Position numbers and translations under genes: made by a program. 39,963 bases of DNA, taken from contig NZ_VTRV01000002.1 in assembly GCF_008274655.1 (NCBI RefSeq), positions 1 through 39,963 on the forward strand, written 5' to 3'. Positions 1 through 39,963 of this stretch are shown one piece after another (within the stretch, counting starts at the first letter, position 1; every line of letters starts with the position of its first letter). Source of the DNA: Cognatilysobacter lacus. Its GTDB lineage: Bacteria; Pseudomonadota; Gammaproteobacteria; Xanthomonadales; Xanthomonadaceae. The notes below the pieces were generated by a model. It did no database searches. It worked only from the letters and a program-made list of their open reading frames with translations, and had not been told where the DNA came from.

Positions 1-678
1 TCGTTGCCCGAAACGCGCTCGGGCGCGCTGGCGGCCGCGGCGCGCGCGCAGATCACCGAGCTGTCGGAACGCGCCGATGCGATCGTCGTCGGGCCCGGGC
101 TGCTGGAATCACGGGCGACGTCGCGAATGCTCGCGACGTGGCTCGCGCAGCTGCACGACGTTCCCGTCGTCATCGACGCGGCCGCGCTCGGTGCGTTCGA
201 CGACGACGGCGGCCGCATAGCGTCGGGCCGCGCGCAACGCATCATCACCCCGCACGCGGGGGAGGCGGCGCGGTTAGTCGGCTGCGAACGCAGCGAAATC
301 GAATCGCGTCCGCTCGAACTGGGCATCGAGATGGCCAGGCGCTTCCGCGCCGTCTGCGTCATGAAGGGCGCGACGACCTACATCATCGACGGCGAGGCAC
401 TGCTGCGCGGCGAGTCGGGCGCCATCGCGTCGAACGACTACGGCAACGTCGGGTTGGCCACGTCCGGGTCCGGCGACACGCTGTCGGGGATCATCGGCGG
501 CCTTGCCGCGCGCGGTGCATCGCCGTTCCATGCGGCGGCGTGGGGCGTTTACCTGCACGCGGCTGCCGCCGATGCCCTCGCACATCGCCAGGGCGGGCCG
601 CTCGGATTCCTCGCGCGCGAGCTGCTGGACGAGATACCGCGACTGATGCAGTCAGGCGCCGTGGATGCTTCGCGCTAG
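1..678 (+). CDS. nnrD: ADP/ATP-dependent NAD(P)H-hydrate dehydratase, 5' truncated by window edge
   Basis: Repairs nicotinamide cofactors by dehydrating the S-hydrate form of NAD(P)HX. The reading frame is open from the first base, so the start lies upstream and only the last ~225 residues are seen. These include the carbohydrate-kinase-like core: a VVGPGLL segment, a VVIDAAAL segment, ITPHAGEAARL (the usual 'TPHxGE' motif) and SGSGDTLSGIIGGL, which carries the conserved GxGD aspartate. It may be a stand-alone dehydratase or the C-terminal half of a bifunctional Nnr; the missing 5' end prevents a choice. It converges on the ybdD-like gene with a gap of 3 bases. The family call is secure, the architecture is not. 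Confidence 0.87.
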   Translation, partial: SLPETRSGALAAAARAQITELSERADAIVVGPGLLESRATSRMLATWLAQLHDVPVVIDAAALGAFDDDGGRIASGRAQRIITPHAGEAARLVGCERSEIESRPLELGIEMARRFRAVCVMKGATTYIIDGEALLRGESGAIASNDYGNVGLATSGSGDTLSGIIGGLAARGASPFHAAAWGVYLHAAAADALAHRQGGPLGFLARELLDEIPRLMQSGAVDASR

Positions 679-681
679 CGC

Positions 682-897
682 TCAGCAGCAGCGCGAACGG
701 CCGCGACCGTAACGTGCATCGACGCGCTCGCGAAAGAACGCCGCACGATCCATCGGCGCGCGATCCGGATGCGCCCGCTGCATATGGTCGCGGTATGCGT
801 CGTAGTCGGGTATGCCGATCGCGAGCCGCGCCGCGTTCGCGATCGTGCGCCAAGCCCGCGACAGTGCTAGCCGCGGCGAGTCAGCCGGCCGCTGCAT
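682..897 (-). CDS. YbdD/YjiX family small protein
   Basis: A 71-residue protein of the YbdD/YjiX family, whose genes commonly follow cstA-type pyruvate/peptide transporter genes. Visible hallmarks are GIPDYDAYRDHM near residues 28-39, a central AFFRERVDARYG and a C-terminal double cysteine (SRCC). The ATG at 897 lies inside the end of cstA (17-bp overlap) and is preceded by GAGGTGG, which fits translational coupling. The same frame stays open further upstream inside cstA, but that part has no family similarity, so I use the internal start. Its biochemical role is not established; it is thought to assist the partner transporter. Confidence 0.85.
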   Translation of the reverse strand: MQRPADSPRLALSRAWRTIANAARLAIGIPDYDAYRDHMQRAHPDRAPMDRAAFFRERVDARYGRGRSRCC

Positions 898-2926
898 AGG
901 CCACCTCGCGCGAAGTCGGCGAATCACCGCGACGCGCGCGCAGCATCGCGCGCACGCCGAAGGCCACGGTTGCCAGCAGCACCCCGACGAACAGCAGGCA
1001 CAGCGCGGCATCGAGCATGTTGTTGAACGCGACCCGATGCATGTCGGCGATCGACTTGGCGGGCGCCAGCACCTCACCGCGCGCGGCGGCGTCCGAGAAC
1101 TTGCGGGCCGCGGCGATGAAGCCGATCTTCGGATCCGGATGCAGCAGCTTCTCCACGCCGGCGGTCAGCGTGCAGGCGAGCAGCCACGCCGTCGCGATGC
1201 CGGGTATCCACAGCAGCCGGCCGCGCTTCATGCGCACCAGCACCGCGCAACAGAACACCAGCGCGATGCCCGCAAGCATCTGGTTGGCGATGCCGAACAG
1301 TGGCCACAGCGTGTTGATGCCGCCGAGCGGGTCGACCACGCCCTGGTACAGGAACCAGCCCCAGCCCGCGACGGCGAGCGCGGTGCACAGCACGTTGCCG
1401 ACCCAGCTTCGCGTCTCGCGCAACGGCGGATAGGCGAGGCCGAGCATCTCCTGAAGCATGAATCGCGCCACGCGCGTGCCGGCGTCGATCGTGGTCAGGA
1501 TGAACAGCGCCTCGAACAGGATCGCGTAGTGGTACCAGAACGCCATCATCGCGTTGCCGCCGCCGAGGCCCGCGAGGATCTGCGCCATGCCGACCGCGAG
1601 CGTCGGCGCGCCGCCGGTGCGGGACAGCACCGTTTCCTCGCCGATCTGGTGCGCGGCCGCGGCCAGCACGTCCGGCGTGATGGCGAACCCCCAGCCATTG
1701 ATCGCGGCCGACGCGCTCTCGAGCGTTGTGCCGAGCGCAGCCACCGGCGCGTTCATCGCGAAGTACAGACCGGGCTGCAGCACGCAGGCGGCGATCAGCG
1801 CCATCACCGCGACGAACGCCTCCATCAGCATGGCGCCGTAGCCGATGACCGCGATGTCGCGTTCGTTGTCGATCATTTTCGGCGTCGTGCCCGAGCTGAT
1901 CAGCGCGTGGAATCCGGACACCGCGCCGCAGGCGATCGTGATGAACAGGAACGGAAACAGCGAGCCTGCGAACACCGGGCCGCTGCCGTCCACGAAGCGC
2001 GTCATCGCGGGCATCCGCAGGTCCGGCATCGCGACCAGGATCGCGAGGGCAAGCCCGACGATGGTTCCGATCTTGAGGAAGGTCGAGAGGTAATCACGCG
2101 GCGCCAGCAGCAGCCACACCGGCAATACCGACGCGACGAAGCCGTAGCCCATCAGCCACCAGGCGAGCGTGGTGCCCTGCAGCCGGAACACCGCGCTCCA
2201 GTGCGCGTCGGAAGCCACGTGCCCGCCGAACCAGATGGACGCGAGCAGCAACACGAAACCGATCAGCGACGCCTCGAGGATGCGTCCCGGCCGCAGCCAG
2301 CGCAGCCACGAGCCCATGAGCAGCGCGATCGGCACGGTCATGACGACGGTGAACGTGCCCCACGGGCTCTGCGCGAGCGCCTTGACCACCACCAGCGCGA
2401 GCACCGCCAGCAGGATGATCATGATCGCGGCGATGCCGAGCATGGAGACGACGCCTGCCGCATCGCCCATCTCGCTGCGGATCATCTCGCCCAGCGATCG
2501 CCCGTCGCGGCGGGTCGAAAAGAACAGCACCAGCATGTCCTGCACCGCGCCTGCGAACACGACGCCGAACAGGATCCACAGCGTGCCCGGCAGGTAACCC
2601 ATCTGCGCCGCCAGCACGGGGCCGACCAGCGGCCCTGCGCCGGCGATCGCGGCGAAATGGTGGCCGAACAGCACCCCGCGGGAGGTGGGCACGTAGTCCA
2701 GGCCGTCGTTGCGCCCGTGCGCCGGCGTGATGCGCGCGGGGTCGAGGCCGAGCTGGCGCCCGATGTAGCGGGCATAGAACCGGTAGGCGATGAAGAACGT
2801 GCTCGCCGAAGCGGCCACCAGCCACATCGCGCTGACCGTCTCGCCCCGGTGCAGTGCGAGCATGCCCAGCGATGCGACTGCGAGCAGGCCGAGCGCCGCC
2901 CAGAAAAGTGCCGCCAGTCCCCGCAT
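881..2926 (-). CDS. cstA: Carbon starvation protein A family transporter
   Basis: A 681-residue polytopic inner-membrane protein of the CstA/BtsT family, which takes up pyruvate or peptides during carbon limitation. Family segments are visible: YRFYARYIGRQLG near the N-terminus, GHHFAAIAGAGPLVGPVLAA, then a long run of hydrophobic helices and GFHALISSGTTPKMI in the middle. I place the start at the ATG at 2926, preceded by CAGGGAGA, which gives the normal N-terminus beginning with a transmembrane helix. The frame stays open about 160 bases further upstream, but that stretch is arginine-rich and unlike the family. Its 3' end overlaps the ybdD-like gene. The 249 bp before it, up to corA, show no gene. 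Confidence 0.93.
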   Translation of the reverse strand: MRGLAALFWAALGLLAVASLGMLALHRGETVSAMWLVAASASTFFIAYRFYARYIGRQLGLDPARITPAHGRNDGLDYVPTSRGVLFGHHFAAIAGAGPLVGPVLAAQMGYLPGTLWILFGVVFAGAVQDMLVLFFSTRRDGRSLGEMIRSEMGDAAGVVSMLGIAAIMIILLAVLALVVVKALAQSPWGTFTVVMTVPIALLMGSWLRWLRPGRILEASLIGFVLLLASIWFGGHVASDAHWSAVFRLQGTTLAWWLMGYGFVASVLPVWLLLAPRDYLSTFLKIGTIVGLALAILVAMPDLRMPAMTRFVDGSGPVFAGSLFPFLFITIACGAVSGFHALISSGTTPKMIDNERDIAVIGYGAMLMEAFVAVMALIAACVLQPGLYFAMNAPVAALGTTLESASAAINGWGFAITPDVLAAAAHQIGEETVLSRTGGAPTLAVGMAQILAGLGGGNAMMAFWYHYAILFEALFILTTIDAGTRVARFMLQEMLGLAYPPLRETRSWVGNVLCTALAVAGWGWFLYQGVVDPLGGINTLWPLFGIANQMLAGIALVFCCAVLVRMKRGRLLWIPGIATAWLLACTLTAGVEKLLHPDPKIGFIAAARKFSDAAARGEVLAPAKSIADMHRVAFNNMLDAALCLLFVGVLLATVAFGVRAMLRARRGDSPTSREVAYAAAG

Positions 2927-3175
2927 CGCGCGTCTCCCTGTTGAATCGCGAGCGTGGCGCAGGCGACGGCCGGGGGTCAATGTGCGTTGCGCAATTGCAT
3001 GGGCCGCGTCTGGCATCGACTGTGGCGTGCGAGGGCCGCGCCCGCTCCAGCCCTGCTGCGCACAGCGGGTTCCAGCCGCGCACGGCACTTACCTCGTGCG
3101 ACGTACGCGTCAGCCCTGCCAGCCCGACGCGCGCTGCACCGTGGCGAACGCATGAGAGGCCCTTCGGACCGCGAT

Positions 3176-4168
3176 CTACAGCCAGCGCGCCTTCTTGAAT
3201 TTCCAGTACAGCACCAGGCACACCAGCGCCATCGCGCCGATCAGGACGTAGTAGCTCCAGCGGCCATGCAGCTCAGGCATGTGCTCGAAGTTCATGCCGT
3301 ACCAGCTGGCGACCAGCGTCGGCGCCGCGAGCAGCGATGCCCAGGCACCGAGCCGCTTCACGATCTCGCCCTGCTGCACCGTCACCAGCGACAGGTTGAC
3401 GCCGACCGCGGCTGTCAGCATCTCGCGCAGGGTTTCGGTGCTCGACTGGATGCGCAGTGCATGGTCCAGCACGTCGCGCAGGTACGGCTGGATGGTTTCG
3501 TCGACCAGGCCGTCCTGCATGCGCGTCAGATGGCTGAGGATGTCCTGCATCGGCTCGGCCGCCATGCGCAGCTGCGTGATGTCGCGCTTGAGCCAGTACA
3601 GGCGCTGCACCGTCTCGCGACGGAAATCTTCGGCGAAGACGTCGTTCTCGAGTTCGCCCAGCAGGCGGTTGTACTCGTCGACGATCGGCAGGAAGTTGTC
3701 GACGATCAGGTCGAGCACGGCATAAAGCGCCGCACCCGGGCCGTGCATCAGCAGCGATTTTTCGCGCTCGAGGCGCGCGCGTGCCGGCGCATAGCTCGAC
3801 GACGCGCCGTGTCGCACGGTCACGATGTAGCGCGGGCCGACGAAGATGTGGGTCTCGCCGAAGCGGATGGCGCCTTCCGTCGACTGCGCGGTATGCACCG
3901 CGATGAACAGCGAGTCGCCGTAGGCCTCGAACTTCGGGCGCTGGTGCGCGTTACGCGCATCCTCGACGGCGAGCGGGTGGAGGTCGAACTCTTCCTGCAG
4001 CGTCGCCAGCAGCTTTTCGCCCGGCTCGTACAGGCCCACCCAGACGAAGCTGCCATCGTCGACGGCCAGGACGTCGCTGATCTGCGCGATGTCGATTTCG
4101 CGACGCGTGCCGTCGGGTTCGTAGGCGGCGCAATTGACGACGGAGGCGGCGTAGGCGGATTCGGTCAT
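3176..4168 (-). CDS. corA: Magnesium/cobalt transporter CorA
   Basis: A 330-residue CorA-type pentameric divalent-cation channel of the inner membrane. The signature YGMNF at the end of the first C-terminal transmembrane helix is followed by the MPEL loop and a second helix ending in KFKKARWL. The cytosolic N-terminal domain has the usual EEFDLHPLAVEDA segment. The ATG overlaps the stop codon of the preceding Lnb-like gene (ATGA), so the two are probably cotranscribed and coupled. It is also only two genes from corC, a family linked to Mg2+/Co2+ export. Length and motifs are typical. Confidence 0.95.
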   Translation of the reverse strand: MTESAYAASVVNCAAYEPDGTRREIDIAQISDVLAVDDGSFVWVGLYEPGEKLLATLQEEFDLHPLAVEDARNAHQRPKFEAYGDSLFIAVHTAQSTEGAIRFGETHIFVGPRYIVTVRHGASSSYAPARARLEREKSLLMHGPGAALYAVLDLIVDNFLPIVDEYNRLLGELENDVFAEDFRRETVQRLYWLKRDITQLRMAAEPMQDILSHLTRMQDGLVDETIQPYLRDVLDHALRIQSSTETLREMLTAAVGVNLSLVTVQQGEIVKRLGAWASLLAAPTLVASWYGMNFEHMPELHGRWSYYVLIGAMALVCLVLYWKFKKARWL

Positions 4169-5367
4169 GGACCGATGCTATCGGCGGACGGTCGCGAGGT
4201 GTCGCGCAACCCGGCCCAGATTCCCGCATGAATGGGCAGGAGCAGCGCGATCCATCGCGCGTTGTCCTGCGCCCCGGATTCCAGCCACGACACGAACACC
4301 GCGACGAGTGCCACGGCGGTCAGCACCGGCAAGAGGCGCCGCATCAGGGGCCCGGGCGCGCGGCCCCGCACCAACCGCCACGCGCCGGGCAGCGCCAGCA
4401 GCGCCAGCGGATCCAGCAGCAGCAGGTTGCGGTTCGCCCACGCGAAGCGGTGCACGGTGTCCAGCCAAAGGAACAGCAGCAGCATCCCGAGCAGGCTGCT
4501 GACCGTCCAGAACACGAGCGCGAATGCCGCCGCGCACCGGGGGCGACCTGCGCCCGCGAACGCCAGGCCCAACCCCAGCACCACGCCGACCGCCAGCCAT
4601 GACCCGACCGCGCGCGGGGCTTCGGTGGGCTCCGGCGCGATCCGATGCGGCAACACCGGAACCTCGGCCGCCACCAGCGGATGGCCATCGATCCGGACCT
4701 CGCGCAGCGCAGCCGCCAGCCGCATCGGTACGAACGATTCTTCCCACAGCGACAGCGGCCGGTCCGCGCTGGGGCCAAGGCCCACATCGAAGCCCAGCCA
4801 CATCCAGGTTGCCGGTGACGCGAGGCGCACTGCTTCGCTGCGGTAGGTGCTGCCATGCGACCGCCCGACCAGCTGGCGCCGCAGTTCGCCGCCGACGGCG
4901 CTGTCGATCGCGTCGCGGACCCGCGTGGAGCAGTTGTCGCGGAAATAGTCGTAGCGGTAGACCGCGTTCTCCGGGCGCGCGTTGATGGCGAGCGCGCTGG
5001 CGAGTGAAACCGCCTGCGCATCGCTCAACTGCAACCACTGGATGGACACGCCGCGGCCTTCGTCGCGGTACATCACCATGTCCTCGTCGAAGGGCAGGGC
5101 GGCGAGGCGGTACCGCATGATGCCGTGCACGAAGTTGCCGACGAAGCCGGGCTCGGACGGATCGAAGAAGCCGAAGTTGTAGGACGTGGCGGCGCCGGTA
5201 GCCGGGTCGACGACGACAAGCGCGTCGTGCCCGAAGCGCTCCCAGAAGATCTCACCCGGCTGCATGGTGGCCACGCCGATGCGCGGCGCCGCCGATGCCC
5301 ACGGCCCGAGCAGCAGCAGCAACAGCGCGAGGAGGGCCGCGGCGATGCGGCGATCAGGCCTCGCCAT
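4165..5367 (-). CDS. DUF4105 / Lnb-like membrane protein (lipoprotein N-acyltransferase-like architecture)
   Basis: A 400-residue protein with an N-terminal signal/anchor helix (about residues 8-26), a periplasmic domain of roughly 230 residues and about five C-terminal hydrophobic segments. The periplasmic part carries the DUF4105 (Lnb N-terminal domain) blocks: RFGHDALVV with His47, SYNFGFFD, and YDYFRDNCSTRVRDAID with Cys146. The Cys/His pair suggests a thiol catalyst. Periplasmic DUF4105 followed by membrane helices is the layout of Lnb, the Bacteroides lipoprotein N-acyltransferase. The ATG at 5367 overlaps the end of corC by 14 bp and the stop overlaps the corA start. In E. coli this position after corC (ybeX) is held by lnt. 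Family and topology are well supported; acyltransferase activity is inference. Confidence 0.8.
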   Translation of the reverse strand: MARPDRRIAAALLALLLLLLGPWASAAPRIGVATMQPGEIFWERFGHDALVVVDPATGAATSYNFGFFDPSEPGFVGNFVHGIMRYRLAALPFDEDMVMYRDEGRGVSIQWLQLSDAQAVSLASALAINARPENAVYRYDYFRDNCSTRVRDAIDSAVGGELRRQLVGRSHGSTYRSEAVRLASPATWMWLGFDVGLGPSADRPLSLWEESFVPMRLAAALREVRIDGHPLVAAEVPVLPHRIAPEPTEAPRAVGSWLAVGVVLGLGLAFAGAGRPRCAAAFALVFWTVSSLLGMLLLFLWLDTVHRFAWANRNLLLLDPLALLALPGAWRLVRGRAPGPLMRRLLPVLTAVALVAVFVSWLESGAQDNARWIALLLPIHAGIWAGLRDTSRPSADSIGP

Positions 5368-6205
5368 GCACGCCCACGTGGAAGGCGTGCACGCGGCGGG
5401 CATCCGCGCCTGCGACGCGGAACACGAAGCGCCCGAGCGAAAGCTCTTCACCGGCTTCCGGCAGGTGGCCGATGGCCGCGGTGACCAGCCCGCCGATGGT
5501 GTCGTATTCGTCGTCGTCGAAGTCGGCGCTGAAGCGTTCGTTGAAATCGGCGATCGGCGTCAGCGCATCGACCACGAACTGACCGTCGGCCTGCGCTGCG
5601 ATCAGGGCGTCCGGATCCTGCGCATCGTCGTGCTCGTCGTCGATCTCGCCGACGATCTGTTCCAGCACGTCCTCGATCGTGATCAGCCCGCCGACACCGC
5701 CGTGCTCGTCGATGACGATCGCCATGTGGTTGCGCGACTGCCGGAACTCCCGCAGCAGCAGGTCGAGGCGCTTCGACGCCGGCACCAGCAGCGCCGGGCG
5801 CAGCAGTTCGTGGATCGTCGCCGAGCCGTCGTCGCTCACGACGCCGCGCAGCAGGTCCTTGGCGAGCAGCACGCCGACGATCTCGTCGCGGTCCTCGCCA
5901 TGCACCGGAAAGCGCGAATGACCGGACTCGACCACCATCTTCATCAGGTCGAGGAAGCGCGCTTCGGCCGGCAGCGAGACCATCTGCGAGCGCGAGATCA
6001 TGACGTCGCCCACGGTCATGTCCGACACCGCGATCGCGCCTTCCATCATGCGCAGCGTGTCGCCCTCGATCAGGCCGTCCGACTGCGCGTCGCGCAGCAG
6101 TTCGACCAGGTCCTCGCGGGTCGATGGCTCGCCCGACAGTGCGGAGCTGATGCGGTCGAACCAGGAGCGGCGCTCGTGGTGGGTACTACTGTCGTCCTCG
6201 GACAT
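5354..6205 (-). CDS. corC: HlyC/CorC family CBS-domain protein (YbeX)
   Basis: A 283-residue cytosolic protein with no membrane helix, made of two CBS domains followed by a CorC_HlyC (transporter-associated) domain. Recognisable pieces are VGDVMISRSQMVSL at the first CBS, SGHSRFPVHGEDRDEIVGVLLAKDLL, the second CBS around HMAIVIDEHGGVGGLITIEDVLE, and the C-terminal TIGGLVTAAIGHLP. CorC is linked to Mg2+/Co2+ efflux, and in E. coli YbeX also affects ribosome metabolism. It belongs to the conserved miaB-ybeZ-ybeY-ybeX block, 102 bp after ybeY, a gap that holds a strong hairpin and a TAGACT box. It overlaps the Lnb-like gene downstream. Confidence 0.93.
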   Translation of the reverse strand: MSEDDSSTHHERRSWFDRISSALSGEPSTREDLVELLRDAQSDGLIEGDTLRMMEGAIAVSDMTVGDVMISRSQMVSLPAEARFLDLMKMVVESGHSRFPVHGEDRDEIVGVLLAKDLLRGVVSDDGSATIHELLRPALLVPASKRLDLLLREFRQSRNHMAIVIDEHGGVGGLITIEDVLEQIVGEIDDEHDDAQDPDALIAAQADGQFVVDALTPIADFNERFSADFDDDEYDTIGGLVTAAIGHLPEAGEELSLGRFVFRVAGADARRVHAFHVGVHGEA

Positions 6206-6257
6206 GTCTTCGTTCGGGTACGCCGCGCGTGGCGGCAGGGGTCAGTCTAGCGGGTCC

Positions 6258-6288
6258 GCGCGACCCGGCCGTGGAGATGGGGTCGCGC
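6258..6288 (-). other. Inverted repeat between ybeY and corC
   Basis: A perfect 9-bp inverted repeat, GCGCGACCC and GGGTCGCGC, with a 13-nt loop lies between the ybeY stop and the corC start. No T-tract follows, so it is not a classic intrinsic terminator. It could be an RNA stability or attenuation hairpin. On the minus strand a TAGACT hexamer (6244-6249) follows it and could be a secondary -10 for corC, but the -35 is poor. Confidence 0.45.
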
Positions 6289-6307
6289 CCGCGTCGCTCA
6301 AGGCGGC

Positions 6308-6766
6308 TCAGTACGGGTCCGCGATGCCGAGCTTTGCCAGCACCGCCCGTTCGCGCGCTTCCATCGCCTCGGCATCGGCGTCGTCGATATGGTCCATGCC
6401 CAGCAGGTGCAGGGTGCCGTGCACGACCAGGTGCGCGTAGTGGTCGTTGCGCCGCTTGCCCTGCTCGGCGGCTTCGCGCGCGACGACGTCGGCGCAGATC
6501 ACCAGGTCGCCCAGCAGCGGTAACGGCACGTCCGCCGGCCAGCCCTCGGGCGCGTCGGCCGGAAAGCTGAGCACGTTGGTCGCGTAGTCGCGCTGGCGGT
6601 ACTGGCGGTTGAGCTCGCGGCCTTCGTCCGTGCCGACCACCCGTATCCCCACTTCGGCTGCTTCGTCGCGGTCGGCCAGTGCCGCCGCCACCCACCTGCG
6701 AAAGCTCGCCGCCGACGGGACGCCGGCGCGCGCGGTGGCATAACTCACGCTGACATCGGCGACCAC
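6308..6766 (-). CDS. ybeY: Endoribonuclease YbeY (16S rRNA maturation)
   Basis: A 152-residue UPF0054 metallo-endoribonuclease involved in 16S rRNA 3'-end maturation and ribosome quality control. The zinc motif [11 protein letters not shown] is intact and is preceded by ATNVLSFP and LLGDLVIC. I choose the GTG at 6766 because GGAGAG lies 7 nt before it and it starts 16 bp after the ybeZ stop. An ATG at 6823 would add 19 arginine-rich residues overlapping ybeZ and has no better ribosome binding site. It sits in the standard miaB-ybeZ-ybeY-corC order. Confidence 0.93.
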
Positions 6767-6782
6767 TGCGCTCTCCGTGCGC

Positions 6783-7766
6783 CTACGCCCGGCCGGTGGC
6801 CGCGTCCGTTGCGTCGCGTGCATCGTAGGCGTTGACGATGCGGGCGACCAGCGGATGGCGCACCACGTCGCGCGATTCGAAGAAGGTGAAGCTGATGCCC
6901 TCGACGCCCGTGAGCACGTCGAGGCCGTCGCGCAGGCCGGATTTCTGGCTCTTGGGCAGGTCTATCTGGCTGAGGTCGCCGGTCACCACCGCGGTGCTGC
7001 CGAAGCCGATGCGCGTCAGGAACATCTTCATCTGCTCGACCGTGGTGTTCTGCGCCTCGTCGAGGATCACGTAGGCATCGTTGAGCGTGCGGCCGCGCAT
7101 GTACGCCAGCGGCGCGATCTCGATGACGTTGCGCTCCAGCAGCTTCGCCACCTTCTCGACGCCGAGCATTTCGTACAGCGCGTCGTACAACGGGCGCAGG
7201 TAGGGGTCGACCTTCTGCGACAGGTCGCCGGGCAGGAACCCCAGCTTCTCGCCGGCCTCGACCGCGGGCCGCACCAGCACGATGCGCTGCACGCGCGCGG
7301 TGTTCAGCGCCTCGACGGCCAGCGCGACCGCGAGGAACGTCTTGCCGGTACCGGCCGGGCCGATGCCGAAGTTGATGTCGTGCGTGGCGATCGCGTGCAG
7401 GTAGCGCGCCTGGTTCTCGCCGCGTGCGCGCAGCGTGCCGCGCTTGACCCGGATCACCACTTCCTGCGGCTCGACGTCTTCCGCCATGCGCTGTTCGACG
7501 CCCGACTGGCTCAGTCGAAGGTGGATGCCGGGTTCGGTGATGACCTCATCGACGGTATCCGCCCACAGCTCCTGGATGAGCCGCTCGGCATGCCGCGCCG
7601 CCGGTGCGGTGCCGGTCACGCGGAACACGTTGCCGCGATTGGCCACCTGCACCGCTAGGCGTAGTTCGATCATCCGCAGGTGCGCGTCGAACGGGCCGGC
7701 GAGGTTGGCGAGCCGCTCCGGCGCGGGCGGGTCGAGGACGAAATCGTGGTGGATGAGCTCGGCCAT
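6783..7766 (-). CDS. ybeZ: PhoH family ATPase YbeZ
   Basis: A PhoH-like P-loop ATPase that works with YbeY in RNA metabolism. Walker A is GPAGTGKT (about residues 136-143 from the ATG at 7766), Walker B is VILDEAQN, and [11 protein letters not shown] follows. An N-terminal KH-like region precedes the ATPase core. Two starts are possible. The ATG at 7766 gives MAELIHHDF, leading straight into the usual 'L-x-P-x-x-x-x-R-L-A-x-L-x-G' opening. The ATG at 7799 adds 11 residues. Neither has a clear Shine-Dalgarno sequence, so the start is uncertain. It follows miaB on the same strand. Confidence 0.92.
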
Positions 7767-7835
7767 GCGTGCGTGGGATTCGTGGGGTCGGGCGACCATG
7801 CATGCGCCGGCGGCTGCGGCGCGTGAGGCCGCGGG

Positions 7836-9236
7836 TCAGGCGGGAATCGGCTCGTCGGCGGTAACGACGCGGCCGCGCAGCGAGTTCGAGAACGCGCCCG
7901 TGATCACCACGTCGACGAACTGCCCGATCAGCCGCGCCGGTGCGGCGAAATTGACCGAGCGCATGTTCTCCGTCTTGCCGGTGAGCTCGTTCGGATCCTT
8001 GCGCGACGGGCTTTCGACGAGGATCCGCTGCGAACTGCCAACCATGGAGTCGGAAATCCGTTTCGAGTTCTCGCTGATGGTGGCCTGCAGCCGCGACAGT
8101 CGCGCGTGCTTGACCTCGCTGGAAACGTCGTCCTCGAGATTCGAAGCTGGCGTACCCGGCCGCCGCGAATAGATGAAGGAGTACGACTGGTCGAAGCCGA
8201 CGTCCTCGATGAGCTTCATCGTCTTCTCGAAGTCCGCGTCGGTTTCACCCGGGAAACCGACGATGAAGTCCGACGAGATCGAGATGTCGGGCCGGACGGC
8301 GCGCAGCTTGCGGATCTTCTGCTTGAACTCGAGCGCCGTGTACCCGCGCTTCATGGCCGCGAGGATGCGGTCGGAGCCGGACTGCACGGGCAGGTGCAGG
8401 TAGTTCGCCAACGCCGGCACGTCGCGATACGCGTCGACCAGCGAATCGGAGAACTCCAGCGGGTGCGAGGTGGTGAAGCGGATCCGGTCGATGCCATCGA
8501 TCTGCGCGACCGCGCGGATGAGCAGGCCGAGGTCCGCGAGATCGCCATCGCCGTACGGCCCGCGATACGCATTGACGTTCTGGCCCAGCAGGTTGACCTC
8601 GCGAACCCCCTGCGCGGCCAGCTGCGCGACCTCGACCAGCACATCCTCGAACGGCCGGCTGACCTCCTCGCCGCGCGTGTACGGCACCACGCAGAACGAG
8701 CAGTACTTCGAGCAGCCTTCCATGATGGAGACGAACGCGCTCGGCCCGTCGGCGCGGGGCTGGGGCAGGCGGTCGAACTTTTCGATCTCCGGGAAGCTGA
8801 TGTCGACCTGCGGCAGGCCCGTTTCGCGGCGCGCCTCGATCAGCTGGGGCAGGCGGTGCAGGGTCTGCGGGCCGAACACGAGGTCGACGTACGGCGCGCG
8901 CTTGATGATTGCCGCGCCTTCCTGGCTCGCCACGCAGCCACCCACGCCGATCAGCACCGGCTTTCCACCCTGCTTGAGCGCGCGCCAGCGGCCGAGCTGG
9001 CTGAAGACCTTGTCCTGCGCCTTCTCGCGAATGGAGCAGGTATTCACCAGGATGACGTCGGCCTCGGCCGGGTCATGAGTGATCTCGAGGCCGTCTGAAA
9101 AAGCGAGAACGTCGGCCATCTTCGCCGAGTCATACTCGTTCATCTGGCAACCATGCGTTTCGATGAACAGCTTGCCGCGCAGCGGGGGCGCGGGCTCCGA
9201 CGCCGTCGGGGCGTCAGCGGGATGAAGCTCGGTCAT
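7836..9236 (-). CDS. miaB: tRNA-2-methylthio-N6-dimethylallyladenosine synthase MiaB
   Basis: A 466-residue radical-SAM methylthiotransferase that modifies A37 of tRNAs reading UNN codons. The N-terminal MTTase domain has Cys30 ([11 protein letters not shown]), Cys67 ([12 protein letters not shown]) and Cys101 ([10 protein letters not shown]) for the auxiliary cluster. The radical-SAM CxxxCxxC motif is GCSKYCSFC (Cys175, 179, 182). A C-terminal TRAM domain contains [11 protein letters not shown] and [12 protein letters not shown]. The ATG at 9236 follows CCGGAACCC and gives the normal length; an open extension upstream lacks similarity. It heads the minus-strand run and is divergent from the lytic transglycosylase gene. 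Confidence 0.95.
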
Positions 9237-9355
9237 GGGTTCCGGGGCTGGGCGGCGGTTAATCCGGGCCGGTCCGCCGAGTTTACCGCGGTGCAGCAGG
9301 GTAGGTGACCGCATCCGCAGATCAACAATTGCAGTCCGATCAACGGGTTGTGAAA

Positions 9356-9373
9356 ATTCCGGGAACACGGAAT
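9356..9373. other. Inverted repeat ATTCCG-N6-CGGAAT
   Basis: A perfect 6-bp inverted repeat with a 6-nt spacer ends 9 nt before the lytic transglycosylase ATG, inside the miaB/transglycosylase divergent region. The 3' arm contains the only Shine-Dalgarno-like GGAA. It could therefore be an operator or a leader hairpin that hides the ribosome binding site. It is short and may be chance. Confidence 0.35.
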
Positions 9374-9382
9374 GATGGCCCC

Positions 9383-10279
9383 ATGAAGACGGCCACCGCA
9401 CTGCTGCTCGTTTCAGGTCTGTTGGGTTCCGCGCCCGCAGTCGCCGGCACGGTTTACCGCTGTGATGTGGCTGGCGTCCGCAGCTACGCGAGCAAGCGCA
9501 TCGCCGGCGCCGAGTGCCAGGTCATCAGCCGCTACACGAGCCGTGCAACCGCGCACTACATGCCGCGCGCGCAGGGCGCGGTGATGACGCCCGCCAGCTC
9601 CGTGGCCGGGTCGCCGGCTTCCGGCACGCTCGCGCCGTCGGTTCCGGCGTCCAGCGCCGCGGCCTCACCGGCTGCGGTTGCTTCGGCTGCCCCGACCCAC
9701 CTCGTGCAGGGGCAGATCTACTCGTACATCCAGGATGGCGTCCGTCATTACTCGAGCAAGCGCCCGGCCGGCGTCGCGCTCGCTACGGCCCTGCGCACCA
9801 TCCGCTACAGCTACATGGAGACGTGCTTCGCCTGCGGCTCGCAGCCCGGCGTGAATTTCTCCACGCTCCGCCTGAAGCCGGACGCCTACCGCGGTGAGAT
9901 CGCCGATGCCGCCGCCGCGTACGGCGTCGACGAATCGATCGTCCGCGCGATCATCCATGCCGAGTCCGCGTTCAACCCGAACGCGTTGTCCCACGTGGGC
10001 GCGCAGGGCCTGATGCAGCTGATGCCGGCGACGGCCCGCCGCTTCGGGGTCGGCAACGCCTTCGATCCCGGGCAGAACATTCGCGGAGGCGTGCAGTACC
10101 TCGCTTTCCTCCTTAAGCGCTTCAACGGCGACCTTCGACTGGTCGCCGCGGGCTACAACGCGGGCGAGGGCGCGGTCGACAAGTACCGTGGCGTTCCCCC
10201 GTACAGCGAGACGCAGCGCTACGTCCAGCGGGTCACGCTCCTCGCCGACCGGTACCGCTCGGGCCCGATCCTGCGCTGA
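9383..10279 (+). CDS. Periplasmic lytic transglycosylase with DUF4124-like repeats
   Basis: A 298-residue exported murein lytic transglycosylase of the SLT family. Residues 1-21 form a signal peptide ending near VAG. The C-terminal SLT domain (about 168-290) has [14 protein letters not shown] with the likely catalytic Glu194, [15 protein letters not shown], and [14 protein letters not shown]. The N-terminal half holds two related segments, [18 protein letters not shown] (22-39) and [18 protein letters not shown] (110-127), which resemble the DUF4124 'x-Y-x-C/W-x-D-x-x-G-x-x-x-Y-S' unit. They are separated by an Ala/Ser/Pro-rich linker. A CFAC pair occurs at 148-151. It has its own terminator downstream and appears monocistronic. 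Confidence 0.9.
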
Positions 10280-10304
10280 TCCGGCTGGTCGACCTCGAAT
10301 CTTG

Positions 10305-10333
10305 ACGGGCGTCGCAGAAGCGGCGCCCGTTTT
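10305..10333 (+). terminator. Rho-independent terminator after the lytic transglycosylase
   Basis: ACGGGCG-T-CGC pairs with GCG-G-CGCCCGT around an AGAA loop, followed by TTTT. It lies 25 bp after the transglycosylase stop and separates it from petABC. Confidence 0.85.
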
Positions 10334-10385
10334 GCTTGGGCGCGACTATTTCGCCGGAAGTCGCCGTCGTCGGAGAACACGCGGA

Positions 10386-10415
10386 TTGTCGCGCTGTTCA
10401 CCGTTCCGTTACACT
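10386..10415 (+). promoter_or_regulatory. Putative sigma-70 promoter of petABC
   Basis: TTGTCG (10386-10391) and TACACT (10410-10415) are separated by 18 bp and lie about 65 bp before the petA ATG, between the upstream terminator and petA. The same TACACT hexamer occurs in the tRNA-Val promoter of this window. Confidence 0.6.
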
Positions 10416-10480
10416 TCTCCGTCTTTATCAGCCGCCCTCGCTTCACAGGCGGCCCACGTCGAATTTTCTCGGAGTGCCGG

Positions 10481-11113
10481 ATGGCCAACGAAGGGGTCAA
10501 CGAGCCCATGAACGAGCCGGTGAACCTCGGTCGCCGCAGGTTCCTGACCGCGACCACCGCTGTCGTCGGCGCGGTCGGAGTCGGCTTCGCCGCAGTCCCG
10601 TTCATCAAGTCGTGGAATCCGAGCGCGCGCGCCAAGCTCGCGGGTGCGCCGGTGACCACCGACATCAGCGCGCTGCCGATGGGCCAGCGCATGATCGTTG
10701 AATGGCGCGGCCAGCCGATCTGGATCGTTCGTCGCTCGCCCGAGATCCTCAAGGCGCTGCCGCTGCTCGACAACCGCCTGCGCGACCCGAAGTCCGAGGA
10801 TGTCGACCAGCAGCCGAAGTACGTCCTCAAGGGCGACGTGCACTACCGCTCGATCAAGCCGGAAATTTCCGTCCTGGTCGGGTTGTGCACGCACCTGGGT
10901 TGCTCGCCGGAAATGAAGGCGGAGATCCGCCCGGAACCGTTCGATCCGGAGTGGAAGGGTGGTTATTTCTGCCCCTGCCACAAGTCGCGTTTCGACATGT
11001 CGGGCCGCGTCTTCCAGGGCGTGCCCGCGCCGAAGAACCTCGCGGTCCCGCCGCACTATTTCGCGAACGACAACACGATCGTGCTCGGCGTCGATCCGAA
11101 GGGAGCCGTCTGA
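10481..11113 (+). CDS. petA: Ubiquinol-cytochrome c reductase iron-sulfur (Rieske) subunit
   Basis: The 210-residue Rieske subunit of the cytochrome bc1 complex, carrying electrons from ubiquinol to cytochrome c1. The N-terminus has a twin-arginine type signal anchor (LGRRRFLTATTAVVG, 16-30) followed by a hydrophobic helix. The [2Fe-2S] site is CTHLGC (Cys136, His138, Cys141) and CPCH (Cys164, Cys166, His167). The first and last Cys-His pairs hold the cluster, and Cys141/Cys166 form the stabilising disulfide. The ATG follows CGGAGTG. Only one base separates its stop from the petB start. First gene of petABC. Confidence 0.97.
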   Translation: MANEGVNEPMNEPVNLGRRRFLTATTAVVGAVGVGFAAVPFIKSWNPSARAKLAGAPVTTDISALPMGQRMIVEWRGQPIWIVRRSPEILKALPLLDNRLRDPKSEDVDQQPKYVLKGDVHYRSIKPEISVLVGLCTHLGCSPEMKAEIRPEPFDPEWKGGYFCPCHKSRFDMSGRVFQGVPAPKNLAVPPHYFANDNTIVLGVDPKGAV

Positions 11114-11114
11114 C

Positions 11115-12404
11115 ATGGCTACGAACAACGACACCAAGCAGGCGCCCAACGATCCGGCGACCGGTCTGGTCAAGGGTCTGGTGAACTGGTTCAACGACCG
11201 CGCGCCGAACGCGGGCGTGGCCTACAAGAAGCACATGACGGAGTACTTCGCCCCGAAGAACTTCAACATCTGGTACTACTTCGGTTCGCTCGCGATGCTG
11301 GTGCTGGTCAACCAGATCGTCACCGGCATCTTCTTGACGATGCACTTCAAGCCGGCTGCCGATGCGGCATTCGCGTCCGTCGAATACATCATGCGCGACG
11401 TGGAGTGGGGCTGGCTGATCCGCTACATGCACAGTACCGGCGCCTCGCTGTTCTTCATCGTCGTTTACCTGCACATGTTCCGCGGCCTCATGTACGGCTC
11501 GTTCAAGAAGCCGCGCGAGCTGGTCTGGCTGCTCGGCATGGTGATCTACCTCGTGCTGATGGCCGAGGCGTTCATGGGCTACGTGCTGCCGTGGGGCCAG
11601 ATGTCGTTCTGGGGCGCGAAGGTCATCATTTCGCTGTTCGGCGCGATTCCGGTCATCGGCAACGGCCTGACCGAATGGATCATGGGCGACTACCTGCCGT
11701 CCGACGCGACGCTCAACCGTTTCTTCGCGTTGCACGTCATCGCGCTTCCGCTCGTCCTGCTGCTTCTCGTCGTGCTGCACCTTGGCGCGCTGCACGAAGT
11801 CGGCTCGAACAACCCGGATGGCGTGGAGATCAAGTACGGCCCGAAGGGCAATCGCTGGTCGCCGACGGCGCCGACCGACGGCATCCCGTTCCACCCGTAC
11901 TACACGGTCAAGGACATGGTGGGCGTCGGCTTCTTCCTGATACTGGCGGCCTTCATCATCTTCTTCGAGCCGACCGTTGGCGGGCTGTTCCTCGAGCACG
12001 ACAACTTCAACGAAGCCAACCGCCTGGTCACGCCTTCCCACATCAAGCCGACGTGGTACTTCACGCCCTACTACGCGATGTTGCGCGTGGTACCGAACAA
12101 GCTCGGCGGCGTGATGGTGATGTTCGGCGCGATCGTGATGCTGTTCCTGGTGCCGTGGCTCGACAGGAGCCCCGTGAAGTCGATCCGCTACCGCGGCATT
12201 CTCGCCAAGGTGATGCTCTTCGCATTCGCGCTGAGCTTCCTGTGGCTGGGTAAGATCGGTTCGGGCCCCGGTACCGACATCATCGAGACCTACATCGGCC
12301 GCGTGCTGACGTTCTTCTACTTCATGTTCTTCATCACCATGCCGATCTGGTCAAGGCTCGACCGGACCAAGCCGGTGCCGACGCGGGTGACGATGCATGA
12401 CTAA
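11115..12404 (+). CDS. petB: Cytochrome b subunit of the bc1 complex
   Basis: A 429-residue polytopic cytochrome b that houses both b-type hemes and the quinone sites. Visible features are the first heme-ligand helices (RYMHSTGASLFFIVVYLHMFRG, split over two turns), GYVLPWGQMSFWGA, the second helix pair with RFFALHVIALP and VLHLGALHEVGSNNP, and the Qo-site sequence KDMVGVG followed by PTWYFTPYYAMLR. The start at 11115 gives a short cytosolic N-terminus and lies 1 bp after the petA stop. Its 3' end overlaps the next gene by 8 bp. Typical length for a full-length (not split) bacterial cytochrome b. Confidence 0.97.
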   Translation: MATNNDTKQAPNDPATGLVKGLVNWFNDRAPNAGVAYKKHMTEYFAPKNFNIWYYFGSLAMLVLVNQIVTGIFLTMHFKPAADAAFASVEYIMRDVEWGWLIRYMHSTGASLFFIVVYLHMFRGLMYGSFKKPRELVWLLGMVIYLVLMAEAFMGYVLPWGQMSFWGAKVIISLFGAIPVIGNGLTEWIMGDYLPSDATLNRFFALHVIALPLVLLLLVVLHLGALHEVGSNNPDGVEIKYGPKGNRWSPTAPTDGIPFHPYYTVKDMVGVGFFLILAAFIIFFEPTVGGLFLEHDNFNEANRLVTPSHIKPTWYFTPYYAMLRVVPNKLGGVMVMFGAIVMLFLVPWLDRSPVKSIRYRGILAKVMLFAFALSFLWLGKIGSGPGTDIIETYIGRVLTFFYFMFFITMPIWSRLDRTKPVPTRVTMHD

Positions 12405-13191
12405 CTCGTCGCCTGCCGCGTCCTTCCATCAACTGCCTGCCGGACCCATGAAGATGCGCGTTCTGCGTTCGCTTGCGACGCTCGTGCTCGGCCTCGCCAT
12501 CGCAATGCCCGTGTTCGCCCAGGAGGAGAGCAACCTCCAGCAGGCGGGCACCGACATCACCGATCGCGCCTCCCTGCAGCGCGGCGCGCAGTTGTTCATG
12601 AACTACTGCTCAGGCTGCCACTCGCTCAAGTACCTGCGTTACTCGCGCATGGCCGAAGACCTCGGCCTCAGCGAGGACGAGGTGCAGAAGAACCTCAACT
12701 TCACCGGCGTCAAGGTCGGCGAGACGATCGACGTGGCGATGCCCGCGGAGTCGAAGGACTGGTTCGGCAAGCAGCCGCCGGACCTTTCACTGATCGCGCG
12801 CGTGCGGGGCCCGAACTGGATCTACACCTACCTCAAGTCCTTCTACCTGGACGAATCGCGTCCGGTGGGCTGGAACAACACGGTGTTCCCGAACGTGTCG
12901 ATGCCGAACCCGTTGTGGCAGCTGCAGGGCCTGCAGCACGCCGACTTCGGCAAGCCCGACATGACCGGGGACCGTCCCGTGCTCGGGCTGAAGATCACGC
13001 AGCCGGGCACGCTCGACGCCCAGGGCTACGATCGCGCCGCGCGTGACATCACAGCATTTCTCGAGTATGCCGGCGAACCCGCGGCCCTCAAGCGCCAGTC
13101 GATCGGTGTCTGGGTGGTCCTGTTCCTGGCCTTGCTCACGTTTCTCGCCTGGCTGCTGAAGAAAGAGTACTGGCGCGACGTGGAGCATTGA
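12397..13191 (+). CDS. petC: Cytochrome c1
   Basis: A 264-residue membrane-anchored cytochrome c1. A signal peptide (about 20-41, ending VFAQ) precedes the c-type heme motif CSGCH (Cys71, Cys74, His75). A C-terminal transmembrane anchor (residues ~236-254) ends in KKEYWRDVEH. I use the ATG at 12397, which overlaps petB; ATGs at 12448 and 12454 would still leave a full signal peptide and cannot be excluded. Last gene of petABC; a hairpin lies 10 bp after its stop. Confidence 0.95.
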   Translation: MTNSSPAASFHQLPAGPMKMRVLRSLATLVLGLAIAMPVFAQEESNLQQAGTDITDRASLQRGAQLFMNYCSGCHSLKYLRYSRMAEDLGLSEDEVQKNLNFTGVKVGETIDVAMPAESKDWFGKQPPDLSLIARVRGPNWIYTYLKSFYLDESRPVGWNNTVFPNVSMPNPLWQLQGLQHADFGKPDMTGDRPVLGLKITQPGTLDAQGYDRAARDITAFLEYAGEPAALKRQSIGVWVVLFLALLTFLAWLLKKEYWRDVEH

Positions 13192-13200
13192 TCGCGGCGT

Positions 13201-13221
13201 GGCACCCGGGGGATGGGTGCC
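13201..13221 (+). terminator. Hairpin after petC
   Basis: GGCACCC and GGGTGCC pair across a 7-nt G-rich loop just after the petC stop. There is no T-tract, so termination may be partial or the hairpin may mainly protect the petABC transcript. sspA starts about 90 bp on. Confidence 0.45.
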
Positions 13222-13311
13222 GTATCGCCGTGACTCGGGACCGTTGGCGACCGCCCGCACGGGGTGGGCGGCGCCCTGCGGCCGGCGGTTTCCGGTCGAT
13301 CGAGGTCGACG

Positions 13312-13947
13312 ATGGCGGCGAATCCACGCATGCGTAACACGCTCACTCTGTTTTCCTCCACCGATTGCGTTCTCTGCCACCGCGTGCGCCTTGTGCTCGC
13401 GGCGAAGGGCGTGACCTACGACCTGATCCCGGTGGATCCGCAGAATCCGCCCGAAGACCTGGTCGACCTGAATCCGTACCAGTCGGTTCCGACACTGGTG
13501 GAGCGCGACCTCGTGCTCTACGCCGCGAGCGTGGTCAGCGAATACCTCGACGAGCGCTATCCGCATCCGCCGCTGATGCCGGTCGATCCGCTTTCGCGTG
13601 CCCGTCTGCGCCTGGCGATGCTTCGCCTCGAGCACGACTGGGTGCCGCAGGTGCAGGCCATCCAGCTGGGCAACAAGGCTCAGCAGGAAGCCGGCCGCAA
13701 GCGACTGAAGGAGCTGTTGACGGCCTCGGTGCCGTTGTTCAAGGCCAGCAAGTTCTTCCTCAATCCCGAAATGAGTCTCGCCGACTGCGCGATGGCGCCG
13801 ATCATCTGGCGTCTTCCGGCGCTCGGTGTGCCGTTGCCGAAGGACGGCAAGGCGATCGAGGACTACGGCAACCGCATCTTCCGCAACCCCGGATTCACCC
13901 GCAGCCTGACCGAGCACGAGCGCAAGCTGCGCGACATGCCCGCCTGA
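13312..13947 (+). CDS. sspA: Stringent starvation protein A (glutathione S-transferase fold)
   Basis: A 211-residue SspA homologue, an RNA-polymerase-associated protein with a GST fold but usually without GST activity. The N-terminal thioredoxin-like half has LTLFSSTDCVLCHRVRLVLAAKGV and the NPYQSVPTLVERDLVLYAASVVSEYLDE segment typical of SspA (split here only by family knowledge). The all-helical C-terminal half follows. I chose the ATG at 13312 because GAGGT lies about 9 nt before it; an earlier in-frame ATG adds 16 arginine-rich residues. Order petABC-sspA-sspB is the usual gammaproteobacterial arrangement. A terminator separates it from sspB. Confidence 0.93.
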   Translation: MAANPRMRNTLTLFSSTDCVLCHRVRLVLAAKGVTYDLIPVDPQNPPEDLVDLNPYQSVPTLVERDLVLYAASVVSEYLDERYPHPPLMPVDPLSRARLRLAMLRLEHDWVPQVQAIQLGNKAQQEAGRKRLKELLTASVPLFKASKFFLNPEMSLADCAMAPIIWRLPALGVPLPKDGKAIEDYGNRIFRNPGFTRSLTEHERKLRDMPA

Positions 13948-13973
13948 TCACACGGGCAACGTTGTACCGGGGG

Positions 13974-13993
13974 CCCGCCGACTGGCGGGTTTT
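13974..13993 (+). terminator. Rho-independent terminator between sspA and sspB
   Basis: CCCGCC pairs with GGCGGG around a GACT loop and is followed by TTTT. It lies 26 bp after sspA, so sspB probably has its own promoter. Confidence 0.75.
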
Positions 13994-14032
13994 CCGTTTC
14001 TGGACGACATCCACCGCGACGCGGGCACTCGT

Positions 14033-14038
14033 TACACT
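14033..14038 (+). promoter_or_regulatory. -10-like hexamer of sspB (possible leaderless start)
   Basis: TACACT ends exactly 6 nt before the sspB ATG, which would put transcription initiation at or next to the A of ATG. No Shine-Dalgarno sequence precedes the ATG (ACTGACAAA). No good -35 is seen at the matching distance. Confidence 0.4.
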
Positions 14039-14044
14039 GACAAA

Positions 14045-14530
14045 ATGACCGACGAATTCGAGATGACCAGTCACCGCCCATACCTTCTGCGGGCGCTGTA
14101 TGAGTGGATCGCCGACAACGGCCTGACGCCTCACCTGCTGGTGGACGCGACCGCGCCGTCCGTACAGGTGCCGCGGCATGCGGTGAAGGACGGGCGCATC
14201 GTCCTCAATGTCGCGCAGCGCGCCGTCGCGGGGCTCGAGATGACCAACGAGACGATCCGGTTCAGCGCCCGATTCGGTGGTGTCAGCCATTCGGTATCCG
14301 TTCCCGTCAGCGCCGTGCTGGCGATCTACGCTCGCGAAAACGGGCAGGGCATGGCATTGCCGCCGGAATCGGACGACGGAGAGTCCGCGACCGACATGCC
14401 GATGGATGCCGCGGACGACGGTGGCCCCGCGCTCGAGCTCGTGCAGGACTCGGCTGACGACAGCCGCCCCGATGGCGACGACGAACCTCCGACCCCGCCG
14501 CGTCGCGGGCATCTCCGCATCGTCAAATAG
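14045..14530 (+). CDS. sspB: ClpXP protease specificity-enhancing factor SspB
   Basis: A 161-residue SspB adaptor that tethers ssrA-tagged proteins to ClpXP. The N-terminal substrate-binding domain starts SHRPYLLRALYEWIADNGLTPHL-like (first ~110 residues) with the conserved VNVAQRAV-type strand seen here as LNVAQRAV. A long acidic linker (about 115-150) leads to a C-terminal HLRIVK tail that matches the ClpX-binding XB motif (E. coli LRVVK). Both functional ends are therefore present. Follows sspA but is separated by a terminator; it lacks a Shine-Dalgarno sequence. Confidence 0.93.
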   Translation: MTDEFEMTSHRPYLLRALYEWIADNGLTPHLLVDATAPSVQVPRHAVKDGRIVLNVAQRAVAGLEMTNETIRFSARFGGVSHSVSVPVSAVLAIYARENGQGMALPPESDDGESATDMPMDAADDGGPALELVQDSADDSRPDGDDEPPTPPRRGHLRIVK

Positions 14531-14590
14531 CCGCGGCCCGAACGGATGAGGTCGTGCCTGGCAAGGCCGACGGGGGCCGTGGACCGACCC

Positions 14591-14619
14591 GCTCAGCCGT
14601 CCGTCCGCTCAGCCGTCCG
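14591..14619. repeat. Short tandem duplication, 16-bp period
   Basis: GCTCAGCCGTCCG occurs at 14591-14603 and again at 14607-14619. It spans the stop codon of the DUF3301 gene. Probably a replication-slippage duplication at the 3' end. Confidence 0.7.
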
Positions 14620-14953
14620 ATCGGCCCCGTGGGGCGAATTGCAGCGGCTCGGGTGTGGGCGGGCCGACAAAGCTGACCAGCCGCTCGCCGCGCAGGACCA
14701 TTCGTCCCTGGTGGCGATCCCGGCCATCCGTCGAATAGTCGAAGCGGAACGTGCGCTCCCAGCCCAGGCGCCCACTGCCGAGCCGGCAGGGCCGCAGTGC
14801 GATGGCGTGGACGGCATCGTCGAGCCATTGGACCTGCGCCGCGCGGCAGGCGTCACGCCCCAGCTCGCGCGCGCGTTCCGTGGACGCGCGTCCCGAATTC
14901 CAGAAGGCCAGCGCCGCAGACGCGACGAGCATCAATACGATCAACATCGGCAT
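14609..14953 (-). CDS. DUF3301 family membrane-anchored protein
   Basis: A 114-residue protein with one N-terminal transmembrane segment (MPMLIVLMLVASAALAFW) and a small soluble domain. The domain contains RELGRDACRAAQVQWLDDAVH and RTFRFDYSTDGRDRHQGRMVLRG, which match the DUF3301 pattern (a Cys followed by a 'Q-x-L-D' stretch, then a 'F-E/D-Y-S-x-D-G' strand). Function is unknown. The ATG at 14953 has no clear ribosome binding site; the third codon is also ATG. It is divergent from the FHA gene with 64 bp between starts and converges on sspB. The 3' end carries a short tandem repeat. Confidence 0.78.
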   Translation of the reverse strand: MPMLIVLMLVASAALAFWNSGRASTERARELGRDACRAAQVQWLDDAVHAIALRPCRLGSGRLGWERTFRFDYSTDGRDRHQGRMVLRGERLVSFVGPPTPEPLQFAPRGRSDG

Positions 14954-15017
14954 TTTGTTACTGTGGCCGCTTGAACAGGCCCCGACAAGGGCTTGCACGC
15001 GGCGAAAGGGGCGATCC

Positions 15018-15782
15018 ATGAAGCTGGTGTTTCCGGGTGGCGAGCATCCGCAGGTGATCCTGCAGCCTGGCGTGAACAGCGTCGGCTCGGCGCCCGACGC
15101 AAACATCGTGCTCGACCGGCCGGGCGTCCAGCCCAGGCACTGCCAGCTCCACGTCACGGCGAACGGGGTGATGCTGGACGTGCCGTCGGAGGCGCCTGTC
15201 ACCGTAAACGGCTCGCCCGTGCGCGGCTTGATCGCGCTGCGCGACGGCGACCGCGTGTCGTTCGACCGCTTCGAGGCACGCCTCACGGGCATGGAAAACG
15301 TGGCCGTCGGCCGCGCCGCTGGCGCGGCGGTGTCCGCGAACGACGACCTGTTCGCAACCACCGTTCGCGCCGCGCTGCCCAAGTTCATGCTGCGCGGCAT
15401 GTCGGGACACCTGTTCGGGCGCAGCTTCGCGCTCGGGAGTGTCAACACGGTGGGGCGGGCGCCCGAGTCCACGTTGCAGATCGACGAGAACGGCATCTCC
15501 CGTGCGCATGCGCGACTGGTGCCGAGCGACGACTGCGTGCAGATCGAGGACGTGGGCTCGACGAACGGAACCTTTCTCAACGGGAAGCGGATCCTTCACG
15601 GCGAAGCGCGCGCGGGCGACGAAATCGGCTTCGACACGCTGCGCTTTCAGCTGATCTCGACGGCCCCGTCGGAGGAGACGGAGCCGCAAGCCGAGGTCGG
15701 CGGCCGCATGGACCCGCGGCTGATGTGGGGTCTCGTGGCCGGCCTGGTACTGCTGGCAGGCGCGATATTCCTCGCGCTCTGA
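15018..15782 (+). CDS. Double FHA-domain, tail-anchored protein
   Basis: A 254-residue protein with two forkhead-associated domains and a C-terminal transmembrane tail (about 235-254), so the FHA domains should face the cytosol. FHA1 (about 14-90) is degenerate: the GR and SxxH phosphothreonine motifs read GS (23-24) and QPRH (38-41). FHA2 (about 137-213) is canonical: Gly146-Arg147, SRAH (161-164) and STNGT (181-185). FHA2 should bind phosphothreonine; FHA1 may be structural. The ATG at 15018 is preceded by AAAGGGG. No kinase, phosphatase or secretion gene is nearby, so the partner is unknown. Confidence 0.9.
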   Translation: MKLVFPGGEHPQVILQPGVNSVGSAPDANIVLDRPGVQPRHCQLHVTANGVMLDVPSEAPVTVNGSPVRGLIALRDGDRVSFDRFEARLTGMENVAVGRAAGAAVSANDDLFATTVRAALPKFMLRGMSGHLFGRSFALGSVNTVGRAPESTLQIDENGISRAHARLVPSDDCVQIEDVGSTNGTFLNGKRILHGEARAGDEIGFDTLRFQLISTAPSEETEPQAEVGGRMDPRLMWGLVAGLVLLAGAIFLAL

Positions 15783-15791
15783 ACGTATTGC

Positions 15792-16643
15792 TCAGCCCGG
15801 CTTGCGGCCGAGCTTGAGCGACAGGTCGATCGCGCGCACGTGCTTGGTCAGCGCGCCGATCGAGATGCAGTCCACGCCGTCTTCGGCGATCGCGCGCAGC
15901 CCGGACAGGTCCACGCCGCCTGACACCTCGAGCGGAATGCGGCCGGCTGCAATCGCCACCGCTTCGCGACGCATGCCCGTATCGAAATCATCGATGAGGA
16001 TGCGGTCGCAGCCGGTGGCGAGCGCTTCGCGCAGCTGCTCGATCGTTTCGACTTCCACGATCACCGGTAGCGCCGGGTAGCGCTCGCGGGCGTTGCGCAC
16101 CGCGCCGCCGATCGACCCGGCCGCGCGGATGTGGTTTTCCTTGAGCATCACGGCGTCGTAGAGGCCCATGCGGTGGTTGCTGCCGCCGCCGACGCGTACC
16201 GCGTACTTCTGTGCCGCGCGAAGACCCGGGATCGTCTTGCGCGTGTCGAGGATGCGGGCGCCGGTGCCCGCCACGGCCTCCACGTGGGCGGCAGTCACCG
16301 TTGCCGTGGCCGACAGGGTCTGCATGAAGTTCAGCGACGTGCGCTCGGCGGTGACCAGCGCGCGCGCGCGGCCGGACAACGTCGCGAGCAGCGTACCCGC
16401 GCGTACGCGATCGCCTTCGGCGACGTGCCAGGCGATCGCGACATCCGGGTCGAGCGAGCGGTGGCAGGCGTCGAACCAGGGGCGACCGCAGACCACGGCG
16501 ACCTCCTTGCACAGCAGGTAGGCGGTGTCGGGTACGTCGGGAAGCAGCTCGGCCGTGGCGTCACCGCTGCCGATGTCCTCCGCGAGCGCCTGCCGGACGT
16601 CGGCTTCGACGTTGTCAGTGTCGGAGGCGTAGAACACGCTCAT
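15792..16643 (-). CDS. nadC: Nicotinate-nucleotide pyrophosphorylase (quinolinate phosphoribosyltransferase)
   Basis: A 283-residue NadC, which turns quinolinate and PRPP into nicotinate mononucleotide in de novo NAD synthesis. The motifs ERTSLNFMQTLSATAT, ILDTRKTIPGLR, KYAVRVGGGSNHRMGLYDA and MLKENHI are all intact. The C-terminal barrel has VEVETIEQLREAL and LEVSGGVDL. Its ATG overlaps the stop of the Trm112-like gene (ATGA), so the two are likely coupled. It converges on the FHA gene with 9 bp between the stop codons. Confidence 0.96.
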   Translation of the reverse strand: MSVFYASDTDNVEADVRQALAEDIGSGDATAELLPDVPDTAYLLCKEVAVVCGRPWFDACHRSLDPDVAIAWHVAEGDRVRAGTLLATLSGRARALVTAERTSLNFMQTLSATATVTAAHVEAVAGTGARILDTRKTIPGLRAAQKYAVRVGGGSNHRMGLYDAVMLKENHIRAAGSIGGAVRNARERYPALPVIVEVETIEQLREALATGCDRILIDDFDTGMRREAVAIAAGRIPLEVSGGVDLSGLRAIAEDGVDCISIGALTKHVRAIDLSLKLGRKPG

Positions 16644-16915
16644 GTCGCGCCGACGCCCGCAGCTGTGAGGTCGATTGCCTCGTTCGCCAGCAGCACGGGG
16701 ATGCCGTCGTCGACGCGGTAGGCGAGGCGGCCGTCGGCGGTGACCAGCGCGGCATCGACCGGTGCCGACTGCGGCGACCCGTCGCTACGCTTCACGCCAC
16801 CGGCGGCGATGGCGGCATTGAGCCCATCGAGCGCGCGCGGGTCGATCGGCCGCAGCGGTTGGCGGGTGGTGGGGCAGGCCAGCAGGTCGAGCAGCTTGCG
16901 GTCCATGGCGGGCAT
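16640..16915 (-). CDS. Trm112-like (YcaR/DUF343) protein
   Basis: A 91-residue protein with the Trm112/YcaR pattern: MDRKLLDLLACP at the start and LAYRVDDGIPVLL near the end. The usual zinc-ribbon cysteines are mostly absent: ACPxC is replaced by ACPTT, and no second pair is seen. It is also longer than the ~60-residue E. coli YcaR, with an insertion of ~25 residues in the middle. Trm112-type proteins act as small partners of methyltransferases, but the bacterial role is unclear. A second in-frame ATG at 16906 gives the family-like MDRKLL start and may be the true one. Coupled to nadC. Confidence 0.8.
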   Translation of the reverse strand: MPAMDRKLLDLLACPTTRQPLRPIDPRALDGLNAAIAAGGVKRSDGSPQSAPVDAALVTADGRLAYRVDDGIPVLLANEAIDLTAAGVGAT

Positions 16916-16931
16916 TCGCGGGCGGGCCGTT

Positions 16932-16937
16932 TAGAAT
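16932..16937 (+). promoter_or_regulatory. -10-like hexamer before purE
   Basis: TAGAAT lies 24 bp before the purE ATG and would give a short leader with the GGGAAG ribosome binding site. No convincing -35 is visible. Confidence 0.35.
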
Positions 16938-16961
16938 ACGTCTTTGCCCGGGAAGTCACGC

Positions 16962-17474
16962 ATGGCCGCCGCCCTTACGACCGCTCCGCCGCCCGTCGTG
17001 GGCATCGTGATGGGCAGCCGCTCCGACTGGGAAACGATGCAGCACGCGTCTGCAAAGCTCGAAGCGCTGGGCGTGCCGCACGAGGTCCGCGTGGTGTCCG
17101 CGCATCGGACGCCGGATGTGCTGTTCGATTACGCCGCGACGGCGCGCGGGCGCGGCCTGCGGGTCATCATCGCCGGCGCGGGCGGCGCCGCGCATCTTCC
17201 GGGAATGCTTGCGGCCAAGACGTCCGTGCCCGTGCTTGGTGTGCCGGTGCAGAGCAAGGCGCTCAATGGCCTCGATTCGCTGCTGTCGATCGTGCAGATG
17301 CCGGCAGGCATTCCCGTCGCAACCTTCGCGATCGGGCAGGCTGGTGCGGCCAACGCAGCGTTGTTCGCAGCCGCAATGCTGGCCGACACGATGCCGGAAG
17401 TCGGCGCCAGCCTCGACGCCTTCCGCGAGCAGCAGACGGCCGCCGTGATGCAGAACGACGACCCGCGCAAATGA
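16962..17474 (+). CDS. purE: N5-carboxyaminoimidazole ribonucleotide mutase
   Basis: A 170-residue PurE, which rearranges N5-CAIR to CAIR in purine synthesis. The signature [24 protein letters not shown] and [15 protein letters not shown] are intact, as is [24 protein letters not shown]. The ATG at 16962 follows GGGAAG at a good distance; an in-frame TTG at 16944 is less likely. Its stop overlaps the purK start (ATGA), so the two consecutive enzymes are translationally coupled. Confidence 0.96.
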
Positions 17475-18616
17475 CGACGGTAGGCATCCTCGGCGGCGGC
17501 CAGCTCGCTCGCATGCTCGCGCTCGCGGGCGCGCCGCTCGGCCTGCGTTTCCTGGTAATGGACAACGTGGCCGACGCGTGCGCCGGTCAGTTCGCGCCGA
17601 TGGTAGTGGGCGATTATCGCGACGAAGCGGCGCTTGCGGAATTCGCGTCGCGCGTCGACGTGGCCACCTTCGATTTCGAGAACGTGCCTGCCGAGTCGGC
17701 GCGTTGGCTGGCTTCGCGTATCGACGTATTCCCGAATCCGCACGCGCTGGCGATCGCGCAGGATCGGCTAGCCGAGAAGACGCGCTTCCGTGAGCTCGAC
17801 ATCCCGGTGCCGGCATTCGCCGCCGTCGACACGCTCGACGGACTGCGCGCGGCCGTCGAATCGATCGGTACGCCCTGCATCCTTAAGACGCGCCGGCTGG
17901 GCTACGACGGCAAGGGCCAGTTCCGCATCCGTCAGGCCAGCGATGTCGACGACGCATGGGCCGCGCTCGGCGCGCAGGCGTCGAAGGTGGGGCTGATCCT
18001 AGAGGCGTTCGTGAATTTCGAGCGCGAGCTGTCAGTGGTGGCGGTGCGCGGCCGCGACGGGCAGTTCCGCGCCTGGCCGCTCACCGAGAACTGGCATGTG
18101 GACGGCGTCTTGTCGGCGAGCCTCGCGCCCGCGTCGGTGCAGCCGCGGATGCGGGACGAGGCGGTGGACTACGCGCGCCGGCTCGCGGAATCGCTGGATT
18201 ACGTCGGCGTGTTCGCGCTCGAGTTGTTCTGTCGAGGCGACAACCTTCTCGCGAACGAACTCGCGCCGCGCGTGCACAACTCCGGACACTGGACGATCGA
18301 GGGCAGCGAGACTTCGCAGTTCGAGAATCATCTGCGTGCCGTGCTGGGCCTGCCGCTCGGCGACACGCGGATGGTGGGGCGCGCCTGCATGCTGAACTGG
18401 GTGGGTGAACTACCTGATGCGCGGGCGGTTCTCCACGAATCCGGCGGGCACTGGCACGACTACGGCAAGGCGCCGCGCGCCGGTCGCAAGGTCGGGCACG
18501 CGACCGTGCGCGCGGACGATGATGGCGCGCTGGCCGAGACACTCGTGCGTGTCGGCGCCGCACTGAATCGGTCCGCTCAGGTCGAGCCGGTGGTCGCGAG
18601 GCTGACCTCGCGCTGA
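17471..18616 (+). CDS. purK: 5-(carboxyamino)imidazole ribonucleotide synthase
   Basis: A 381-residue ATP-grasp enzyme making N5-CAIR from AIR, bicarbonate and ATP, the substrate of PurE. It opens with [17 protein letters not shown], the family's nucleotide-fold start. ATP-grasp features include [30 protein letters not shown] and the metal/phosphate segment [16 protein letters not shown]. Length and order after purE are standard. It converges on the small membrane-protein gene with a gap of 7 bp. Confidence 0.96.
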
Positions 18617-18623
18617 AACCCGC

Positions 18624-19130
18624 TCAGGCGCGGGGCGCGGCGACCGCTGGGGCGAACGAGCGCATCAGCCGCATCAGCCCGATGCCCTGCATCAGGTAGA
18701 ACGCGACGACCGCCGCAGCGACAGCGAACGTGAGCGGGCTCGATGCCTGTGGCGTCATGTAGCCGCCGGTGGCAACGCGCCATGCGATGCGAGCCACCAG
18801 CAGCGCGGTGAGCGCGCCACCGATCCACGGGTTCGGCGTGTAGCCCGGTTGGCCGTCGACCGCGTCGACGCTCAGCAGTCGAAGCGCGAGCACGCCCAGC
18901 CCCGCACCCACGGCCCCACCGACGGCGATGCCCCAGTAATGCGCCGGGTTGATGGCCGCCATGGCGGCCAGCGCGGCCAGCGCCACGCTCATCACCGCGA
19001 CGCGGACAGTGGTGCGCGACTGCCGCCACGGCTGCCATCCGAAGTGGCTGCGAATGCGCCGGTACAGCGCGAAGCAAACGACGGCGACGATGACGTACGG
19101 CATCAACTCGGGCGTGGTGCTGGCAGTCAT
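18624..19130 (-). CDS. Small multipass membrane protein (CcdC/DUF1453-like)
   Basis: A 168-residue protein with about five hydrophobic segments and short loops. An early RRIRSHFGWQPWR follows the first helix. This layout, one helix, an 'R-x-R-x-x-F-G-x-Q' loop, then four helices, resembles the DUF1453/CcdC group, but I hold that only loosely. The ATG at 19130 is preceded by AGGGGGAAG, a strong ribosome binding site. No function can be assigned. It lies between purK (convergent) and sodB (same strand, upstream, with a terminator-like hairpin between). Confidence 0.7.
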   Translation of the reverse strand: MTASTTPELMPYVIVAVVCFALYRRIRSHFGWQPWRQSRTTVRVAVMSVALAALAAMAAINPAHYWGIAVGGAVGAGLGVLALRLLSVDAVDGQPGYTPNPWIGGALTALLVARIAWRVATGGYMTPQASSPLTFAVAAAVVAFYLMQGIGLMRLMRSFAPAVAAPRA

Positions 19131-19190
19131 CGTGCGTGCTTCCCCCTGGAAGTTCGAGCGTAGCGCAGCTCGCGGGTCGCGGAAACGAGA

Positions 19191-19211
19191 ACGGCCGGAT
19201 CGCCCGGCCGT
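19191..19211 (-). terminator. Hairpin downstream of sodB
   Basis: ACGGCCGG and CCGGCCGT form a perfect 8-bp stem with a 5-nt loop, 26 bp after the sodB stop. On the minus strand it is followed by TCTCGTTT, a weak T-tract. Likely sodB terminator. Confidence 0.65.
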
Positions 19212-19236
19212 TCGTTGCATCCACCGCCGAAACGGA

Positions 19237-19815
19237 TCACTTCATGTTCGAAGCCACGAAGTCCCAGTTCACGAGGTTCCAGAACGCTTCGACGAACTTC
19301 GGCCGCGCGTTGCGATAGTCGATGTAGTAGGCGTGTTCCCACACGTCGCAGGTGAGCAGCGGCGTGTCGTCGGTGGCGACCGGCGTGTTCGCGTTCGACG
19401 TGCTTACGAGCGCCAGTGAGCCGTCCGGGCGCTGCACGAGCCAGCCCCAGCCCGATCCGAACGTACCGACGCAGGTCTTCGCGAATTCGTCCTTGAACGT
19501 CGCGAAGTCGCCGAATGCGAGGTTGATCGCGTCCGCCAGCTTGCCAGTGGGCTCGGCGCCGCCCTGGGGCTTCATGCAGTTCCAGAAGAACGTGTGGTTC
19601 CAGACCTGCGCCACGTTGTTGAACAGCGGCCCTTGGGCGCGACGGATGATGTCCACCAGCGGCATGTCGGCGAACTCGGTGCCCTCGATCATCTTGTTGG
19701 CGTTGTCGACGTACGCCTTGTGGTGCTTGCCGTAGTGGTAGTCGAGCGTTTCGGCCGACATGTGCGGCTCGAGCGCTGCGCGATCGTAGGGCAGGGGAGG
19801 AAGTTCAAGGGCCAT
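19237..19815 (-). CDS. sodB: Superoxide dismutase [Fe]
   Basis: A 192-residue cytosolic Fe/Mn superoxide dismutase. Metal ligands are His27 (DYHYGKHH), His74 (WNHTFFWNCM), Asp157 and His161 (DVWEHAYYIDYRN). The AQVWNHTFFWN context, with Gln69-Val71 before the ligand, and GSGWGWLV favour the iron type. The ATG follows CAGGAG. It is divergent from grxD with a 100-bp shared region that includes TACAAT and ATTCTA, candidate -10 boxes for the two directions. Pairing of an oxidative-stress enzyme with a CGFS glutaredoxin is common. Confidence 0.95.
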   Translation of the reverse strand: MALELPPLPYDRAALEPHMSAETLDYHYGKHHKAYVDNANKMIEGTEFADMPLVDIIRRAQGPLFNNVAQVWNHTFFWNCMKPQGGAEPTGKLADAINLAFGDFATFKDEFAKTCVGTFGSGWGWLVQRPDGSLALVSTSNANTPVATDDTPLLTCDVWEHAYYIDYRNARPKFVEAFWNLVNWDFVASNMK

Positions 19816-19915
19816 GCGGAAACTCCTGGTGGGGGCGGGAGGCGTACAATTTTCCATTCTATCCCCACGCGCCATGACGGCCAGTTGCAGCGGCCGCATG
19901 CACAGGAGGCAGCCC

Positions 19916-20236
19916 ATGAACGTCATGGAGCGCATGCAGACCGAGATCGACCGACATCCCGTTGTGCTCTTCATGAAGGGCACGCCGCAGTTCCCGATGT
20001 GCGGGTTTTCCAGCCGCACCGTGCAGGCGCTCAAGGCCGCCGGCGCGAAGGAGCTGCATACCGTCAACGTGCTGGAGGACCCGGAAGTGCGCGCGAACCT
20101 GCCGCGCCTGTCCAACTGGCCGACGTTCCCGCAGCTCTTCATCAACGGCGAGCTGATTGGCGGCTGTGACATCACCATGGAGCTGCTCGAATCGGGCGAA
20201 CTCGCCCGGATCTTCAGCGAGACGCAGGGTCCGTGA
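19916..20236 (+). CDS. grxD: Monothiol glutaredoxin Grx4 family
   Basis: A 106-residue CGFS-type glutaredoxin involved in Fe-S cluster transfer and iron sensing. The active site CGFS is at 29-32 in KGTPQFPMCGFSS; WPTFPQLFINGELIGGCDI is the conserved glutathione-binding region. ACAGGAGGC precedes the ATG at 19916, which supports this start over an in-frame upstream ATG at 19814. Its stop overlaps the GTG of the SDR gene (GTGA), so the two are probably coupled, followed 10 bp later by marC. Confidence 0.95.
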   Translation: MNVMERMQTEIDRHPVVLFMKGTPQFPMCGFSSRTVQALKAAGAKELHTVNVLEDPEVRANLPRLSNWPTFPQLFINGELIGGCDITMELLESGELARIFSETQGP

Positions 20237-20973
20237 GCGACGTTCCGGATCGTGAGCTGGACGGGCGCGTCGTTCTGGTAACCGGCGCGCACGGGGGCTT
20301 CGGAAGTGCCGTTGCGCAGGCGTGTGCGCGCGCGGGTGCAACGGTGGTGCTGTTGGGCCACCGGCCCCCGCGACTCAATCGCGTGTACGACCGGCTCGTG
20401 GCCGAGGGTGCGCAGGCCGCGTTGTATCCGCTCGACCTCGAGGGCGCTTCGCCCGACGACTACGCGCAGCTCGCCGAGCGGCTTGGCACCGAATTCGGGC
20501 GGCTGGACGGGCTTGTCCACTGTGCGGCGGAGTTTCGCGGCCTGACGCCGGTGGTGCATGCCGACCCTGCCGATTTCGCCCGTTCGCTGCATGTCGGGCT
20601 GACGGCGCCGTGGTGGCTGACGCAGGCGCTGCTGCCGGTCCTCTCGCAGTCGGCCGACGCCTCCGTGGTATTCACGCTGGACTCGCCCGAGCGCGTCGGT
20701 GCCGCCTACTGGGGTGGGTACGGCGTCTCGCACTTCGGGCTGCAGGGCGTCGTCAGGATCCTGGATGCCGAACTCGCCAACGGGCCGGTTCGCGTCAGCG
20801 GGCTGATGCCGGGCCCGATGCGCACGACGTTGCGCGCACGTGCCTGGGTGGAGGAGACGGACCGCCAGGCCGTCGACCCGTCGACGTATGCGCCGGCGGC
20901 GGTGGAACTTCTCTCGTCCGCTGGCCGCGCGCGCCGCGGCACGGTGTGGGCGCCGGCGCCGGTCGCGCCCTGA
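20233..20973 (+). CDS. YciK-like SDR with degenerate catalytic tetrad
   Basis: A 246-residue short-chain dehydrogenase/reductase fold protein closest in pattern to YciK (DGRVVLVTGAHGGFG opening, LTQALLPVL, WGGYGVSHFG). The cofactor motif TGxxxGxG is intact (Thr17 to Gly24). Of the catalytic tetrad only Tyr163 remains: the Lys is His167, the Ser position is Asp150, and the Asn of the 'V-N-V' strand is Gly122. The NAG structural motif is also changed (CAA, 97-99). It starts at a GTG overlapping the grxD stop. Most likely a nucleotide-binding non-enzyme or an enzyme with changed chemistry. Confidence 0.85.
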   Translation: MSDVPDRELDGRVVLVTGAHGGFGSAVAQACARAGATVVLLGHRPPRLNRVYDRLVAEGAQAALYPLDLEGASPDDYAQLAERLGTEFGRLDGLVHCAAEFRGLTPVVHADPADFARSLHVGLTAPWWLTQALLPVLSQSADASVVFTLDSPERVGAAYWGGYGVSHFGLQGVVRILDAELANGPVRVSGLMPGPMRTTLRARAWVEETDRQAVDPSTYAPAAVELLSSAGRARRGTVWAPAPVAP

Positions 20974-20983
20974 TCATCGCGCC

Positions 20984-21568
20984 ATGACCATCGCCTCGGC
21001 TGCGCTGCTGCTGTTCCTGATCCTCGACCCGCTCGGGAACATTCCGGTGTTCCTGAGCCTGCTGCGTGTCCTGCCGCCGGCCCGCCAGCGCATCGTCCTC
21101 GCGCGCGAACTGCTTATCGCGCTGGGCGTGCTGTCGGCATTCCTGTGGGGCGGCAAGTACGGCCTGGAGCTGATGCACCTGCGGCAGGAGTCGGTGTCGA
21201 TCGCCGGCGGTATCGTTCTGTTCCTGATCGGCATCCGGATGATCTTCCCGCCACCGGAAGGCCTGATGGGCGAGATCCCGGATGGCGAGCCCTTCATCGT
21301 GCCGATGGCGATCCCGCTGATCGCCGGGCCGTCGGGCATGGCCGCCGTGATGCTGATGGGCAGCAACGAGCCCGGCCGCCTCGGCGACTGGAGCATCGCG
21401 CTGCTGATCGCCTGGGCGGCGACGTCCGTGATCCTGTTCTCGGCCACGGTCCTCTACCGGTTTCTCGGCGTGCGAGTCCTGACCGCGCTGGAGCGGCTGA
21501 TGGGCATGCTGCTGGTCGCGATCTCGGTCCAGATGTTCCTGGACGGGCTGTCGGCCTACCTGCGCTGA
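20984..21568 (+). CDS. MarC family integral membrane protein
   Basis: A 194-residue MarC/YhgN-type protein with six hydrophobic segments. It starts with FLILDPLGNIPVFLSLL, carries LFLIGIRMIFP in the middle and PFIVPMAIPLIAGPSGMAAVM, all typical of the family. Biochemical function is unknown; the name derives from the mar region but no drug-resistance role is established. It starts 10 bp after the SDR and probably ends that operon. A 150-bp region with regulatory-looking repeats follows. Confidence 0.9.
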   Translation: MTIASAALLLFLILDPLGNIPVFLSLLRVLPPARQRIVLARELLIALGVLSAFLWGGKYGLELMHLRQESVSIAGGIVLFLIGIRMIFPPPEGLMGEIPDGEPFIVPMAIPLIAGPSGMAAVMLMGSNEPGRLGDWSIALLIAWAATSVILFSATVLYRFLGVRVLTALERLMGMLLVAISVQMFLDGLSAYLR

Positions 21569-21634
21569 AGGCTTAAGCCGGCGCCGCCCGCGTTTCAGAT
21601 TGAGCGTCACGGCACTGTCATGGCCGCGACCTAG

Positions 21635-21653
21635 CATGTTAATCTCATGTTAA
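21635..21653 (+). promoter_or_regulatory. Direct repeat CATGTTAA x2, 11-bp spacing
   Basis: CATGTTAA occurs at 21635-21642 and 21646-21653, one helical turn apart, about 65 bp before the receptor ATG. AT-rich sequence of this kind stands out against the surrounding GC-rich DNA. It could be a regulator binding site for the TonB-dependent receptor gene or part of its promoter (TTAATC and TTAACC). Confidence 0.5.
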
Positions 21654-21718
21654 CCACGATCGGGGCGGGGAGCCCCGGGCGTGCCATTCCCGTCCGACGT
21701 GTCCATCGAGGCCTCCGT

Positions 21719-24700
21719 ATGACCCATACCAGCCGACTCCGGCTGTCCAAGCTGACGCTTGGCCTGTTTGCCGCCCTTGCTGCTTCCACCGCGTTCGCGC
21801 AGAGCACCTCCGCCGGCCTGAATGGCGTCGTGACCGATGCAGGCGGCCGTCCGGTCGCGGGCGCCGACGTCACGATCGTGCACGTCGAGTCGGGCACGGT
21901 CAGCCATGCGACCACCGACGCGAACGGTCGCTACAACGCGCGCGGCCTTCGCGTCGGCGGCCCGTACACGATCACGATCAACCAGGCGGGCGCCGGCACG
22001 GGCCGTCAGGAAGGCGTGTATCTCGGGCTGGACCAGGTCGCCGACGTGGACCTGCACCTCGCCCAGACCGACGTGCAGCTCGGCTCCGTCGTGGTGAAGG
22101 GCAAGGCGACGTCGCAGTACTTCGGCGCCGACATGAAGGGCCTGAGCACCAATCTGTCGCGTCGTGACCTCGACCGCATGCCGGCCCCGGACCGTTCGAT
22201 CCAGAACGTCGTGCGCGCCGATCCCCGCATCGTCATCACCGACCGCGACCGTGGCGCGTTCTCGGCCGCCGGCCAGAACTTCCGCTACAACAGCATCACC
22301 GTCGACACCATCCAGGCGGGCGACCCGTTCGGCCTGAACGACAACGGCCTGCCGACCAAGGGCACGCCGATCTCGCAGGACGCGATCGAGAGCTACAACA
22401 TCTCGACCGCCAACTTCGATGTCGCCACCCGCCGCGGCGTCGGCGCGTGGGTCAATGCCGTCACCAAGAGCGGCACGAACGACTTCCACGGCTCCGTCTA
22501 CTACGTCTACCAGAACGCCGACAAGATGATCGGCGAGAACCAGTCCGGCGCGAAGTGGACCGGTTTCACCAAGGACACGACGATCGGCGCCACCCTCGGC
22601 GGCCCGATCGTGAAGGACAAGCTGTTCTTCTTCGCGAGCTATGAAGAAGGCAAGAAGTCCGGCCCGGGCGCCCCGTATGGCCCGTCGGACTCCAACGCGA
22701 CGCTCAAGGTTCCGGGTGTAACGCAGGCGCAGCTCGACGCGATCATCGCCGCCGCGAAGGCGAAGGGGCTGACCCCGGGCGACCTGACCGCGTCCAACAT
22801 CGACACCGACAGCAAGCGCGGCCTCGTCAAGTTCGACTGGAACATCAACGAGCAGCACCGCGCCAGCCTGCGTCTGAGCGAGACGAAGGAAATCGAGCCG
22901 ATCGTCACCAACGCGACCACGTCCGGCGCCAACCCGCGCCTGCCGCTGTCGAGCAACTGGTACGTCCTCGACAAGAAGAACACCAGCTACGCGCTGAGCC
23001 TGTACGACGACTGGACCAGCAACTTCTCCACCGAAGCGTCCATCGGCTACAACGAGTTCACGCAGAACCGCGCCCCGCTGGTGGGCGGACCGCAGCCGGA
23101 AATCACGATCCGTACGGGCGTGAACCCGGTGACGGGCGTGCCGCTCGACGGCACGGGCCCGGGCGTGACGTTCGGTACCGAGTTCTCGACGCAGGCCAAC
23201 CGCCTCGCGGTGAAGACCTGGAACGGCTATTTCGCAGGCACCTGGTACGCCGGTGACCACGTCCTCAAGGGCGGCTTCGACTACCAGCGCGACGACTTCT
23301 ACAACCTGTTCCTGCAGAACTATTACGGGTCGTACGAGTTCAACTCGCTCGCGGACTTCAACTCCGGCAACTACCGCCGCTATCGCGTCGCCCTGCCGGC
23401 GCCGGGCTATGCGCTCGGCAACGTCGCCGCCGAGTTCCGCATGACGCAGTACGGCCTGTTCCTGCAGGACACGTGGCAGGTCAACGATCGCCTGTCGGTC
23501 CAGTACGGCGTTCGTTACGACCTGCCGTACGTGGACCCGGCGCCGACGCTGAATCCGTGCTTCGCGGCCGCACCCGGCGCCCAAGGCGCCCAGGGTTCGC
23601 CCGCGGTCTGCTACCTGCGCTCCAACACGGCCCCGGGCAACACGGCGTCGGCGACGGGTGGTTACGGGTACCCGAACACCGGCACGATCGACGGCAACGG
23701 CGTAGTGCAGCCGCGCGCTTCGTTCAACTTCAGCATCGACGAGAACACGCAGCTGCGTGGCGGCGCCGGGCTGTTCGTGTCGAACACGCCGGCGGTGTGG
23801 GTCGCGAACCCGTACTCCAATAACGGTGTGGCGGTTGCGAGCTACGACGTGAACCATTCGGGCCCGCGCGTCACCGGGGATCCGGTATTCAGCATCGACC
23901 CGTTCAACCAGGGCGTACCGGGCGGCACGCGGACGCTTCCGGGGCAGGGCACGTCGCAGATGAACGTCAGCGTCGTCGATCCTGACTTCCAGATGCCGTC
24001 GGTGGCCAAGTACACGATCGGCATCGACCACACGTTCCCGCTGTTCGGTGGCACGGTCGCGTCGGCCGAGCTGCAGCACATCGACGTGGTCAAGGGCATC
24101 AAGTACGACAACCTCAACCTCGGCGCGCCCACCGGCACGCTGCCCGACGGCCGCCTCAGCTACGCGAAGACGCCGAACGCTGCGCCGGGTGGTGCCAACA
24201 CGAACCGCTGGAACGCGAATCCGTCGTTCGGCCAGCAGGTCATCCTGCTGACCAATACGGACAAGGGCCAGTCGGACAGCCTGACGCTGTCGCTGCGGCG
24301 GCCGTTCTCGAACAACTGGGCTGCGTCGCTGGCGTACACGTTCACCCGCGCCACGGACGTCAATCCGGGTGCGTCGAGCGTGGCGAACAGCAGCTTCCAG
24401 AACCGCTCGTGGATCAACCCGAACGACGACGAACTTGGCACCTCGAACTACCAGATCCCGAACCGCGTCCTCGCGCAGGTGACCTGGCAGCACAAGTTCT
24501 TCGGCAGCTACGCGACCAGCATGTCCGCGCTGTATGACGGTCACAACGGTGCGCCGTACAGCTGGATCTTCGGCAACGACGTCAACGGCGATTCGTACTT
24601 CCGCGACCTGGCCTACATCCCGGCCGGCCCGCAGGACGTGCAGTTCGCCACCGGCACGACGGAAGCGGCGAAGCAGTCGTTCTTCGACTACATCGCGTCG

Positions 24701-25075
24701 AACCCGGAACTGGCGCGCTACCGCGGCAAGATCTTCGATCGCAACGAAGACCGCGCCCCGTGGGTGAACCAGCTCGACCTGACGTTCTCGCAGGAAATCC
24801 CGGGCTTCATGAAGGGCCACAAGGGCGAAGTGCGCCTCGACATCTTCAACGTGCTGAACATGTTGAACAAGGATTGGGGCGTCGAGTACCGCGCGTCGTT
24901 CCCGCTCGAGCGCGTGCTGGCCGACGAGGCTGGTGTGCAGAACGGCAAGTACGTCTACGACATCTCGCGCTACCTCGTGAACGGCGTGTACTCGCCGCAG
25001 GCCCTGCGCCCGAACGAGAGCCAGACGCCGTCGCAGCGTTGGTCCGCACTGCTGACGCTTCGCTACAAGTTCTGA
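21719..25075 (+). CDS. Oar-like TonB-dependent outer-membrane receptor
   Basis: A 1118-residue outer-membrane protein. A signal peptide (to about 27, ending AFAQ) is followed by a carboxypeptidase-regulatory-like domain (about 30-115: GLNGVVTDAGGRPVAGADV, TTDANGRYNARGL). Next comes a plug region (RRDLDRMPAPDRSIQNVV) and a long barrel with many aromatic strands, ending LLTLRYKF. This is the Oar-like receptor layout common in Xanthomonadaceae; substrates are usually unknown, often peptide or carbohydrate. The ATG at 21719 is preceded by GAGG. It stands alone between marC and ppnN with its own terminator; an upstream in-frame ATG lacks a signal peptide context. Confidence 0.92.
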   Translation: MTHTSRLRLSKLTLGLFAALAASTAFAQSTSAGLNGVVTDAGGRPVAGADVTIVHVESGTVSHATTDANGRYNARGLRVGGPYTITINQAGAGTGRQEGVYLGLDQVADVDLHLAQTDVQLGSVVVKGKATSQYFGADMKGLSTNLSRRDLDRMPAPDRSIQNVVRADPRIVITDRDRGAFSAAGQNFRYNSITVDTIQAGDPFGLNDNGLPTKGTPISQDAIESYNISTANFDVATRRGVGAWVNAVTKSGTNDFHGSVYYVYQNADKMIGENQSGAKWTGFTKDTTIGATLGGPIVKDKLFFFASYEEGKKSGPGAPYGPSDSNATLKVPGVTQAQLDAIIAAAKAKGLTPGDLTASNIDTDSKRGLVKFDWNINEQHRASLRLSETKEIEPIVTNATTSGANPRLPLSSNWYVLDKKNTSYALSLYDDWTSNFSTEASIGYNEFTQNRAPLVGGPQPEITIRTGVNPVTGVPLDGTGPGVTFGTEFSTQANRLAVKTWNGYFAGTWYAGDHVLKGGFDYQRDDFYNLFLQNYYGSYEFNSLADFNSGNYRRYRVALPAPGYALGNVAAEFRMTQYGLFLQDTWQVNDRLSVQYGVRYDLPYVDPAPTLNPCFAAAPGAQGAQGSPAVCYLRSNTAPGNTASATGGYGYPNTGTIDGNGVVQPRASFNFSIDENTQLRGGAGLFVSNTPAVWVANPYSNNGVAVASYDVNHSGPRVTGDPVFSIDPFNQGVPGGTRTLPGQGTSQMNVSVVDPDFQMPSVAKYTIGIDHTFPLFGGTVASAELQHIDVVKGIKYDNLNLGAPTGTLPDGRLSYAKTPNAAPGGANTNRWNANPSFGQQVILLTNTDKGQSDSLTLSLRRPFSNNWAASLAYTFTRATDVNPGASSVANSSFQNRSWINPNDDELGTSNYQIPNRVLAQVTWQHKFFGSYATSMSALYDGHNGAPYSWIFGNDVNGDSYFRDLAYIPAGPQDVQFATGTTEAAKQSFFDYIASNPELARYRGKIFDRNEDRAPWVNQLDLTFSQEIPGFMKGHKGEVRLDIFNVLNMLNKDWGVEYRASFPLERVLADEAGVQNGKYVYDISRYLVNGVYSPQALRPNESQTPSQRWSALLTLRYKF

Positions 25076-25102
25076 TCGCAACACGCAGTCGAAACACGGA
25101 GG

Positions 25103-25126
25103 CGGCCGGGGAAACCCGGCCGTTTT
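25103..25126 (+). terminator. Rho-independent terminator after the Oar-like receptor
   Basis: CGGCCGGG pairs with CCCGGCCG around a GAAA loop, followed by TTTT, 27 bp after the receptor stop. A strong terminator. Confidence 0.88.
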
Positions 25127-25177
25127 CCTTTGGTGACGCGGCTGAGATAGAGTCGCCCGATTAAGAAGACAGATCAC

Positions 25178-26572
25178 ATGAACGCAGCAATGGACTTCGC
25201 CACCAGCATTCCCCTTCCGACCGTCGACGCGCGGATCTATCCGCGCAACGGGCTGGACATACTCTCGCGCGCCGAAGTCGCGCGACTTCGCGACGCGTCA
25301 ACCGGCGGCATGCACGAGCTGCTGCGGCGTTGCGCGCTCGCCGTGCTGACCAGTGGCAGCACCAGCGACGACCCGCGCGCGGCGCGCGATCTCTACCCGA
25401 CATTCGATATCCAGGTGCAGCAACAGGATCGCGGCGTGCGCATCGACCTGCTCAACGCGCCCGCGATGGCGTTCGTCGACGGCGAGCTCATCCACGGCGT
25501 CGCCGAGCTTCTCGCCGCGGTCGTGCGAGACCTGGCCTACACGGCGATCGAGCTGGGAGAGAACTGCGGCCGGGACCTCGAAAGCAGCGAAGGCATCACC
25601 GACGCCGTCTTCAGCCTGCTGCGCAATGCGCGCGTGCTGCAGCCCGGCGATCCGAACCTTGTCGTGTGCTGGGGCGGCCACTCGATCAACCGCGACGAAT
25701 ACCTCTACACGAAGCAGGTCGGTTACGAGCTCGGCCTGCGCGGCATCGATATCTGCACCGGCTGCGGCCCGGGCGCGATGAAGGGGCCGATGAAGGGCGC
25801 GACCATCGCGCACGCCAAGCAGCGTCGGCGCCGCATGCGCTACATCGGCATCACCGAGCCCGGGATCATCGCGGCGGAATCGCCGAACCCGATCGTCAAC
25901 CACCTGGTGATCATGCCGGACATCGAGAAGCGCCTCGAGGCGTTCGTCCGCATGGGCCACGGCATCATCGTGTTCCCCGGCGGCGTCGGCACGGCGGAGG
26001 AAATCCTCTACCTGCTCGGCATCCTGCTGCGCGAAGAAAACCGCGACCTGCCGTTTCCGCTCATCCTTACCGGCCCGACGGCGTCTGCGCCGTACTTCGA
26101 GCAGATCGACCGGTTCCTGCGGCTCACGCTGGGCGAAGCTGCGACGTCACGCTACGAGATCGTCGTGGGTGAACCGCGCGAGGTCGCGGCGCGCATGTCC
26201 AAGGGGCTCAAGCGCGTGCGCGAGCAGCGCATCGGTCACCGCGATTCGTTCTTCTTCAACTGGTCGATCGACATTCCGCTGCCGTTCCAGCGCCCGTTCG
26301 TACCCACGCATGAGGCGATGGCGGCGCTCGACCTGCACCACGGCCGGAAGCCGCATGAGCTCGCGGCGGATCTTCGACGCGCGTTCTCGGGCATCGTGGC
26401 GGGCAACGTGAAGGAAGACGGCATCCGTCGTGTCGAGGAGTTCGGCCCGTTCGAGATCCACGGCGACGAGGACATCATGCAGGCCCTCGACGCGTTGCTG
26501 CGCGGCTTCGTGCAGCAGCACCGCATGAAGATCGCAGGTGACTATCGGCCGTGTTACCGGGTTGTGACCTGA
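25178..26572 (+). CDS. ppnN: Pyrimidine/purine nucleotide 5'-monophosphate nucleosidase
   Basis: A 464-residue PpnN (YgdH) of the LOG family. It hydrolyses nucleotide monophosphates to base and ribose 5-phosphate, and in E. coli is bound and controlled by (p)ppGpp. The LOG core has TGCGPGAMKGPMKGA and FPGGVGTAEE (PGGxGTxxE at 267-275). The long N- and C-terminal regions that distinguish PpnN from short LOG proteins are present (N: DILSRAEVARLRDAS; C: AGDYRPCYRVVT). The ATG at 25178 follows AAGA. It converges on the histidine kinase gene with 12 bp between. Confidence 0.93.
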   Translation: MNAAMDFATSIPLPTVDARIYPRNGLDILSRAEVARLRDASTGGMHELLRRCALAVLTSGSTSDDPRAARDLYPTFDIQVQQQDRGVRIDLLNAPAMAFVDGELIHGVAELLAAVVRDLAYTAIELGENCGRDLESSEGITDAVFSLLRNARVLQPGDPNLVVCWGGHSINRDEYLYTKQVGYELGLRGIDICTGCGPGAMKGPMKGATIAHAKQRRRRMRYIGITEPGIIAAESPNPIVNHLVIMPDIEKRLEAFVRMGHGIIVFPGGVGTAEEILYLLGILLREENRDLPFPLILTGPTASAPYFEQIDRFLRLTLGEAATSRYEIVVGEPREVAARMSKGLKRVREQRIGHRDSFFFNWSIDIPLPFQRPFVPTHEAMAALDLHHGRKPHELAADLRRAFSGIVAGNVKEDGIRRVEEFGPFEIHGDEDIMQALDALLRGFVQQHRMKIAGDYRPCYRVVT

Positions 26573-26584
26573 CAGCAAGGCGCG

Positions 26585-27658
26585 TCAGGGGCGCGGAGCA
26601 GTACTCAGTTTCGGCAGCCGGACGGTGGCGACGAAGTGTTCGCCCTCCGTCCGCGTCTCGACGCTGCCAACGCCGCCCGTAAGCGCTTCGATTCGTGCCT
26701 GTGATGCCGACAGGCCTACCCCGTGGCTGTGGGGGCGGGGTGCGTCACCCAGTACCAGTGCATTGCGAACGCGAACCAGCACGTGCCGCGCTGTTTCACT
26801 CAGCGTGATCTCGACACGGCCACCCCGCTCGATCCGTTCCACACCGTGGCGGATTGCGTTCTCGACCAGTGGCTGGATCGACAGTGCCGGCACGCGCACG
26901 CGCGGGATCTCGGCCGGCAACTCCCACTCGACGCGTAGCCTTTCGCCGAACCGCATCGCTTCGATGTCGAGGTATCGCCGGACGAGGTCGAGTTCCTCCT
27001 CGAGCGGGATGTCGCGCGGCCCGGCCAGCGCGGCCCGGAATAGATCGGCCAGGTCCAGCAGGAGCTGCTCGGCGCGCTCGGGATTGCGGTGCACCAGAGC
27101 CGCGCCCGTATTCAGCGTATTAAAAAGGAAATGCGGACGAATCCTTGCCTGCAGTGATTCGAGGTCGGCCTGCTTCGCGCGCACGGCGGCCTTGCGGGCG
27201 GCCCAGTGGTTCTGGAACGCCGCCAAGCCCAGTAACCCGACCACCGTCGCGAGTGCCCCGATACGCAGGATCAACCCGCCCCACGACAAGCCGGGCTCGT
27301 CGATCCAGCTGGGTCCGAGGATGGCGCGCGCGGCGATAGAAACCAACAACGCATTTGCCACGAGTAGTGCCAGGGCGAGGCGCGCGATCACCTGCGGCGA
27401 CCGGAGACGCAGCCGCTCTCGCGCTACGTAGAGCATGCCGAGCGACAACAGCGTTATCCACTGGATCAGCAACGAAGCCAACGCGAAATAGGTCCAGTAC
27501 GAGTGGCGACCTCCCGGCGCCAGCGTAAGCACCAGTGCTAGGCACTCGCCCGCGAGGACCACCCAGGCAAGTGCGCGTGACTGCCACAGCGCGTCGAGTG
27601 GGCGGTGGGTCGGGAGTCCGGAGTGCTGTAGTGGTCGGGGTCGCATTTCCGCCATCAT
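26585..27658 (-). CDS. AlgZ/FimS-type (LytS-like) sensor histidine kinase
   Basis: A 357-residue membrane kinase with four N-terminal hydrophobic segments (about 29-47, 55-78, 90-113, 129-148) and a His_kinase (LytS/AlgZ-type) domain. The phosphoacceptor is His176 in ARIRPHFLFNTLN. The N-box is PLVENAIRHG with Asn267, and a GVGL motif is at 313-316. The usual G1 'D-N-G' box reads VRNAL, an atypical form like AlgZ-type kinases. ATGs at 27658, 27655 and 27646 are all possible starts; no clear ribosome binding site decides. No response regulator gene is adjacent. It is divergent from the minor pilin operon, which AlgR/FimS controls in Pseudomonas aeruginosa. Confidence 0.86.
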   Translation of the reverse strand: MMAEMRPRPLQHSGLPTHRPLDALWQSRALAWVVLAGECLALVLTLAPGGRHSYWTYFALASLLIQWITLLSLGMLYVARERLRLRSPQVIARLALALLVANALLVSIAARAILGPSWIDEPGLSWGGLILRIGALATVVGLLGLAAFQNHWAARKAAVRAKQADLESLQARIRPHFLFNTLNTGAALVHRNPERAEQLLLDLADLFRAALAGPRDIPLEEELDLVRRYLDIEAMRFGERLRVEWELPAEIPRVRVPALSIQPLVENAIRHGVERIERGGRVEITLSETARHVLVRVRNALVLGDAPRPHSHGVGLSASQARIEALTGGVGSVETRTEGEHFVATVRLPKLSTAPRP

Positions 27659-27724
27659 GCCGGGCGGCCGAGCTGTCCGAAACGGTTGTTGGCGATTCGC
27701 CGAGTCGGCGCGCGTCACACTATT

Positions 27725-27745
27725 CCGAATCCGGGAGCCATTCGG
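27725..27745. promoter_or_regulatory. Inverted repeat in the kinase/pilin divergent region
   Basis: CCGAAT and ATTCGG, separated by 9 bp, lie midway in the 173-bp region between the kinase start and the fimT-like start. The position suits an operator serving one or both directions. A TTCACC/TACAGT pair (27777-27782, 27800-27805; 17-bp spacer) is a weak candidate promoter for the pilin operon. Confidence 0.4.
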
Positions 27746-27831
27746 GCACCCCGGCGGACCGCCCGTCACGCATTGCTTCACCGCGGCGGGCCGGCGTCGT
27801 ACAGTCCGAGCCATAGGTAATGGGGGAAGCC

Positions 27832-28389
27832 ATGTTCCGCAGGAACCGCGGGTTCAGCCTGCTCGAATTGATCGTGACGATGGCCGTCATCGCGATCATC
27901 GTCGGCATCGCCGTGCCCAGCTTCAACAGCATGATCGCCCGCTCACGGATAAGCGCCGGCGCGAACCAGCTCGTCGCCGGGATCCAGACGGCCAGGCTCC
28001 TAGCGCTGCGCTCCAACGCGCGCGTGGATTTGTGCCCGAGCACCGATGGCTCCACGTGCTCGGGAAGCGATTGGCGCCACTTCGCCATCATCATGCGAAA
28101 GGGCGGCACGCCCACGCCTCAGCGAGACGTCCAGATTAACGGCACCGGCATCGTCGCCGTCGGGAGCCCGTTAGTCTCCGCTTCCAACAAGATCTGGTTC
28201 CTCGCCGATGGTTTCGCGCGCACCGGCACCTCCACGGCGCCGGGAAAGGGCACGGTCAGTATCTGCACCACGCGACTCTCCAGCGAGAACGCCCGGGACG
28301 TGCAAATCAACGCGAGCCGCGTGAGTGTCGAGCGGCCCACACGCGCAGGCTGCGGTTCGCCTGGCGAACCTTTGGATACCACGCTATGA
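27832..28389 (+). CDS. fimT: FimT/FimU-like GspH-family minor pseudopilin
   Basis: A 185-residue type IV pilus minor pilin. The prepilin peptidase/N-methylation site is NRGFSLLELIVTMAVIAIIV (cleavage after the Gly, Phe+1, Glu+5), followed by the GspH-type C-terminal domain with cysteine pairs (DLCPSTDGSTCSGSDW; VSICTTR). GGGGGAAG precedes the ATG at 27832. It heads a tightly packed operon and its stop overlaps the pilV start (ATGA). By analogy with P. aeruginosa FimU it should join PilVWX in the initiation/tip complex. Confidence 0.9.
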   Translation: MFRRNRGFSLLELIVTMAVIAIIVGIAVPSFNSMIARSRISAGANQLVAGIQTARLLALRSNARVDLCPSTDGSTCSGSDWRHFAIIMRKGGTPTPQRDVQINGTGIVAVGSPLVSASNKIWFLADGFARTGTSTAPGKGTVSICTTRLSSENARDVQINASRVSVERPTRAGCGSPGEPLDTTL

Positions 28390-28835
28390 ATCGCGTCCAT
28401 TCCTCGAAGCAATCCGGTATAGGCCTGATCGAGGTCCTCATCGCTGTCCTGATCCTCGGCATCGGCATGCTCGGCATTGCGGCGCTGCAGACGATGACGC
28501 TCCGGAACGTCGGCAGTTCCGCCGAACGCACGCAGGCGGTTATGCAGACCTACGCGATGCTCGACACGCTGCGTGCCCAGCGGGCCGCAGCGGTCGCAGG
28601 TTCCTTCAATACGGGCGGCGATTTCCAGTGCTCCAGCGCGACCGCGTTCGGCACGCCGGGGACACTGGACGGTTGGCTGGCCGATATTCGACAGACCGTC
28701 GCGCCGTCGGCATGTGGCCAGGTTTCCTGCAGCGCGGCCGGCACCTGCACGATCGACGTCCGCTGGAGCGAGGCGCGTGCCACCGGCGGGAGCCCCACGA
28801 ATCCAACGCGTGTAACGACGGTGAGCAGGCTATGA
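28386..28835 (+). CDS. pilV: Type IV pilus minor pilin PilV
   Basis: A 149-residue PilV-like minor pilin. The leader MNRVHSSKQSG precedes IGLIEVLIAVLILGIGMLGI, the usual PilV N-terminus with Ile+1 and Glu+5 and the 'G-x-L-G-x-A' run. The globular part has paired cysteines (FQCSS; SACGQVSC, GTCTI). ATGA overlaps at both ends with fimT and pilW show strict coupling. Confidence 0.92.
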   Translation: MNRVHSSKQSGIGLIEVLIAVLILGIGMLGIAALQTMTLRNVGSSAERTQAVMQTYAMLDTLRAQRAAAVAGSFNTGGDFQCSSATAFGTPGTLDGWLADIRQTVAPSACGQVSCSAAGTCTIDVRWSEARATGGSPTNPTRVTTVSRL

Positions 28836-29878
28836 GCATGGAAACGATGGCGGGGGCCCGGCGCCAACAGCACGGTTTTACGCTCATCGAGTTGATGATT
28901 GCCCTCGTGTTGGGGCTGGTGGTTGTTGCGGCCGCAGGCGGTGTCTTCCTGTCGAACAAGAAGATCTACGGCGCCGCTGCCACCACGGGTCGCCTGCAGG
29001 AAAACCAGCGCGCCGCATTCGAATTGTTGGCTCGCGACATCCGCGAGGCCGCGGGCTCGCCCTGTTCCGGCAGCCCGCCGGTAAACATGCTTCAGAGTCG
29101 CGCTGCAACGTTCTGGTCGCAGTTCCCCAATGGGCTGACGGGCACGAACGGCACCGGCACGAACCCTGATTCGGTCGATCTGTACATGGCCAACGATGGC
29201 GAAGTGCAGATCACGAGCCATGACAACCCTTCGGCCGTCCTTGACGTGAGCGACAACTCGGGCGTGGCTGTCGGCGACATCCTGATGGCCTGCAATGCGG
29301 ACGTTTCGATCGTCTTCCAGGTGACCATGCTGCCGTCGGGAACGATTCAGCACAACGGCGGCGGTAGCTCGGGCAATTGCGGACAGGAGTTCCAGCATCG
29401 GAACCCGGACCTAAGCAAGTGCGCCGGCGCCTCTCAGGATTTCGGCTACTGCTTCGTCATTCCGCCCGGCCATCATCCGGGTCCGGGCTGCACGCGCATC
29501 GGCCAAGGGCCGGCTTCGGTGGTGCGCTTGTCGGTGGTGCGATGGGAAATCAAGGACAACGGGCGTGGCGGCAAGTCGCTGTACCGCTCGATCTATTTGC
29601 CGACGCCAACCGGGCTATCACTGACGGCGAGCAGTTCGGCGGAAATCGCGGAAGGCGTTACGGACATGCAGCTCAAGTACCAATCGGACAGCTCGGCGGC
29701 TTTCCAGGACGCGCCAGTCGCCGACTGGAAGCATGTGGTCGCGGTGCAGGCGATGCTGCGCGCCCAGGCGGTGGAGGGGGCGGTCCAAGGCGAGGACATC
29801 AAGGGGACCGATCACCAGGCATTGACGAGGGTCATGACCAGCACGATCGCGCTCCGCAACCGGGCTGCGCTGCTGTGA
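28832..29878 (+). CDS. pilW: Type IV pilus minor pilin/assembly protein PilW
   Basis: A 348-residue PilW. The prepilin motif [20 protein letters not shown] (cleavage after Gly, Glu+5) is followed by QENQRAAFELLARDIREAAG, the long helix typical of PilW. A cysteine-containing C-terminal domain follows. The ATG at 28832 overlaps the pilV stop; the frame is open further upstream but that part is a shadow of pilV. The stop overlaps the pilX GTG (GTGA). Confidence 0.92.
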   Translation: MSMETMAGARRQQHGFTLIELMIALVLGLVVVAAAGGVFLSNKKIYGAAATTGRLQENQRAAFELLARDIREAAGSPCSGSPPVNMLQSRAATFWSQFPNGLTGTNGTGTNPDSVDLYMANDGEVQITSHDNPSAVLDVSDNSGVAVGDILMACNADVSIVFQVTMLPSGTIQHNGGGSSGNCGQEFQHRNPDLSKCAGASQDFGYCFVIPPGHHPGPGCTRIGQGPASVVRLSVVRWEIKDNGRGGKSLYRSIYLPTPTGLSLTASSSAEIAEGVTDMQLKYQSDSSAAFQDAPVADWKHVVAVQAMLRAQAVEGAVQGEDIKGTDHQALTRVMTSTIALRNRAALL

Positions 29879-30432
29879 GCCGGCGACACACCCCGGTGGT
29901 TGCCGGACGCAGTGGCGAGAGCGGTGCGGCCCTCGTGGTCGTGCTGTTCCTGCTTCTGATCATCACGCTGCTCGGCTTGGCATCGATGCGCGGCGCCATC
30001 CTTCAGGAACGAATGGCTGGCGCGACCTACGGTCGTAGCTTGGCGTTTCAGGCAGCCGAAACGGCGTTACGTACCGCCGAGGCGAGCATCGTTGATACCA
30101 GGCCCACGGTTCCCGCAACGGGCTGTCTCAACAGCGTCTGCGTGCAGCCGACGCCGGGCGCAGCTCCGGTGTGGACCACCGCCTCGTTCTGGGGCACGTC
30201 GGGCAATTCAACATCGATCAGCACCGGGATCGTCGACACGTTGGCCGCCTACACGATCGAGGACTACGGCCTCGCGCAGTCGCAGGAATGCGCCGATGCA
30301 TCCGGTACCAAGCCGCTCGACATGTCGGCGCCTCCGTGCGTTGCGGAGATCCACGTCTATCGCATCACGTCTCGTGCCCAGACGACCTCGGGCGCCGAAG
30401 TAATGCTGCAGTCGCTCTTCCGGGCGCCCTGA
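29875..30432 (+). CDS. pilX: Type IV pilus minor pilin/assembly protein PilX
   Basis: A 185-residue PilX. A positively charged leader (RRHTPVVAGRSG) precedes ESGAALVVVLFLLLIITLLG, the PilX N-terminal helix, then GAILQERMAG and FQAAETALRTAEA, both family features. I start it at a GTG (29875) that overlaps the pilW stop, in keeping with the rest of the operon. pilY1 starts 10 bp after its stop. Confidence 0.9.
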   Translation: MSRRHTPVVAGRSGESGAALVVVLFLLLIITLLGLASMRGAILQERMAGATYGRSLAFQAAETALRTAEASIVDTRPTVPATGCLNSVCVQPTPGAAPVWTTASFWGTSGNSTSISTGIVDTLAAYTIEDYGLAQSQECADASGTKPLDMSAPPCVAEIHVYRITSRAQTTSGAEVMLQSLFRAP

Positions 30433-30442
30433 GGATCTTGAA

Positions 30443-33400
30443 ATGACGATTTCCGCCACGCCTCGCATGCGCTCCGGCGCCCTCGCTGCCGCTGTCGCAG
30501 CGATCCTCCTGGGCGGTGTGCAATCGTCGCCGGTACAGGCGGCAAGCAGCTTCCCTGACTATCCCCTGCAGTCGGGGGCGGGCACGGTTCCACCCAACAT
30601 CCTCTTCATGCTCGACAACTCGGGCTCGATGGCGGACTCGTTCATGCCCGTTCCCGGGCTGGCGGCGATGACCGATGTCAGCCTCGCGTCCGCCAAGGCG
30701 TTCAATTCGCTCGCCTACGACCCGAGCGTGACCTACAGCCCCTGGGACACGACCGACACCAGCGGAAGCGCGACAACGGTACCCGGCGGCACCACGTATG
30801 GCGCGGTGTATCTCGACGACACCCAAGCCACCACGACCGGCAGCATCGGTGGCAACGCACGCAGCGTGTTCTACGTCCTGCGGAATACGAGTGCGCCCGC
30901 AACGGCGACGAGTTACGACCGTTACCGCATCGACTCGAGCGGCACGGTCCAGAAAGCCTCTGTCACGTCGGTCAACACCGATGGGACTCTGTCGATAGCT
31001 GCGATGGCGCAGGGCGCCTACACCGACTACAGCGTCTCGCTCCCGGGCAACACGGGCTCGTCCGCATCCGTGTACCTGACCCCGGTCGGTACGTGGAGCG
31101 GCGACGCCGACATGTACGTCACGTGGAACGGTTCGACGCCGACCACCTCGAATTACCAGTGCGTTTCGGCGGGCGACACCGCCACCGAGAAGTGCGACCT
31201 GAACTACTACGGGGCGGTCACGCTGAAGGTGCGTGTCTACGCGTACTCGGCTACGCAGGCGCTCCAGCTCCAGGTCAAGTCGACCCGGTTCGGCACGGAA
31301 ACCGCGGCGGTGCCGTCGACGCGATCCAACGCGAACGAAGTCACGAACATCGCGACCTGGTATTCATTCCACCGGACGCGAATGAAGGTCGCGAAAGCCG
31401 GCGCCAGTCGCGCGTTCATCGGTTTGGGCAGTGGTTTCCGCGTCGGGTACGACACGATCAATGCGGATAACGGCACTCCCAACACGACGATGCGGTATCC
31501 GATCCCCGTCGGGACGAACAGTGCCCGGTTCGAGGGCGCGAACAAGGTAGCCTGGTTCACCCGCCTGCAGGCGCAGTCGGCAGGCGGTGGTACGCCGCTT
31601 CGCAGCGCGCTGAAGCGAGCGGGCGTGTACTACCAGACCGCCGAGCCGTGGACGGACGGCACGGGCACGGCGGAACAGGCCTGCCGCGCCAGCTACACGC
31701 TGCTTTCGACCGACGGTTTCTGGAACTCCGATAGCGGGTTCAGCATCGGCGGTGACATCGATGGCGATGGCGCGGCGGACACGCTGGCCGACGTAGCCAA
31801 GTATTTCTGGCAGACCGACCTGCGTACGTCATTGGACAACCTTGTCCCGACGACGACGAAGGACACCGCCAACTGGCAGCACATGGGCCTGTTCGGTGTG
31901 TCGATCGGCCAGCAGGGCACGCTGCCGGTAACCAGCACGCCGCCGACGACTTGGCCGAACCCGACCCTGATCGAAGATGCGCGACGCATCGACGACCTGT
32001 GGCATGCGTCCGTCAACGCGCGCGGCGCCTTCATCGTCGCCTCCCAGGCGGACGAGTACGCCAAGGCGCTGAAGAGCGCGCTCGACAACATCAAGGAGCA
32101 GGTCGCTTCGGGCTCCAACCTGACGGCGAACGGCAATTCGCTGAATAGTGGTTCGCAGATCTTCCAGGCGATGTTCACCTCGCGCCTGTGGTCCGGCGAC
32201 ATCAAGGCCTTCGACATCAGCGCTGGCGGAATCGCGGTGACGCCGGACTGGTCACTCGCCACGCAGGCGAACGACCCGTCGACGAACTTCGCTAGCCGTC
32301 CCGTGATGACCTGGTACAACGGCGCCGGGGCGACGTTCGACACCACGCATGTAGCAACCCCGAGCCAGTTCGCTCGCACCGGGACGCCAGCCGTCACGGC
32401 CGCGGACAACATCGCGTACATCAAGGGCAACCGTTCCCTTGAAATCCAGAACGGCGGCACGCTGCGCGACCGTCGCTCGCCGGTGGGCGACATCGTCAAC
32501 TCGTCGCCGTTCTACCAGCGCGAGACGGGGATGATGTTCATCGGCGCCAACGACGGCATGTTGCACGGCGTGGACTCCGACACCGGCAACGTGCTGTTCT
32601 CCTACGTGCCGGCCGGCATCGACGTTCCGTCGCTCGCGTCGCTCAGCGACCCGTACTACTACCACCACTTCTTCGTGGACGGGCAGATGGACGTGTCCAC
32701 GCTGGCGCAGGGTTCGAACAGGAACATCCTGGTGTCCGGCTTGGGCCGCGGCGGCAAGGGCGTGTTCGCGCTCGACGTCACCGGCGTGAAGACCAACGGG
32801 TTCCTTGCCAGCAACGTTCTGTGGGACAAGACGGGCGTTGCAGACAATGACATGGGCTATGTCCTGGGCCAGCCGCTGGTCCGCCTGGGCAACAACGGCA
32901 GCTCGCTCGCCATCGTCGGAAATGGCGTCGAAAGCACCAACGGCAAAGCGGTGCTCTACATATATGTGCTCAGTTCCACCGGCGCTATTACGTCGACCCT
33001 AAAGTTCGACACGCTCATCGCCGGCGGCAACGGCATGTCCGAGCCGCGCGCCGCGGATACAGATGGCAACGGCACGGTCGACACGATCTACGCCGGCGAC
33101 CTGAAGGGCAATCTGTGGAAGATCGACGTGAGCAATAGCTCGACGTCGCGTTGGGGCTTCGCCTTCGCCTCCAGCAATGGCAACAACGGCACGCCGCTTC
33201 CGATGTTCACCGCGCTCGATCCGTCAGGTGTCGCGCAGCCCATCACCGGGGCGGTGGCACTTGCACGCGAGCCGGGCTCAGCGAGGATCTTCGTGAATTT
33301 CGGCACCGGCAAGCTGCTGTCGCAGTCCGATGTCGTAACGCAGTCGTCGGTAGAGCAGACGCAGACCCTCTACGGGCTGATCGACGAAGGCAACCGGATT

Positions 33401-33955
33401 ACCTCGTACACGGACCTGCAACAGCGCAGCATCGCCTACGTCGGGGTCGATTCTGCCGGCCGCACCGCCCGTAGTTTCGAGGCCTATTCGGTGCTTCCCT
33501 CGGGCAAGCGCGGTTGGTACCTGAATCTCGCGACCAATGCTCAGTCATACGCGCGGGGCGAACGCGTTGTCACCGCGCCGTTGATCCGCGGCCGGGCCAC
33601 GTGGGTGTCGTCGATCATCCCGAACTTGGCCGAGGGCTGTGCGAACACCGGCAAGGGTTTCCTGAACGTGCTCGACGTATTCACGGGTACCAACCCCGAG
33701 ACGGGAAGCTTCATCGACGTCAACGGAAACGGTCACGGCGACGACAAGATCTCCGTCTCGGGCACGCAGCCTTCGGACGGAAACGGTTTTGTGTCTTCGA
33801 TCGACCTCGGCGTGGCCATGCCCGGGCAGCCGGTGCAGATCGGCGACACCGTAGCAGTGGGCGGTTCCAACGCCAGGACCGGTTCCGTGCGCAAGACCGG
33901 CAGCGGCGACCGACCGCAGCGGTTGAACTGGCGCGAAATCATCAACCGCCAGTAA
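30443..33955 (+). CDS. pilY1: Type IV pilus tip adhesin/assembly factor PilY1
   Basis: A 1170-residue exported protein. A signal peptide (about 1-34, ending VQAA) leads to a von Willebrand A-like region starting [15 protein letters not shown] with the MIDAS DxSxS at Asp58-Ser62. The C-terminal half (about 660-1080) is the PilC/PilY1 beta-propeller ([42 protein letters not shown]). EF-hand-like calcium loops occur at 872 (DTDGNGTVD), in the propeller, and also at 438 (DIDGDGAAD) and 1092 (DVNGNGHGD). In Pseudomonas the propeller loop binds calcium to control pilus retraction. GAGGA precedes the ATG. Longest gene of the operon. Confidence 0.94.
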
Positions 33956-33980
33956 CAGAACGAACAGGGAAACGAACCAC

Positions 33981-34370
33981 ATGAAGCAGCAACGCGGCTT
34001 TACGCTTATCGAGCTCATGATCGTGGTGGCGATCATCGCGATCCTGGCGGCGATCGTGATCCCGAGTTACAAGACGCACATGCAACGGACGCGTCGCGCA
34101 GCGGCGGCGGCCTGTCTGACCGAGCAAGAGCAGTTCATGGAGAGGTATTACACGACCAACATGAAGTACTCGGGGGCCGCGCTCCTGCCCGCCTCGACGG
34201 GCTGTCGCGCCGACGTCGCCGCGTTCTACACAATCAGTTTCGCTTCCGGCTCCCCCGACGACACGTCATTTACCGTGCAAGCCACTCCGATCGGATCCCA
34301 GGTAGGCGAATCATGCGGGACGCTCACGGTGAACCAGCTAGGCACGAAAACGCCCAGTAGTTGCTTCTAG
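33981..34370 (+). CDS. pilE: Type IV pilin PilE
   Basis: A 129-residue minor or major-like type IV pilin with the leader KQQRG and mature [20 protein letters not shown] (Glu+5), followed by the helix containing [25 protein letters not shown]. Four cysteines are present (AAACL, TGCRA, ESCGT, SSCF), enough for two disulfides including the C-terminal D-loop. AGGGAAAC precedes the ATG. As the last gene after pilY1 it matches PilE of the Pseudomonas fimU-pilVWXY1Y2E operon; no separate pilY2 is seen. A strong terminator follows. Confidence 0.93.
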
Positions 34371-34383
34371 CGCCGGAAAAAGA

Positions 34384-34412
34384 AAAAAGGCCGGACAGAG
34401 TCCGGCCTTTTT
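34384..34412. terminator. Bidirectional Rho-independent terminator (pilE / tRNA-Asn)
   Basis: AAAAAGGCCGGAC pairs with GTCCGGCCTTTTT around a 3-nt loop: a 13-bp stem with T-tracts on both strands. It can end the pilus operon on the plus strand and the tRNA-Asn transcript on the minus strand. Confidence 0.92.
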
Positions 34413-34418
34413 CATATC

Positions 34419-34495
34419 TGGCGCCCGAAGTTGGACTCGAACCAACGACCCCCTGATTAACAGTCAAGTGCTCTAACCGGCTGAGCTATTCGGGC
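34419..34495 (-). tRNA. tRNA-Asn (anticodon GTT)
   Basis: Read on the minus strand, a full cloverleaf: acceptor GCCCGAA / TTCGGGC, D-arm GCTC...GAGC, anticodon stem CTTGA/TCAGG with loop CTGTTAA (anticodon GTT), T-arm GTTGG TTCGAGT CCAAC, discriminator G and encoded CCA (34421-34419). 77 nt including CCA. It has its own promoter and terminator. Confidence 0.97.
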
Positions 34496-34505
34496 GGGGA
34501 GCCGC

Positions 34506-34533
34506 ATTTTAGAGCGTCCGGGCCTCAGGTCAA
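34506..34533 (-). promoter_or_regulatory. Sigma-70 promoter of tRNA-Asn
   Basis: On the minus strand TTGACC (34533-34528) and TAAAAT (34511-34506) are separated by 16 bp, and TAAAAT ends 10 bp before the tRNA 5' end. The -35 contains the TGA stop codon of the upstream pseudopilin gene. Confidence 0.85.
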
Positions 34534-35054
34534 GCGCGCGGGCAATCCGCGCGGTCGCGTTCGACGCGGACTCGGCCCGCATTGTTGACGATGACGCGTG
34601 CTCGCGCAGTCGGCCCGGCGCACAGATTGAGCGTCAGGTTGGTGCCCGAGGCCCAGCCGGTGGACTGGAAGCGTATGCGTTCCCGCCCCACCGTCGACCG
34701 AAGGCTGAGGCCCCTCGGTACGGCTTCGATGCGGCTGACGATATCGCCGCTGGAAGGCTGCCCGTCCCCGTCACCGTCGAGAAAGACGATCCAGCCACTC
34801 GACCAGTCCTGGCCCCCGGAACACCGGGTCCCGTCGCCGGACGGGCACAGTTCGACGACCCGGTTTCGTGAGACGGCCTCGATCCTCGCCAGCGCGAGGG
34901 ACGACGTGGCGTCGGCCAACGCGGAATTCGCACGCATGCGCGACGTGAGCCCGGAAACGGCCGGAACGCCGATCGCAAGGATGGTCGACGCAACAGCCAG
35001 CGTGATCACGAGTTCGACCAGTGTGAAGCCGCGGGTTTGAAGGGCAGGGCGCAT
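34530..35054 (-). CDS. Solitary GspH/FimT-family pseudopilin
   Basis: A 174-residue type IV prepilin-like protein. After a short leader (RPALQTRG) comes FTLVELVITLAVASTILAIG with Glu+5, then a GspH/FimT-like domain (ARIEAVSRNRVVELCPSGDG, WSSGWIVFLDGDGDGQP). It resembles the FimT-like protein of the nearby operon in layout and cysteine placement (DGTRCSGGQDW matches DGSTCSGSDW). The ATG at 35054 is the natural start; an upstream ATG adds unrelated residues. It is alone, antisense to the pilus operon direction and just upstream of tRNA-Asn, and divergent from uvrB. Confidence 0.88.
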   Translation of the reverse strand: MRPALQTRGFTLVELVITLAVASTILAIGVPAVSGLTSRMRANSALADATSSLALARIEAVSRNRVVELCPSGDGTRCSGGQDWSSGWIVFLDGDGDGQPSSGDIVSRIEAVPRGLSLRSTVGRERIRFQSTGWASGTNLTLNLCAGPTARARVIVNNAGRVRVERDRADCPRA

Positions 35055-35169
35055 CGTTGGTGCCGTCCGTAGAGTGCGTATACGTTCGACGCAACCGGCA
35101 ACGCGGTCTGTGGGGCCGCGCCGTTCGCAGCCGTCGGAAAAGTCCCATCTAACGTTCATCCCGGCCGAC

Positions 35170-35175
35170 TAAACT
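35170..35175 (+). promoter_or_regulatory. -10-like hexamer of uvrB (possible leaderless start)
   Basis: TAAACT ends exactly 6 nt before the uvrB ATG, the same geometry as sspB. No Shine-Dalgarno sequence lies between (TGTCGG). No good -35 and no LexA-type palindrome is visible. Confidence 0.4.
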
Positions 35176-35181
35176 TGTCGG

Positions 35182-37230
<2,049 letters not shown>

Positions 37231-37236
37231 CGCGGC

Positions 37237-37265
37237 TTGCTGCTGGCCAGCGGGCTGGCTACACT
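37237..37265 (+). promoter_or_regulatory. Sigma-70 promoter of tRNA-Val
   Basis: TTGCTG (37237-37242) and TACACT (37260-37265) are separated by 17 bp; TACACT ends 32 bp before the tRNA 5' end. It starts 7 bp after the uvrB stop. Confidence 0.78.
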
Positions 37266-37297
37266 GTGCGCCCCTTGCCGGGTGAGTTTTCGGCAGC

Positions 37298-37372
37298 GGG
37301 CGGTTAGCTCAGCGGTAGAGCACTACCTTGACATGGTAGGGGTCACAGGTTCGAACCCTGTACCGCCCACCA
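37298..37372 (+). tRNA. tRNA-Val (anticodon GAC)
   Basis: Acceptor GGGCGGT / ACCGCCC, D-arm GCTC...GAGC, anticodon stem CTACC/GGTAG with loop TTGACAT (anticodon GAC), T-arm CACAG GTTCGAA CCCTG (one mispair), discriminator A and encoded CCA. 75 nt including CCA. Confidence 0.97.
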
Positions 37373-37434
37373 ACAACATCAGTAGCTAGACCTTATGTCG
37401 ACCCTTTCTGGGTAGGTGCTACGGAAGAAGTACG

Positions 37435-37465
37435 AAAGCGCCCCGTTCGCGGGGCGCTTTTTTTT
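37435..37465 (+). terminator. Rho-independent terminator after tRNA-Val
   Basis: AAAGCGCCCCG pairs with CGGGGCGCTTT around a TTCG loop, followed by more T (T8 in all). Very strong terminator about 60 bp after the tRNA. The 160 bp that follow hold no gene. Confidence 0.93.
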
Positions 37466-37624
37466 CGCCCCGACGAGGCGAGCGATGCCCCGCGCTACGA
37501 GAGCTATCGGCTCGGCGGTTGAGTTGGTCGCGGAAGCTTTTGGCCGGCACGGTTGTCACGCCTAGGCTGCGTCCCGCCGCCGGACACGTTGCTGACCGTC
37601 GCTTAAGACGGGAAGCCCAACGGG

Positions 37625-37657
37625 TTGCGTATCGCAATGCGAACCATTATCATTAGC
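37625..37657 (+). promoter_or_regulatory. Fur-box-like promoter of the cupredoxin-FTR1 cassette
   Basis: TTGCGT (37625-37630) and TATCAT (37648-37653) are separated by 17 bp, a good sigma-70 pair. On the minus strand 37657-37639 reads GCTAATGATAATGGTTCGC, which matches the 19-bp Fur consensus (GATAATGATAATCATTATC) at 14 positions and covers the -10. An extra inverted repeat TTGCG-TAT-CGCAA (37625-37637) lies at the -35. Binding by Fur would repress transcription when iron is plentiful. Confidence 0.78.
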
Positions 37658-37679
37658 ATCTCAACTCGGGGAACACTCA

Positions 37680-38006
37680 ATGGCTCGCTTTCTAGTCCTT
37701 TGCTTCCTGTCGCTGCTGAGCTTCGGTGTGTTCGCATCCGACGCAGCGGAGGCGACGGTGACCATCAAGGACCACAGGTTCTTCCCTGCTGAGCTCAGAG
37801 TGCCGGCCGGCCGCAAGGTAAGGCTGACGGTGATCAACCAGGACGCCACGCCGGAGGAGTTCGAAAGCTACGAGCTGAACCGCGAAAAGGTCGTGGCCGG
37901 GAACAGCCGGATCGTTGTATTCGTCGGGCCGCTTGCCCGGGGTAGATACCCGTATTTCGGGGATTTCCACATGACGACGGCCAAGGGCCTGTTGATTGCC
38001 GATTGA
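37680..38006 (+). CDS. Periplasmic cupredoxin-domain protein (iron-uptake associated)
   Basis: A 108-residue exported protein: signal peptide 1 to about 20 (GVFAS), then one cupredoxin-like domain. It carries FFPAELRVPAGRKVRLTVIN, EEFESYELNREKVV and GRYPYFGDFHMTTAKG, the pattern of the small cupredoxins encoded beside FTR1 permeases (EfeO N-domain and FtrB-like). There is no blue-copper cysteine; likely metal contacts are Glu62, His97 and Met98. It may oxidise or hand over Fe2+ or bind Cu for that purpose; which is not clear. GGGGAA precedes the ATG. First gene of a Fur-type cassette; ftr1 starts 24 bp on. Confidence 0.86.
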   Translation: MARFLVLCFLSLLSFGVFASDAAEATVTIKDHRFFPAELRVPAGRKVRLTVINQDATPEEFESYELNREKVVAGNSRIVVFVGPLARGRYPYFGDFHMTTAKGLLIAD

Positions 38007-38030
38007 CCCGGGCCTTCAGGGGAACAGCTG

Positions 38031-38861
38031 ATGTTAGCGACTGCGATTCTCGTGTTTCGCGAAGTGCTGGAAGCGGCGCTGATCATCAGCATCGTTTGCG
38101 CGGCGACGCGTGGATTGGCCGGCCGCGCGCGCTGGGTATCTGGCGGCGTCGCTCTCGGGGTCGCCGGTGCGATCGTCCTCGCGCTCGCGGCCGACCGGGT
38201 CTCGAATGCGGTGGAAGGGATGGGGCAGGAGCTGCTCAATGCCGGGATCCTTACGGCAGCAGTGGTGATGCTGGCATGGCATGCCATCTGGATGGCGCGC
38301 CACGGCCGTGAACTTGCCCGGCAAATGACCTCCGTGGGAGCCGCAGTAGCGGGAGGCGCGCGTCCGATCAGGGCGTTGATGTTCGTCGTGGCGTTCGCCG
38401 TTTTGCGCGAAGGCTCCGAGGTCGTTTTGTTTCTGCTGGGGATGGGTGCCAGCGGCACCAACGCGGGCGCCATGGCGGCCGGCGGCGTCGTTGGCGTTGC
38501 AGCCGGCGTAGCAGTCGGAGTCGCCTTGTACCGGGGCCTGCTTGGGATCCCGATCCGGCACTTTTTCACCGCGACGAACTGGATGGTGTTGCTGCTTGCC
38601 GCAGGCCTCTCGTCGCAGGCTGCGCGCTATCTCATCCAGGCCGATTGGCTGCCGGCCCTCGGCGACCGCGTGTGGGACACGTCCCGATTGCTTTCCAACG
38701 AATCATTGGCCGGACAGGCGCTGCGCACGCTGATCGGCTACGACGCGCGGCCCGCCGGGTTGCAGCTCCTGTTTTACGCAATGACCGCCCTCCTCATCTT
38801 TATCGGAATGAAAACATGGGGTTCCACCTCGCCTGCAATACGTCCCTCCGCACCACGCTGA
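38031..38861 (+). CDS. FTR1-family iron permease
   Basis: A 276-residue polytopic inner-membrane protein of the FTR1/EfeU family, which moves iron across the membrane in an oxidation-linked process. The two signature R-E-x-x-E motifs are present: REVLE (10-14) in the first helix and REGSE (126-130) in the fourth region, both embedded in hydrophobic sequence. About seven hydrophobic segments in all. AGGGGAACAGCTG precedes the ATG. Its last 46 bp overlap the start of the downstream barrel gene. No EfeB-type peroxidase or EfeO M75 domain is encoded here, so the system is smaller than EfeUOB. Confidence 0.92.
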   Translation: MLATAILVFREVLEAALIISIVCAATRGLAGRARWVSGGVALGVAGAIVLALAADRVSNAVEGMGQELLNAGILTAAVVMLAWHAIWMARHGRELARQMTSVGAAVAGGARPIRALMFVVAFAVLREGSEVVLFLLGMGASGTNAGAMAAGGVVGVAAGVAVGVALYRGLLGIPIRHFFTATNWMVLLLAAGLSSQAARYLIQADWLPALGDRVWDTSRLLSNESLAGQALRTLIGYDARPAGLQLLFYAMTALLIFIGMKTWGSTSPAIRPSAPR

Positions 38862-39583
38862 TCGCGCTGGTGCTCGCCACATCCGCGCTCGCGGTGCCGT
38901 CGCAGGCGCACGCCGATCCGGCTTCGAAAATCTATCTTCCCCAGGTCGAACACCGCGAGCTCGAACTCGAGCTGCGCGGCGGTTGGGAGAACGTGCGCGG
39001 GACAGCCGGGAACGGCGCCCACCAGTACGTGTTCGACGTCGGCTACGGTGTGACGCCGCGCTGGTTCACGGAGTTGGCCGTTTTCTATTCCAAGTCTCCG
39101 GGCGCTGGTGGCCAGATCGACGAGGTGAAGTCCGAGAACATTGTCCTGCTGACCGAGCCCGGCGAGCATTGGATGGACGTGGGCGTCATTGCGGAGCTGG
39201 TGCACAACCGCGCGGAAGGCATCAACGAAATCGAGTTCGGCCCCCTGTTTCAAAAGGAGTTCCACCGCGAGCAGTTCAACGTCAATTTCGAGTTGGAGCG
39301 CGAGCTGGTCTCCGGTGCACGGACCCGGCTCGGGTACGGCCTGCAGTGGAAGCATCGCGGTAATCCGCGCGCTGAATTCGGACTGCAGGGTTTCGGCGAA
39401 TTGGGTGACGTGGCGAATCTTGGCGACGAGCATGCCTTCAAGGTGGGGCCCGCGTTGTTTGGCGCCGCTCGTCTCGCGTCCGGGCATAAGCTGAAATACG
39501 ACGGCGCGGTGTTGATCGGCGTTGACGGCGACGCGGCAGATACGACAGTGCGGTTCCAGCTCGAATACGAGTTTCCGATGTGA
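38816..39583 (+). CDS. Predicted outer-membrane beta-barrel protein linked to FTR1
   Basis: A 255-residue protein of no family I recognise. A signal peptide (about 1-33, ending QAHA) is followed by a series of short amphipathic strands with alternating polar and hydrophobic residues (RELELELRGGWENV, HQYVFDVGYGVTP, FTELAVFYSKS, FNVNFELERELV, TRLGYGLQWKHRG) ending VRFQLEYEFPM. This suggests a small outer-membrane barrel. The ATG at 38816 lies inside the end of the FTR1 gene (46-bp overlap), which implies cotranscription and probable coupling. In this context it may admit or hold iron at the outer membrane. Function is inference. Confidence 0.78.
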   Translation: MGFHLACNTSLRTTLIALVLATSALAVPSQAHADPASKIYLPQVEHRELELELRGGWENVRGTAGNGAHQYVFDVGYGVTPRWFTELAVFYSKSPGAGGQIDEVKSENIVLLTEPGEHWMDVGVIAELVHNRAEGINEIEFGPLFQKEFHREQFNVNFELERELVSGARTRLGYGLQWKHRGNPRAEFGLQGFGELGDVANLGDEHAFKVGPALFGAARLASGHKLKYDGAVLIGVDGDAADTTVRFQLEYEFPM

Positions 39584-39933
39584 TTGCGGACCGCATGCTT
39601 CGGTGCGCCCGCGGATCTACGCGGGCGGCATGAGGCGCGCGCCCGGCGAGACCAACGTCGCTCGCGCACTGTGCAGGTCGAGAACACGACCCGCACTTGC
39701 GAGGTTTGGTCCGCCCGGCTTCGCACCTGGACTCGCCCGAAACGACGCGCGGCGCATGACACAGCTGGCGGCCGACACCAACGGCCACTCGCGTGCCCGC
39801 ACGAGTGCTTGGTAGCCGCGTCGCCAGCGTCGCTTCGACGCTTCACGACGCGATAGCGGCTCCCGGCGCAGGTTCGCCAACGTCCGCCCGGATGCGGGCG
39901 AGAGCGACCGGCCGTGTCGAAGGGAGCGCTGAC
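39584..39933. other. 350-bp region without a supported gene
   Basis: No frame here has a start, ribosome binding site and composition that convince me. An 8-bp inverted repeat, CGCCCGCG and CGCGGGCG with a 6-nt loop (39606-39627), lies 23 bp after the barrel-gene stop and may end the iron cassette, but has no T-tract. Confidence 0.6.
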
Positions 39934-39963
39934 ATGAAGTCGTGCGTGCTTGCTGCGAGCCTT
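39934..39963 (+). CDS. Start of a gene cut by the window end (likely exported protein)
   Basis: An ATG at 39934 is preceded by AGGGAG at the right distance (39921-39926) and opens MKSCVLAASL, ten residues that look like the start of a signal peptide. The reading frame is open to the last base. Too short to name. Confidence 0.55.
   Translation, partial: MKSCVLAASL

Follow-up and report, generated by a model that had tools for sequence, protein, structure and literature searches.

The order Lysobacterales (Xanthomonadales) of the gammaproteobacteria, which includes Lysobacter, Xanthomonas and relatives, appears to have lost Lnt, the standard enzyme that finishes bacterial lipoproteins, and to carry in the same chromosomal slot an unrelated enzyme type known from Bacteroides, Lnb. 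The lipoproteins of these bacteria are thus probably fully acylated and not incomplete, as has been inferred for Xanthomonas campestris. The starting point is a gene of Cognatilysobacter lacus, found in a window of 39,963 nucleotides (the whole stretch analysed; assembly GCF_008274655.1, contig NZ_VTRV01000002.1, positions 1 to 39,963). A sequence-only reading of this window had noticed that the gene directly after corC is not lnt, as in the E. coli order miaB-ybeZ-ybeY-ybeX(corC)-lnt, but encodes a protein with the Lnb layout: a signal anchor, a periplasmic DUF4105 domain with His47 and Cys146, and about five transmembrane helices. It proposed a non-orthologous substitute for, or helper of, Lnt. 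The observation is correct. The interpretation is supported by what follows, although the enzymatic function is inferred and N-acylation of diacylated lipoproteins was not assayed.

The open reading frame at 4165-5367 on the minus strand (ATG start, stop included) gives a protein of 400 aa. It overlaps corC/ybeX (5354-6205, minus strand), in which Pfam confirms the CorC_HlyC and CBS domains, by 14 bp as had been read. The upstream order on the minus strand is miaB, phoH-like ybeZ (6783-7799), ybeY (6308-6823) and corC, with homologues of ybeY and ybeZ at the same position in other loci. On the other side, the start of a corA-like transporter gene (3176-4168, minus strand) overlaps the stop of the lnb-like gene by 4 bp. 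A promoter and terminator scan of positions 2900-7000 found nothing. The E. coli gene order itself was not looked up in E. coli, but in the rest of the class corC lies just upstream of lnt in 33 of 40 loci fetched for this test, which were taken from the high-scoring part of the list. corC lies upstream of the lnb-like gene in 45 of 48 named loci, and in 16 of 18 loci spread over the order's families.

Both Lnb domains pass Pfam's cut-offs. Lnb_N (PF13387, the former DUF4105), the periplasmic catalytic domain, scores 55.1 bits (cut-off 22.2) over residues 33-162 (4882-5271, minus strand), and 5TMH_Lnb (PF25221) scores 32.0 bits (cut-off 25.2) over residues 263-337. The 39 members of a first alignment match both at E <= 0.001. 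His47 (codon at 5227-5229, minus strand) and Asn145-Cys146 (codons at 4930-4935, minus strand, with Cys146 the candidate nucleophile; coordinates computed from the ORF start at 5367) are invariant in 39 of 39 of these sequences. They are also invariant in 32 of 32 sequences of a second, overlapping set, which covers 11 families of the order plus Gemmatimonadota; catalysis itself was not tested. The N-terminal hydrophobic stretch (residues about 1-26, 5290-5367, minus strand), with a predicted helix at 6-20, ends in A-S-A at residues 24-26, so it could be a cleaved signal peptide as well as the signal anchor first proposed; cleavage was not tested. In the AlphaFold model (pLDDT 94), the C-terminal membrane domain (4207-4608, minus strand) has helices at residues 254-274, 276-302, 320-333, 340-361 and 370-387, four of which are found by hydropathy alone. 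Its conserved His306 and Asn312 lie in a loop inferred to be periplasmic.

A predicted fold unlike Lnb had been named in advance as an observation that would speak against the proposal. No Lnb structure turned up in the PDB searches for a direct comparison, and a sequence search of the PDB with the protein gave no meaningful hit. However, structural comparison of the predicted model places residues 24-242 in the permuted NlpC/P60 (LRAT-like) fold expected of DUF4105, with matches to TseH (Z 12.2, rmsd 3.2, 151 residues), YiiX (Z 10.6, rmsd 3.7, 162 residues), Aichivirus 2A (Z 8.1) and, weakly, TIG3 (Z 6.5). Most of the other matches cover only the helix bundle and say little, and Foldseek alone gave nothing under E 0.001 (best 2.2e-3, TseH). 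This fold brings in a rival reading that we consider very unlikely, in which the protein is an unrelated envelope hydrolase such as a cell-wall peptidase, or a helper whose place next to corC is plain synteny. Canonical NlpC/P60 relatives are indeed cell-wall peptidases, TseH has been proposed to be an endopeptidase, and the neighborhood is conserved as a whole. But the permuted type is described as specific for lipids, and the reciprocal occupation of the slot described below is not expected from synteny alone.

The second point set beforehand was whether a normal lnt exists elsewhere in the genome, and none was found. The LNT_N profile gives no match, while the same model gives matches in E. 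coli and 6 more of 14 control genomes. TIGR00546 gives only a 19-bit hit under its cut-off, on a contig beside an ORF that looks like agmatine deiminase, so this is probably a nitrilase of another pathway. Lgt is present; LspA was not searched for. Since the genome is 91.87% complete, the order-wide pattern carries the argument. The Lnb-like protein is in 387 of 398 sampled genomes of the order (340 of 343 well-assembled ones) and in 0 of 364 sampled genomes from the rest of the class, of which 334 have LNT_N, Lnt's N-terminal domain. The three well-assembled order genomes without it carry LNT_N proteins with the canonical Cys-Tyr-Glu motif directly after corC, so one slot holds either gene. 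Two of these three are of one genus, and the reciprocal pattern therefore rests on about two lineages; two probabilities that had been calculated ignore shared ancestry and are not used as evidence. Because 296 of the 398 order genomes have no LNT_N match, and the only lnb-less well-assembled genomes of that sample have lnt in the very same slot, "substitute" fits better than "helper". There are exceptions: one well-assembled genome of the family (G036, 94% complete) has neither gene, and three genomes (G302, G231 and G102) have both a Cys-Tyr-Glu Lnt and the Lnb-like protein. The third point, unchanged acylation in a mutant, lies outside this computational analysis. One LolC/E-type permease over cut-off (459.9 bits) and one weak full-length hit under it (155.6 bits) were found when the Lol machinery was searched for a clue to whether triacylation is essential, which does not decide the question either way.

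It could still be argued that an Lnt-type enzyme does the job, either because it was missed in this incomplete genome or because divergent Lnt-like paralogues in part of the order are the real N-acyltransferases. Indeed, 102 of 398 order genomes have an LNT_N match, 95 of them over the cut-off. However, of the 110 LNT_N places in the order sample, 5 show the canonical Cys-Tyr-Glu motif, and 89 read Cys-Lys-Asp, Cys-Leu-Asp or Cys-Arg-Asp. In E. coli Lnt, Ala at Y388 or E389, the two positions that differ, abolishes rescue. When 5 places from the family search are added, the 115 comprise 53 Cys-Lys-Asp, 37 Cys-Leu-Asp, 3 Cys-Arg-Asp, 6 Cys-Tyr-Glu, 8 other motifs and 8 unresolved (fragments or gaps); the other family-only places were not classified. 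None of 90 of these loci (L104-L193) has corC in the flank fetched, about 600 bp upstream or less at contig ends, and among the 25 other LNT_N loci, with 1.5 kb flanks, only L060, L061 and L062 do. Genes between lnb and corA in Pseudoxanthomonas and Luteimonas were also considered as a hidden lnt: the plus-strand frame in loci L022 and L021 looks like a glycoside hydrolase (it was not run against a profile library), and the one in L019 was not settled. This rival is mostly excluded and very unlikely.

The best explanation, which we hold with good confidence, is that the gene encodes an Lnb-type lipoprotein N-acyltransferase that has taken over the job and the chromosomal place of Lnt in the order. 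The domains, the predicted fold, the invariant His and Asn-Cys, the failure to find Lnt and the reciprocal occupation of one slot come directly from the analysis, while the chemistry, the acyl donor, the substrate and the triacylated state of the products are inferred. An unlikely alternative is that the protein is an Lnb homologue with a different lipid reaction, for example a phospholipase or an acyl transfer to another acceptor, and that lipoproteins of this order really are diacylated. In its favor, a sister clade in the permuted NlpC/P60 set is a toxin with phospholipase activity, and the score on the NCBIfam Lnb equivalog (given below) is so far under the cut-off that identity of function does not follow from sequence. 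A 2023 study independently found no Lnt in Xanthomonas campestris and inferred diacyl anchors, and no enzymatic or lipoprotein-chemistry data for this order appeared in our literature searches. In addition, 30 of the 364 class genomes outside the order lack LNT_N and none has the Lnb-like protein, so loss of Lnt may not require a substitute. But this alternative does not explain why the gene sits exactly in the lnt slot, why lnt occupies that slot in the lnb-less genomes, or why both the catalytic and the membrane domain of Lnb are recognizable in all 39 proteins scanned. For Xanthomonas campestris, the results point instead to an overlooked N-acyltransferase.

In the broadest reading, which we consider likely, nitrilase-type Lnt was replaced in situ after corC by an LRAT-like Cys/His acyltransferase of the Lnb kind, probably once near the base of the order. 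The corC tree puts the lnt-bearing family f6 with the outgroup only weakly (86/68), and the corC of genome G214 is a very long branch, so a single replacement is plausible but not shown. In this view, the order's lipoproteins, including those of Xanthomonas, would be triacylated by a chemically unrelated enzyme, and the E. coli picture of one proteobacterial Lnt would not hold for the class. Lnt is the textbook last step of lipoprotein maturation in proteobacteria. A clean swap across an order, visible as two unrelated genes alternating in one slot, would explain why no Lnt was found in Xanthomonas campestris and would overturn the diacyl inference, which was used to model LolA/LolB lipid binding. 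It also bears on how hosts sense these lipoproteins, and by inference predicts that inhibitors of Lnt would not act on most of this order. That DUF4105 (Lnb-type) proteins are displaced by Lnt is already in print in general terms, and PMC12994826 gives three exchange contexts (its Fig 4B and S3 Table).

Several known systems can be compared. The genome's other Lnb_N-domain protein (601 aa) shares the Lnb_N domain (96.4 bits), but it has a DUF7844 domain, no 5TMH_Lnb, and no match to the Lnb equivalog. TseH, Tox-Act1, YiiX and LRAT/HRASLS, of the permuted NlpC/P60 group, share the fold of the catalytic domain (TseH, YiiX and TIG3 in our structural comparison, Tox-Act1 according to the literature) and a conserved His and Cys; they include toxins and lipid enzymes, and are not known here to carry the five-helix Lnb membrane domain. 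Lnt, the nitrilase-type apolipoprotein N-acyltransferase, has in common with this protein the slot after corC, the proposed product, and a proposed Cys-based ping-pong acyl transfer from phospholipid, but no domain, since Lnt has LNT_N and CN_hydrolase and neither was found in this protein at E <= 1. The closest system is Lnb, the lipoprotein N-acyltransferase of Bacteroides (Armbruster et al., PNAS 2024), with which the protein shares both Pfam domains over cut-off, a conserved His and Cys, and a genome in which no Lnt was found. A Bacteroides Lnb sequence was not compared directly. NCBIfam's Lnb model (NF051878) aligns over residues 29-350 (E 2.6e-45), though with 155 bits against a cut-off of 550, so the protein is classed as an Lnb-family homologue only and not as the same equivalog. 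It is found in a gammaproteobacterial order, in the corC-lnt slot.

The minus-strand ORF 5367-4165 encodes a protein of 400 aa and starts 14 bp inside the end of corC (5354-6205), in the order miaB, phoH/ybeZ, ybeY, corC, this gene, corA. Pfam finds Lnb_N (55.1 bits, cut-off 22.2) and 5TMH_Lnb (32.0 bits, cut-off 25.2) in it. The observation made in the sequence-only reading thus holds, since the position of the gene, its overlap with corC, His47, Cys146 and the helices are all confirmed. Hydropathy detects the N-terminal stretch and four of the five C-terminal helices, while the AlphaFold model (mean pLDDT 94.0, pTM 0.89, from 39 sequences) shows five. The N-terminal stretch, which had been read as a signal anchor, could equally be a cleaved signal peptide.

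The genome (G000) comprises 2,855,702 bases in 301 contigs and is 91.87% complete. The closest named loci are from Lysobacter segetis (81%) and Lysobacter terrigena (76%), and from these neighbors we infer that the order is Lysobacterales, also called Xanthomonadales, in which Lysobacteraceae, Rhodanobacteraceae, Ahniellaceae, and Marinicellaceae are listed. Our sample of the order spans 12 families, here called f1-f12. A search for relatives of the protein returned 48 named loci, 45 from Pseudomonadota (Lysobacter, Luteimonas, Pseudoxanthomonas, Vulcaniibacterium, Xanthomonas, Rehaibacterium, and MAGs) and 3 from Gemmatimonadota (37-39% identity). When 38 of the 48 were aligned with the window protein, His47, Asn145, and Cys146 were invariant in 39 of 39, and all 39 members match both Lnb Pfam domains. 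In a second, overlapping set of 32 sequences, covering f1-f5 and f7-f12 plus Gemmatimonadota, the same three residues are again invariant in 32 of 32. So are His306 and Asn312 (gaps allowed in up to two rows), which lie in a loop that the helix count places on the periplasmic side.

A predicted fold unlike that of Lnb had been named in advance as evidence against an Lnb-type enzyme. In a VIA-align comparison, residues 24-242 of the model match TseH (Z 12.2, rmsd 3.2 over 151 residues) and YiiX (Z 10.6, rmsd 3.7 over 162), with Aichivirus 2A (8.1) and TIG3 (6.5) below. Foldseek also ranks TseH first, although only at E 2.2e-3. A 2026 study places TseH, YiiX, LRAT, and DUF4105 (Lnb_N) in the permuted NlpC/P60 group, whose members are described as having a pocket specific for lipids (PMC12994826). 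NCBIfam's Lnb equivalog (NF051878) aligns over residues 29-350 at E 2.6e-45, but the score is 155 bits against a cut-off of 550. Four relatives score 153-174 bits on the same model. The protein is therefore a nearly full-length Lnb homolog outside of the curated equivalog, and we class it as a member of the Lnb family and not as proven Lnb. By contrast, the other Lnb_N-domain protein of this genome, encoded by ORF 898-2700 (-) of locus L002 (G000:C269:14815-18327), gets no match to the equivalog. This second protein, of 601 aa and unknown function, carries DUF7844 and has no Lnb membrane domain.

The presence of a normal lnt elsewhere in the genome had also been set beforehand as a counter-test. 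None was found in this 91.87% complete genome: LNT_N gives no match, and TIGR00546 yields only a 19-bit hit, whereas the LNT_N model detects 7 of 14 control genomes, including E. coli. Lgt is present (248.7 bits); LspA was not searched for. Only one LolC/E-type permease passes the cut-off, the other full-length hit being weak (G000:C277, locus L195, and G000:C109, locus L196). A one-permease Lol exporter could mean that triacylation is not essential here, an idea that we did not test. In the family, 55 of 198 genomes have an LNT_N match, 49 of them over the cut-off, while 194 of 198 have a match to the Lnb-like protein (178 of 179 well-assembled, meaning at least 90% complete and at most 5% contaminated; one, G110, only at E 1.7e-4). 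In the order, 102 of 398 genomes have LNT_N, 95 over the cut-off, and 387 of 398 have the Lnb-like protein (340 of 343 well-assembled). As the profile search scores only the best few candidates per genome (up to 5 in one of the class searches), a distant homolog could be missed. In the class sample of 369 genomes, LNT_N is in 335 and the Lnb-like protein in 5, all five belonging to this order. Outside of the order, then, LNT_N is found in 334 of 364 genomes and the Lnb-like protein in 0 of 364.

To find out what the LNT_N hits in the order are, the 110 places listed in the order search, plus 5 from the family search, were classified by the residues aligned to Cys387-Tyr388-Glu389 of E. coli Lnt. 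Of these 115, 53 read Cys-Lys-Asp, 37 Cys-Leu-Asp, and 3 Cys-Arg-Asp, while 8 have other motifs and 8 could not be read. Only 6 read Cys-Tyr-Glu, namely those of genomes G202, G212, G214, G302, and G231 in the order sample and G102 in the family sample. The four class controls in the same alignment also read Cys-Tyr-Glu. The Cys-Lys-Asp group (loci such as L067, L069, L073, and L176) consists of Lnt-like proteins of about 480 aa, scattered through the order and without corC in the flanks seen; the one scanned (L073) has LNT_N and CN_hydrolase. The second group, with Cys-Leu-Asp or Cys-Arg-Asp (40 loci such as L005, L006, L104, and L113), has proteins of roughly 780 aa where complete, with a C-terminal extension, in genomes most of which also have the Lnb-like gene. 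In E. coli Lnt, Ala at Y388 or E389 abolishes rescue of Lnt depletion (PMC5500890). The large groups are therefore probably not working Lnt of the E. coli kind, although this was not tested.

The three well-assembled order genomes lacking the Lnb-like protein are G202, G212, and G214. They have the three highest LNT_N scores of the order sample (116.3, 117.3, and 93.7 bits), read Cys-Tyr-Glu, and have a corC gene directly upstream (55, 55, and 27% identity to the window's, respectively; that of G214 is confirmed as CBS + CorC_HlyC). The eight other order genomes without the Lnb-like protein are 65-88% complete and have no LNT_N match either. The Lnb-like gene itself follows corC on the same strand, within about 0.65 kb, in 45 of 48 named loci, the 3 exceptions being the Gemmatimonadota. 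It does so in 16 of 18 loci from across the order, the only exceptions being L096 and L097 (genus g83), where no corC lies in the 1.5 kb flanks. As controls, corC lies just upstream of lnt in 33 of 40 class loci, which were chosen from the high-scoring part of the list. Among the LNT_N loci of the order and family, it is found in 3 of the 25 seen with 1.5 kb flanks (L060, L061, and L062), and in 0 of the 90 others, for which about 600 bp upstream or less were fetched.

Some results go against this pattern. Genome G036 of the family sample, 94% complete, has neither gene, which could be an assembly gap or a true double loss. G302, G231, and G102 have both a Cys-Tyr-Glu Lnt and the Lnb-like protein. 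Thirty of 364 class genomes outside of the order have no LNT_N and no Lnb-like protein, so a gammaproteobacterium may do without either, as far as these searches see. G202 and G212 are one genus, and the reciprocal pattern is thus about two independent lineages. In family f8, the Lnb-like proteins of five loci (L099-L103, 28-31% identity) have a profile match that ends early, at position 295-345 of 394, so the membrane domain there is shorter or strongly diverged.

In a corC tree, the lnt-bearing f6 pair falls with the outgroup, although weakly (86/68), and G214 is a very long branch. The G214 locus (L062) has ybeY, a very divergent corC, and a canonical lnt, in a genome placed in family f8, whose other sampled members mostly have the Lnb-like protein. 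A return of lnt or a misplaced genome is possible. In the Lnb tree, whose root is drawn at the midpoint only, each family sampled more than once groups together (f1 at 91/86), and the Gemmatimonadota group (96/83) lies among the families of the order. One replacement near the base of the order, with a later return of lnt in the lineage of G214, would fit, and transfer between phyla is possible, but neither is proven. What the analysis does show is a real and order-wide replacement pattern. That the replacing protein is an N-acyltransferase is inferred, an Lnb-type enzyme being by far the best candidate. The proposal of the sequence-only reading, that a non-orthologous substitute for or helper of Lnt occupies its position, is therefore supported.

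The absence of Lnt has a precedent in Xanthomonas campestris B100, in which no Lnt could be found and diacylated lipoproteins were inferred (PMC10368991). That strain was not examined here, but two other Xanthomonas loci (L046 and L047) carry corC followed by the Lnb-like gene. Besides PMC12994826, the only open-licence paper found to mention DUF4105 was PMC10318531, which guesses at support of resistance transporters or translocation. Searches of open-licence papers on Lnb in Gammaproteobacteria and on Lnt in Xanthomonadaceae returned nothing, and the one paper on Lnt and Xanthomonadales (PMC10501053) was not relevant. Those on Lnt in Xylella and Xanthomonas (including PMC13103446 and PMC11543891) and on triacylated lipoproteins in genera of this order showed no paper naming the enzyme of this order, within open-licence papers, most of which were not examined. 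According to PMC12994826, DUF4105 proteins are repeatedly displaced by Lnt in three genomic contexts, among which the slot described here may be one, and DUF4105 was identified as Lnb in Bacteroides. The kind of enzyme is thus known, and so in general is its exchange with Lnt. What seems new is that one order of gammaproteobacteria relies on it, in Lnt's own slot, against a published inference of diacyl lipoproteins.
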